DNA of 42,435 nt. Origin: Candidatus Zixiibacteriota bacterium. GTDB taxonomy: Bacteria; Zixibacteria; MSB-5A5; GN15; FEB-12. Positions 1 to 42,435 of this stretch are shown here, piece by piece. The DNA lies in NCBI GenBank assembly GCA_024276275.1, contig JAJRXM010000038.1:1-42435 (forward strand). Reading direction: 5' to 3'. Below the pieces are notes generated by a model. The model saw only the letters and a list, made by a program, of their open reading frames with translations. It had not been told where the DNA came from and did not search any database. The position numbers were made by a program, and so were the translations under genes. The number at the start of each line of letters is the position of its first letter. Position 1 is the first letter of the stretch.

Positions 1-41
1 CCGAAATTGAAACGGTTATCGAAAAAAGTCTGGATAAATAA
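1..41 (+). CDS. C-terminal tail of an unidentified plus-strand gene (partial)
   Basis: Reading frame 3 is open from the window edge and ends EIETVIEKSLDK at a TAA (39-41). The composition (E, K, I, L) looks like a genuine helical protein tail. The other frames either stop at once or read as a basic, unlikely peptide. Only 12 residues are visible, so neither function nor reality can be settled. If real, it is convergent with the lipoprotein gene that ends at 124. Confidence 0.35.
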   Translation, partial: EIETVIEKSLDK

Positions 42-123
42 ACCGAGAGCTGCGTAAAAACAGAAAAAAATGTAATTTTGTAGAAAATTTCAAGAAGAAA
101 TAATTAAGAAATGTGTCTCATTT

Positions 124-2295
124 TTATTGACAAGTTCCGCTAGAAAGACGATCAGAATCAAGAGCAAAACTTGTAGAAAACAAGTTATTTATTTGTAATG
201 ATAACCCACTCATGTCTGCACTGTAAAGAATTTCACCTAAAGGTCCTAGATGATAATTCATGACAACAAAGGAATTATCTGGAGACCAAAGCAGGTTAAA
301 AAAGTCATTAACTGCATGAGGATTAGTAGTGCCGGTTAATTGTGTGATTCTTGTCTTATTACTTCCGTCAGGATCCATCCTCCAAACAGCAGGTGTACCA
401 TCTATAGTTGACAAGTACGCGATATAGCTTGTAGCTTGTTTCTGAATTACTGCTTGCAGAGTATCAATTGCTTTTACATTTAAATCACCTGTCACAGTTA
501 CATAAACTGTTACTGTATCTGTTTGTGGATTTAATGTAATAAGAGATGTAAACTGACCGGTCGCATCGGTAAAACCTGTTGCCGGGTCTGCACCACCACC
601 GATTGTGAAAAGGTCTACTTTGATACCTGCTTTATATTGAGTAACACCGGCAGTATCTACTATACCGGCTCGAACTCCCAATACATTGGCTCCATTGGCT
701 GTAATTACCGGATCCATATTTGTTTCAAGAACTATGCCCGGTTGTACTACAACTGTTTTGGCGGCAAGAGAACCAACCTCCTCACCAAAAGCACCGGCAT
801 CATATGAAAAACCGATGGGTGTAGGAATTACTGTAGCAGAATTATCGGCTACGGTTGCACCATAAACTCGACCGTCACCAAATGCTGAACCTGTAGGTGT
901 CCAATTAACTTCGCCGGTTGATGCTACTATGATGTTTGGAGTAAAACTCTTTAAATCTATAAATTTTGTATCTACTATTTGAGCTTTCCATTTCATTGGA
1001 GGAATCTGAGCAACGGTTATATCTAAATTCAAATCTCTATGAGCATTTGAATAATCGGTTAAACCGGACTGAAAAGCTCCAAGCATAAAGTTGGCAACTG
1101 CCTCAAAAGAATCTTTAAGACTTTGGATTTGGTTTAATCCTGACCTTGTTGTAACTGAACTACCCAAGCCTAACCCATTGAGCAACTGACCAACTAAATC
1201 CTGAAAGCTGATTGGCGGCGGATCGTTTTTAGCATACAACATTACCGTTGCTGAAGTTTTATTAGGAACTACGATCGTATCGGCGTCAAATGATAAAGTC
1301 ATAGAATCTATCTTCGCCGGCATCATGCCTACTACAAGACGGTTAACAACAAAATCTATTATTGTCAAAGATGCTGAAATAAATGACGCTAATGGGAAAT
1401 TACCGACAATACCTACAGCACCGGTTACTAAAGCATATGTCTGGGCTGTTGGACTAATGACAGTATTTCCAAACTCCTTTACAACTACATATAACTGCAT
1501 ACGGTAGGCAAGTTGAGCATCAGTTAGACCGGTTACAAAAACAGCTGAATTTATTTTAGGAGCTGAAAATAAAATTGCGGCTGAATCTGCTAATGCTGTA
1601 AATAGTTCGGTGTATTTTTGTGACTGTTCAACAACACCGCATGAGCCTAACAAAGCATCTAACAACTCTAATCCCTGAGGGTCATCGACAGATAAACGAG
1701 AAGTAAGACTAATGAGAGATAAAGAATCGGTACTATTGATTAATGAATCAAGAGCTATAAGCATTGACGACATCATCTGCTCTTCAACCCCGGGAGTAGT
1801 CGGCATGACTGCTGAAATAGTTTGAAGAGATGTTGCTATCGACTGCCAATCTGCGACAAGCTGGCTGGTAGTACCTGTTGCCGGAGATAGGGCGGTAACA
1901 GTAAATATATTTTCACCAAACGCTATTGTATCCCCACTAAGTGTATCTACGATAGCAACGGACAATTCTGATTGTAATGTATCAATCGTCATGGTTGCTG
2001 AATCTATAAAAACAGGGATTGTAAGTCGTATAGATGTTGTATCGGACACAAACAAAGGGGCTATTGAACCATTAACTTCTACAATTGCATTGCCTAATTC
2101 CAAACCGGTTGTATTTAGACCCTCAATTGTTACTACTGTTAATGGAGGGCCTGAAACTGGAAGGACAGTAATTGTTTGTCCATTGTTTCCACTTCCTGTA
2201 CCTGAGTCGGTTGGGTTGTTTTTGGAACAACTTAGTAAAGATAAACTAAGAAGTGCCAAACTAATAATTGCATAAACAGAGATGTTGCGAAACAT
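124..2295 (-). CDS. Large lipoprotein with TIG-like domain and C-terminal TolB-like propeller blade
   Basis: About 723 aa. The N-terminus is a lipoprotein signal peptide with lipobox LLSC, so mature residue 1 is a Cys followed by SKNN, predicting an envelope-anchored protein. Residues ~40-115 (TVLPVSGPPLTVVTIEG...) look like an IPT/TIG immunoglobulin-like domain. The middle is Ser/Thr/Leu-rich with no recognised fold. Near the C-terminus, WRMDPDGSNKTRIT followed by LLWSPDNSFVV resembles a TolB/WD40-like propeller blade. The start was moved 12 nt inside the longest frame because GGAG lies 6 nt before the ATG at 2295, and the more upstream ATG overlaps that ribosome-binding site. It is monocistronic, with its own promoter-like element and three terminators upstream. 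No specific function is recognised. Confidence 0.8.
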   Translation of the reverse strand: MFRNISVYAIISLALLSLSLLSCSKNNPTDSGTGSGNNGQTITVLPVSGPPLTVVTIEGLNTTGLELGNAIVEVNGSIAPLFVSDTTSIRLTIPVFIDSATMTIDTLQSELSVAIVDTLSGDTIAFGENIFTVTALSPATGTTSQLVADWQSIATSLQTISAVMPTTPGVEEQMMSSMLIALDSLINSTDSLSLISLTSRLSVDDPQGLELLDALLGSCGVVEQSQKYTELFTALADSAAILFSAPKINSAVFVTGLTDAQLAYRMQLYVVVKEFGNTVISPTAQTYALVTGAVGIVGNFPLASFISASLTIIDFVVNRLVVGMMPAKIDSMTLSFDADTIVVPNKTSATVMLYAKNDPPPISFQDLVGQLLNGLGLGSSVTTRSGLNQIQSLKDSFEAVANFMLGAFQSGLTDYSNAHRDLNLDITVAQIPPMKWKAQIVDTKFIDLKSFTPNIIVASTGEVNWTPTGSAFGDGRVYGATVADNSATVIPTPIGFSYDAGAFGEEVGSLAAKTVVVQPGIVLETNMDPVITANGANVLGVRAGIVDTAGVTQYKAGIKVDLFTIGGGADPATGFTDATGQFTSLITLNPQTDTVTVYVTVTGDLNVKAIDTLQAVIQKQATSYIAYLSTIDGTPAVWRMDPDGSNKTRITQLTGTTNPHAVNDFFNLLWSPDNSFVVMNYHLGPLGEILYSADMSGLSLQINNLFSTSFALDSDRLSSGTCQ

Positions 2296-2328
2296 ATAAA
2301 GCTCCATTTTGATAGTTTATTTTACGGA

Positions 2329-2343
2329 TATGTAATTTACATA
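2329..2343. promoter_or_regulatory. 15-bp palindrome, operator-like
   Basis: TATGTAATTTACATA is an odd-length palindrome placed directly downstream of the putative -10 box, where a repressor could block transcription. The regulator is unknown. AT-rich palindromes also occur by chance, so this rests on position as well as symmetry. Confidence 0.35.
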
Positions 2344-2346
2344 GGC

Positions 2347-2374
2347 AATATAAGTCTATTTTAAAAATCTGCAA
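2347..2374 (-). promoter_or_regulatory. Putative sigma-70 promoter of the TIG-domain lipoprotein
   Basis: On the minus strand TTGCAG (2374-2369), a 16-nt spacer and TATATT (2352-2347) form a -35/-10 pair. It lies about 50 nt upstream of the lipoprotein start and downstream of the terminators that close the icd transcript. Confidence 0.45.
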
Positions 2375-2399
2375 ATACTTTTTGCAAAAACTCATGCTA

Positions 2400-2429
2400 T
2401 AAAAAAACTATGGGATTTATCCCATAGTT
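2400..2429 (-). terminator. Rho-independent terminator (distal)
   Basis: A 10-bp stem, AACTATGGGA (2406-2415) with TCCCATAGTT (2420-2429), has loop TTTA. On the minus strand it is followed by a run of T. It backs up the icd terminator and insulates the lipoprotein promoter. Confidence 0.7.
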
Positions 2430-2443
2430 ATATAAATCTCAAT

Positions 2444-2472
2444 AAAAAAGATCATCTCAAAAGCGAGATCTT
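2444..2472 (-). terminator. Weaker terminator-like hairpin (middle of three)
   Basis: AAGATC (2449-2454) pairs with GATCTT (2467-2472). Minus-strand transcription then enters a T run at 2449-2444. The stem is short, so support is moderate. Confidence 0.35.
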
Positions 2473-2489
2473 CCCTTCAAGTATTCTAC

Positions 2490-2519
2490 AAAAAAAGTCA
2501 GGAGCACGGGGCTCCTGAC
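2490..2519 (-). terminator. Rho-independent terminator after icd
   Basis: GTCAGGAGC (2497-2505) pairs perfectly with GCTCCTGAC (2511-2519). The minus strand continues with seven T (2496-2490). It lies about 35 nt after the icd stop and is the main end of the mdh-icd transcript. Confidence 0.85.
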
Positions 2520-2553
2520 CTACTAAGCTAATTTTGCGGGGAGTAAAATAATC

Positions 2554-3801
2554 TTAACGCATATTTTTAATCAGTTGATCTGCAAAAGCAGTAGTACCAA
2601 GTTTCTTGGCACCTTTCATCTGACGATGTAAATCATACGTTACTGTTTTCTTATCAATTGTTTTCTGCATAGTTTTTCTTATCATCTCACCTGCTTTGAC
2701 CCATCCGAGATAATCAAGCATCATAGCTGCAGACAAGATAACGGAACTAGGATTGATAACATCTTTATCGGCATACTTAGGAGCAGTTCCGTGAGTAGCT
2801 TCAAACAGACCGATATAGTCACCCATGTTTGCCCCCGGTGCCATACCTAAACCACCAACTTGTGCAGCACAGGCATCGGAAAGATAATCACCGTTTAAGT
2901 TAGGAGTTGCTAAAACATCATATTCATCAGGACGGGTTAAGACCTGTTGGAAAATAGAATCAGCAATACGGTCATTGATAAGGATTTTATTCTTAGGCAT
3001 TTTGCCTTTATATTTACCCCAAAGCTCATCCTCGGTCACAATTTTGTTACGGAATTCTTTAACGGCAAGTTCGTATCCCCAGTCTTTGAAAGCACCTTCG
3101 GTAAATTTCATAATATTACCTTTGTGTACCAAAGTAACCGAACGACGTTTGTTGTCGATAGCAAACTGAATAGCTTTGCGAACCAGACGTTTTGTACCGG
3201 TAACAGAAATCGGTTTGACACCAAGACCGGAATCAGCACGAATGTTCGTTTTCATATTTTTATTTAACCAGTTGATAACTTTTTTACAATCTTTTGTACC
3301 CTTTTTCCATTCAATGCCTGAATAGACATCTTCAGTATTTTCACGGAAAATAACAACATCAAGTTTTTCAGGATGCACAACAGGCGAACCAACACCTTTA
3401 TAATAATTAACAGGTCGAACACAGGCGTATAAAGTCATAATTTGACGAAGCGATACATTCAAAGATCTAAAACCGCCGCCGATAGGAGTAGTCAAAGGTC
3501 CTTTTAATGCGACATAATAATGTTTGATAGCATCAACTGTTTCATTCGGAAGCCATTCTTTGTATACATCAAATGCTTTTTCACCGGCATATACTTCCAT
3601 CCAGGAAATTTTCTTTTTTCCTTTGAAAGATTTTTCAACTGCAGCATCAACAACCCGAATAGTTGCTTTCATAATATCACGACCAATACCGTCACCTTCA
3701 ATAAACGGAATGATAGGTTTGGCAGGTACAACAAGTTTTTTATTCTTAACAGTTATTCTTTTACCTTTTTCAGGTATTTCAATATTTTTGTACTTAGGCA
3801 T
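2554..3801 (-). CDS. icd: NADP-dependent isocitrate dehydrogenase
   Basis: About 415 aa; aligns throughout with E. coli Icd. It oxidatively decarboxylates isocitrate to 2-oxoglutarate (reversibly in reductive cycles). The phosphate/isocitrate loop [13 protein letters not shown] contains the serine equivalent to the regulated Ser113. [17 protein letters not shown] and TVTYDLHRQ carry the Lys-Tyr, Tyr and Arg that define NADP rather than NAD preference. The start is placed at the second ATG (MPKYKN): AAGGA lies 9 nt before it but only 3 nt before the first ATG at 3807. It sits a few bases after mdh, with the ribosome-binding site overlapping the mdh stop, so the two are translationally close. 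It is the last gene of the TCA block. Confidence 0.95.
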
Positions 3802-3813
3802 ATTCATTTATCC

Positions 3814-4740
3814 TTAATAGCCGACTACTTTAAGCAGTTTTTTATATGTTGATGCGGACCCTTGTAGTGCTTTCAGTTCGCTTTTCGTTAGTTTTAATTC
3901 TAAGATAGATTCAACACCGTTCGCACCTAAAATTACAGGAGCTCCGATATAAATATCTTTGATGCCGTATTGACCGGTTAAATAACAAGATGCCGACAGC
4001 ACTCTTTTTTCATCGTTGAATACTGCTCTACACATATCCACCGATGCTGCCGCAGGAGCATAAAACGCTGAACCTGTTTTAAGCAATTTAACAATTTCAC
4101 CGCCGCCGCCTTTAGTTCTTTCAGAAATTGCTTTAACACGATCTTTAGGCATAAGCTCTGTGATAGGAATACCGGCAACAGTAGTATAACGAGGAAGTGG
4201 AACCATCGTATCACCATGACCGCCGAGAACCATCGCATTTGTATCAGACATTGCTACACCTAATTCCATAGCGATAAAAGCACGCATACGAATTGAATCT
4301 AAAACACCTGCTTGACCGAATACACGATTTTTCGGAAAACCGGTAACTTTTTGCATGTGATATGTCATTAAATCAAGAGGATTTGAAACAACAATTACAA
4401 ATGCTTTTGGTGCAAACTTTTTGATATTTTTTGCTGCGATTCCGACAATCTCGGCATTTTTAGCAATCAAATCTTCACGGGACATTCCCGGTTTACGAGG
4501 AAATCCGGCTGTCATAATTACAATGTCAGCACCTTTGATATCTTTATAATTTGTTGTTCCGGTAACCATTGCGTTGAACCCGCGAACAGGTCCTGCCTCT
4601 GTTAAGTCTAGTGCTTTCCCCTGCGGGATACCGTCGACAATATCAAGCAATACGATATCAGCCATATTAGCTTCGGCTAGATACATTGCACAAGAGGCAC
4701 CAACATTTCCGGCACCGATTACTGCGATTTTCTTATTCAT
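3814..4740 (-). CDS. mdh: Malate dehydrogenase (LDH-like, NAD-dependent)
   Basis: 308 aa. Interconverts malate and oxaloacetate. The Rossmann motif GAGNVG is at residues ~9-14, with an acidic residue in LLDIVDG favouring NAD. The mobile loop AGFPRKPGMSR has Arg at the position that separates malate from lactate dehydrogenases. NPLD, DSIRMRAF and the catalytic His of GGHGDTMVP are all present. The length matches the tetrameric LDH-like MDH group. It lies between the LarA-family gene and icd on the same strand, indicating one transcript. Confidence 0.96.
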   Translation of the reverse strand: MNKKIAVIGAGNVGASCAMYLAEANMADIVLLDIVDGIPQGKALDLTEAGPVRGFNAMVTGTTNYKDIKGADIVIMTAGFPRKPGMSREDLIAKNAEIVGIAAKNIKKFAPKAFVIVVSNPLDLMTYHMQKVTGFPKNRVFGQAGVLDSIRMRAFIAMELGVAMSDTNAMVLGGHGDTMVPLPRYTTVAGIPITELMPKDRVKAISERTKGGGGEIVKLLKTGSAFYAPAAASVDMCRAVFNDEKRVLSASCYLTGQYGIKDIYIGAPVILGANGVESILELKLTKSELKALQGSASTYKKLLKVVGY

Positions 4741-4781
4741 CTTTTTATTTCCTTCTTAGGACTGTTGTTTATTAATTTTTA

Positions 4782-6011
4782 TTATTTTATTTGTAAAACT
4801 AAATGAGCAGCATCATACACTACTCCTATTTGTAAATCTTTCTTATTATTTGTTAATGCTGTAATATATTCCGAGATATTTTCTATCGGTTTATAAAATA
4901 GATTAGAAACAATCTCATCAGGCAATGAAGACTTCACAAATACATTAATTCGTTTAGAAATATCATTTACCCGTTTTAATTTATGCGAGCCGAATGTAAC
5001 TTTCCCGTCTTTTGGGCAGTTATTTTCTGAATCCCAATTCTGAGCAAGATCAAAAAAGAAATCCGAACCAATACCGTCAGGGCATCCGGAACATATAATC
5101 AGAGAACCTTTGTCTTTCACAAGAGACTGACAATTTTCTAATGCTTTTTGTGCCTGATAAATAGACCTGTCTAGAGGAGGCAAAATTTCCAGCAAAAGTA
5201 AATCGTATTCTGACGTACATTTTGAGGAGTACATTTCTTTTGCAGCAGATACGGCATTTTCAAATGAATGCGTAAGAGTTCCAAATGAAACATAACTAAT
5301 TTGTTTATTAGAATCAGAAACAATTTGCAAACTATAAATATGAGTTTGGTCAACCAATTCAACAATTGATTCTAAATGTTCCGCAACAGGATTGCCTTTG
5401 AGTTTCATCGGAGAGCAATCTAGAGAATTTGCCAGGTTATGATTTCTTTCGATAGTTTTAAAATCGGCAAGACCAGGGACCAGAGATTTTCTACCTCCGG
5501 TAAATCCGGCAAAATAATGCGGTTCTACAGAGTTTATAATTAAAACTTTATTATAATCAAACAATTTACTATTAACATACACCTCTTCCCCAAATGAATC
5601 TCTACCGATAGATTTCAATTCATCAGAGTTATGACAATCATGGTAATAGATTTTTTCCTTTATCTCATCATAAAGAAGACCGAAGATTGTTTTATATTCT
5701 TCTTGTGTTGGTTTTTTATGTGTACCGCAAGCAACTAAAAAAGTTGAGGATTGAAATTGTTGAGGAGCCAGTTTTTTAAACCATTCTAGAACAAGAGCAG
5801 TTGGAGTATTACGATGTGCATCATTTACGACAATTAAAAGATTATTTGAATTAATATATGACAAAACATCAGAATTTAGACACGATTTTTTGAATGTCTC
5901 ATAATTCACAGCAAGAGATGTTGACAAAGGTTTAAATATGTCAACTTTGACAGAATCAGGAAAATCTATTTTCAGCGTAGCATCCATGTATGCCAATTCG
6001 ACTTCCAACAA
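4782..6011 (-). CDS. LarA-family nickel-pincer racemase (hydroxyacid racemase/epimerase)
   Basis: 409 aa. Related to lactate racemase LarA, which uses a nickel pincer nucleotide. The cofactor ligands seem conserved: His98 in CGTHKKPT, His165 and Lys175 in EPHYFAGFTGGRKS, and His191 in ERNHNLA (equivalent to H108, H174, K184 and H200 of the Lactiplantibacillus enzyme). Asp64/Arg67 and a downstream YQAQK are also kept. The start is TTG: AAGGA lies 8 nt upstream, and VELAY aligns with the IDLPY near the start of LarA. No larB, larC or larE is in the window, so cofactor synthesis must be encoded elsewhere. The superfamily includes malate racemases, and the position directly upstream of mdh suggests malate as a candidate substrate (inference). 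A terminator sits immediately upstream. Confidence 0.85.
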   Translation of the reverse strand: MLEVELAYMDATLKIDFPDSVKVDIFKPLSTSLAVNYETFKKSCLNSDVLSYINSNNLLIVVNDAHRNTPTALVLEWFKKLAPQQFQSSTFLVACGTHKKPTQEEYKTIFGLLYDEIKEKIYYHDCHNSDELKSIGRDSFGEEVYVNSKLFDYNKVLIINSVEPHYFAGFTGGRKSLVPGLADFKTIERNHNLANSLDCSPMKLKGNPVAEHLESIVELVDQTHIYSLQIVSDSNKQISYVSFGTLTHSFENAVSAAKEMYSSKCTSEYDLLLLEILPPLDRSIYQAQKALENCQSLVKDKGSLIICSGCPDGIGSDFFFDLAQNWDSENNCPKDGKVTFGSHKLKRVNDISKRINVFVKSSLPDEIVSNLFYKPIENISEYITALTNNKKDLQIGVVYDAAHLVLQIK

Positions 6012-6025
6012 CGAATAAATCCTTC

Positions 6026-6059
6026 AAAAAAAACCGTAGCATTTAATCTGCTACGGTTT
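6026..6059 (-). terminator. Terminator/attenuator between ndk and the larA-like gene
   Basis: AAACCGTAGC (6031-6040) pairs perfectly with GCTACGGTTT (6050-6059) across a 9-nt loop. The minus strand then has eight T. The T run almost abuts the AAGGA ribosome-binding site of the larA-like gene, leaving no room for a promoter in between. Downstream genes would therefore depend on readthrough or on a promoter inside ndk. Confidence 0.8.
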
Positions 6060-6066
6060 CATATAA

Positions 6067-6465
6067 TTAGTTAAAAAAGGATTCTATTTCTATCTTGGCG
6101 TTGTCATCTGAATCAGATGCGTGTACCGAATTCTTTTCAATATCTACAGCTATTTCATAGCGAATAGTACCACAATCAGCATTTGCCGGATTGGTAGCAC
6201 CGATACATGTTCTTAAATCAAGAACAGCGTTTTCTTTTTCTAAAACCATCGGAACAACAGGACCGGAGGTCATAAATTTAACCAAATCATCTAAGAACGG
6301 TTTTCCTTCGTGAACAGCATAAAATTTGCGGGCTTGTTCTTCTGTCAACCTGACCATTCTCATTTCAACAATTTTATAGCGTGCTTTTTCTAACCGACTA
6401 ATAACATGCCCTATCAAATTTCTTTCAGTAGCATCCGGCTTTACTATTAATAAAGTACGACTCAT
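6067..6465 (-). CDS. ndk: Nucleoside diphosphate kinase
   Basis: 132 aa, slightly under the usual 135-150. Transfers the gamma-phosphate between NTPs and NDPs through a phosphohistidine. Conserved N-terminus TLLIVKPDA, the RNLIG motif, and FMTSGPVVPMVLE; GATNPA and the catalytic His115 lie in KNSVHASDSD. The segment before the catalytic His is less canonical than usual (CGTIRYEIAVDIE). AAAAGGAG is placed ideally before the ATG. Its place after sucCD/kor fits NTP re-balancing for succinyl-CoA synthetase. Confidence 0.95.
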   Translation of the reverse strand: MSRTLLIVKPDATERNLIGHVISRLEKARYKIVEMRMVRLTEEQARKFYAVHEGKPFLDDLVKFMTSGPVVPMVLEKENAVLDLRTCIGATNPANADCGTIRYEIAVDIEKNSVHASDSDDNAKIEIESFFN

Positions 6466-6476
6466 GTTACTCCTTT

Positions 6477-7052
6477 TTACTTCTTTTTAATTTTCATCGC
6501 TTCATCAAAGCCGATTTCAATTGCTTTTTTATTTCTATCTTCTGTACCTTTTGGAGCTCTTGCTAAAACTGCTGTTGTGAGAGCTTCTTTTGTAAAGAGA
6601 CCTGTTAATGCACAAATAGCACCTAACGCCATTACATTGGCAACCACGATAGAACCAATTTCATTTCGAGCTAATCGAGTAAATTCAATTCCGTAATATT
6701 CATCTGTCGGAAAATCAGTTACCAGGGATGTATCAATTATCAACACGCCATGGTCTTTTAAGTCTCCGAAGTATTTATCAAGTGATTCTTGTGTCATCGC
6801 TAAGAGCAAGTCAAGTTTCATCGCTTTCGGATAATAAATCTCGGAATCAGATATGACAACATCGGCTTTCGATGCACCGCCTCTTGCTTCAGGACCGTAT
6901 GACTGAGATTGCACAACACTTTTGTTTCCGGATTGTCCGACTGCTTCACACAGAACTACTGAGCCAAAAATCATACCCTGTCCTCCGGAACCTGAAAGAC
7001 GAATCTCAAATCGGTCGTGAGGAATCTCTATTTTATCAAGTAATTTAGCCAT
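6477..7052 (-). CDS. korC: 2-oxoglutarate:ferredoxin oxidoreductase, gamma subunit
   Basis: 191 aa. Gamma-type subunit of the 2-oxoacid:ferredoxin oxidoreductase family, joining the alpha and beta subunits encoded just upstream. It has the family opening LSGSGGQGMIFGSVVL and the conserved SYGPEARGGASKADVVIS. It starts 10 nt after korB with AAAGG upstream. Assignment to 2-oxoglutarate rather than another oxoacid rests on the neighbouring sucCD, mdh and icd genes. Confidence 0.9.
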   Translation of the reverse strand: MAKLLDKIEIPHDRFEIRLSGSGGQGMIFGSVVLCEAVGQSGNKSVVQSQSYGPEARGGASKADVVISDSEIYYPKAMKLDLLLAMTQESLDKYFGDLKDHGVLIIDTSLVTDFPTDEYYGIEFTRLARNEIGSIVVANVMALGAICALTGLFTKEALTTAVLARAPKGTEDRNKKAIEIGFDEAMKIKKK

Positions 7053-7062
7053 AATAGACAGT

Positions 7063-7902
7063 TCAACCTTTCTGTTTATCTATGATTTTTTTGTATTCGT
7101 CACAGAATTCAGTCTTCACATTATCTTCATGCATCTTTCCGATAACAAACTTATTTTCAAGTTCTTCCTGTTCCATATTCTTTGCTTTTGCTTTTGTAAC
7201 AGACAAATCTTTAAACATGTCAAGCATTGCAGGAGCATCACCTTTTTTGTTTAAACGACCATAGTATGTATGGCAATTTGAAATAACTTCCACAAGAGAA
7301 AATCCCTTATGCTCTAATGCGGCAGTAATAATTTTTTCTAGTTGTGGATAATGATACACAGTTCCTCTGGCAACATACGAAGCACCGGCTGATTTAGCTA
7401 AATCACACGGGTCAAAATGTTTTTCAACATTTCCAAATGGTGTCGTTGTAGAAATAGCATCCGATGGTGTCGTTGGAGAACCTTGTCCTCCGGTCATACC
7501 GTAAGTATGGTTGTTAATTAATATACAGGTGATATCGATATTTCTTCGACAGGCATGAATAAAATGGTTACCGCCGATGGCTAATGCATCACCATCTCCG
7601 GTAATCACTACGACTTTCATTTTTGGTTGTGCAAATTTCACTCCGGTAGCAAAAGCCAACGCTCGGCCATGCATTGTATGCAGCGAATTAAAATCAAGAT
7701 ATACCGGCATACGACTGGTACAACCGATTCCTGAAACCATTGCAATATCATTTCTATCATACTCAAGTTTATCAACAGCTCGAATAAAAGCACCCATTAC
7801 AATTCCGTTACCGCATCCCGGACACCAAACAGAAGGGAATTTTTTTTGAGGTATCAGATAGTCAAGCATTACATCTGATTTTTGTTTTTCAGCAGTAGCC
7901 AT
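7063..7902 (-). CDS. korB: 2-oxoglutarate:ferredoxin oxidoreductase, beta (TPP-binding) subunit
   Basis: 279 aa. Binds thiamine pyrophosphate and carries out the decarboxylation of 2-oxoglutarate that gives succinyl-CoA and reduced ferredoxin (or the reverse). WCPGCGNGIV lies near the N-terminus. The TPP/Mg motif is GDGDALAIGGNHF followed ~20 residues later by ILINNHTYGMTGGQ. It starts at the base where korA ends, so translation is coupled. Confidence 0.93.
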   Translation of the reverse strand: MATAEKQKSDVMLDYLIPQKKFPSVWCPGCGNGIVMGAFIRAVDKLEYDRNDIAMVSGIGCTSRMPVYLDFNSLHTMHGRALAFATGVKFAQPKMKVVVITGDGDALAIGGNHFIHACRRNIDITCILINNHTYGMTGGQGSPTTPSDAISTTTPFGNVEKHFDPCDLAKSAGASYVARGTVYHYPQLEKIITAALEHKGFSLVEVISNCHTYYGRLNKKGDAPAMLDMFKDLSVTKAKAKNMEQEELENKFVIGKMHEDNVKTEFCDEYKKIIDKQKG

Positions 7903-9038
7903 TACAGCACCTCCTCAAGTTTTTCCAAGAGTTCCATAGGAGTAATAATCTCACCGTCATATCGTTGAACAGTTTCAAGTTTTTTACTCGGATCAAGGAC
8001 TTTTTTAACTTCATGACATATCTGACCCATATTCATTTCGGCAACAACAACAGTTTTACAGTTTGCTGTAGCTTTCTTAATCATATCATAATCAAACGGC
8101 CAAATTGTATACAGTTGAATAGAACCTACTTTAGCACCTGCTTTACGAGCAATTTGCATCGCCTGTAATGCTGCCCTAGAGACAGTTCCATATGAGATAA
8201 AGACAACATCGGCATCTTCTACTAATTCTACCCGACTTTTAAATATCTCGTCTTTATAATTTTCTATTTTGTAAAACAGTTTATCAAGTTTTTGAATAGA
8301 TTCATCAGTACGATTTGTTGAGAACCCGCGGGTATCATGAGTCAGACCTGTTACATTATATCTATACCCGTCACCGTAAGATGCCATCGGAGAGACTAAA
8401 TTCTCAGTCATCTCAAATGCTTCAAACTCTTCATGAGAGGCTGTCGGTTTTACTCTGTTAAAAACTTCATGATCACCTTTTTCAGGAACTTCAATAATCT
8501 CACGCATATGTCCCATTACTTCATCAAGTAAAACAGTAACGGGAGTACGAAATCTTTCAGCCAGATTAAAGGCACGAATAGTTTCTGTAAGACATTCACC
8601 GACAGTCGATGGTGCAATTGCGATAGCATTATAATCACCATGCGTACCCCAACGAGCCTGCATAGTGTCCGCCTGCCCTACTTTTGTAGGTAAACCTGTA
8701 GAAGGTCCGCCGCGTTGTACATTGATGATTACAATCGGAGTTTCTGTCATATATGCATAACCTATTGATTCCTGCATAAGTGAATAACCCGGACCTGATG
8801 TACCCGTCAGAGCTTTTCGACCTGTTACAGATGCACCGATTATTGCCGCGATAGAAGCAATTTCATCTTCCATTTGAATAAACCTACCACCCATTTTCGG
8901 TAGGAGACGGGCACAACCCTCGGCAATTTCAGTAGAGGGTGTAATCGGGTAACCTGCGTAAAAAGTCATACCGGAATAAATGGCACCTTCTACACAAGCT
9001 CCGTTTCCCTGTAGTAATTTCTTTTTCTTGTTAGCCAT
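7902..9038 (-). CDS. korA: 2-oxoglutarate:ferredoxin oxidoreductase, alpha subunit
   Basis: 378 aa. Pyrimidine-binding alpha subunit with the diagnostic YPITPSTEIAEG motif (residues ~29-40), GTSGPGYSLMQE, and the NVQRGGPSTGLPTK signature. The C-terminal domain II (VVFISYGTVSRAA...) is present, so it is full length without fusion to the gamma subunit. It lies 9 nt after korD and overlaps korB by one base. Confidence 0.94.
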   Translation of the reverse strand: MANKKKKLLQGNGACVEGAIYSGMTFYAGYPITPSTEIAEGCARLLPKMGGRFIQMEDEIASIAAIIGASVTGRKALTGTSGPGYSLMQESIGYAYMTETPIVIINVQRGGPSTGLPTKVGQADTMQARWGTHGDYNAIAIAPSTVGECLTETIRAFNLAERFRTPVTVLLDEVMGHMREIIEVPEKGDHEVFNRVKPTASHEEFEAFEMTENLVSPMASYGDGYRYNVTGLTHDTRGFSTNRTDESIQKLDKLFYKIENYKDEIFKSRVELVEDADVVFISYGTVSRAALQAMQIARKAGAKVGSIQLYTIWPFDYDMIKKATANCKTVVVAEMNMGQICHEVKKVLDPSKKLETVQRYDGEIITPMELLEKLEEVL

Positions 9039-9047
9039 AATTTCTAC

Positions 9048-9314
9048 CTATTTCACTGTTGAGGTTATACAAAAATCGGGACAATGAACCCAGCAAATAG
9101 TACACTGTGTGCAGTCTTCCGGTCTTGTTTGGATCGGTCGCCCGTCACGATCCGGTTCAAAAATCTGTTGAGGACACATAGCGATGCATATATTACATGC
9201 TTTGCACCAGCTAAGATTGATATTCAGAGGTTTATTCGTTTCTGAAAAATCATACTTATTCTTTTTTTTCGGCGTTGTATCTTGTTGTTGACTCGCCTGA
9301 TTAGAATCGCTCAT
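9048..9314 (-). CDS. korD: 2-oxoglutarate:ferredoxin oxidoreductase, delta subunit (2[4Fe-4S] ferredoxin-like)
   Basis: 88 aa. Two four-cysteine cluster motifs are visible, CKACNICIAMCP and CTQCTICWVHCPD, as in the delta subunit that passes electrons to external ferredoxin. The ~25-residue N-terminal extension is Gln/Lys-rich and unstructured. The gene order delta-alpha-beta-gamma follows sucD directly. Confidence 0.92.
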   Translation of the reverse strand: MSDSNQASQQQDTTPKKKNKYDFSETNKPLNINLSWCKACNICIAMCPQQIFEPDRDGRPIQTRPEDCTQCTICWVHCPDFCITSTVK

Positions 9315-9349
9315 TTTGTTTTCCTAAAATACCTAACATTTATTTCAGT

Positions 9350-10324
9350 TTATTTTTTCTTTGCTGTTTTTTTCTTAGCAACTTTTTTAACTACTTTTTT
9401 TGCTGTTTTTTTTGAAACAGATTTATTTGCCTTAGCTTTAGCCTTTTCAGCTTTTAATTTAATCTGTTCTTTTATAAGCTGAGGGATTTCTGTAGGCGAA
9501 TATGCTACCGGAACCCCTGCTTTATTCAATGCTTTGATTTTATCAACAGCTAACCCTGAACCGCCGGAAATAATCGCACCGGCATGTCCCATCCGTTTAC
9601 CAGGAGGTGCTGTTTGACCGGCAATAAATGAAACGACCGGTTTGGTTACATATTTTTTAATATATTTCGCAGCATCTTCTTCATCAGAACCACCAATTTC
9701 ACCAAGCATTACAATCGCTTTAGTTGAACGGTCAGCTTCAAATGCTTCCAGACAATCTATAAAATTTGTACCGATAACTTGGTCACCGCCGATACCGACA
9801 CAAGATGACTGCCCCATGCCTGCTGAGGTCAACGCCCAGATTGCTTCATACGTCAACGTACCTGAACGGGAAACAACTCCGATATTTCCTTTTTTAACGA
9901 TAGTACCCGGCATAATGCCGACCTTTGATTCACCCGGAGAAATAAGTCCCGGACAGTTAGGTCCGATTAAGCGAGCCCCTTGTTCCTTTACATACTGATA
10001 GACTTTCATCATTTCGTTAGCCGGAACACCCTCGGTTATACAGATAACCAATTTGATACCGGCATCAACTGCTTCATAAATAGCATCTACAGCAAATGGA
10101 GGAGGAACATAAATAACAGATGTATTAGCTTTTGTCTTTGCGACTGCTTCTTCAATTGTATTATACACAGGAATCCCGGAAACTTTAGAGCCGCCTTTTC
10201 CCGGAGTAACACCGGCAACTACATTAGTACCATAACTTTTCATTTGTTTGGCGTGGAAAGAACCGTCTCTGCCGGTAATTCCCTGTACAACCAACTTTGT
10301 TTTCTTATTAATAAATATCGACAT
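9350..10324 (-). CDS. sucD: Succinyl-CoA synthetase, alpha subunit
   Basis: 324 aa. Carries the phosphohistidine and CoA-binding domain. Residues ~7-20 are [16 protein letters not shown]; the active-site His lies in [13 protein letters not shown]. The core (~290 aa) matches the family. The last ~40 residues are an unusual Lys/Ala-rich tail (many KK and AK pairs ending AKKKTAKKK) beyond the normal end. It starts 24 nt after sucC. Confidence 0.96.
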
Positions 10325-10348
10325 TTTTCTATCCTTAAACAGTTTTAT

Positions 10349-11488
10349 TTAGACTTCTATACCGGACAATTCTATTGCTTTTTTCACTACTTTATCAAGA
10401 GTATCCTCAGACGGTAAATTGACCTTTTTGAGAATTTTTGCTGCTTCTTTTTCATTTGTACCTGTTAAGCGAACCACAATCGGTACTTCCGGTTGTAATT
10501 GTTTGATAGCTTCCACAATACCGTTGGCAACATCATCACAGCGTGTAATGCCCCCGAAGATATTTATCAATATAGCTTTTACATTAGAATCAGAAAGAAT
10601 AATACTGATTGCATCAACTACTTTTTGAGGATTTGATGAACCACCGATATCTAAAAAGTTGGCAGGGTCTCCGCCGTATCGTTTTACTAAATCCATGGTA
10701 GCCATAGCAAGCCCGGCACCGTTGACTATACAACCGATAGCACCGTCTAACTTCACAAAAGATAAATCAGCCTCTCTGGCAGCAACTTCCGCAGGGTCTT
10801 CAGCATCTAAATCACGCATTGCAGATATTGCAGGCTGACGGTACAGACAGTTATCATCAATATTCATCTTTGCATCCAGAGCAATTACTTCCCCACCGGT
10901 ATTCGTAATAAGAGGATTGATTTCAACCAGCGATGCGTCCGATTCCCAAAATGTTTTATATAACTTCATGATAATATCAGCAGCTTTACGCACCTGATTG
11001 ATATCACGATATAATTTATAGGCAAGATTTCTAGCCTGGAATGACTTAAGTCCTTCAACAGGGTCAACAAATAACTTGAAAATTTTCTCAGGAGTCTTAG
11101 CGGCAACTTCTTCAATATCAACACCGCCGGCAGGAGAAACCATAATAACAGGTCTTTTTGTAGATCTGTCTAAAATAATTCCGACATAAGATTCTGAAAT
11201 TATATCTTCAGCTATAGTTACCAGAACTTTTTTAACAGTCAATCCTTTGATATCCATTCCAAGAATTTGTGTTGCCAGAACTTTAGCCGACTCCGCATTT
11301 TCCGCATATTTTATTCCACCTGCTTTACCGCGACCGCCCACATGCACCTGTGACTTCACCATCACCGGTTTGTTATATTTTACCGCAAGGTCGTATGCTT
11401 CAATCGGTGTTGTCGCAATATCACCGGCAGGTACAACAATACCGGCCTCGGCAAATATCTGTTTTGCCTGATACTCATGAATTTTCAT
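10349..11488 (-). CDS. sucC: Succinyl-CoA synthetase, beta subunit (ADP-forming type)
   Basis: 379 aa. ATP-grasp subunit that binds nucleotide and succinate. It opens MKIHEYQAKQIF and has KSQVHVGGRGKAGGIK and LEINPL-type VEINPLITN; the C-terminal CoA-ligase domain has FLDIGGSSNPQKV and NIFGGITRCD. AAAGGA lies 7 nt before the ATG. The first 14 nt overlap the end of the CCA-adding enzyme gene, so this TCA operon is fused to a tRNA-processing gene upstream. Confidence 0.96.
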   Translation of the reverse strand: MKIHEYQAKQIFAEAGIVVPAGDIATTPIEAYDLAVKYNKPVMVKSQVHVGGRGKAGGIKYAENAESAKVLATQILGMDIKGLTVKKVLVTIAEDIISESYVGIILDRSTKRPVIMVSPAGGVDIEEVAAKTPEKIFKLFVDPVEGLKSFQARNLAYKLYRDINQVRKAADIIMKLYKTFWESDASLVEINPLITNTGGEVIALDAKMNIDDNCLYRQPAISAMRDLDAEDPAEVAAREADLSFVKLDGAIGCIVNGAGLAMATMDLVKRYGGDPANFLDIGGSSNPQKVVDAISIILSDSNVKAILINIFGGITRCDDVANGIVEAIKQLQPEVPIVVRLTGTNEKEAAKILKKVNLPSEDTLDKVVKKAIELSGIEV

Positions 11489-12875
11489 TAGTTAATCCTT
11501 TATCATTACTCATATTTATTTTTGTATTATAGTAAATTTTTGCCAATTCTTCTAATTTTTCTTTATTGTTTAACTGTGGGTTATCTAAAACTTTTTCCAT
11601 CAGATAATTTAGAATATCCCCTACTTGTTTCCCCGGGTTAAGATCAAACATCTTTATGAGGTCATTCCCGTTCAGAGCAACATCTTTTAATGAAAATGGA
11701 GCTTTGCTGTCAATTTCTTTCTGAATATCACTCTCAAACCGGTCTATATCATCAGTTGAGTTATCCATTCCCAGTCCGGTAACATCCGCCCTCCGAAGTG
11801 TAAGCAAATCAAAAATCAAATCGACGCCGACTTGTCTTATCAAACGACGCAACCCTTTAGGTGTTACATCAACAGTAAACATGTGCCGTTCTACAAGCAT
11901 TTTAACATCTTTGATAAGCTCATTTGAATATCTAAGTCTCGACATTACCGACTTTGCAGTTTTTCCTGCTGACATTTCATGTCCATAAAAAGTAGCACCT
12001 TTATCAACAAGCCTGCGATGCTGAGGTTTATTAATATCATGGAAAAGTGCCGCTAATCTAATTGTTAGATTTTTTGGAGCGGCATCAATTACATACATCG
12101 TATGTTCAAAGACATCGTACTTATGAAACCCGCCCGGTTGTTCGACATCAACACAAAGCTCTAATTCAGGAAGAATTTCTTTCAGCAAACCGGTTTTCTG
12201 CATGAGTCTAAAACCGATAGACGGTTTCTCAGATAATTCTAATAATTTATTAAACTCTTCAGCTATTCTTTCTGCCGATACCGTATTTATGAGATGAGCA
12301 TACTTTACAAGAGCTTTATAAGTTTCATCTTCAATCTCAAATTCAAACCGAGCAGCAAACTGAATAGCCCGAAGCATCCGCAGAGGGTCATCGGCAAAGG
12401 AATTAGGATAGACCATCCGAATTTGTTTGTTCTGCAAGTCTGTCTGTCCGTCAAGAGGGTCTATTAAAATATCATTTTCCAATGAGAGAGCCATCGCATT
12501 AATCGTAAAATCCCGACGCTGTAAATCTGTTTCGATATGTAAACCGGAATCAAAATCAACTTCAAAGTCTTTATGACCGCTTCCGACAGAATACTCTTTT
12601 CTCGGTAAAGTAATATCAAATGTTTTTTGCTCCCCGTCTTTGAACTGTGTAAACTTAATCACACCAAATGAACGACAGACCAAATCAACTTTCCCAAATT
12701 GTTTTAACATTTTAGAAAGTTCATTATACGGAATTCCGGTAACAAGATAATCATGGTCTTTAGACTTAATATTTTGATACAACAATTTATCACGTACCGC
12801 ACCGCCGACTTCATATATCGAGCCGAGTTTCAGAATCTCATTGACTGTATCTTTATTTAATTCACACATTTGCAT
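11475..12875 (-). CDS. cca: CCA-adding tRNA nucleotidyltransferase / poly(A) polymerase family, with HD domain
   Basis: About 466 aa. Class II nucleotidyltransferase with GGAVRDKLL and the catalytic carboxylates in KDHDYLVTG. RRDFTINAMAL and DDPLRMLRAIQFAARF follow, then an HD domain (ALFHDINKP at ~280-288) as in Cca enzymes with phosphodiesterase activity. The start is placed at 12875 because the carbamate kinase stop and this ATG overlap as TGATG, with AAGGA ~13 nt upstream. The longer frame to 12902 adds nine residues inside the neighbour without a ribosome-binding site. CCA addition versus polyadenylation cannot be told from sequence alone. Confidence 0.9.
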   Translation of the reverse strand: MQMCELNKDTVNEILKLGSIYEVGGAVRDKLLYQNIKSKDHDYLVTGIPYNELSKMLKQFGKVDLVCRSFGVIKFTQFKDGEQKTFDITLPRKEYSVGSGHKDFEVDFDSGLHIETDLQRRDFTINAMALSLENDILIDPLDGQTDLQNKQIRMVYPNSFADDPLRMLRAIQFAARFEFEIEDETYKALVKYAHLINTVSAERIAEEFNKLLELSEKPSIGFRLMQKTGLLKEILPELELCVDVEQPGGFHKYDVFEHTMYVIDAAPKNLTIRLAALFHDINKPQHRRLVDKGATFYGHEMSAGKTAKSVMSRLRYSNELIKDVKMLVERHMFTVDVTPKGLRRLIRQVGVDLIFDLLTLRRADVTGLGMDNSTDDIDRFESDIQKEIDSKAPFSLKDVALNGNDLIKMFDLNPGKQVGDILNYLMEKVLDNPQLNNKEKLEELAKIYYNTKINMSNDKGLTNENS

Positions 12876-13822
12876 CAGTCCGCAATAATCCTTGTTCCGC
12901 ATTGCCCCATCACACCGCTCTTAGCATTTTGTAACGATGTAATCACAACCATTTTACCACCGTCTTCAATAAACTTCAAAGCAGCTTTTATTTTAGGTCC
13001 CATCGACCCGGAAGGAAATTGACCGTCATGAAGATGTTTTTTCATCTCTTTAAATGACACTTGTTCCAGTATTTTTTCTTCAGGTGTTCCAAAATTCAGA
13101 GCAACATTATCAACCGCTGTTAAAATAGCCAGAACATCGGCATTGACTTCTTTTGCCAATACTGCCGAGGCAAAATCTTTATCTATGACCGCATCAAGCC
13201 CTTCATAATTCCCATGATTATCAACATAGACCGGGATACCGCCGCCACCACCTGCAACAACTATCGTGCCATTTTGCACCAGCGTCTTAATCGTTTCTGA
13301 CTGAAGTGATGCTATCGGTTTAGGTGATGCCACCACTCTTCTCCATCCACGGTCAACATCTTGTTTCATATGCCATCCGCGAGATTCCATAAAAATGTGT
13401 GCTTCTTCTTCAGAGTAAAACTGACCGATAAATTTAGTCGGATTAGATATCGCAGGGTCATTTTTATCAACGAGCATTTGCGTAATGATAGTTACAACCG
13501 CACGCTCTATACCTTCTTTCTTCAGACGGTTCTGCAGCGACTGTTCAATCATATACCCCATACCACCTTCAGTATCGGCAACCAGTACACCCAAAGGTAA
13601 ATCAGGTGCCATTCCACGAGAAAGTTCACATCGAAGCAGAGCATTACCTACCTGAGGACCATTCCCATGGGTAACAACAAGATTATAACCCTCGTCTACA
13701 AGTTCAACAATTCCGTCAAGTGAACGTCTGGTATTGGCAAACTGACGGGCAATAGTATCTTCCTGTCCCGGTTGAGTGATGGCGTTTCCGCCAAGGGCTA
13801 TAACAGCTGTTTTCATCTTCAT
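12875..13822 (-). CDS. arcC: Carbamate kinase
   Basis: 315 aa, typical length. Catalyses carbamoyl phosphate + ADP to ATP + carbamate, or the reverse. Family signatures: VIALGGNAI, VVTHGNGPQVGNAL, VVAGGGGGIPV, and SMGPKIKAAL at ~270. No arginine deiminase or ornithine carbamoyltransferase is nearby. Its partner here is the COG2403 protein upstream, from which it is separated by a hairpin. Its stop overlaps the start of the cca gene. Confidence 0.93.
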   Translation of the reverse strand: MKMKTAVIALGGNAITQPGQEDTIARQFANTRRSLDGIVELVDEGYNLVVTHGNGPQVGNALLRCELSRGMAPDLPLGVLVADTEGGMGYMIEQSLQNRLKKEGIERAVVTIITQMLVDKNDPAISNPTKFIGQFYSEEEAHIFMESRGWHMKQDVDRGWRRVVASPKPIASLQSETIKTLVQNGTIVVAGGGGGIPVYVDNHGNYEGLDAVIDKDFASAVLAKEVNADVLAILTAVDNVALNFGTPEEKILEQVSFKEMKKHLHDGQFPSGSMGPKIKAALKFIEDGGKMVVITSLQNAKSGVMGQCGTRIIAD

Positions 13823-13836
13823 TATTTATTTGTACA

Positions 13837-13860
13837 ACAGACCGAATTTCTTCGGTCTGT
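13837..13860. other. Strong intergenic hairpin between the COG2403 gene and arcC
   Basis: ACAGACCGAA (13837-13846) and TTCGGTCTGT (13851-13860) form a perfect 10-bp stem with a four-base loop. On the minus (coding) strand it is followed by an A/T mix rather than a T run, so it is not a classical terminator. An mRNA-processing or stability element that sets the ratio of the two proteins is possible. Confidence 0.5.
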
Positions 13861-13874
13861 TCTTTTTCTCTTGC

Positions 13875-15218
13875 TTATTTCTTTTTTGTTTTCTTTTTGG
13901 AGCCTCTAAAGAAATCACCTAAAACCATTTCAAGATTCGGAGTACCGATTTCCTGCAGTTCATAAGTTATCCGAACAGTAGGTTTTTTGATATTCACAAT
14001 TCTTGATAAATCAATAGGTGTAGCGACAATTACAACATCACACTTCACTTTATTTATTGTTGTCTCTAAATCCTTCACCTGCTGTTTACCGTACCCCATC
14101 GCAGGAAGTAAAATTCCGATACCGGGATATTTATCATACGTAGCAGTAATAGATTTTACTGTATATGGTCTTGGGTCTACAAGTTCGGCTGCACCATATT
14201 TTTGAGCAGCAACAACACCGGCTCCGTATGTCATTTCACCATGTGTAAGAGTAGGACCGTCTTCAACAACTAAGACTTTTTTCCCTTTAATTTTTTCAGG
14301 AAAATCAGCACCTAAAGGTGAAGCGGCATCAACAACAATTGCATCAGGGTTATACGCAGCAATATTTTCACGAACTTCGGCAACACCGTCCGGTTCGGCA
14401 GAATCAATTTTATTTATGACAATACAATCTGCCATCAACAAATTTTGCTGCCCCGGGAAATATGCCAACTCATGACCAGGACGATGAGGATCAACAACTG
14501 TAATCATATAATCAGGTTTATAAAACGGAATATCATTATTACCGCCGTCCCATAAAATAACATCCGCTTCTTTTTCTGCTTCACGAATAATCATTTCATA
14601 GTCAACGCCGGAATAAATAATAACACCGCTCATAATATGCGGTTCGTATTCTTCACGTTCTTCAATCGTACATTTGTGTTTATCTAAATCAGAAAGTTTC
14701 GCAAAACGCTGACAAGCCTGTTTGGCTAAGTCACCGTAAGGCATCGGATGCCGAATTGCGACAACTTTTTTACCCATTGCCTGAAGCACTTCAGCAACTT
14801 TACGAGTTGTCTGCGATTTACCGCAACCGGTACGAATAGCACAAACAGCGATAACCGGTTTGGATGATTTCACCATAGTCGGTTCGCCGCCTTCTAAAAC
14901 AAACCTCGCTCCGGCTTCATTTACATAAGCTGCTTTTTCCATTACGTAGTGATATGGAACATCAGAATATGAAAAAATTACTTCATCAATATTATGTTTT
15001 TTGATAAGACCTAAAAGTTCAGACTCATCATGAATAGGAATACCTTTTGGATACAGCTTCCCTGCCAAAGCAGCCGGATATTTCCGACCGTCGATATCAG
15101 GGATTTGAGTTGCGGTAAATGCTACTATTTCTACATCAGCATTATCACGATAGAGAGTATTGAAATTATGAAAATCTCTGCCCGCAGCACCCATGATGAT
15201 TACTTTTTTCTTCGCCAT
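13875..15218 (-). CDS. COG2403 P-loop protein related to cyclic 2,3-diphosphoglycerate synthetase
   Basis: 447 aa. An N-terminal Rossmann-like domain (VIIMGAAGRDFHNFN at ~6-20) is followed by a P-loop, AIRTGCGKSQTTRK (K134/S135), DVILWDGGNNDIPF, and VINKIDSAEPDG with a GTPase-type NKxD motif. The C-terminus is Lys-rich. The family is annotated variously as predicted GTPase or cyclic 2,3-diphosphoglycerate synthetase; the biochemical role in bacteria is not established to my knowledge. The length matches the archaeal synthetase. GGAG precedes the ATG. Its position directly before arcC suggests a shared acyl-phosphate or carbamoyl-phosphate theme (inference). Confidence 0.75.
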   Translation of the reverse strand: MAKKKVIIMGAAGRDFHNFNTLYRDNADVEIVAFTATQIPDIDGRKYPAALAGKLYPKGIPIHDESELLGLIKKHNIDEVIFSYSDVPYHYVMEKAAYVNEAGARFVLEGGEPTMVKSSKPVIAVCAIRTGCGKSQTTRKVAEVLQAMGKKVVAIRHPMPYGDLAKQACQRFAKLSDLDKHKCTIEEREEYEPHIMSGVIIYSGVDYEMIIREAEKEADVILWDGGNNDIPFYKPDYMITVVDPHRPGHELAYFPGQQNLLMADCIVINKIDSAEPDGVAEVRENIAAYNPDAIVVDAASPLGADFPEKIKGKKVLVVEDGPTLTHGEMTYGAGVVAAQKYGAAELVDPRPYTVKSITATYDKYPGIGILLPAMGYGKQQVKDLETTINKVKCDVVIVATPIDLSRIVNIKKPTVRITYELQEIGTPNLEMVLGDFFRGSKKKTKKK

Positions 15219-15394
15219 TATAAAACTCCATTTATTTTAAAATTAACAGTTATCAATTAAAACTAATTTGCTTGTTTGTATCACCAAATGGATGATGCCA
15301 TCCAGATGAACAAAATTAGATAAAGAAGCATAAGCACTTCATTATCTACAAATATACTTTTACATCGTCCCATAACTGTTTAAAAAATCCTTTA

Positions 15395-16885
15395 TCAATC
15401 AAGATTGTCGATTTGAGGTCTTTGTAATTTACCTGAGTAATCGACATAAATAGATTTCCACTCGGAATACACATCCAAAGCAGCTTCCGATGCTTCACGA
15501 TGTCCGTTACCTGTTTCTTTAACACCACCAAACGGAAGATGAGTCTCGGCACCGATAGTCGGAGCGTTGACATAAAATATTCCGGTTTCGATATCACGCA
15601 TTGCAGTGTAAGCTTTGTTTACATCTTGTGTGTAAAGAGATGCTGACAAACCGTAAACGGTATCATTTGCCATTTCAATAGCCTGTTCAAATGAAGAACA
15701 TTTTGAAACCGCTAAAACAGGCCCGAAAATTTCCTCTTTCCAAATTGTCATATCTTGTGTAATGTCAGCGAAAATCGTTGGTTGCACAAAATATCCTTTG
15801 GCATGGTCACCTTCTGTCAATCTTTCACCACCGGCAACAAGTCTTCCTCCGTCTTTTTTGGCTATATCAATATATTTCAACACGGTGTTCATTTGGTCTT
15901 CGTTTACACATGGTCCCATGTCGACAGATTCATCCAAGCCGTTTCCAACTTTTAATTTTGCAACTTTTTCAACAAGAAGTTCTAAGAACTTATCATATAC
16001 TTTTTCATGAACAACTAAACGGGAAGTCGCCGTACAGCGTTGCCCTGTTGTACCGAATGCACCCCATAAAGCACCTTCAACAGCTAAATCTAATTTGGCA
16101 TCATCCATAACCATCTGAACATTTTTACCACCCATTTCTAAACAGGTATGTTTAAAATTAGGGGCACATGCACCGGCAACAATTCGACCGACTTCAGTCG
16201 AACCTGTGAACGATACAACCTTGACATCTTTATGTTTCATCATCGGTGTACCGACTGTACTTCCGGTACCGGTGACCATATTAACAACTCCGGCAGGAAC
16301 GCCTTCAGCTTCACACGCTTTCATCAAGTTTACAACTGAAAGAGGAGTATCTGTGGCAGGTTTGATAACGATTGTATTACCGCAAATAAGTGCAGGCATC
16401 ATTTTCCATGACGGTATCGCTATCGGAAAGTTCCAAGGCGTGATAAAAGAACAAACACCTAAAGGCTGACGGATTGTCATATTAAATTTAGATTCCATTT
16501 CAGACGGTGTAGTCATACCGTACAGACGTCTACCTTCACCGGCCATGTAGTATGTCATGTCAATAGCTTCTTGTGTATCACCGCGAGTTTCTTTAATTAC
16601 TTTGCCCATCTCTTTAGTCATTTCTTGAGAGATACGTTCTTTATCAGCAAGTAAACGATTCGCCACACGGTATAAAATCTCTCCGCGTTTTGGGGCAGGC
16701 ATTAAACGCCACGACTTATATGCTTCCGCTGCAGCAGCGATTGCATCGTTGACATCTTCTTCATTTGATTTTTGAAAAGTACCTAATAATTCGTCAGTAT
16801 CGGCAGGGTTACGATTCTCGAATGTTTCCCCTGATTTTGACTCCACCCATTTACCGTTGATAAAATTTTTGAAAACTTCAGCCAT
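15395..16885 (-). CDS. NAD(P)-dependent aldehyde dehydrogenase
   Basis: About 496 aa; ALDH superfamily. [15 protein letters not shown] and [12 protein letters not shown] form the cofactor site; the general base Glu is in CLEMGGKN and the nucleophilic Cys in [11 protein letters not shown]. The end, [18 protein letters not shown] followed by [12 protein letters not shown], marks a subfamily common in FCB bacteria whose substrate I cannot name. The start was moved to 16885 (MAEVFKNF) because GGAG lies 6 nt before that ATG; the longer frame to 16906 contains the ribosome-binding site. It has its own promoter and a palindrome in its leader. Confidence 0.9.
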
Positions 16886-16937
16886 CTGATTCTCCATGTA
16901 TACCATTATTTTTTCATTTTCTTCTACTATATAGGAT

Positions 16938-16953
16938 TGTGAATTTATTCACA
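16938..16953. promoter_or_regulatory. CRP/FNR-family-like palindrome in the aldehyde dehydrogenase leader
   Basis: TGTGAATTTATTCACA has the exact TGTGA-N6-TCACA half-site arrangement known for the Crp family. It lies between the putative -10 box and the start codon, a position expected for repression. The regulator is not in the window. Confidence 0.45.
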
Positions 16954-16974
16954 GTCAATATCTACAATCCGGTA

Positions 16975-17002
16975 AATATAGTAGTTTAAACTTGCTTGTC
17001 AA
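16975..17002 (-). promoter_or_regulatory. Sigma-70-type promoter of the aldehyde dehydrogenase
   Basis: TTGACA (17002-16997), a 16-nt spacer and TATATT (16980-16975) read toward the gene on the minus strand. The start site should fall near 16968, about 80 nt before the ATG. Confidence 0.6.
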
Positions 17003-17148
17003 CAGCTTTTATTTTGCTTTTGTGCGTTGGCTCACAACAACTTAGAACAAAGAGATAAAAGGTCGTCTTTTTTCCTACCCCCTATTTTTTCGCCAAAATC
17101 GCAACTTCTTAAATTGTCACATAAAAATAAAGAAATATAATTTTTCTT

Positions 17149-17178
17149 TTGACCTTTAGGCTCATATATCCGTTTATA
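17149..17178 (+). promoter_or_regulatory. Putative promoter of the small barrel gene
   Basis: TTGACC (17149-17154), an 18-nt spacer and TTTATA (17173-17178) precede the TTG start at 17210, which has AAGGAG 7 nt upstream. Confidence 0.4.
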
Positions 17179-17209
17179 TAGTAGACGTTTACACCTAAGG
17201 AGATTTATA

Positions 17210-17821
17210 TTGTTACCTATAATTATTGCTGCTTTTTTGTCTCTGCCCCTCTACCCCCTAAATCCAACTGCTCAAGATACTGTAAATACAATGAATCTCC
17301 ACATTACAACAGGCATTAGCAGTCAAAGTGCTATGATATCTGCCGGACCTGAATTTACCGCTAAATATGAATACTTAATCAACCATCCCTTTATCTTTCG
17401 TACATCTTTAGATTATATCAACGGCAATATCAATTCAAAAAATTACCCAAACGGTACTTTGCATCGGTTGTCTCTATCAACCGAAGTCCTTTATTATAAA
17501 GGGACAAAAAGTAAGATGGCATATCTCGGTCTCGGCATTGTCTATGGACGAGGAATTTTTGATTTGAATGATGATATTTATTTCAGTAACGATTCTTTAG
17601 GAGTTCCGCAAGATATTAAGTTTGGATCTACCTTTGGATATCGATTGTTAATGGGAATGCGTTTTCAGCATCGCTATTCAATCGAGGTCACTATAACGGA
17701 AATATCACCCTCGTTTATATATTTTCGTGACACCGGTTTGAATGCATTTTCAGAGGAAAAATTTAGTTTCCGAGCTAACTATGTCAAAGTTTCATTGGGA
17801 TATTTATTTAAACTGAAATAG
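17210..17821 (+). CDS. Small outer-membrane beta-barrel protein
   Basis: 203 aa. The hydrophobic N-terminus (MLPIIIAAFLSLPLYPL) is a likely signal peptide with cleavage after AQ. The rest alternates short amphipathic strands rich in Tyr, Gly, Ser and Phe, and ends with an aromatic-bearing terminal strand (YVKVSLGYLFKLK). This pattern predicts an 8-stranded barrel of the OmpA/OmpW/OprF-like sort. The start is TTG, supported by AAGGAG at ideal spacing; there is no alternative ATG before the signal peptide. Function unknown. Confidence 0.75.
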   Translation: MLPIIIAAFLSLPLYPLNPTAQDTVNTMNLHITTGISSQSAMISAGPEFTAKYEYLINHPFIFRTSLDYINGNINSKNYPNGTLHRLSLSTEVLYYKGTKSKMAYLGLGIVYGRGIFDLNDDIYFSNDSLGVPQDIKFGSTFGYRLLMGMRFQHRYSIEVTITEISPSFIYFRDTGLNAFSEEKFSFRANYVKVSLGYLFKLK

Positions 17822-18023
17822 AAACACCCTCTTTCAAACTCAATAAATAATTACCTATCAACCTGATATTTTCAATACTATGATTTTCGCATATTATGCG
17901 ATACAGCTATTTTAGTTGCATAGGTTAATACTGAAGCCTATTTTGTTTATAGACTTACTACACAAGTATCGACACCATCTTAAAAACAGAATTTTTAGTT
18001 TAACCAAAGAGAAGGGAAGTATC

Positions 18024-19763
18024 ATGAAATCGGTAAAGTTTTTAATTTTAGGGATAATTTTATTAACTGCCAATCAACAAATTAACGCTCAAATCTGTTC
18101 TAACATTAACACATTTGAAGGAAGTTACAAGTCTGCAAAAGTCTTGGGCGGTGTTGACTTTAACAACGACAGCTATGATGATATCGTTGTTGACAATCAG
18201 ATATTTTCAGGGATTGACGGTGCACTTTTGGCAACAATGCAAGTCCCAAAAGTAAGTGCGTCTTCTCTGGCAGGTGATGTCAACAATGACGGTACCGAAG
18301 ATATCATTATCGGTTATGAAGAATTCGGAGTGTACAAAGCAGGAGTATACTCAGGCAGTACAGGCGAATTTATCTATCAGTATCTTTTTGTAAACTCCGC
18401 TTATAAATTTGGATTTGCCGTTTCAGACGGAGGCGATATTAATAACGACGGATATGCCGATTATATTATCGGTGCTCCCGGTTGGGATATAGCTACTGAC
18501 TTAAATATCGGAAAAGTATTTGTCTACTCAGGATTAGATGGTAGCATACTGCTTGAATTTGACGGTGAGAACCCTGCAAGTAATTTTGGAGCAAAAGTTA
18601 TCGGCGGTAAAGATATAAATAACGACTCTATCCCCGACATTATTATTTACGCTCCAAACAAAGACGGTTTAACAGATTCTATCGGTTCCGTATTTGTCTA
18701 TTCAGGTACAGACGGAAGCTTAATATATCGGTTTGACAGTGAGCAGATTGGAGATAACTTTGGTACTGCTCTCTCTCTGGCAGGTGATATTGACAACGAT
18801 GGTGCCGAAGATTTTATTATCGGAGCAAGCACTTACACACCCGATAGTATTTCAATCGGAAAAGTCTATATATTCTCAGGTGCTACCGGTGACACACTCT
18901 ACGCTATTTCCGGTGACAGTACAAAAACGTCATTAGGTGCATCGGTAAGTGATGCAGGTGATGTAGACAATGACGGGTTTGATGATTTTCTAATCTCTGC
19001 CAAATACACAAACCAATACTGGCATGAAAGAGTTATATTATTCTCAGGTCAAACAGGAACGATAATAAATAATTTCTTGGCAGGTGATATAAAATGGTCC
19101 AACTTTGGTTCTAACATATCCAAAGGCGGTGATATAAACAACGATGGAACAGCAGATATTATTATCGGTCGTGATAAGCGGTCGTATGAAAAAGCGTTTG
19201 TATTTTCCTATGATAGCGATTGCGACGATGACAACATCTCCAATATGATTGACAACTGCCCCACCGTTGTGAACACCTCACAAGACAATAATGACTCAGA
19301 TAATTTAGGTGATGTTTGTGATAACTGCCCACTTGTAACAAACCAAGACCAGTTAGACTTTGACGGTGACGGAATTGGCGACGACTGCGATGATTGTACC
19401 GACACCGACAATGACGGTTACGGTAATCCGGGCTATCTTGCCAACACTTGTCCTGATGATAATTGTCCTGATTTATACAACCCGAGCCAAACAGACTTAA
19501 ATCTAAACGGAATTGGTGATCAATGTGAATCTAATTGTTGCATAACACCAATGGATGTTAATCATGACGGCACCAATGATATTTCTGATATAGTATTTTT
19601 AGTGGCATTCATGTTCCAAAATGGACCGGCTCCTATTTGTGCTCTTGAGGCAGACCTTGACCAGTCATGTAGTACTGACATTTCAGACCTTGTTGCATGG
19701 ATATCATGTGTTTTCACTGGCGGATTTTGCTGGACCCAATGCCATTTCTGCCCAGAACAATAA
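18024..19763 (+). CDS. Secreted FG-GAP / thrombospondin type 3 / dockerin-like protein
   Basis: 579 aa. The signal peptide MKSVKFLILGIILLTANQQ ends near NAQ. It is followed by about six FG-GAP (integrin alpha-like) repeats, each with DINNDGxxDxIIG calcium loops and VYSG elements. At ~residues 400-500 are Cys/Asp-rich thrombospondin type 3 repeats (DNCP...GDVCDNCP, DGDGIGDDCDDC). A dockerin-like pair of EF-hand halves ends the protein (DVNHDGTNDISDIVFLVAFM and DLDQSCSTDISDLVAWIS). The start at 18024 is preferred over an upstream TTG because GAAGGGAAG precedes it and the signal peptide begins there. A calcium-stabilised surface protein is inferred; no cohesin is in the window. Confidence 0.88.
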   Translation: MKSVKFLILGIILLTANQQINAQICSNINTFEGSYKSAKVLGGVDFNNDSYDDIVVDNQIFSGIDGALLATMQVPKVSASSLAGDVNNDGTEDIIIGYEEFGVYKAGVYSGSTGEFIYQYLFVNSAYKFGFAVSDGGDINNDGYADYIIGAPGWDIATDLNIGKVFVYSGLDGSILLEFDGENPASNFGAKVIGGKDINNDSIPDIIIYAPNKDGLTDSIGSVFVYSGTDGSLIYRFDSEQIGDNFGTALSLAGDIDNDGAEDFIIGASTYTPDSISIGKVYIFSGATGDTLYAISGDSTKTSLGASVSDAGDVDNDGFDDFLISAKYTNQYWHERVILFSGQTGTIINNFLAGDIKWSNFGSNISKGGDINNDGTADIIIGRDKRSYEKAFVFSYDSDCDDDNISNMIDNCPTVVNTSQDNNDSDNLGDVCDNCPLVTNQDQLDFDGDGIGDDCDDCTDTDNDGYGNPGYLANTCPDDNCPDLYNPSQTDLNLNGIGDQCESNCCITPMDVNHDGTNDISDIVFLVAFMFQNGPAPICALEADLDQSCSTDISDLVAWISCVFTGGFCWTQCHFCPEQ

Positions 19764-19931
19764 TATTTTACTCTGAGAACCATGAGCAAGAATGTCATTT
19801 TGAACTTGGTTGGAAATCCATATAATTTTGTAGGGAACTGGCCTGCCTGTTCCTTCGTAATGTCATTCCCAACTTGGTTACGGATCCAGAATAGAAACAA
19901 TTCAGCTATAATTGTGAGTAACTAACATGTT

Positions 19932-19975
19932 TCGTCAGTTCCTGATTCCGCTTTAGTGGGATTGTGAACTGACGA
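19932..19975. repeat. Inverted repeat with 10-bp outer stem
   Basis: TCGTCAGTTC (19932-19941) pairs with GAACTGACGA (19966-19975). The interior can extend pairing (ATTCC with GGGAT). There is no T run after it on either strand. Confidence 0.5.
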
Positions 19976-20026
19976 TATTGTGTCAGGTCCCAATTCGTCT
20001 TTGATGAATAAAGACCTGATACAACA
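19976..20026. repeat. Second, adjacent inverted repeat
   Basis: The 14-base arm 19976-19989 (ending TCAGGTC) is complementary at 12 of 14 positions to 20013-20026 (beginning GACCTGA). It abuts the preceding inverted repeat directly. Confidence 0.45.
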
Positions 20027-20247
20027 AACAAATCCAGTCTTTCAAAGTCTGTCGTGCTGCACGTAAAGACGTGAGCAAAGTATGTTCAACCTGACCTTTT
20101 GACAAACTCACAGTTTGCAAACTGTTCAGGGTGACTCGGTGAAATTTCGACTAACTATTCAAAACAAATCTCTAGAACCCCTTATCTACGAACGCAGGAA
20201 TCAGAATAAAAGCAAATAAAAGTCATTGCGAGGAACGAAGTGACGTG

Positions 20248-20418
20248 GCAATCTCATCTTTTCTAATTTTGTGCAAGGCAGACGTCCTCGTCTGCCTGCC
20301 CAATTTAACCGAATTCATTTCCAACACTTGTAATGCATTCCCTACTTCCACAAACTCCTCTCCGTGCTTGACACGGTACCTAAATGTACGTTGAGTCCAG
20401 AACAGAAACAATCAGCAG
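20248..20418. repeat. Repeat copy A (171 bp) of a duplicated intergenic element
   Basis: Nearly identical to 20707-20860 except for a 17-nt insertion after TTGACACGG (20377-20393). It carries a perfect hairpin GGCAGACG-TCCT-CGTCTGCC (20277-20296) and is entered through a GTCATTGCGAGG-type palindrome at 20222. It ends with a TCCGTGCTTGACACGG...TCCAG motif that recurs near 34130. Confidence 0.75.
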
Positions 20419-20706
20419 CCGTTGCAAAATAACCTCTCCCTGTTAGAACATAGCAAAATGGGTTCGTTTTGTAAAATCAGTTTTATCGCTACAAGTTTTG
20501 TGGTGAATACAACAGCAGTACAGTAAATTTTATACAATTTCCTTCACTTCATTATAGCCATAAACGATTGGACAAAAAAGTAATCTACATTAATTTTGTA
20601 AAGAAATTATAGATGTGATTATTGATTATAATATCATTAAACTTATAAAACTAATTTCGTTTAGCAGTCATTGCGAACGGAGTCCGCAATAAGCGGACGA
20701 AGTGCA

Positions 20707-20860
20707 GCAATCTCATCTTTTCTAATTTTGTGCAAGGCAGACGTCCTCGTCTGCCTGCCCAGTTTAACCGAATTCATTTCCAACACTTGTAATGCATTCC
20801 CTACTTCCACAAACTCCTCTCCGTGCTTGACACGGAGTCCAGAACAGAAACAATCAACAG
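20707..20860. repeat. Repeat copy B (154 bp) of the duplicated intergenic element
   Basis: Direct repeat of copy A without its 17-nt insertion. The hairpin GGCAGACG-TCCT-CGTCTGCC is at 20736-20755. It is entered through a diverged GTCATTGCGAACGGAG-type palindrome at about 20667-20706. No coding capacity is evident. Confidence 0.75.
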
Positions 20861-21167
20861 CGAATGAAAGAAGTTATCCACAATTCCAAAAATAACTTTT
20901 TCGTTGTAATCTCATAGACATTTTATCGTTACAGTAAAATTGTTTCGTTTTTTGAAATAGCCTTATTATTTCCTGATGTTCTTTTTCTTGAAATAAAATT
21001 TTATCTCATATAATAGAATCCAAAACGTAACAACATAAAGTCTGTTAACAAAAAATTAGAGAGAAGAGTAAACCTAAACTCCCCTTAATCCCCTCTTAAA
21101 AGAGGGGAAACAACAATCATAAAAGATGTTCCCCAATGTCATTCCCATGAAAAAGGGAATCCAGAAA

Positions 21168-21973
21168 TTAAAGTTTATTTAAATCTACATCCAACCCTGA
21201 ATCCTTTAATTCTTTAGCAACTCTAAAACGCCAAGCACCAACATTGTCATAAGGACGGGAATATAAACAACCCCATCATAGTCTGAAGGAATTTCAACTC
21301 CTTCTTCATAAATTACACAAACTTTATCTCGTCCTAATTTCCCTAAGAAAAATCCTAATTCAAGTATTACATTTTGACGTGCTCTGTATGACAACTTATC
21401 ATAATCTTCATCTTTTTTACATCCAATATCATCAGAAGTCAATAAAATTAATGCATATCCTACATCCGAATTACTTTCAAATTTTTCGATAAGAGTTTGC
21501 CCCTTATTAGGCTGGTCGTGTAAAATAATGCTTTCTAACTCAAGTGTTGAAAGTAGACTTAAAGATTGTTCACGCAATATTTCATTATGTCCATGAACAA
21601 TAAAAATTTTATCATTTCTTAAACTTGAACTGTTTTCAATCTGTATTGTACTTACTACTTCTTCTTCACCAGAGCCATATTCTATAATTTCCTTTAACAT
21701 ACTATTCAAAATTGCATCTGCTGAAAACGACCCATCTTTAAAAACTTGAAATGAATCTTCATCTTCCTCGTAAAGATTAAAACTTAATGAGAAAAATAAT
21801 ATATCTTTAAATTCAGAGACTTGGTCAGATTCATTGCCAAAAATATATTCTAAGGCAACGATAGTATCTCTTCTCCACTTTTTGAAATTTGGATCGTTTG
21901 AATCTCTACAAGTTAGATTTTTTAACTCAGTAATTTGGTCGTTTATTTTTTTTATTTTATCAACTTTTTTCAA
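21168..21973 (-). pseudogene. Orphan TIR-like (CAP12-type) nucleotide-binding protein gene, frameshifted near the 3' end
   Basis: The uninterrupted frame gives 255 aa (stop at 21206). A helical N-terminal region (~1-110) precedes a TIR-like domain of the PF10137/CAP12 type: DKIFIVHGHNE, ILHDQPNKGQTLIEKFE, ALILLTSDDIG, RARQNVILELGFFLGKLGR. After GVVYIP the frame degenerates into a non-homologous hydrophobic tail. One other frame continues as YDNVGAWRFRVAKELK and on to a stop at 21168, the normal family ending. One missing base near 21253-21260 explains it (restored length ~268 aa). Relatives act as NAD-cleaving effectors in defence (family knowledge). The start is TTG with a perfect AAGGAGG, 18 nt after tgt. 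No cyclase or CD-NTase partner is visible. Confidence 0.8.
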
Positions 21974-21991
21974 ACTATCACCTCCTTGTCA

Positions 21992-23131
21992 CTATCTCTT
22001 TCCATTTGTACTATACAAATCCAAGAACTCCTTGCGGAATAAATCGAAACAGTCAGATTCAATCGACTTACGAATATTTTGCATCAGCTTCTGATAAAAA
22101 TATGTCGAATGATATGTAGCCAAAATAATTCCCGTAATCTCTTTTTGATTATATAAATGTCTGATATACGAACGACTGTACCTTTGGCAAACTTTGCAAT
22201 CACAGTTAGGGTCAAGAGGTTTATCATCAAAAGTGTAGTCAGCGTTACGATAAATAAGAGGTCCCTCCGAGGTAAACACATATCCAGTCCGAGCGTTTCG
22301 AGTCGGCAAAACACAGTCAAACATATCAACACCATGCGAAACCGCCATCAGTAAATCTTCGGGGTAGCCGACCCCCATCAGGTAGCGTGGTTTCTCTTTC
22401 GGAAGATATTGAATCGTATGAACCAGCATCTCTTCCATTTCATCTTTCGGTTCTCCGACCGAAAGTCCACCGATAGCATTGCCGACAAAATCAAGCGAAA
22501 CAATTTGTTCCGCCGATTGTGTCCGAAACTCTTTATAAGTAGACCCTTGAACGATACCAAATAATAAACTGTAGTCGGTTCCCTCTTTTTCAAGAAGTTC
22601 GTTATGTCGTTTCACACACCGTTTTGCCCAATCGAATGTTCTGTTGACACCGAGTTGTGCAAGTTTTTCATCGGCAGGGTACGGCACACATTGGTCAAAC
22701 GCCATAATAATATCGGCACCGATTGCATGCTCGACTTCCATCACAGATTCCGGCGTAAAGAAATGATACGACCCGTCATGATGCGATTGAAACTTGACTC
22801 CTTCATCAGTAACTTTTGCAATATCACGCAGAGAGAAAATTTGAAAGCCGCCCGAATCGGTAAGAGTCGGTTTGTTCCATGAGTTAAATTTTGCCAGTCC
22901 GCCCATTTTTTTTATTACTTCAATACCGGGGCGAAGATACAAATGGTAGGTATTTCCTAAAATTATCTCGGCACCGCATTCTTCTAAATCAGATGAGATA
23001 AGTGCTTTCACAGCACCGGCCGTTCCGACAGGCATAAAGGCAGGCGTTTGGATTTTTCCGTGAGCGGTGGTTACCTCTCCCCGCCTTGCATCACCGTCGG
23101 ATGTTATATGTCTGTAAATTTTATTATTCAT
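21992..23131 (-). CDS. tgt: tRNA-guanine (queuine) transglycosylase
   Basis: 379 aa, standard for the bacterial enzyme. Exchanges G34 for preQ1 in GUN-anticodon tRNAs. LTDSGGFQIFSL contains the catalytic-region Asp, FDCVLPTRNARTG the nucleophile region, and CDCKVCQRYSRSYIRHL supplies the zinc-binding Cys residues plus a later His. It follows radA by 2 nt and precedes the TIR-like gene by 18 nt. No other queuosine genes are in the window. Confidence 0.96.
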   Translation of the reverse strand: MNNKIYRHITSDGDARRGEVTTAHGKIQTPAFMPVGTAGAVKALISSDLEECGAEIILGNTYHLYLRPGIEVIKKMGGLAKFNSWNKPTLTDSGGFQIFSLRDIAKVTDEGVKFQSHHDGSYHFFTPESVMEVEHAIGADIIMAFDQCVPYPADEKLAQLGVNRTFDWAKRCVKRHNELLEKEGTDYSLLFGIVQGSTYKEFRTQSAEQIVSLDFVGNAIGGLSVGEPKDEMEEMLVHTIQYLPKEKPRYLMGVGYPEDLLMAVSHGVDMFDCVLPTRNARTGYVFTSEGPLIYRNADYTFDDKPLDPNCDCKVCQRYSRSYIRHLYNQKEITGIILATYHSTYFYQKLMQNIRKSIESDCFDLFRKEFLDLYSTNGKR

Positions 23132-23133
23132 AC

Positions 23134-24498
23134 TTAATTAAGCAAACTCTCAATCGCTGTTTGTAAATCTTCAACACCGACCAATTCAATTTTGTTATCT
23201 TTAATCTTAGAAAGGTTTGATTTCGGAAGAAGGACTTTCTTAAATCCCATTTTTTCCGCCTCGTTAATTCGCCTGTCGGCAAGTGAGACCCCGCGTATTT
23301 CACCCGACAGTCCAACCTCACCGAACACAAGTGTGTATGGGTCAATCGGTTTATTGAGAAGCGATGATACAATAGAAGAAATCAAAGCCAGATCAACCGA
23401 CGGTTCTGCAATTTTAAGACCTCCTGCCGGCGAAACAAAAACATCGTTTGTTCCCATCGGATAGCCGCATCGTTTTTCTAAAATCGCAAGCAGCAAAGCT
23501 AACCGCTTGTTGTCAATTCCACCCGCAACTCTTTGGGCGTTACCATAATTTGCTGTTGTCACCAACGCCTGTATTTCTACTAATATCGGTCGACTCCCCT
23601 CGCAAAGTGCCGTCACAACAGCACCGCTTCTTTGTTCCTGATATTTTTCCGAGAGAAAAAGCGACGATGGGTTACTGACTTCAACAAGCCCTTCCTGACG
23701 CATCTCAAAAAGACCGATTGCAGAAACCGAGCCGAACCTGTTTTTATTGGCACGAAGCATCCGATACAAATGAGTATGGTCTCCCTCAAAATAAATTACC
23801 GTATCAACCATATGCTCTAAAAGTTTCGGACCTGCCACAACACCGTCTTTGGTAACATGTCCGATTAAAAACAGCGATGTATTGTTTGTCTTGGCAGATA
23901 AAATTAGCTGATGAGCCACCTCACGAATTTGCCCGACCGTTCCGGGAGGTGAATCAAGTATCGACGATGAAACCGTCTGGATAGAATCAACCAATATAAC
24001 CTGATAAGATTCTTTTGATATAATTTGATAAATTTCTTCAAGCGACGTTGTATTGACAGCAGTTATATTTTCACCGACAACTTGTAATCTATTGGAACGG
24101 AGTTTTAATTGGGTAAGAGATTCCTCTCCGGTTACATAAAGCACCTGCAACCCAAGTTTAGAATATGCTTCGGCAGCCTGTAAAAGAAGAGTCGATTTCC
24201 CTATCCCCGGTTCGCCACCCAATAGGATTGTCATCCCCGGCAGAAGATACCCGCCCAGCACTCGGTCGAACTCATCGATACCACTTTTATAGCCAAACGA
24301 TTGTGAGATTTCAATATCGGGTATACGTTTTTTTACAGAGTCTTTGATTTTTGTTGTCAGCCCTTTTTTGCTCGTTACCTTTTCTTCCATCAAAGAATTC
24401 CAGGCGTTACACTCCCGACATTGCCCCTGCCATTTCGGATGTTCCGCTCCGCATTGTGAACAAAAATATGCTGATTTAGTTTTTTTTGCTATCGCCAT
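23134..24498 (-). CDS. radA: DNA repair/recombination ATPase RadA (Sms)
   Basis: About 454 aa. The N-terminal zinc finger CSQCGAEHPKWQGQCREC is followed by a RecA-like core with Walker A GGEPGIGKST, the RadA-specific RANKNRFGSV motif, and a C-terminal Lon-protease-like domain (VFVSPAGGLKI). The protein promotes branch migration of recombination intermediates. The start was placed at MAIAKKTK (24498), 29 codons inside the longest frame, because the zinc finger begins shortly after and the extension (repeat-adjacent) has no homologous character; AAAGG lies upstream. Coupled to tgt. Confidence 0.94.
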   Translation of the reverse strand: MAIAKKTKSAYFCSQCGAEHPKWQGQCRECNAWNSLMEEKVTSKKGLTTKIKDSVKKRIPDIEISQSFGYKSGIDEFDRVLGGYLLPGMTILLGGEPGIGKSTLLLQAAEAYSKLGLQVLYVTGEESLTQLKLRSNRLQVVGENITAVNTTSLEEIYQIISKESYQVILVDSIQTVSSSILDSPPGTVGQIREVAHQLILSAKTNNTSLFLIGHVTKDGVVAGPKLLEHMVDTVIYFEGDHTHLYRMLRANKNRFGSVSAIGLFEMRQEGLVEVSNPSSLFLSEKYQEQRSGAVVTALCEGSRPILVEIQALVTTANYGNAQRVAGGIDNKRLALLLAILEKRCGYPMGTNDVFVSPAGGLKIAEPSVDLALISSIVSSLLNKPIDPYTLVFGEVGLSGEIRGVSLADRRINEAEKMGFKKVLLPKSNLSKIKDNKIELVGVEDLQTAIESLLN

Positions 24499-24584
24499 CT
24501 TTTGTATAACCTTTGTCTTGAGTAACCAGTATGCTTCGGTTGACTGACAATGCTTTAAACATTTTAAGAGAGCATACTTCAACA

Positions 24585-24690
24585 AGCTCAGTATAACATA
24601 TTATAAACTGCTGTTTTTCAGACCACCCTGAACTTTATGCCAACATGGCTTCAAGTCCCCCTGAGCTTGTCGAAGGGGACTTGAAAAAAT
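24585..24690. repeat. Palindromic repeat (CTGAGCTTGTCGAAGG type) between dnaB and radA
   Basis: TCAAGTCCCC (24651-24660) pairs with GGGGACTTGA (24675-24684) around CTGAGCTTGTCGAA. A partial inverse copy, CTTCAACAAGCTCAG, lies at about 24580-24595. This sequence type is a familiar interspersed intergenic repeat in many bacteria. There is no T run in the direction of dnaB transcription, so it is not scored as a terminator. Confidence 0.6.
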
Positions 24691-24732
24691 ATACATTTAA
24701 CAACAATATTTCACTATCACATTTTAAGAAAA

Positions 24733-26172
24733 TTAAAACGGTGAAGGTTCGTCGCCGATAACAGGTTCAACCCCTGCCGGCACTTCACGATACCCCGGAG
24801 CCAAATTCTCAAACCGAGCAAAATCTTTTACAAATGCTAACTTGATATTTCCTGTCGGACCGTTACGTTGTTTGGCAACAATAATCTCTGCTTTTCCCTC
24901 TACTTCTAAAAACTTCGGATCGGACTTTTCAATATGAGCCATATAATGCTCTTCGCGATAGACAAACATAACAATATCGGCATCCTGTTCAATCGCACCT
25001 GACTCACGCAAATCAGAAAGCATCGGACGTTTATCCGGTCGTGATTCAACATTACGTGAAAGCTGCGAACAGGCAATAACAGGAACATTAAGTTCCTTGG
25101 CGAGAATTTTCATAGAACGGGAAATCGCCGACATTTCCTGCTGACGGTTCTCATGTCGACCCGACATCTGCATCATCTGAATATAGTCAACAATCACCAA
25201 CCCTAAATTATGCTGTGCTTTCAAACGACGAGCTTTGGCAAGCATTTCAAATGCCCCCAAATCAGGAGTATCGTCTATAAAAATCGGTGCATCAGCCAAA
25301 ACTCCACCGGCTGAAGTTAACCGAGGCCATTCATCATCACGAAGTTTCCCGGCACGTAATTTTTGTTGAGAGATTCTTGCCCGACCGCATAACAGTCGTA
25401 ATGCAAGAGCTTCTTTTGACATTTCCAAAGAAAATACACCGACAGGTTTTTTATGTTCAATTGCAATATGTTCAGCCATGTTCATCACCAAAGATGATTT
25501 CCCCATCGACGGTCTCCCGGCAACAATAATCAAGTCTCCGTCATGCAATCCGTTAGTCATATCATCTAACTCATCATAGCCTGTTTTTACCCCAAGTAAA
25601 GAGGAGTTGTCAGACTGTAAGTCTTCGATATCATTAAATGTGCCCGGCATCAAATCTTTGAGTGGTACAAATCCCTGCTTAAGTCTTGCTTGAGAAATTG
25701 AGAATATCGTCGACTCGGCATTATTTAGAAGCTCATCAACCGGAACATCGGAGGCATAACAAGAGGTGATAATTTCTGTTGAAGTATTTATAAGTTTCCG
25801 AAGTGTCGATTTTTCTAAAACAATATCACAATGATATTTTAAATTTGAAATAGAAACTATTTATTCAATCAATCCAACCAGATAAACACGACCGCCGATT
25901 GACTCAAGCTCACCGGTTTTTTGTAGTTCATTCGAAACCGTTGTAATATCAGCCGGTTCATTTTTATGATACAGAGCAAGAACTGCTTTAAAAATTATAC
26001 GATGTTTCGGTACATAAAAATGCTCAGGTTCATTAAACACCTCCAAAACAACCGAGATACCTTCTTGGTCTTTTAAAACAGCCCCCAATACCGCACGTTC
26101 GGCATCAACAGCATTTGGAGAAATTGATTTATCTACATTTCTTTTAGGTCTATTAGTTTCATACATTCTCAA
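24733..26172 (-). pseudogene. dnaB: Replicative DNA helicase DnaB, interrupted by an in-frame TAA
   Basis: A single reading frame of ~479 codons spans the whole gene, with one TAA at codon 104 (25863-25861). The N-terminal domain has NAVDAERAVLGAVL; the part after the stop continues IVSISNLKYHCDIVLEKS, aligning without gap to the usual hinge (LVNSVPTAANIEYYA in typical DnaB). The RecA-like motor follows with Walker A GRPSMGKSS, VIVDYIQMM, and SQLSRNVESR. No ribosome-binding site is visible near internal starts such as ATG 25650, so two separate proteins are unlikely. The start may be TTG 26172 or ATG 26166. The gene is normally essential, so either the stop is a sequence error or it is suppressed, or another dnaB exists. 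Confidence 0.9.
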
Positions 26173-26174
26173 AA

Positions 26175-26879
26175 TTATCTCAAACTTTCATACTTTGCTT
26201 TGAGTTTTTTCATATCTTCCCACGTATCCCGTTTGAAATGTGGATTACGTAAAAGTAAAGCAGGATGATACGTAACCATGACAGGGATCCCTCGAAATTC
26301 ATGCCATTTATTCCTCAGTTCTCCCAAGCTTGCTGTTGTTTCAAGCAGAGCTTGCGATGACACCAGTCCAAAAGTACAAATAAGTTTTGGCTTAATCAAA
26401 TCAATCTGCTCATGCAGATAAGGAAAACAGAGTTCACGTTCTTCAGGAAGCGGGTTTCTATTGGCTGGAGGACGACATTTTAATATATTTGCGATATAGA
26501 CAGTTTGTCTGCTTAGCTGAATTGCTGCTAGAATTTTATCAAGAAGTGCCCCCGATGCTCCAACAAAAGGCTCACCTTTTAAATCTTCATTGGCTCCCGG
26601 TGCTTCTCCGATAATAAGTAAATCAGCATTCGGATTACCGACTCCGTAGACAAATTTATTACGACTTTTACCGAGTGGACATTTTTGACATTCACAAATT
26701 GCAGCACGATGTTCATCTAATGTTGTATAAGTCGATATTGCCGCCCTTGAGGTTTCAGCAATTGCCACCGACTGCATTCTGTCAGACTGCTTATCAATTA
26801 TTGCCTCGCCGACACCCATATCTATTTCAGATTGAAAGGCTCGCCGTACTAATTCTTGTAAGTTTAGTTTATCAGTCAT
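26175..26879 (-). CDS. Family 4 uracil-DNA glycosylase (4Fe-4S)
   Basis: 234 aa. Removes uracil from DNA. After a ~60-residue N-terminal extension come CECQKCPLG (two cluster cysteines), LLIIGEAPGANEDLKGEPFV with the family-4 GEAPGxxED motif, ILKCRPPANRNPLPEE (third Cys), and CFPYL; the C-terminal MVTYHPALLLRNP holds the active-site His. It is 2 nt upstream of dnaB and 34 nt downstream of coaBC, in a shared operon. Confidence 0.93.
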   Translation of the reverse strand: MTDKLNLQELVRRAFQSEIDMGVGEAIIDKQSDRMQSVAIAETSRAAISTYTTLDEHRAAICECQKCPLGKSRNKFVYGVGNPNADLLIIGEAPGANEDLKGEPFVGASGALLDKILAAIQLSRQTVYIANILKCRPPANRNPLPEERELCFPYLHEQIDLIKPKLICTFGLVSSQALLETTASLGELRNKWHEFRGIPVMVTYHPALLLRNPHFKRDTWEDMKKLKAKYESLR

Positions 26880-26913
26880 GTAAATTTATCTTATTTTAAA
26901 AGGGAAATATATA

Positions 26914-28130
26914 CTACAACATTCCTGCAATAATATCAAGTATCCGAACAGAAATTTCTCTTTTTGTACTAAGCGGAATGTGGATAGGTTCTTGTTTTCG
27001 GGCAATTAGAGTCACTTCGTTCGTATCAGTTTCAAATGCTGTTTTGTCAGACGGTTGGTTCAGAATAATAGCATCTAAATTTTTATCTTTAAGTTTCTTT
27101 TTGGCATTAGCCATCCCGTTATCAGTCTCAAGGGCAAATCCGATTACTTTGGGAGATTTTGAAGTTTTATTTTTACTGATTTCCTTTAAAATATCCGTTG
27201 TCGGTTTCAGAGAAAGCTCCATCTTTTGATTATTTTTTTTATTTTTTGCTTCTCTGTCTGCACAGGAGTAAAATCTGCCGGAGCAGCTGCCATAATAAGA
27301 CAGTCGGTTTTCTTATATTCTTTTTTCACCGCTTTTAATAGGTCATCTGTAGTTTTAATCTGTATCAATTTGATTTTAGGGGAGGCTATCTCTTTAGTCG
27401 GACCGGAAATTAAGGTAACTTCTGCCCCCAACTCTAAGGCTATCTCTGCCAATGCATAACCCATTTTCCCTGATGAATTATTCGAAATAAACCGAACAGG
27501 GTCAATCTGTTCTCTGGTAGGTCCGGCTGTAATTAAGATTTTTTTATTTTTGAGACTTTTTTTTTTCGACAAACTTTGTTTGTTTTTCAAAAAGTAATTT
27601 AACAATTCGTTGTATAAATCTTCAGGTTCAGGCATCCGCCCGACTCCATAATGATTGCAAGCCATATCCCCCTCGGTCGGTTCAATAAACTTATAGCCGA
27701 CTTCTTTGAGCAATGTAATATTTCTTTGCGTTATTTTATTTTCCCACATGTGGACATTCATAGCAGGAGAAAAAATCGTATCTGTTATTGTCGCACAAAT
27801 AACGGTTGTAAGCAAATCATCAGAAATCCCCGAGGCAATTTTACCGATACAATTTGCCGTCGCAGGAGCTATAAGATTTACATCAGCCCATTCCGATAAA
27901 TCTATATGACGGGTCGCGATATACGACTTACTTTCAAACATATCAACAGCAACAGAGTTTTCAGAAACAGTTTCCATCGTCAACGGAGTTATAAACTGAG
28001 TCGCTGCTTTTGTCATAATTATCTTGACCTCGGCATTTTCTTTTTTTAATGCCCTGACAAGATATGGAATTTTATAACAGGCAATACCGCCGGTCATCCC
28101 GATTAGTATTTTCTTTTTGGATAATGACAT
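26914..28130 (-). CDS. coaBC: Bifunctional phosphopantothenoylcysteine decarboxylase/synthetase CoaBC, split at a slippery A8 run
   Basis: The combined length is ~405 aa, like E. coli CoaBC. The CoaC half (1-~180) has GGIACYK, ATRHIDLSEWAD with its catalytic His, PAMNVHMWEN, and ACNHYGVGRMPEP. The CoaB half has AGPTREQIDPVRF, NNSSGKMGYALAE and AAAPADF. In frame 0 the protein ends after QKIKKIIKRWSFL (stop at 27207). The remainder of CoaB (MELSLKPTTDILKEIS onward) is in the -1 frame to a TAG at 26914. The switch is at eight A (27240-27233), read ATA AAA AAA, that is a correctly phased A AAA AAA slippery heptamer. One more A would also restore the frame. It makes 4'-phosphopantetheine precursor for CoA. 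Confidence 0.9.
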
Positions 28131-28133
28131 ATT

Positions 28134-28607
28134 TTAATGGAAAAATGTGGATCGCTCAAGTGAAGAATCAAAGAATAATCCTGCATCACCTTGTTCGATT
28201 TCTTTGAAAAGAACCGATGATACAATAATCTTCATTCTGTCTTCATCAATAGCTTCACCGTTTAATAACAGAACCCGTTCTAGAATAGATTCTAACTGCT
28301 CTGAATTAAGAATTCTATTGTTGAGAAGTTTAAGTAAAAACCCGTAAGATTCTGATGTCAATTGCTGACGTTCTTCTTCGGTTAAAATTCTTATCGAATT
28401 TGCATTCTCAGGAAAAGCTGTGTAGTATTCTTCAATTGAGCTGTTAAACTGTTCTAAAAACCAACTATATGCGGTGTTGATTTCTGTATCTGAATAGCCC
28501 ATGTCTTTTAATTCTAAGGAAATGTCATCTGGTGCGGGTTGTCGTTCGCTATGCTCTCGCATAAAGTCCATCAAAAATACTACTATTTCTAAAATTCTAT
28601 TTCTCAT
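28134..28607 (-). CDS. smg: Smg/DUF494 family protein
   Basis: 157 aa. Matches the DUF494 family throughout: ILEIVVFLMDFM at the start, DISLELKDMGYSDTEINTA, then RILTEEERQQL, YGFLLKLLNNRILNSEQLE, and a terminal VSSVLFKEIEQGD. The family is usually found beside DNA-processing genes; its molecular role is not established. Here it leads the coaBC-udg-dnaB-radA-tgt operon, 3 nt before coaBC, under its own promoter. Confidence 0.9.
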   Translation of the reverse strand: MRNRILEIVVFLMDFMREHSERQPAPDDISLELKDMGYSDTEINTAYSWFLEQFNSSIEEYYTAFPENANSIRILTEEERQQLTSESYGFLLKLLNNRILNSEQLESILERVLLLNGEAIDEDRMKIIVSSVLFKEIEQGDAGLFFDSSLERSTFFH

Positions 28608-28635
28608 TCACACGTACTCCAAGTATATACTGTCA

Positions 28636-28664
28636 AGTATACACTTCAGTTTTAGTCTATGCAA
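28636..28664 (-). promoter_or_regulatory. Sigma-70-type promoter of the smg-coaBC-udg-dnaB-radA-tgt operon
   Basis: TTGCAT (28664-28659), a 17-nt spacer and TATACT (28641-28636) read toward smg. Two direct repeats of a CAAGTATA(T/C)AC motif (28625 and 28634 regions on the plus strand) overlap and follow the -10 box and could be an operator. Confidence 0.6.
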
Positions 28665-28687
28665 GCAGAGTTTATATATTTTTTAAA

Positions 28688-29314
28688 TTACTTATAAATT
28701 TGGGGAATAATGACTCTTTGAAATGTTTCAGTCTGAAACGCTGAGAATTTTAGGGAGATATTTATCTGTTTTGCAACCTTCAAAAGAACCAATTGAGGTC
28801 TTTCAATATCGTAATCTTCTAAAAGAAGATGAAACTGTACGGTTATATCAACCTGCCTTATACCGTCTTTGGATAGCACCCTCATACTGATTTCAGGCTT
28901 AAGCTTGTTTTTCACTCCATGCATAAAAAAATACCCGTTTCCGACAACGGAATAGGTCGAATCAGGATGAATTATTTTTGGTAGATTTTCGACCGATAAA
29001 AGTTCAAAATACGCAAATGGATACTTGTCTGTTTCCAGATAATCTTCTCGCATATGTTTATCTCTGGTAGCAATTTGTGTTTTTAAAGTCCGAAGATCTA
29101 CTTTCAAAATACCATACAGAGAATCATGAGGACTCTCTATATTAAATGAAAAATTTCCCTCAATATCGGTCGTTTTCCCTGCTATAAATTCCAGCTTGGC
29201 ATCTGATTCAAAAAAGACCGTATCTTTTTTTTCAGACGGCTTTAGTTGAAACTCGGCACTTTGAACTTGAGATACCGATAAAACTAAAAGTAAAAACAGA
29301 ACAGACTTTATCAT
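28688..29314 (-). CDS. YceI-like periplasmic lipid-binding domain protein
   Basis: About 208 aa. Signal peptide MIKSVLFLLLVLSVSQVQSA. The body follows the YceI lipocalin-like pattern: FIAGKTTDIEGNFSF, GILKVDLRTLKTQIATRDKHM (acidic/basic RDKHMRE), YLETDKYPFAYFEL, and GNGYFFMHGVKNKL. YceI proteins bind isoprenoid chains in the periplasm (family knowledge). The start is ATG 29314, which overlaps the preceding stop as TGATG. It is the last gene of a cluster with two probable heme proteins, suggesting an electron-transfer or quinone/isoprenoid role (inference). Confidence 0.85.
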   Translation of the reverse strand: MIKSVLFLLLVLSVSQVQSAEFQLKPSEKKDTVFFESDAKLEFIAGKTTDIEGNFSFNIESPHDSLYGILKVDLRTLKTQIATRDKHMREDYLETDKYPFAYFELLSVENLPKIIHPDSTYSVVGNGYFFMHGVKNKLKPEISMRVLSKDGIRQVDITVQFHLLLEDYDIERPQLVLLKVAKQINISLKFSAFQTETFQRVIIPQIYK

Positions 29315-29730
29315 CAATTATCTTTTGCTCCCTGATTGATCCAATCCTTAATTTTATCAAGCGAGGTTGTCGACAAAGAAGCACTACCTAATGGCATCCT
29401 GCTTCCAAAAGGAGGAGATGCTGTTAATTTGAGATATAAATTACTCGTAGATGCATCACCGACAACAACTATTGCTCCGTTATTACCGGTTCCATTTTCG
29501 ATATCGGTATAAGATGCTGCACCCAATGAAAGTCCCCCTGAAGAGCTACCGCCACCATGACAACCCGACCTTAAACAACTGTTTCCAACGATCAACGGAG
29601 CAATATCAGCTGAAAAACTAATATCTCCATTCCCATTTCCACCCACGGGACCTGTCGGTGTATCACCGGAATCTGAACAACCGACCAATGCAAGACCTAC
29701 TGCCACAGCCAATATTTGTAAGTTTTTCAT
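29314..29730 (-). CDS. Lipoprotein with a CxxxCH heme-like motif (Planctomycete-cytochrome-like)
   Basis: 138 aa. The lipobox LVGC marks a lipoprotein; a Gly/Asp-rich linker leads to FSADIAPLIVGNSCLRSGCH. The remainder (GLSLGAASYTDIENG, VVVGDASTSNLYLKL, RMPLGSASL, IKDWINQGAKDN) follows the short cytochrome-like domain found in planctomycetes and FCB bacteria. The cysteines are spaced CxxxCH rather than CxxCH, so covalent heme attachment is likely but not certain; a Met in RMPLG could be the distal ligand. AAAAAGGAG precedes the ATG. Confidence 0.82.
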   Translation of the reverse strand: MKNLQILAVAVGLALVGCSDSGDTPTGPVGGNGNGDISFSADIAPLIVGNSCLRSGCHGGGSSSGGLSLGAASYTDIENGTGNNGAIVVVGDASTSNLYLKLTASPPFGSRMPLGSASLSTTSLDKIKDWINQGAKDN

Positions 29731-29748
29731 GGTAACTCCTTTTTGTTA

Positions 29749-30771
29749 TTAATAACCAAAATGAATTTGTAGAAAATAATCGGTTTTATCTTTTTGAATT
29801 CCCTCAGTATAGTAGGTAAGAGACGGTCTGAGTTGGAAAAATGAGATAGGGTATAGTTCAACAGAAAACCTTAGATACTCTTCAACACCGTCAGACAGAT
29901 TTCGATTACCGTCAAAGAAATTATACTCAGTCACAAAATACAGTCCATATTCTATACGGCTTGTAAAGTTCAAATATGAAATTAAAGTGTCATTTGATTT
30001 TCCAACTAAATCAATTTCACCCATAAGAGTAAACCGATCATACGACAATCCACCAAACAAAGCTTTCGCTTCTCGGAATCTTGTATGTCCGACTTCTTCT
30101 TCAGGAAGCTGTACCGAAAATCCTCCAAATCCACCGAGAGAGTTTAAGTTAAAACTTTTCATAAGATGACCTATAAAAATTGATTGTCTGCCATAATTCA
30201 AGAACTCTGTATTCAGTAACAGACCTTTGATATCAACTCCTAATCCTAACCCGTCAAGATATGTCAAAGACCCGTGCCCTAATCTTTCACGGTTATAAGA
30301 TTTATGGTCTGCCTGTTTTAAACCGAACGATGGGCTGAATCTTCCAAATTTCACATAATGCTTTTGTTTATCTATATACAAAATCGCGTAATTTTCAAGA
30401 ATTCCGATTTCTGAAAACCGAAAATTATAGTTCATATTTTCAAACAACTCAACATTGGCAAAAAAGTCCGTCTGCATTCTAAAAATTGAGGCATCATCAA
30501 AAATAAGATGTCTTGTATCAAACCCGAAAGTAACCGATTCGGACAAGCGGGGTGCTTTATAGTTTTTAACAGCAATCTTTTTTGTCGCAGGTAAAGTCAA
30601 CTCATTAAGAGCAACGGCATAATTAGCAAACTCTGTTCGCATCCCCCCACCGCTTGGATTGATATGACAGCTTTTGCAGGGAGCTTTATGTTCAACGGTC
30701 AACCTTGGATATGTTATAGCAGTTGATGCTATTAAGAGCAAAATTAAAAAGGGAAGCATGAAACTACGCAT
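29749..30771 (-). CDS. Monoheme outer-membrane barrel (N-terminal CxxCH fused to porin-like barrel)
   Basis: 340 aa. A signal peptide (MRSFMLPFLILLLIASTAIT) is followed at once by APCKSCHINPSGGGMRT, a c-type heme motif. From ~70 to the end the chain shows repeated 9-12-residue amphipathic strands (YAILYIDKQKHYVKFGRFSP, FNLNSLGGFGGFSVQL, FTLMGEIDLVG) and a C-terminal strand ending FLQIHFGY, as in 14-16 strand porins. A heme plugged at the periplasmic mouth of a barrel suggests trans-outer-membrane electron transfer (inference). It leads the three-gene cluster. Confidence 0.8.
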   Translation of the reverse strand: MRSFMLPFLILLLIASTAITYPRLTVEHKAPCKSCHINPSGGGMRTEFANYAVALNELTLPATKKIAVKNYKAPRLSESVTFGFDTRHLIFDDASIFRMQTDFFANVELFENMNYNFRFSEIGILENYAILYIDKQKHYVKFGRFSPSFGLKQADHKSYNRERLGHGSLTYLDGLGLGVDIKGLLLNTEFLNYGRQSIFIGHLMKSFNLNSLGGFGGFSVQLPEEEVGHTRFREAKALFGGLSYDRFTLMGEIDLVGKSNDTLISYLNFTSRIEYGLYFVTEYNFFDGNRNLSDGVEEYLRFSVELYPISFFQLRPSLTYYTEGIQKDKTDYFLQIHFGY

Positions 30772-30831
30772 AGATTTCTCTTTTCTCAGTTGAATTACAT
30801 TTTAAAACAACTTTAATGTTAAAATAGTTCC

Positions 30832-30863
30832 AAAAAAAGCGGAATCATATTCTAATTCCGCTT
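30832..30863 (-). terminator. Rho-independent terminator after purH
   Basis: AAGCGGAAT (30837-30845) pairs with ATTCCGCTT (30855-30863). The minus strand continues with seven T. It lies about 20 nt after the purH stop. Confidence 0.85.
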
Positions 30864-30882
30864 ATATATTGTTATCAATGAC

Positions 30883-32451
30883 TTAATGTTTAAAATGTCT
30901 CACACCGGTGAATACCATTGTCGCATTTGCCTTGTCGGCTGCCTCAATAGCTTGTTCATCACCTTTCGAACCACCCGGTTGAATAATAGCAGTCACTCCG
31001 GCATCAGTCCCGATTTCGATACCGTCAGGCATAGGATAAAATGCATCCGATGCCATCACCGCACCTTTAGCACGTACTCCCGCACGTTTAACAGCCAAAA
31101 ATCCGGCATCAACCCGTGAGGTCTGCCCCATACCGATACCGACCGTAGCACCATCCTTAGACAGCACTATCGCATTTGATTTGGTATGCTTGACAATTTT
31201 CCAGCCAAACAGCATCTCTTTGATTTCTTCATCTGTCGGCTGACGTTTTGTAACAACTTGAAAATCAGACGGCAACGTCACCTTATCATCAGCAGACTGT
31301 ACCAAAAATCCACCACGAATATATTTGTAAATAAGTTCGCCGTCAGAACGACCGTTTGTAATCGCATCAAGCGTTAAAAGTCGTCTTGATTTTTTCTTTT
31401 TCAAAAGTTTATAGGCATCTTCAGAAAACGACGGAGCCAAAATACATTCCACAAAAGGTGTCTCATGGAGCAATTCTGCGGCAGACATATCAACTTCTTT
31501 ATTTAAACCGATAATTGAACCAAACGCCGAAAGTGGGTCTGACTCATACGCTTTCTTATATGCATCAGCAACTGTACTGCCTACAGCAGCACCGCATGGA
31601 TTGGCATGTTTCAGCACACAGGCAAACGGTTCTGAAAAATCCAGAAGCATATCTAAACAGGCATCAAGGTCATTATAGTTATTATATGATAATTCTTTAC
31701 CTGCCAGTTGCTCTGAATTTAATAAAGTCGGACCGCTAAAACCCTCAAGTTTATACAAAGAGGCTTCCTGATGAGGATTTTCACCATATCGTAACTGTGA
31801 TTTCTTTTCAAGCGACAATGAAAACCCTTCAGGACATTCAGAATTATCATTCTCTTTTCCGAGTATAAAGTACTCAGAAATTGCAGTATCATATTCCGCA
31901 GTCAGAGAAAATGCTTTTTTAGCACATTCACGCCTAAACGATAAATCGGTCGTACAGTTATTTTCGCGAAGCTGTTTTAACATCGGATCATAATCAGACG
32001 GTTCGACAACAACAGTCACGGAAGCATGATTTTTTGCCGCAGACCGAATCATCGACGGACCGCCTATGTCAATATTTTCAATAACCAGAGCATCATCAGA
32101 TTCAGGTTTTGCTACTGTCTGCTGAAAAGGATACAAATTAACAACTACTAAATCGATGCCACGATAATCAGATTGACTCATCTGTTCAATATCACCGGTG
32201 ATTCCACGCCTAAAAAGAATTCCGGCATGAATTTTAGGATGTAGAGTTTTGACACGCCCACCTAAAATTTCGGGAGCTCCGGTAAAACTGGAAACAGAGA
32301 TTACATGCACTCCGGCATCTTTAATAGTTTTAAGCGTCCCCCCCGTTGAAATCAATTCAATTCCCATCTCCTCTAATGCACGGGCAAACTCGATAACCCC
32401 GCTTTTATCAGAGACAGAAATAAGTGCTCTTTTAATTTTTACTTCTGACAT
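30883..32451 (-). CDS. purH: Bifunctional AICAR transformylase/IMP cyclohydrolase
   Basis: 522 aa, family length. The N-terminal MGS-like IMP cyclohydrolase domain runs RALISVSDKSGVIEFA to GGRVKTLHPKIHAGIL. The AICAR transformylase domain includes LRYGENPHQEA, CVLKHANPCGAAVG, and the C-terminal SDAFYPMPDGIE...IQPGGSKGDEQ. It catalyses the last two steps of IMP synthesis and follows purC by one base. Confidence 0.97.
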   Translation of the reverse strand: MSEVKIKRALISVSDKSGVIEFARALEEMGIELISTGGTLKTIKDAGVHVISVSSFTGAPEILGGRVKTLHPKIHAGILFRRGITGDIEQMSQSDYRGIDLVVVNLYPFQQTVAKPESDDALVIENIDIGGPSMIRSAAKNHASVTVVVEPSDYDPMLKQLRENNCTTDLSFRRECAKKAFSLTAEYDTAISEYFILGKENDNSECPEGFSLSLEKKSQLRYGENPHQEASLYKLEGFSGPTLLNSEQLAGKELSYNNYNDLDACLDMLLDFSEPFACVLKHANPCGAAVGSTVADAYKKAYESDPLSAFGSIIGLNKEVDMSAAELLHETPFVECILAPSFSEDAYKLLKKKKSRRLLTLDAITNGRSDGELIYKYIRGGFLVQSADDKVTLPSDFQVVTKRQPTDEEIKEMLFGWKIVKHTKSNAIVLSKDGATVGIGMGQTSRVDAGFLAVKRAGVRAKGAVMASDAFYPMPDGIEIGTDAGVTAIIQPGGSKGDEQAIEAADKANATMVFTGVRHFKH

Positions 32452-32452
32452 T

Positions 32453-33361
32453 TTATTTACCTGTTAATAATTTTTGAGCTTCCAAGTATTTTGCCGCTGA
32501 CTCCTGAATAACATTATCAGGCAATGACGGACCGGGAGCTTTTTTATCCCAATTGAGTGTTTGCAGATAATCCCGAATCGGCTGCTTATCAAACGAAGGT
32601 TGACCTACTCCGATTTTATATTTATCTACCGGCCAAAAACGGCTTGAATCAGGCGAAAGCACTTCATCAATAATAATAAATTTGCCGTCTTTGAAACCGA
32701 ATTCAAACTTTGTATCGGCAATTATAATTCCTTTTGTCAGAGCATAGTCGGCCGCTTTGGTGTAGACTTCAAGAGATTTATCACGACACAGCTCGGCTGT
32801 CTCTTTTCCGATCAAATCAACCAACTGCTGATAACTGATATTTTCATCATGCCCTTCATCTGATTTTGATGACGGCGTAAACAGAGTTTCAGGCAGTTTT
32901 TGAGATTCCTGTAAATCAGATGGAAACTCAAAACCGTGCACCACATTAGAACCGTTTTTCCGAGCGGCTAAAAGCTCTTTCCACATCGAACCCGAAATAT
33001 ACCCGCGTACGATACACTCAGCATCAATACGGTCAGCCTTCACAACTATCATCGAACGACCTTCTAATTGGTCGCGGTATTTATGCAAATCCTCAGGATA
33101 TTCGTCAACATTTGCAGTTATAAGATGCGAATCAACTATATCTTTAAAGAAATCAAACCAAAAAAGCGACATCGCCGTCAACACTTTTCCTTTGTTTGGG
33201 ATACCGTTCGGAAGGACAACATCAAAGGCAGAAATTCGGTCAGACGCTATAAATAAAAGAGAGTCACCGAGGTCATAAATGTCTCGGACTTTACCCCGCC
33301 ATGTGAGCGGATATTCTTTTATATCTGTTTGTAGGACTACACTATCCATCGTTTTACTCAT
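32453..33361 (-). CDS. purC: SAICAR synthase (long, eukaryote-like class)
   Basis: 302 aa, longer than the ~240-aa common bacterial PurC and like the yeast Ade1 class. It opens LTWRGKVRDIYDLGDSLLFIASDRISAFD and has ECIVRGYISGSMWKE, FTPSSKSDEGHDENIS and IDEVLSPDSSRFW. Ligates aspartate to CAIR. Overlaps purN by 8 nt; AAAGGAAAG precedes the ATG. Confidence 0.96.
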   Translation of the reverse strand: MSKTMDSVVLQTDIKEYPLTWRGKVRDIYDLGDSLLFIASDRISAFDVVLPNGIPNKGKVLTAMSLFWFDFFKDIVDSHLITANVDEYPEDLHKYRDQLEGRSMIVVKADRIDAECIVRGYISGSMWKELLAARKNGSNVVHGFEFPSDLQESQKLPETLFTPSSKSDEGHDENISYQQLVDLIGKETAELCRDKSLEVYTKAADYALTKGIIIADTKFEFGFKDGKFIIIDEVLSPDSSRFWPVDKYKIGVGQPSFDKQPIRDYLQTLNWDKKAPGPSLPDNVIQESAAKYLEAQKLLTGK

Positions 33362-33968
33362 ACTTTCCTTTAATTAGTTTTTCTATAGTTTCAGGGTATA
33401 ATTTATGTTCTTGTTCAAGTACCCGAGCAGCTAAACTCTCGGGAGTATCATCATCTAAAACCGCTACTTTCGCTTGCTCTAAAATCTTTCCGTTATCATA
33501 TATTTCGTCAACCAGATGTACAGTTGCACCTGATTCAGAATCGCCTGATTCAAGTACCGCTTTATGTACATTTTGACCGTACATTCCTTTTCCACCGTAC
33601 TTCGGTAAAAGAGCGGGATGTATATTCACTATCTTATTTCTAAATGCTTTTACAACTACACTCGGTAAAAGCTGAAGATACCCCGCTGTTGCAATATAGT
33701 CAATATTTCGTTCCTGTAATTTTTGAAGTAAATCATTCCCGGCTGTTTTGGGAGAATCGTAGTTTTTCTTTTTATATATAAAAGTCTCGATATGCTCGTT
33801 TTCTGCCCGTTTTAAACCAAACGCTTTTTTCATATTTGAAACAACCCAGACAATATCGGCAGTTAGCTGACCTGACTTGGAGGCATCAATAAGTGCCTGC
33901 AAATTAGACCCGCCACCTGAGATAAAAACTGCTATTTTCTTTCTTTCCGAACTCACATTACTTTCCAT
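33354..33968 (-). CDS. purN: Phosphoribosylglycinamide formyltransferase
   Basis: About 204 aa. Uses 10-formyl-tetrahydrofolate to formylate GAR. IAVFISGGGSNLQALIDA binds GAR; NIHPALLPKYGGKGMYGQ contains the catalytic Asn-His pair; SGATVHLVDEIYDNGKIL closes the folate site. The start is uncertain: ATG 33968 is listed, but TTG 33974 is in frame upstream, and GTG 33956 has GGA 7 nt before it. It is the first gene of purN-purC-purH. Confidence 0.95.
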   Translation of the reverse strand: MESNVSSERKKIAVFISGGGSNLQALIDASKSGQLTADIVWVVSNMKKAFGLKRAENEHIETFIYKKKNYDSPKTAGNDLLQKLQERNIDYIATAGYLQLLPSVVVKAFRNKIVNIHPALLPKYGGKGMYGQNVHKAVLESGDSESGATVHLVDEIYDNGKILEQAKVAVLDDDTPESLAARVLEQEHKLYPETIEKLIKGKYE

Positions 33969-34472
33969 TTTCAAGCCAACTAAACCCTCGTTCTGTCATT
34001 GCGAGGAGCGAAGCGACGAATCAACAAACGTCAATATTAACAGCAGGAAAAATATAGTCAAGCTATATCGGAGCGATATTTGAAATATATATTTGTCGAG
34101 TTTATGCTAAAGCTACAATACCTCACAACTCCTTTCCGTGCTTGACACGGAATCCAGTGCAGAAACATATAAAGTTAAAACTTGAGGACAAGCTACACTC
34201 TGCTCTATAAAAATTATAGTCAAGCTATATCGAAACGAATCTTTGAAATTGTGAGATAATTTAATATTGCCTCCCATCCTGCAGGCTGTCCCCTCTTTTA
34301 GAGGTTTCAAGGATGTTTACGTTATTACAAATAATCATTTTCGTTTTTTTATACAAAACCACCAACTCCTTTCCGGCGAAGCCGGAATCCAGTCATTTTA
34401 TAATTGACAGTTTATATTATTTATCCGTTTATAATTATAAATAATACTGATATTTAAGAAGAAGTTTATAAA
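33969..34472. repeat. 0.5-kb intergenic patch of interspersed repeats upstream of the pur operon
   Basis: It holds a GTCATTGCGAGGAGCGAAGCGACG element (~33996-34018), a TCCGTGCTTGACACGGAATCCAG element (~34134-34156, matching the ends of the 20.2/20.7-kb repeat), and a TCCGGCGAAGCCGGAATCCAG element (~34372-34392). A tract TATAGTCAAGCTATATCG occurs twice (34053-34070 and 34215-34232). A CCCCTCTTTTAGAGG-like decayed element is near 34290. No gene is seen. Confidence 0.65.
34034..34061 (-). promoter_or_regulatory. Possible promoter of the purN-purC-purH operon
   Basis: TTGACT (34061-34056), a 16-nt spacer and TAATAT (34039-34034) face purN. The -35 lies inside the duplicated TATAGTCAAGCTATATCG repeat, so the leader RNA would contain the GTCATTGCGAGG palindrome. 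The -10 matches consensus at only four of six bases. Confidence 0.35.
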
Positions 34473-34889
34473 TTGTATTCTGGAAGAAAATATAAAAAAG
34501 CCGTTGTATATTACTATTCATTTTTAATAGATGATTTTAATTTTACTCTTGATGAGAAATCTATTACAAGAGGTATGTATTACAACATTAAGTTCAAAAA
34601 GATCGATAAAATTATATCGATTTACAATGAACTTATGGAAGACTATTTTGATATACATTTTACTAATTTCTTAAAAAAAGGACATCCTCAGATTGATTCT
34701 CTAACAAAAACATCAGGATTAACTTTTTTTATTAAGACAATATTTCCATTTTTATCAGAAAATGACTTTATCCAAAATAATACGTACTTTGATAAATTTG
34801 AAACTACTAATGAAATGGAAAAAAAGTTATTAGATCAAGCTAAAGAATTAAGGTTATGCTTACTTAATTTAGATAAAATTGTTGATTAG
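34473..34889 (+). CDS. AT-rich orphan ORF, hypothetical protein
   Basis: 138 aa. Not recognised. Rich in Lys, Ile, Phe, Tyr and Asn; no signal peptide or membrane segment; predicted mostly helical, with VVYYYSFLIDDFNF near the start and EMEKKLLDQAKELRLCLL at the end. The start is TTG with AAGAAG 8-10 nt upstream. Base composition is more AT-rich than its neighbours, and it is flanked by interspersed repeats, consistent with recent acquisition or a remnant of a larger gene. Confidence 0.5.
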   Translation: MYSGRKYKKAVVYYYSFLIDDFNFTLDEKSITRGMYYNIKFKKIDKIISIYNELMEDYFDIHFTNFLKKGHPQIDSLTKTSGLTFFIKTIFPFLSENDFIQNNTYFDKFETTNEMEKKLLDQAKELRLCLLNLDKIVD

Positions 34890-34891
34890 AA

Positions 34892-34905
34892 AGGGGCAAG
34901 CCCCT
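34892..34905. terminator. Small bidirectional hairpin between convergent genes
   Basis: AGGGGC (34892-34897) pairs with GCCCCT (34900-34905) across AA. It fills the 25-nt gap between the convergent orphan ORF and the hydrolase gene. T-richness on both sides is modest, so termination is plausible, not certain. Confidence 0.4.
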
Positions 34906-34914
34906 CGTCTCCCT

Positions 34915-35700
34915 TTAATGCATTTCAAGAAATGACATCAACTCTTCCCTAAACTCATCTGGTGATTCCAAGTTTACCAAATGTCCGCTATTTTCTATAA
35001 TTGAAAACTTAGAATTAGGTATTAAACCGTGTAGCTTCTTTGAAAGAGGCAAAAACATTTTATCAGAATCACCAACAATAATTTTAGTCGGAATTGTAAT
35101 AGACGGTACTTTTTCAATATCGTTTAACTGAGGATAATTTCCTCGTTTCGGGTCATTCCAAATAGCTCCCGAATGCTCTTGCATCATCAGCTCGACAAAT
35201 TCTCTGATATGTTTTTGGTCTTCACGATACCAGAGAAGTGAAGTTTTAATCCATTTATCTTTGGCGGCATCAATTCCCTTATCTCTTGCAATTTTGTCAA
35301 TCCGTGAAATTTTAGTACCGAGCTTAAACCCTGCCGCTGAAGTACCTATCAATGTCAGTGATTTTAGCAAATGCGGATACTCCAAAGCAATTCCGATTGC
35401 TGTCGTTCCACCGTACGATAATCCGACAAGATGCAAACTGTTCAGACTTAAACATTCAAAGAACTTTACCATATCAACAACCCGTTCATCGCGAGTATAC
35501 CCCGAAAGAGGTGCATCGGACTTTCCATGCCCTTTCATATCAGGAACAATAACATGATAATTCTGACTCAGCTTTAAAGCATCAGTTTCCCACATCCGAC
35601 TGTCTAATGTAAAAGCGTGTAGTAGTACTACTGTTGGGTTGCTTCGGTCACCGTACTCTCTATAATAAAATTTGTATTTACCTAAATCAGCGTATGGCAT
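34915..35700 (-). CDS. Alpha/beta-fold hydrolase
   Basis: 261 aa. Canonical fold: VVLLHAFTLDSRMW (oxyanion region, residues ~24-37), VPDMKGHGKS, the nucleophile elbow VGLSYGGTTA with Ser at ~95, the acid in KIIVGDSDKMF, and the catalytic His in IENSGHLVNLE. Similar to many esterase and 3-oxoadipate enol-lactonase-like proteins; substrate unknown. It follows the DnaJ C-terminal-domain gene by 28 nt and is probably co-transcribed with it. Confidence 0.9.
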   Translation of the reverse strand: MPYADLGKYKFYYREYGDRSNPTVVLLHAFTLDSRMWETDALKLSQNYHVIVPDMKGHGKSDAPLSGYTRDERVVDMVKFFECLSLNSLHLVGLSYGGTTAIGIALEYPHLLKSLTLIGTSAAGFKLGTKISRIDKIARDKGIDAAKDKWIKTSLLWYREDQKHIREFVELMMQEHSGAIWNDPKRGNYPQLNDIEKVPSITIPTKIIVGDSDKMFLPLSKKLHGLIPNSKFSIIENSGHLVNLESPDEFREELMSFLEMH

Positions 35701-35728
35701 TTATTTCTTTCATAAAAAATACGGACTC

Positions 35729-36010
35729 TTAAGCATCCCACTTTGTAAGAAGTTCTTTTTGCTTTTCCGATATATCATTAGGAATCTGAATCTTAATAGT
35801 CACAAACAGATCGCCGGATTTCCCGTCAATAGACAATCCTTGATTTTTTAATCGCATTACAGTATCCGGTTGGGTGCCGGCAGGAACTGATAATTTAAAT
35901 GATTTGGTCAACGCTTTAATTTCTTTTTTGCAACCGAGAATAGCCTCAACAAATGAAATTGTTATCGAGGTAAATATATTGTTGCCGTCACGCTTAAATT
36001 GCTGGTTCAC
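35729..36010 (-). CDS. Free-standing DnaJ C-terminal (substrate-binding) domain protein
   Basis: 93 aa. Corresponds to the second C-terminal beta-domain of DnaJ/CbpA: FKRDGNNIFTSITISFVEAI, LGCKKEIKAL, KLSVPAGTQPDTVMRLKNQG, and GDLFVTIKIQIPNDISEKQK. There is no J domain, Gly/Phe region or zinc finger, and upstream frames contain none. It starts at GTG with AAAGAG upstream and has its own promoter, so it looks like a genuine small gene and not a truncated remnant. It lies beside hsp20, suggesting a small chaperone module without DnaK-stimulating activity (inference). Confidence 0.8.
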   Translation of the reverse strand: MNQQFKRDGNNIFTSITISFVEAILGCKKEIKALTKSFKLSVPAGTQPDTVMRLKNQGLSIDGKSGDLFVTIKIQIPNDISEKQKELLTKWDA

Positions 36011-36045
36011 TTTTTTCTCTTTACATTAGGTTCAAAACAAACTGT

Positions 36046-36074
36046 AGTATATTGACTCTTCCATTTTAAGACAA
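36046..36074 (-). promoter_or_regulatory. Promoter of the DnaJ C-terminal-domain gene
   Basis: TTGTCT (36074-36069), a 17-nt spacer and TATACT (36051-36046) lie just past the hsp20 terminator and about 35 nt before the GTG start. Confidence 0.6.
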
Positions 36075-36085
36075 GATATATTAAT

Positions 36086-36117
36086 TAGAAAAACCGGTAA
36101 GTAAATACTTACCGGTT
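36086..36117 (-). terminator. Rho-independent terminator after hsp20
   Basis: AACCGGTAAGTA (36092-36103) pairs with TACTTACCGGTT (36106-36117). The minus strand then reads TTTTTCTAATT. It separates hsp20 from the DnaJ-domain gene. Confidence 0.85.
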
Positions 36118-36176
36118 CTTATTCAGAATGATTGGCACATCCTATTGAGATATTTTACACTATGATACATTTATCT

Positions 36177-36623
36177 CTACGAGATATTTATCTCAATTTC
36201 TTTCGGTTTTGTTTCTTCTTTTTTTGTAAGAAGAACATGTAATAAACCATTTTTATATTCAGCATTTACCTCATCGGTTTTCACAGAATCAGGCAAATTA
36301 AATGATCTGCTGAATGAACCTGATGAAATCTCTGTTCGTACATAACCGTCTGTTTTTACTTCATTTTCAATTTTTCTTTCACCGGAAACTGTTAACATAT
36401 TATTTCGCACAACAACCTTGATGTCCGACTTTTCCATTCCGGGAAGTTCAAAAGTCAATAAAACAGAATCATCATGCTCTACGATATTGACTTTCGGATT
36501 AAATGATTTTGCTGTCGGTGAATCCGAAAAAAATGTCGGTAAAAATGATTGTCCGAAAAAGTTGTTAAAGAGTCCATCAAATTCATTTTCAACTCTGTTT
36601 GGTGTTACGAGAAATCTAGTCAT
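36177..36623 (-). CDS. hsp20: Small heat-shock protein Hsp20 (alpha-crystallin)
   Basis: 148 aa. The N-terminal arm has LFNNFFGQSF. The alpha-crystallin domain runs from ~45 (FNPKVNIVEHDDSVLLTFELPG) through VVRNNMLTVSGER and SFSRSFNLPDSVKTDEVNAE to the conserved A-x-x-x-n-G-L motif (YKNGLLHVLL). The C-terminal tail KEIEINIS carries the IxI/V anchor that docks oligomers. ATP-independent holdase. AAAGGAG precedes the ATG; the upstream region carries a sigma-54-like promoter and a phased repeat array. Confidence 0.95.
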   Translation of the reverse strand: MTRFLVTPNRVENEFDGLFNNFFGQSFLPTFFSDSPTAKSFNPKVNIVEHDDSVLLTFELPGMEKSDIKVVVRNNMLTVSGERKIENEVKTDGYVRTEISSGSFSRSFNLPDSVKTDEVNAEYKNGLLHVLLTKKEETKPKEIEINIS

Positions 36624-36647
36624 TGTAATACTCCTTTATTTTTTTGT

Positions 36648-36706
36648 TAACGTTTTTGTTACGTCTGTCAGTCTTATATATAACAAACTACGTGCCAAAA
36701 ACGTTA
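36648..36706. repeat. 11-bp inverted repeat bracketing the hsp20 promoter
   Basis: TAACGTTTTTG (36648-36658) and CAAAAACGTTA (36696-36706) are perfect inverse copies 37 nt apart. The upstream arm (relative to hsp20) touches the -24 element, and the other arm would lie in the 5' leader. Suggests looping or a two-site repressor. Confidence 0.55.
36682..36698 (-). promoter_or_regulatory. Sigma-54-like (-24/-12) promoter of hsp20
   Basis: The minus strand reads TTGGCACGTAGTTTGTT, matching the YTGGCACG-N4-TTGCW consensus except T for C in the -12 element. No better sigma-70 pair with standard spacing was found between the inverted repeats. The phased motifs upstream support an enhancer-dependent promoter. 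Confidence 0.5.
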
Positions 36707-36762
36707 TACTACTGTATTACAACATGTTATGAATTACAGGTCAGGGAATGAATCTAAGCGTA

Positions 36763-36840
36763 TGCCGATACGACATAACAGTATGCCATTACGACATCGC
36801 ACTGATGCCGTTTTGTCGCACTCGACTGCCGGATTGTCGG
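36763..36840. promoter_or_regulatory. Array of four phased TGCC motifs upstream of hsp20 (enhancer-like)
   Basis: TGCC occurs at 36763, 36784, 36806 and 36827, that is at 21, 22 and 21 bp intervals (two helical turns). Each is followed three bases later by ACGACA (first two) or TTGTCG (last two). The array begins about 65 bp upstream of the -24/-12 element and ends exactly at the stop codon of the HEAT-repeat gene. The arrangement fits binding sites for a sigma-54 activator. Confidence 0.5.
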
Positions 36841-37698
36841 TTATTTCTTGGACAATATTTCTTTTATTGTTTTATTGATAGGAGAATTCTTAAAAAATAT
36901 CTTTTGAGTAGTAGGCTGTTCTTCATGATATTGTTTTATTGTTCTGATAGCTTGAGAATCACCGTGATTTCCGAGTGCTTTAATTGTTGCAAGTCGAATT
37001 TGCTCTTTAGAAATCTTTGAACTCGTCAAACCCTCCAATAGATGTTCATCTTGTATTATTTGACTTAAAAATTTCACTGCTTCATCTCCGCCGACCCTAC
37101 CGAGTGAATGAATTGCCTTTAAAGCTACTTGAGGATTTTGGATTGAAAGAGATATCAATAGGGGAGCAACTTCAGCGGTTCCTATTAAACCGATTGTAAT
37201 AACCGCAGCTTCACGAATCTCACGGTCGTCATCATCAGCCATCATCATTAGAATATCTACAGACTCGTCACTGCCGATTTTTTCAAGTGATGAAATAATT
37301 TCGCGACGAACCCGTACATCAGGGTCATTAATTCGTAACCGTAAAGGGATACATCCTTTTTTATCTTTCAATAAGCCAAAGACAAAAATAGCATTCCGAA
37401 TAACATACCATTGCTTATTCGGTAGCTCTCTTCTTCCTTCTTCACGATTGAATAACTCATCATCGGCAAGAACCCTTCCAAAAACATCCAATGATGCATG
37501 CCCTAATTCACCCAATATCTTAAGTGCCAGTTGACGAACCTGCCTGTTTTCATGGGAGATAATATTTGAAAGTGCTACCGCAACTTCTTCAGAACCGGAA
37601 CCTATCAGCACATCTTTGAGGTGTTGATTGGTCGAACTATTTCCTTTGAGAAGTTCCGCTATCAACCCGTCAATCACAGATTTCTGATTAAAATTCAT
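36841..37698 (-). CDS. HEAT-repeat protein
   Basis: 285 aa, soluble, no signal peptide. It contains about five HEAT/PBS-lyase-type repeats: VRQLALKILGELGH, VRREIISSLEKIGSDESVDI, IREAAVITIGLIGTAEVAPL, VALKAIHSLGRVGGDEAVKF, and IRLATIKALGNHGDSQAI. Such solenoids mediate protein-protein contacts; partner unknown. It lies 45 nt after the interrupted HEAT-type gene and probably belongs with it. Confidence 0.82.
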   Translation of the reverse strand: MNFNQKSVIDGLIAELLKGNSSTNQHLKDVLIGSGSEEVAVALSNIISHENRQVRQLALKILGELGHASLDVFGRVLADDELFNREEGRRELPNKQWYVIRNAIFVFGLLKDKKGCIPLRLRINDPDVRVRREIISSLEKIGSDESVDILMMMADDDDREIREAAVITIGLIGTAEVAPLLISLSIQNPQVALKAIHSLGRVGGDEAVKFLSQIIQDEHLLEGLTSSKISKEQIRLATIKALGNHGDSQAIRTIKQYHEEQPTTQKIFFKNSPINKTIKEILSKK

Positions 37699-37743
37699 AT
37701 AGATTTTTTTTATCGCAATAGAATCATATATAGTAACATTACC

Positions 37744-39057
37744 TTATATTCTACGACGGAGATAAAGCGAGTGCATTATTTTCGCCAGGAAGGCATAATC
37801 TTTTTCGACTATCGCTTTTTCTATTATCTGCCAGATAAACTCACTATATTCAAAAGTTTCTTTTTTCTCAAATAGATTCCTGATAATTACCTGTGACAAT
37901 TTCTCAAACAGATACGTATCGCTAAATAAGTTTAACGAATTTACTATTTCAATAAGAATACTGAGTGCTTTTTGCCTAAAATCATAACTGGCATCACCGA
38001 GATGGTTTACTAACCGGGAAGAAATTTCTACTGATTTTTCTTTTTGACCTGTCTTAAGCAGCCTCACAAAACTTTCAGCAAAAATAGTAGGTGAGAATTC
38101 TATTGATAAATCAGAAAAGGTTTCTTCCATTAATGAATCAATCGTTTGTTGTGCTTCTTTTCTAATTCGCACAGAAGGAGACTTGAGCTCATTCCCAAAT
38201 TCATTTGACAGATCCTCACAAGAAATATACGATTCTACTGCTTTTGATATAGAATCATACTCCGGATGAAACTCCATGATTCGGCAAATATCTTTACATA
38301 TAGCAACACCGGCATCTTTTTTATCACCCTCTTTTTCCGAAGCTAACTCGCTAATATGCTGTTTTACTTCTGTATGAATTGTATCAGCAGAAAGGAGAGC
38401 TACTTTTTCGGGAATAAGCCTATAGATAATATCTAAATCAAAATCACAGTAATGTTCTTCAGCAAACTTTTCATCGGTAGAATACAGTTGAGCTAAAGAT
38501 GTTATCGAATCAGGTAACTGCTGAATTATAATATTTCGCACAGAAAAATCATGGGATACATCTCCCCTATACTGGTCTTTCTATTCAAATATATTATAGG
38601 CATGTTCGGTGTTTACTTCGACAGTATCAATCTTTTCACTTTTCAAATACGATGTAATTAACTCATCATGATTTGAACGGTCAATCCTTGTAACAAAACG
38701 GAATATAAATTTTTCAAGCTCACCTAATGTAAGATGCTTTTCAAGAGTGAACGCTTTGATATCAAGCATCTGCATAAATTTAATTAGCTCTTCATTAAAT
38801 ACCGAGTCTTTCAGCCGGATATTAAGAAGATACAAATACCCGTTTTGCAGATTAAAGTTTATATACTTTTTATATCTAAATATTTTATCAATTAGCAAAA
38901 ATGGTTTCTGTATAGCTTTTTTTGACAAAGGATGTGTCGAACCGTAGATAGCTGCTTTTTTGCAAGCCATAGAAAACTCTTTAACAAGAGTATGAACTTG
39001 TTCGTTCAGATTAGTATTTAAAATTGATTCATTCGTTTGTTTGTTTTTGTCTATCAT
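37744..39057 (-). pseudogene. HEAT-type protein gene interrupted by an in-frame TAG
   Basis: One continuous frame of 438 codons has a single internal TAG (38583-38581) at codon 159. The first part (158 aa) has LVKEFSMACKKAAIYGSTHP and FTLEKHLTLGELEKFIFRF...IDTVEVNTEH, an N-terminal domain I associate with HEAT-repeat proteins of FCB bacteria. After the stop the frame reads straight on as KDQYRGDVSHDFSVRNIIIQ and then helical solenoid to 37744. The only internal start near the break (GTG 38541) has no ribosome-binding site. A single substitution such as AAG to TAG would explain it. Function unknown. The start overlaps the BamB-like gene by 29 nt. Confidence 0.75.
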
Positions 39058-40183
39058 TTCTCACTCCGAAACAGGTAATCATTCCTTTATCTGTAGCTAC
39101 ATAGATATATTGTCCGTTAGAAATCGGAGCAGTCGAAACCGCACCGCGTAATTTCCTCTTTTCAACTAAAGAACCGTCGGAAGCTTCAAGTAAAAAGAAA
39201 TCACCTGCCTTACTTCCGAATGCAACATATCTACCAACTTTTAACACTGAGGCTGAGACAACATCAACAGCATCAAACCGCCATTGAATCTTTCCGTCAT
39301 CAACCGACAGAGAGAGAACTTCTCCTCCGCTGTGTCCGATAATAAGAGAATTCCTGGAAACAGCTGCCGCTCCCCATGAAGCACCGTCTGTTTCGGATTG
39401 CCAAACAATATGACCGTCACTTGTATCGACCTTGTATACAACACCTTTGATGTCGCACACATAAAGAAACCTATCAAATACTAATGATGCTACGACCGGA
39501 TTTTGTAAAATTACATTTCGTATTTCTTTACCATCTTCAGGAGCAACAGCAAACAGAGTACCTTCCTCAGAAACCTGCCAAATAGCGGTTCCGTCAAACA
39601 ATGGAGGTGTTGTAAATCGTTGCTTGCTTTTAAATTCCCAAAGAATTTCTCCGGTAATTTTATCAAAGGCAAATAATCTGCCCTCAGCGGAACTGAGAAT
39701 AATTTTCTCTTCTATTATTATCGACCCGCCGACAGCATCCTTTACCTCTTTCTTCCAGAGAGTTTTCCTATTTAACAGGTTGACACACCGTAACTTACTC
39801 TTTTGAGGAGCTGTCGCAAAATATCCCAATGAATCAGAAATCACCAACCCGGTTTGAGCAACTCCTCTCGGCTTAATATACCCCTGATATTTCCCTGAAT
39901 CTGCTGATATAAACTTTATCCTATTCCTTGCCCCGGGATATATAAGTGTTCCGTTATATATCGTAAGCGGTCCTACCGGTTTATCATTTGACTTAAACTC
40001 CCAAATAATATCCAGTTTTCCACCAAATTCAGCACTTACAACAGCACCGCTTGAGGCAATATCTCCCCTATAATATGCCCATTCAGAAGAGATATTTATA
40101 AGGTCTTTATCTAATGAGTATTTTTTGCCGCAACCTGCAATTATTATAAAAATAACTATGAGTAATAGAATATATTTTCTCAT
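39029..40183 (-). CDS. BamB-like PQQ-type beta-propeller lipoprotein
   Basis: 384 aa. Signal peptide with lipobox IAGC. The body has about seven propeller blades with the PQQ/BamB pattern: LLNRKTLWKKEV, DKITGEILWEFKS, DTSDGHIVWQSETDGAS, SVDDGKIQWRFDAV. No quinoprotein active-site residues are evident, so a scaffold role like BamB in outer-membrane protein assembly is likelier than enzymatic activity. It starts at the last base of the upstream barrel gene's stop codon, indicating tight coupling to that outer-membrane protein. Confidence 0.85.
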   Translation of the reverse strand: MRKYILLLIVIFIIIAGCGKKYSLDKDLINISSEWAYYRGDIASSGAVVSAEFGGKLDIIWEFKSNDKPVGPLTIYNGTLIYPGARNRIKFISADSGKYQGYIKPRGVAQTGLVISDSLGYFATAPQKSKLRCVNLLNRKTLWKKEVKDAVGGSIIIEEKIILSSAEGRLFAFDKITGEILWEFKSKQRFTTPPLFDGTAIWQVSEEGTLFAVAPEDGKEIRNVILQNPVVASLVFDRFLYVCDIKGVVYKVDTSDGHIVWQSETDGASWGAAAVSRNSLIIGHSGGEVLSLSVDDGKIQWRFDAVDVVSASVLKVGRYVAFGSKAGDFFLLEASDGSLVEKRKLRGAVSTAPISNGQYIYVATDKGMITCFGVRNDRQKQTNE

Positions 40184-42435
40184 TAAAAATTCCAGCCAAA
40201 GAAAAAGTCAAAGTCGGGAGTATTACTCACAGACTCAAAATCAGTAATACGGGAGAAATCAAATCGCAACAGAACAATATTAAATAAAGGCAATCTTACA
40301 CCCGCCCCAAAAGAACCGAGCATCTCATCATACTCATCATCCCACGCTGAACCGGCATCAAAAAACAAAGCACCTTGAATTCCTCTAAAACCTAAACCTC
40401 CAAAAGGAAAACCGATATGTAAAACATTTAAAAGAGGAAACCTTATTTCATTTGATGTAAACACTACGTTCCTATTATAAAATGCACGTCTGTCATATCC
40501 TCTAAATGACCAACTTCCCCCAAAATATATTCGTTGTGGTTCCTGACCTGTTGATGAAAATACAAACATCCTGTTTGCAAATGCCGAACTTCTTCCAAGT
40601 CTGAGATAATGACGAATATCAACTGATATTTGTCTATTCCAGTGGCTTAGGTCTGTCAATGAAGATGTCATCCCGATAGTAAGGTTATATCGTCGACCTT
40701 CAACAGGACCGGTCATGCTCCATAATGAGTTGTCAAAAACCCAGCTGATATAATGGGTCGCTAAAACTTTTTCCCTCACATCGATACCAAAAAATCTTTC
40801 ACGTTTGGAATACTTAACAATTGAGGTAAAATCAAGCCTATGAAACTTTGAAAAGGGATAACTTAAAAGTGAGATAGCACCGGCTTGCCGTTCAAAATAA
40901 AAACCGTCATAGTCATTAAAGTATTCATTAAATAAATGAAAAGCACCAAAACCCCAATTCAAACGTTTTTCTCTTTGCAGATACGTTATACCGAAGTTGA
41001 ATGACTCCAACAAATCATCCTTTGTGCGGGCTGTGTTAGTCAACAATAGATATATCGACCTGTTGCCTAACACATCAGAGATTGCCGCCTGCAGACCTCC
41101 AATCGAACCATAAACAGGGTCATACCCGATAGATGATTGTGCTATATCTATCGAATAATCAGTATCGTACTTAACAGAGGTTGTCTTATATACTGCCTCT
41201 AATTTTTTGGGAACCCAAAGATTTGACGCAAATGCCTTATGCCGCTCAACTTCTTTAGGCTCTTCAGGGATTTCCATAGAGTAAATATGAAACCGCATTT
41301 TTTGATAACCGGAATAAATTAACTTTGAATTATCTTTTGTCACACGAGGATCAAACGCTCCGGTTGCAAATGTAGAAAGCTGTTTGATTTTATTCTCTTT
41401 GTTTAACAAAAATAGATTAAAAGTTCCTGCTCTATTGGATGAAAAATACATTCCGTCTTTTGATATTTCGGGGTTTAAGTCTCTGTACGGTCCATACGTA
41501 ATTTGTGTCAGCACTCTTGATTCTAAGTTGAGACTAAAGATACTATGCTTTCCCTTTTGACCGTGTTCCCCTCGGTCTGAAGAAAACAAAATCGCTTTGT
41601 CATCAAGTGAAAATACCGGATCGATATCATAATAATAGTCATCAGTATATGATTGATAACTTGAGTCATCCAAATTCAAAATATAAATGTCAGCATATCC
41701 ATTTTTACGTACACCTGAAAATACCACTTTCTTCCCGTCTTGAGAAAAACGGGGAGAACGTACTGCTATCAGAGAATCCATTTCATAGCGCTGAAAAACT
41801 TTTTCTTTTATAATGTCATACATATATATAACATCATTTTCTTTTGACTTAGATGAAAAAACAAGATAACGATTATCAAACACATCTATGCCCGAACGAA
41901 GTAAATGCAGTGATTCATACTCCGATGATCTTTCACCTTTTACTAAAGTCTTAACTTTTTTGGAACTATGCAACGGTCGCATATATATTCCGGCATAACC
42001 GTATCGGTTTGCCTTATACACTACCCAGTCCTTTTCACCGTGACCGTCATCATATCGTATCGGTACCCCTTTTACATTGTACCCGTCCTGCGATACTTTC
42101 ATCGACTCCATATCAGGTAACCCAAGTGTATCCATTTCAGGGTAATACTTTTTCTTTAAGAAATATTCCCATTTCTGAGAGACCTGTGATAAATTTTCCC
42201 CTAAAGTTGCAGTAACAATTTCATCAAAGTTATCCCCTTTATGCCAATTCTCAAAAATTTTCACCAGCTTATCCGAACCGTATGTCGAATCAATAAAGTG
42301 ACAAACCGACTCCCCTAACTTGTACATATAAAATGAGCCACGAATAATATAAAGTTTTTCTATCGGGAAAAACATATTATTTAAAATCATATCTTTTGTA
42401 ATCATGTCAGCTTCGGTATCCCATTCTTTCGACCA
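40183..42435 (-). CDS. Beta-propeller plus outer-membrane barrel protein (5' end outside window)
   Basis: At least 750 aa. The frame stays open to the window edge (WSKEWDTEAD precedes the first visible Met), so the true start lies beyond 42435. The N-terminal part resembles the tail of a peptidase-MA-like domain (TKDMILNNMFFPIEKLY, then YMYKLGESVCHFIDSTYG and LSQVSQKWEYFLKKKYYP). Next comes a TolB/WD40-like propeller (SPRFSQDGKKVVFSG, DPVFSLDDKAILFSSDRG, NPEISKDGMYFSSNRAG). The last ~300 residues form a BamA/Omp85-like barrel with GGSWSFRGYDRRAF, LLNVLHIGFPFGG, GALFFDAGSAWDDEYD and a terminal aromatic FFFGWNF. A secreted-surface assembly or protease-like role is inferred. Confidence 0.82.
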   Translation of the reverse strand, partial: WSKEWDTEADMITKDMILNNMFFPIEKLYIIRGSFYMYKLGESVCHFIDSTYGSDKLVKIFENWHKGDNFDEIVTATLGENLSQVSQKWEYFLKKKYYPEMDTLGLPDMESMKVSQDGYNVKGVPIRYDDGHGEKDWVVYKANRYGYAGIYMRPLHSSKKVKTLVKGERSSEYESLHLLRSGIDVFDNRYLVFSSKSKENDVIYMYDIIKEKVFQRYEMDSLIAVRSPRFSQDGKKVVFSGVRKNGYADIYILNLDDSSYQSYTDDYYYDIDPVFSLDDKAILFSSDRGEHGQKGKHSIFSLNLESRVLTQITYGPYRDLNPEISKDGMYFSSNRAGTFNLFLLNKENKIKQLSTFATGAFDPRVTKDNSKLIYSGYQKMRFHIYSMEIPEEPKEVERHKAFASNLWVPKKLEAVYKTTSVKYDTDYSIDIAQSSIGYDPVYGSIGGLQAAISDVLGNRSIYLLLTNTARTKDDLLESFNFGITYLQREKRLNWGFGAFHLFNEYFNDYDGFYFERQAGAISLLSYPFSKFHRLDFTSIVKYSKRERFFGIDVREKVLATHYISWVFDNSLWSMTGPVEGRRYNLTIGMTSSLTDLSHWNRQISVDIRHYLRLGRSSAFANRMFVFSSTGQEPQRIYFGGSWSFRGYDRRAFYNRNVVFTSNEIRFPLLNVLHIGFPFGGLGFRGIQGALFFDAGSAWDDEYDEMLGSFGAGVRLPLFNIVLLRFDFSRITDFESVSNTPDFDFFFGWNF

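Follow-up and report, generated by a model that had tools for sequence, protein, structure and literature searches.

How is the small heat-shock protein gene in this stretch of Candidatus Zixiibacteriota DNA (42,435 nucleotides, hereafter the window) switched on? Bacterial heat-shock genes are usually described as being under sigma-32, HrcA or similar repressors, and an earlier note on this DNA had proposed an enhancer-driven hsp20 served by a sigma-54-like promoter, a type of promoter that stays silent until an ATP-using activator fires. From features seen directly, namely sequence conservation, fixed geometry, the presence of rpoN and of enhancer-binding proteins (EBPs), and gene order, we infer site occupancy, activation and signal. 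Taken together, they make it very probable that hsp20 has a sigma-54-dependent promoter and, upstream of it, a four-site enhancer recognised by a single EBP, a degree of confidence that covers the sigma-54/EBP switch but not the identity of the EBP.

The hsp20 gene and its upstream region

The gene encodes a 148-aa small heat-shock protein with an alpha-crystallin domain (36177..36623, minus strand, ATG at 36623; Pfam HSP20 PF00011, E 8e-25), 70% identical to its counterpart in the sister genome G003. Read along the minus strand, a HEAT-repeat gene (stop at 36841) is followed by four 13-bp sites, the element TTGGCACGTAGTTTGTT and then hsp20. This element (36682..36698, minus strand) is the predicted -24/-12 promoter, with a predicted transcription start near 36671, and it was rightly described earlier as one base off the sigma-54 consensus, carrying a single mismatch to TTGGCACGN4TTGCW.

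Four sites recurring every 21-22 bp upstream of the promoter had also been claimed, and they are found, all on the minus strand and starting at intervals of 21, 22 and 21 bp: predicted activator site 1 (CGACAATCCGGCA, 36827-36839), the distal one, which adjoins the stop codon of the HEAT-repeat gene; site 2 (CGACAAAACGGCA, 36806-36818); site 3 (TGTCGTAATGGCA, 36784-36796); and the promoter-proximal site 4 (TGTCGTATCGGCA, 36763-36775). While the recurrence stands, the motif first proposed, TGCC-N3-(ACGACA/TTGTCG), is better written as the 13-mer NGNCN-N3-NGNCN, whose half-sites seem to flip orientation because GNC is its own reverse complement. For the same reason the core is intact in the window's genus, where the left half of sites 1 and 2 reads CGACA and the flanking letters alone differ; outside this genus the site consensus is TGCCATNATGGCA. 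When the short upstream stretch was shuffled in 2000 trials, none produced four such sites and one produced three. Searched with three spaced YGGCA boxes, the genome gives a match at the hsp20 locus and at one other place, and in the 469 kb of it that were sampled the hsp20 array is the only chain of at least three dyads.

The earlier note had further pointed to an 11-bp inverted repeat at the promoter, with a left arm (TAACGTTTTTG, 36696..36706, minus strand) overlapping the -24 element and a right arm (CAAAAACGTTA, 36648..36658, minus strand) in the predicted 5' leader. The repeat is exact, real and unlikely by shuffling, but it is not a conserved component: a comparable one, of 9 bp, occurs in G003 and the other relatives have none. 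We therefore set it aside as an operator, and it is probably not functional.

The HEAT-repeat gene, also on the minus strand, is interrupted in the window by in-frame TAA/TAG codons at 37744-37746 and 38581-38583, positions that encode Glu in G003 and many other relatives, and in G003 the gene is a single uninterrupted one of 739 aa. In-frame stops also break dnaK, rnr and one enhancer-binding-protein gene of the same genome (L341:5582; L146:4240; L019). Since the residue found in relatives differs between cases (E, or D/S/Y/H), recoding seems unlikely, and nonsense mutations or errors in the consensus are likelier causes than an altered genetic code. The genome also encodes a tRNA-Sec (L360:6591-6687).

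Conservation of the array and promoter

A search for relatives of hsp20 across the genus, family and order recovered the gene from 53 of 61 genomes; the best 30 matches, spanning 24 genera in two families, were fetched with their flanks. In all 30 loci the matched start is preceded, at a distance of 68 to 134 nt, by a -24/-12 promoter, and the array, whose lack in relatives the earlier note had named as a refutation, is present in every one of the 29 with enough upstream sequence. The named genomes with this arrangement are Candidatus Zixiibacteriota. Counted from the first T of TTGGCA, the sites fall at about -140, -120, -98 and -77 across the 29 relatives: the window's positions are kept within -138 to -141 for site 1 (-141), -119 to -121 for site 2 (-120) and -96 to -100 for site 3 (-98), and nearly all relatives share -77 for site 4, with a few at -78 or -75. 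The window's sites thus lie roughly within the range expected of activator sites at a sigma-54 promoter, about 80-150 bp upstream. The layout of four spaced sites and a predicted sigma-54 promoter is conserved across at least 24 genera.

Chance is one explanation against which these patterns should be weighed: within two mismatches, 1.43 matches to the -24/-12 consensus are expected in a window of this size, and a single match is no rarity, so the weight of the promoter comes from its conservation. The 29 loci hold 112 dyads against an average of 9.9 in shuffled sequence (maximum 17). Placing one 13-mer per slot, with four slots in each of 29 relatives, the core bases G2, C4, G10 and C12 (GNC-N5-GNC) are all kept in 100/116 slots, as opposed to 8/116 once the slots are moved by 10 bp; these shifted windows serve as a fair control given that the slot positions were picked after viewing the alignment. 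That 29 genomes keep the same four positions refutes a chance origin of array and promoter, which we consider vanishingly improbable.

Within the promoter, GGCA, the T and G of the -12 TTG (columns 13-14) and the spacing are invariant among the 29 relatives, and the rest of TTGGCACG and TTTG is nearly so. The consensus -12 C is replaced in 27 of them (T in 13, A in 14, C in 2), which counts against the sigma-54 reading, although such a departure is tolerated in E. coli pspA. Between array and promoter lies a further element, TAAN4TTG (TAACATGTTG, 36720..36729, minus strand), at fixed columns -31..-22, in which T/A/A are kept in 26/26/22 and T/T/G in 22/27/23 of the 29 relatives. It resembles an IHF site, being near the consensus WATCAAN4TTR but with T for C, and a perfect WATCAAN4TTR occurs elsewhere in two relatives; an IHF site between enhancer and sigma-54 promoter is common, though not universal. 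Among hsp20 matches in named genomes, the Zixibacteria loci carry the promoter. Farther afield, hsp20 is preceded by the promoter and array-like sites in a different lineage of Zixibacteria (L098) and, less clearly, in Calditrichaceae (L085) and UBP4 (L119), the dyads being weaker or displaced in all three, and hsp20 loci of Ignavibacteria, Chlorobi and Balneolaceae have -24/-12-like sites with no clear dyads.

The dyads might alternatively bind a repressor or a sigma-70-class regulator, the -24/-12 element being used separately. Consistent with this, HrcA is encoded in the genome, and about half of the 29 relatives have dyads of the TGCCA-N3-TGGCA type, most of them single, ahead of a Lon-like protease gene (L240, L241, L251, L264, L269, L274) with no clear -24/-12 element, so the dyad-binding protein may act elsewhere too, or may not be an EBP. 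However, the distance from array to -24 element is fixed across genera, a scan of the region for sigma-70-type promoters gave one match, equal to the chance expectation, and the window holds no CIRCE match within 3 mismatches, making such a regulator improbable. No Rfam family, known RNA thermometers included, matched the window at the gathering score. We also considered the Lon-like gene as a second sigma-54 target and rejected it, given the want of a clear -24/-12 element in relatives and the lack of dyads there in the window's own genome.

Genes behind the proposed switch and candidate activators

The genome's own machinery is consistent with the sigma-54 reading of hsp20. The rpoN gene, which the earlier note had wanted looked for, is present (Sigma54_AID, E 2.4e-14), and 17 PF00158 matches comprise 16 candidate EBPs and one Clp ATPase. 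Other TGGCACR-N4-TTG matches, free of dyads, include those before what we take from sequence to be flgB and a protein with a PEP-CTERM-like tail; because promoters of the TTGGCACR..TTGC type precede ordinary sigma-54 genes such as flgB, sigma-54 is evidently in use. No array was found near the other sigma-54 promoter matches checked in this genome, with 469 kb sampled.

In most relatives hsp20 is followed by dnaK or dnaJ within about 100-170 bp, or by clpB further on, with a longer hsp20-dnaK-dnaJ-clpB locus in L075 and partial versions elsewhere; in the window's genus hsp20 stands alone, and the next recognised gene encodes an alpha/beta-hydrolase. While the proposal of an enhancer-driven hsp20 is therefore well supported by rpoN and the conserved array, its restriction to hsp20 is not, since this gene mostly heads a larger chaperone operon and the circuit is better described as a proteostasis operon. 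The genome carries a separate hrcA-grpE-dnaK-dnaJ operon, and as the ordinary dnaK stays beside hrcA in 4/4 genomes looked at, the sigma-54 operon likely holds a second set where dnaK follows hsp20. G023 carries a second hsp20 operon, again with array and sigma-54 promoter, which is arranged divergently to clpB (L238). Heat is a candidate signal for the switch.

Our best guess for the activator, a tentative one, is an orphan EBP encoded downstream of rnr (L146:5019-6425; G000:C13:120018-121424). By Pfam it has AAA+ and HTH_8 domains, no receiver domain, and a conserved N-terminal domain with no assignment. Its orthologs, full-length or contig-cut, are found in about 54/61 genomes, including 37/37 of good quality; their recognition helix, ERTLYRK, hardly varies, and the reciprocal best match in G062 shares it. 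No ortholog was found in the array-bearing G057, a genome that is 83% complete and in which hrcA is also missing. The same sigma-54 switch might also be imagined under a two-component response regulator EBP receiving its signal via phosphorylation, an option to which we give somewhat less than even credence. Two such receiver-type EBPs, L006 and L010, are kept as widely as the orphan one. L010 adjoins two sensor-kinase genes, presumed histidine kinases, and three array-bearing genomes encode counterparts of it, with about 70% identity in G030 and G057 and 62% in the distant G062; L006, however, lies near flgB and is probably flagellar, and the EBP genes tested have no dyads upstream, leaving no autoregulation clue. 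Among the loci scanned in relatives no EBP gene lies beside hsp20. Ten of the genome's candidate EBPs were scanned against NCBIfam, with no equivalog cut-off reached among the matches listed, and none of the ten reached the NorR cut-off of 476 bits.

With either type of activator, EBP dimers would bind the four 13-bp GNC-N5-GNC dyads, about two helical turns apart, and assemble into a hexamer or larger ring, with the DNA between array and promoter bent at the fixed TAAN4TTG element. Using ATP, the EBP would then open the closed complex of sigma-54 RNA polymerase at TTGGCACGN4TTGW, such that hsp20 would be silent without the activator and strongly induced once it is switched on. The same switch would in most relatives control hsp20 together with dnaK, dnaJ and/or clpB; these would form a disaggregase set in addition to the ordinary hrcA-grpE-dnaK-dnaJ operon, whereas in the window's genus hsp20 alone has presumably remained behind the switch. 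A broader proposal, which we regard as doubtful, is that Zixibacteria and some FCB-group relatives possess a dedicated sigma-54 protein-stress regulon, run by the orphan EBP with its undescribed N-terminal domain. In this regulon, which would operate alongside HrcA, a rigid enhancer of four dyads would govern a second disaggregase operon, hsp20-dnaK-dnaJ-clpB, and the whole would constitute a separate class of bacterial heat-shock control.

Relation to known sigma-54 and heat-shock systems

Enhancers normally tolerate changes in distance. The rigid geometry of this array is unusual for an enhancer and opens both the number and the phasing of its EBP sites to direct testing, and the array offers a clear handle on a regulon in an uncultured phylum known here from metagenome-assembled genomes alone. 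The conserved layout suggests a type of stress-response switch that chaperone genes rarely have. As a sigma-54 promoter is silent until its activator fires, the chaperones would gain a tightly off, strongly on mode of expression.

The HrcA/CIRCE heat-shock system controls dnaK-type genes and is represented in the same genome by the separate hrcA-grpE-dnaK-dnaJ operon; hsp20 has no CIRCE nearby. In its architecture the hsp20 locus resembles the well-studied E. coli norVW, where three NorR sites upstream of a sigma-54 promoter are all required and provide a scaffold for the hexamer (PMC2941729): both feature several EBP sites, predicted ones in our case, but there are four rather than three at hsp20, and NorR senses NO through a GAF domain. 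In terms of the gene controlled, a close likeness is E. coli ibpB, which likewise encodes a small heat-shock protein and is reported to have a sigma-54 promoter (PMC4316790 citing Kuczynska-Wisnik 2001; PMC4370416). In E. coli, however, the sigma-54 promoter comes in addition to another one, within a sigma-32 operon, whereas that of the window's hsp20 is the only recognisable one and is joined by a four-site array, and in relatives dnaK, dnaJ and clpB follow behind it. In Bacteroidota, and also in the wider FCB group, the chaperone genes grpE and groES are under sigma-54 (PMC12316311); these are different genes from the hsp20 set, and the relevant passages of that paper do not describe an enhancer array or activator. 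Sigma-54 chaperone genes are thus already known, from E. coli ibpB and from Bacteroidota groES and grpE, and given these precedents the Zixibacteria switch is a variant of a known theme.
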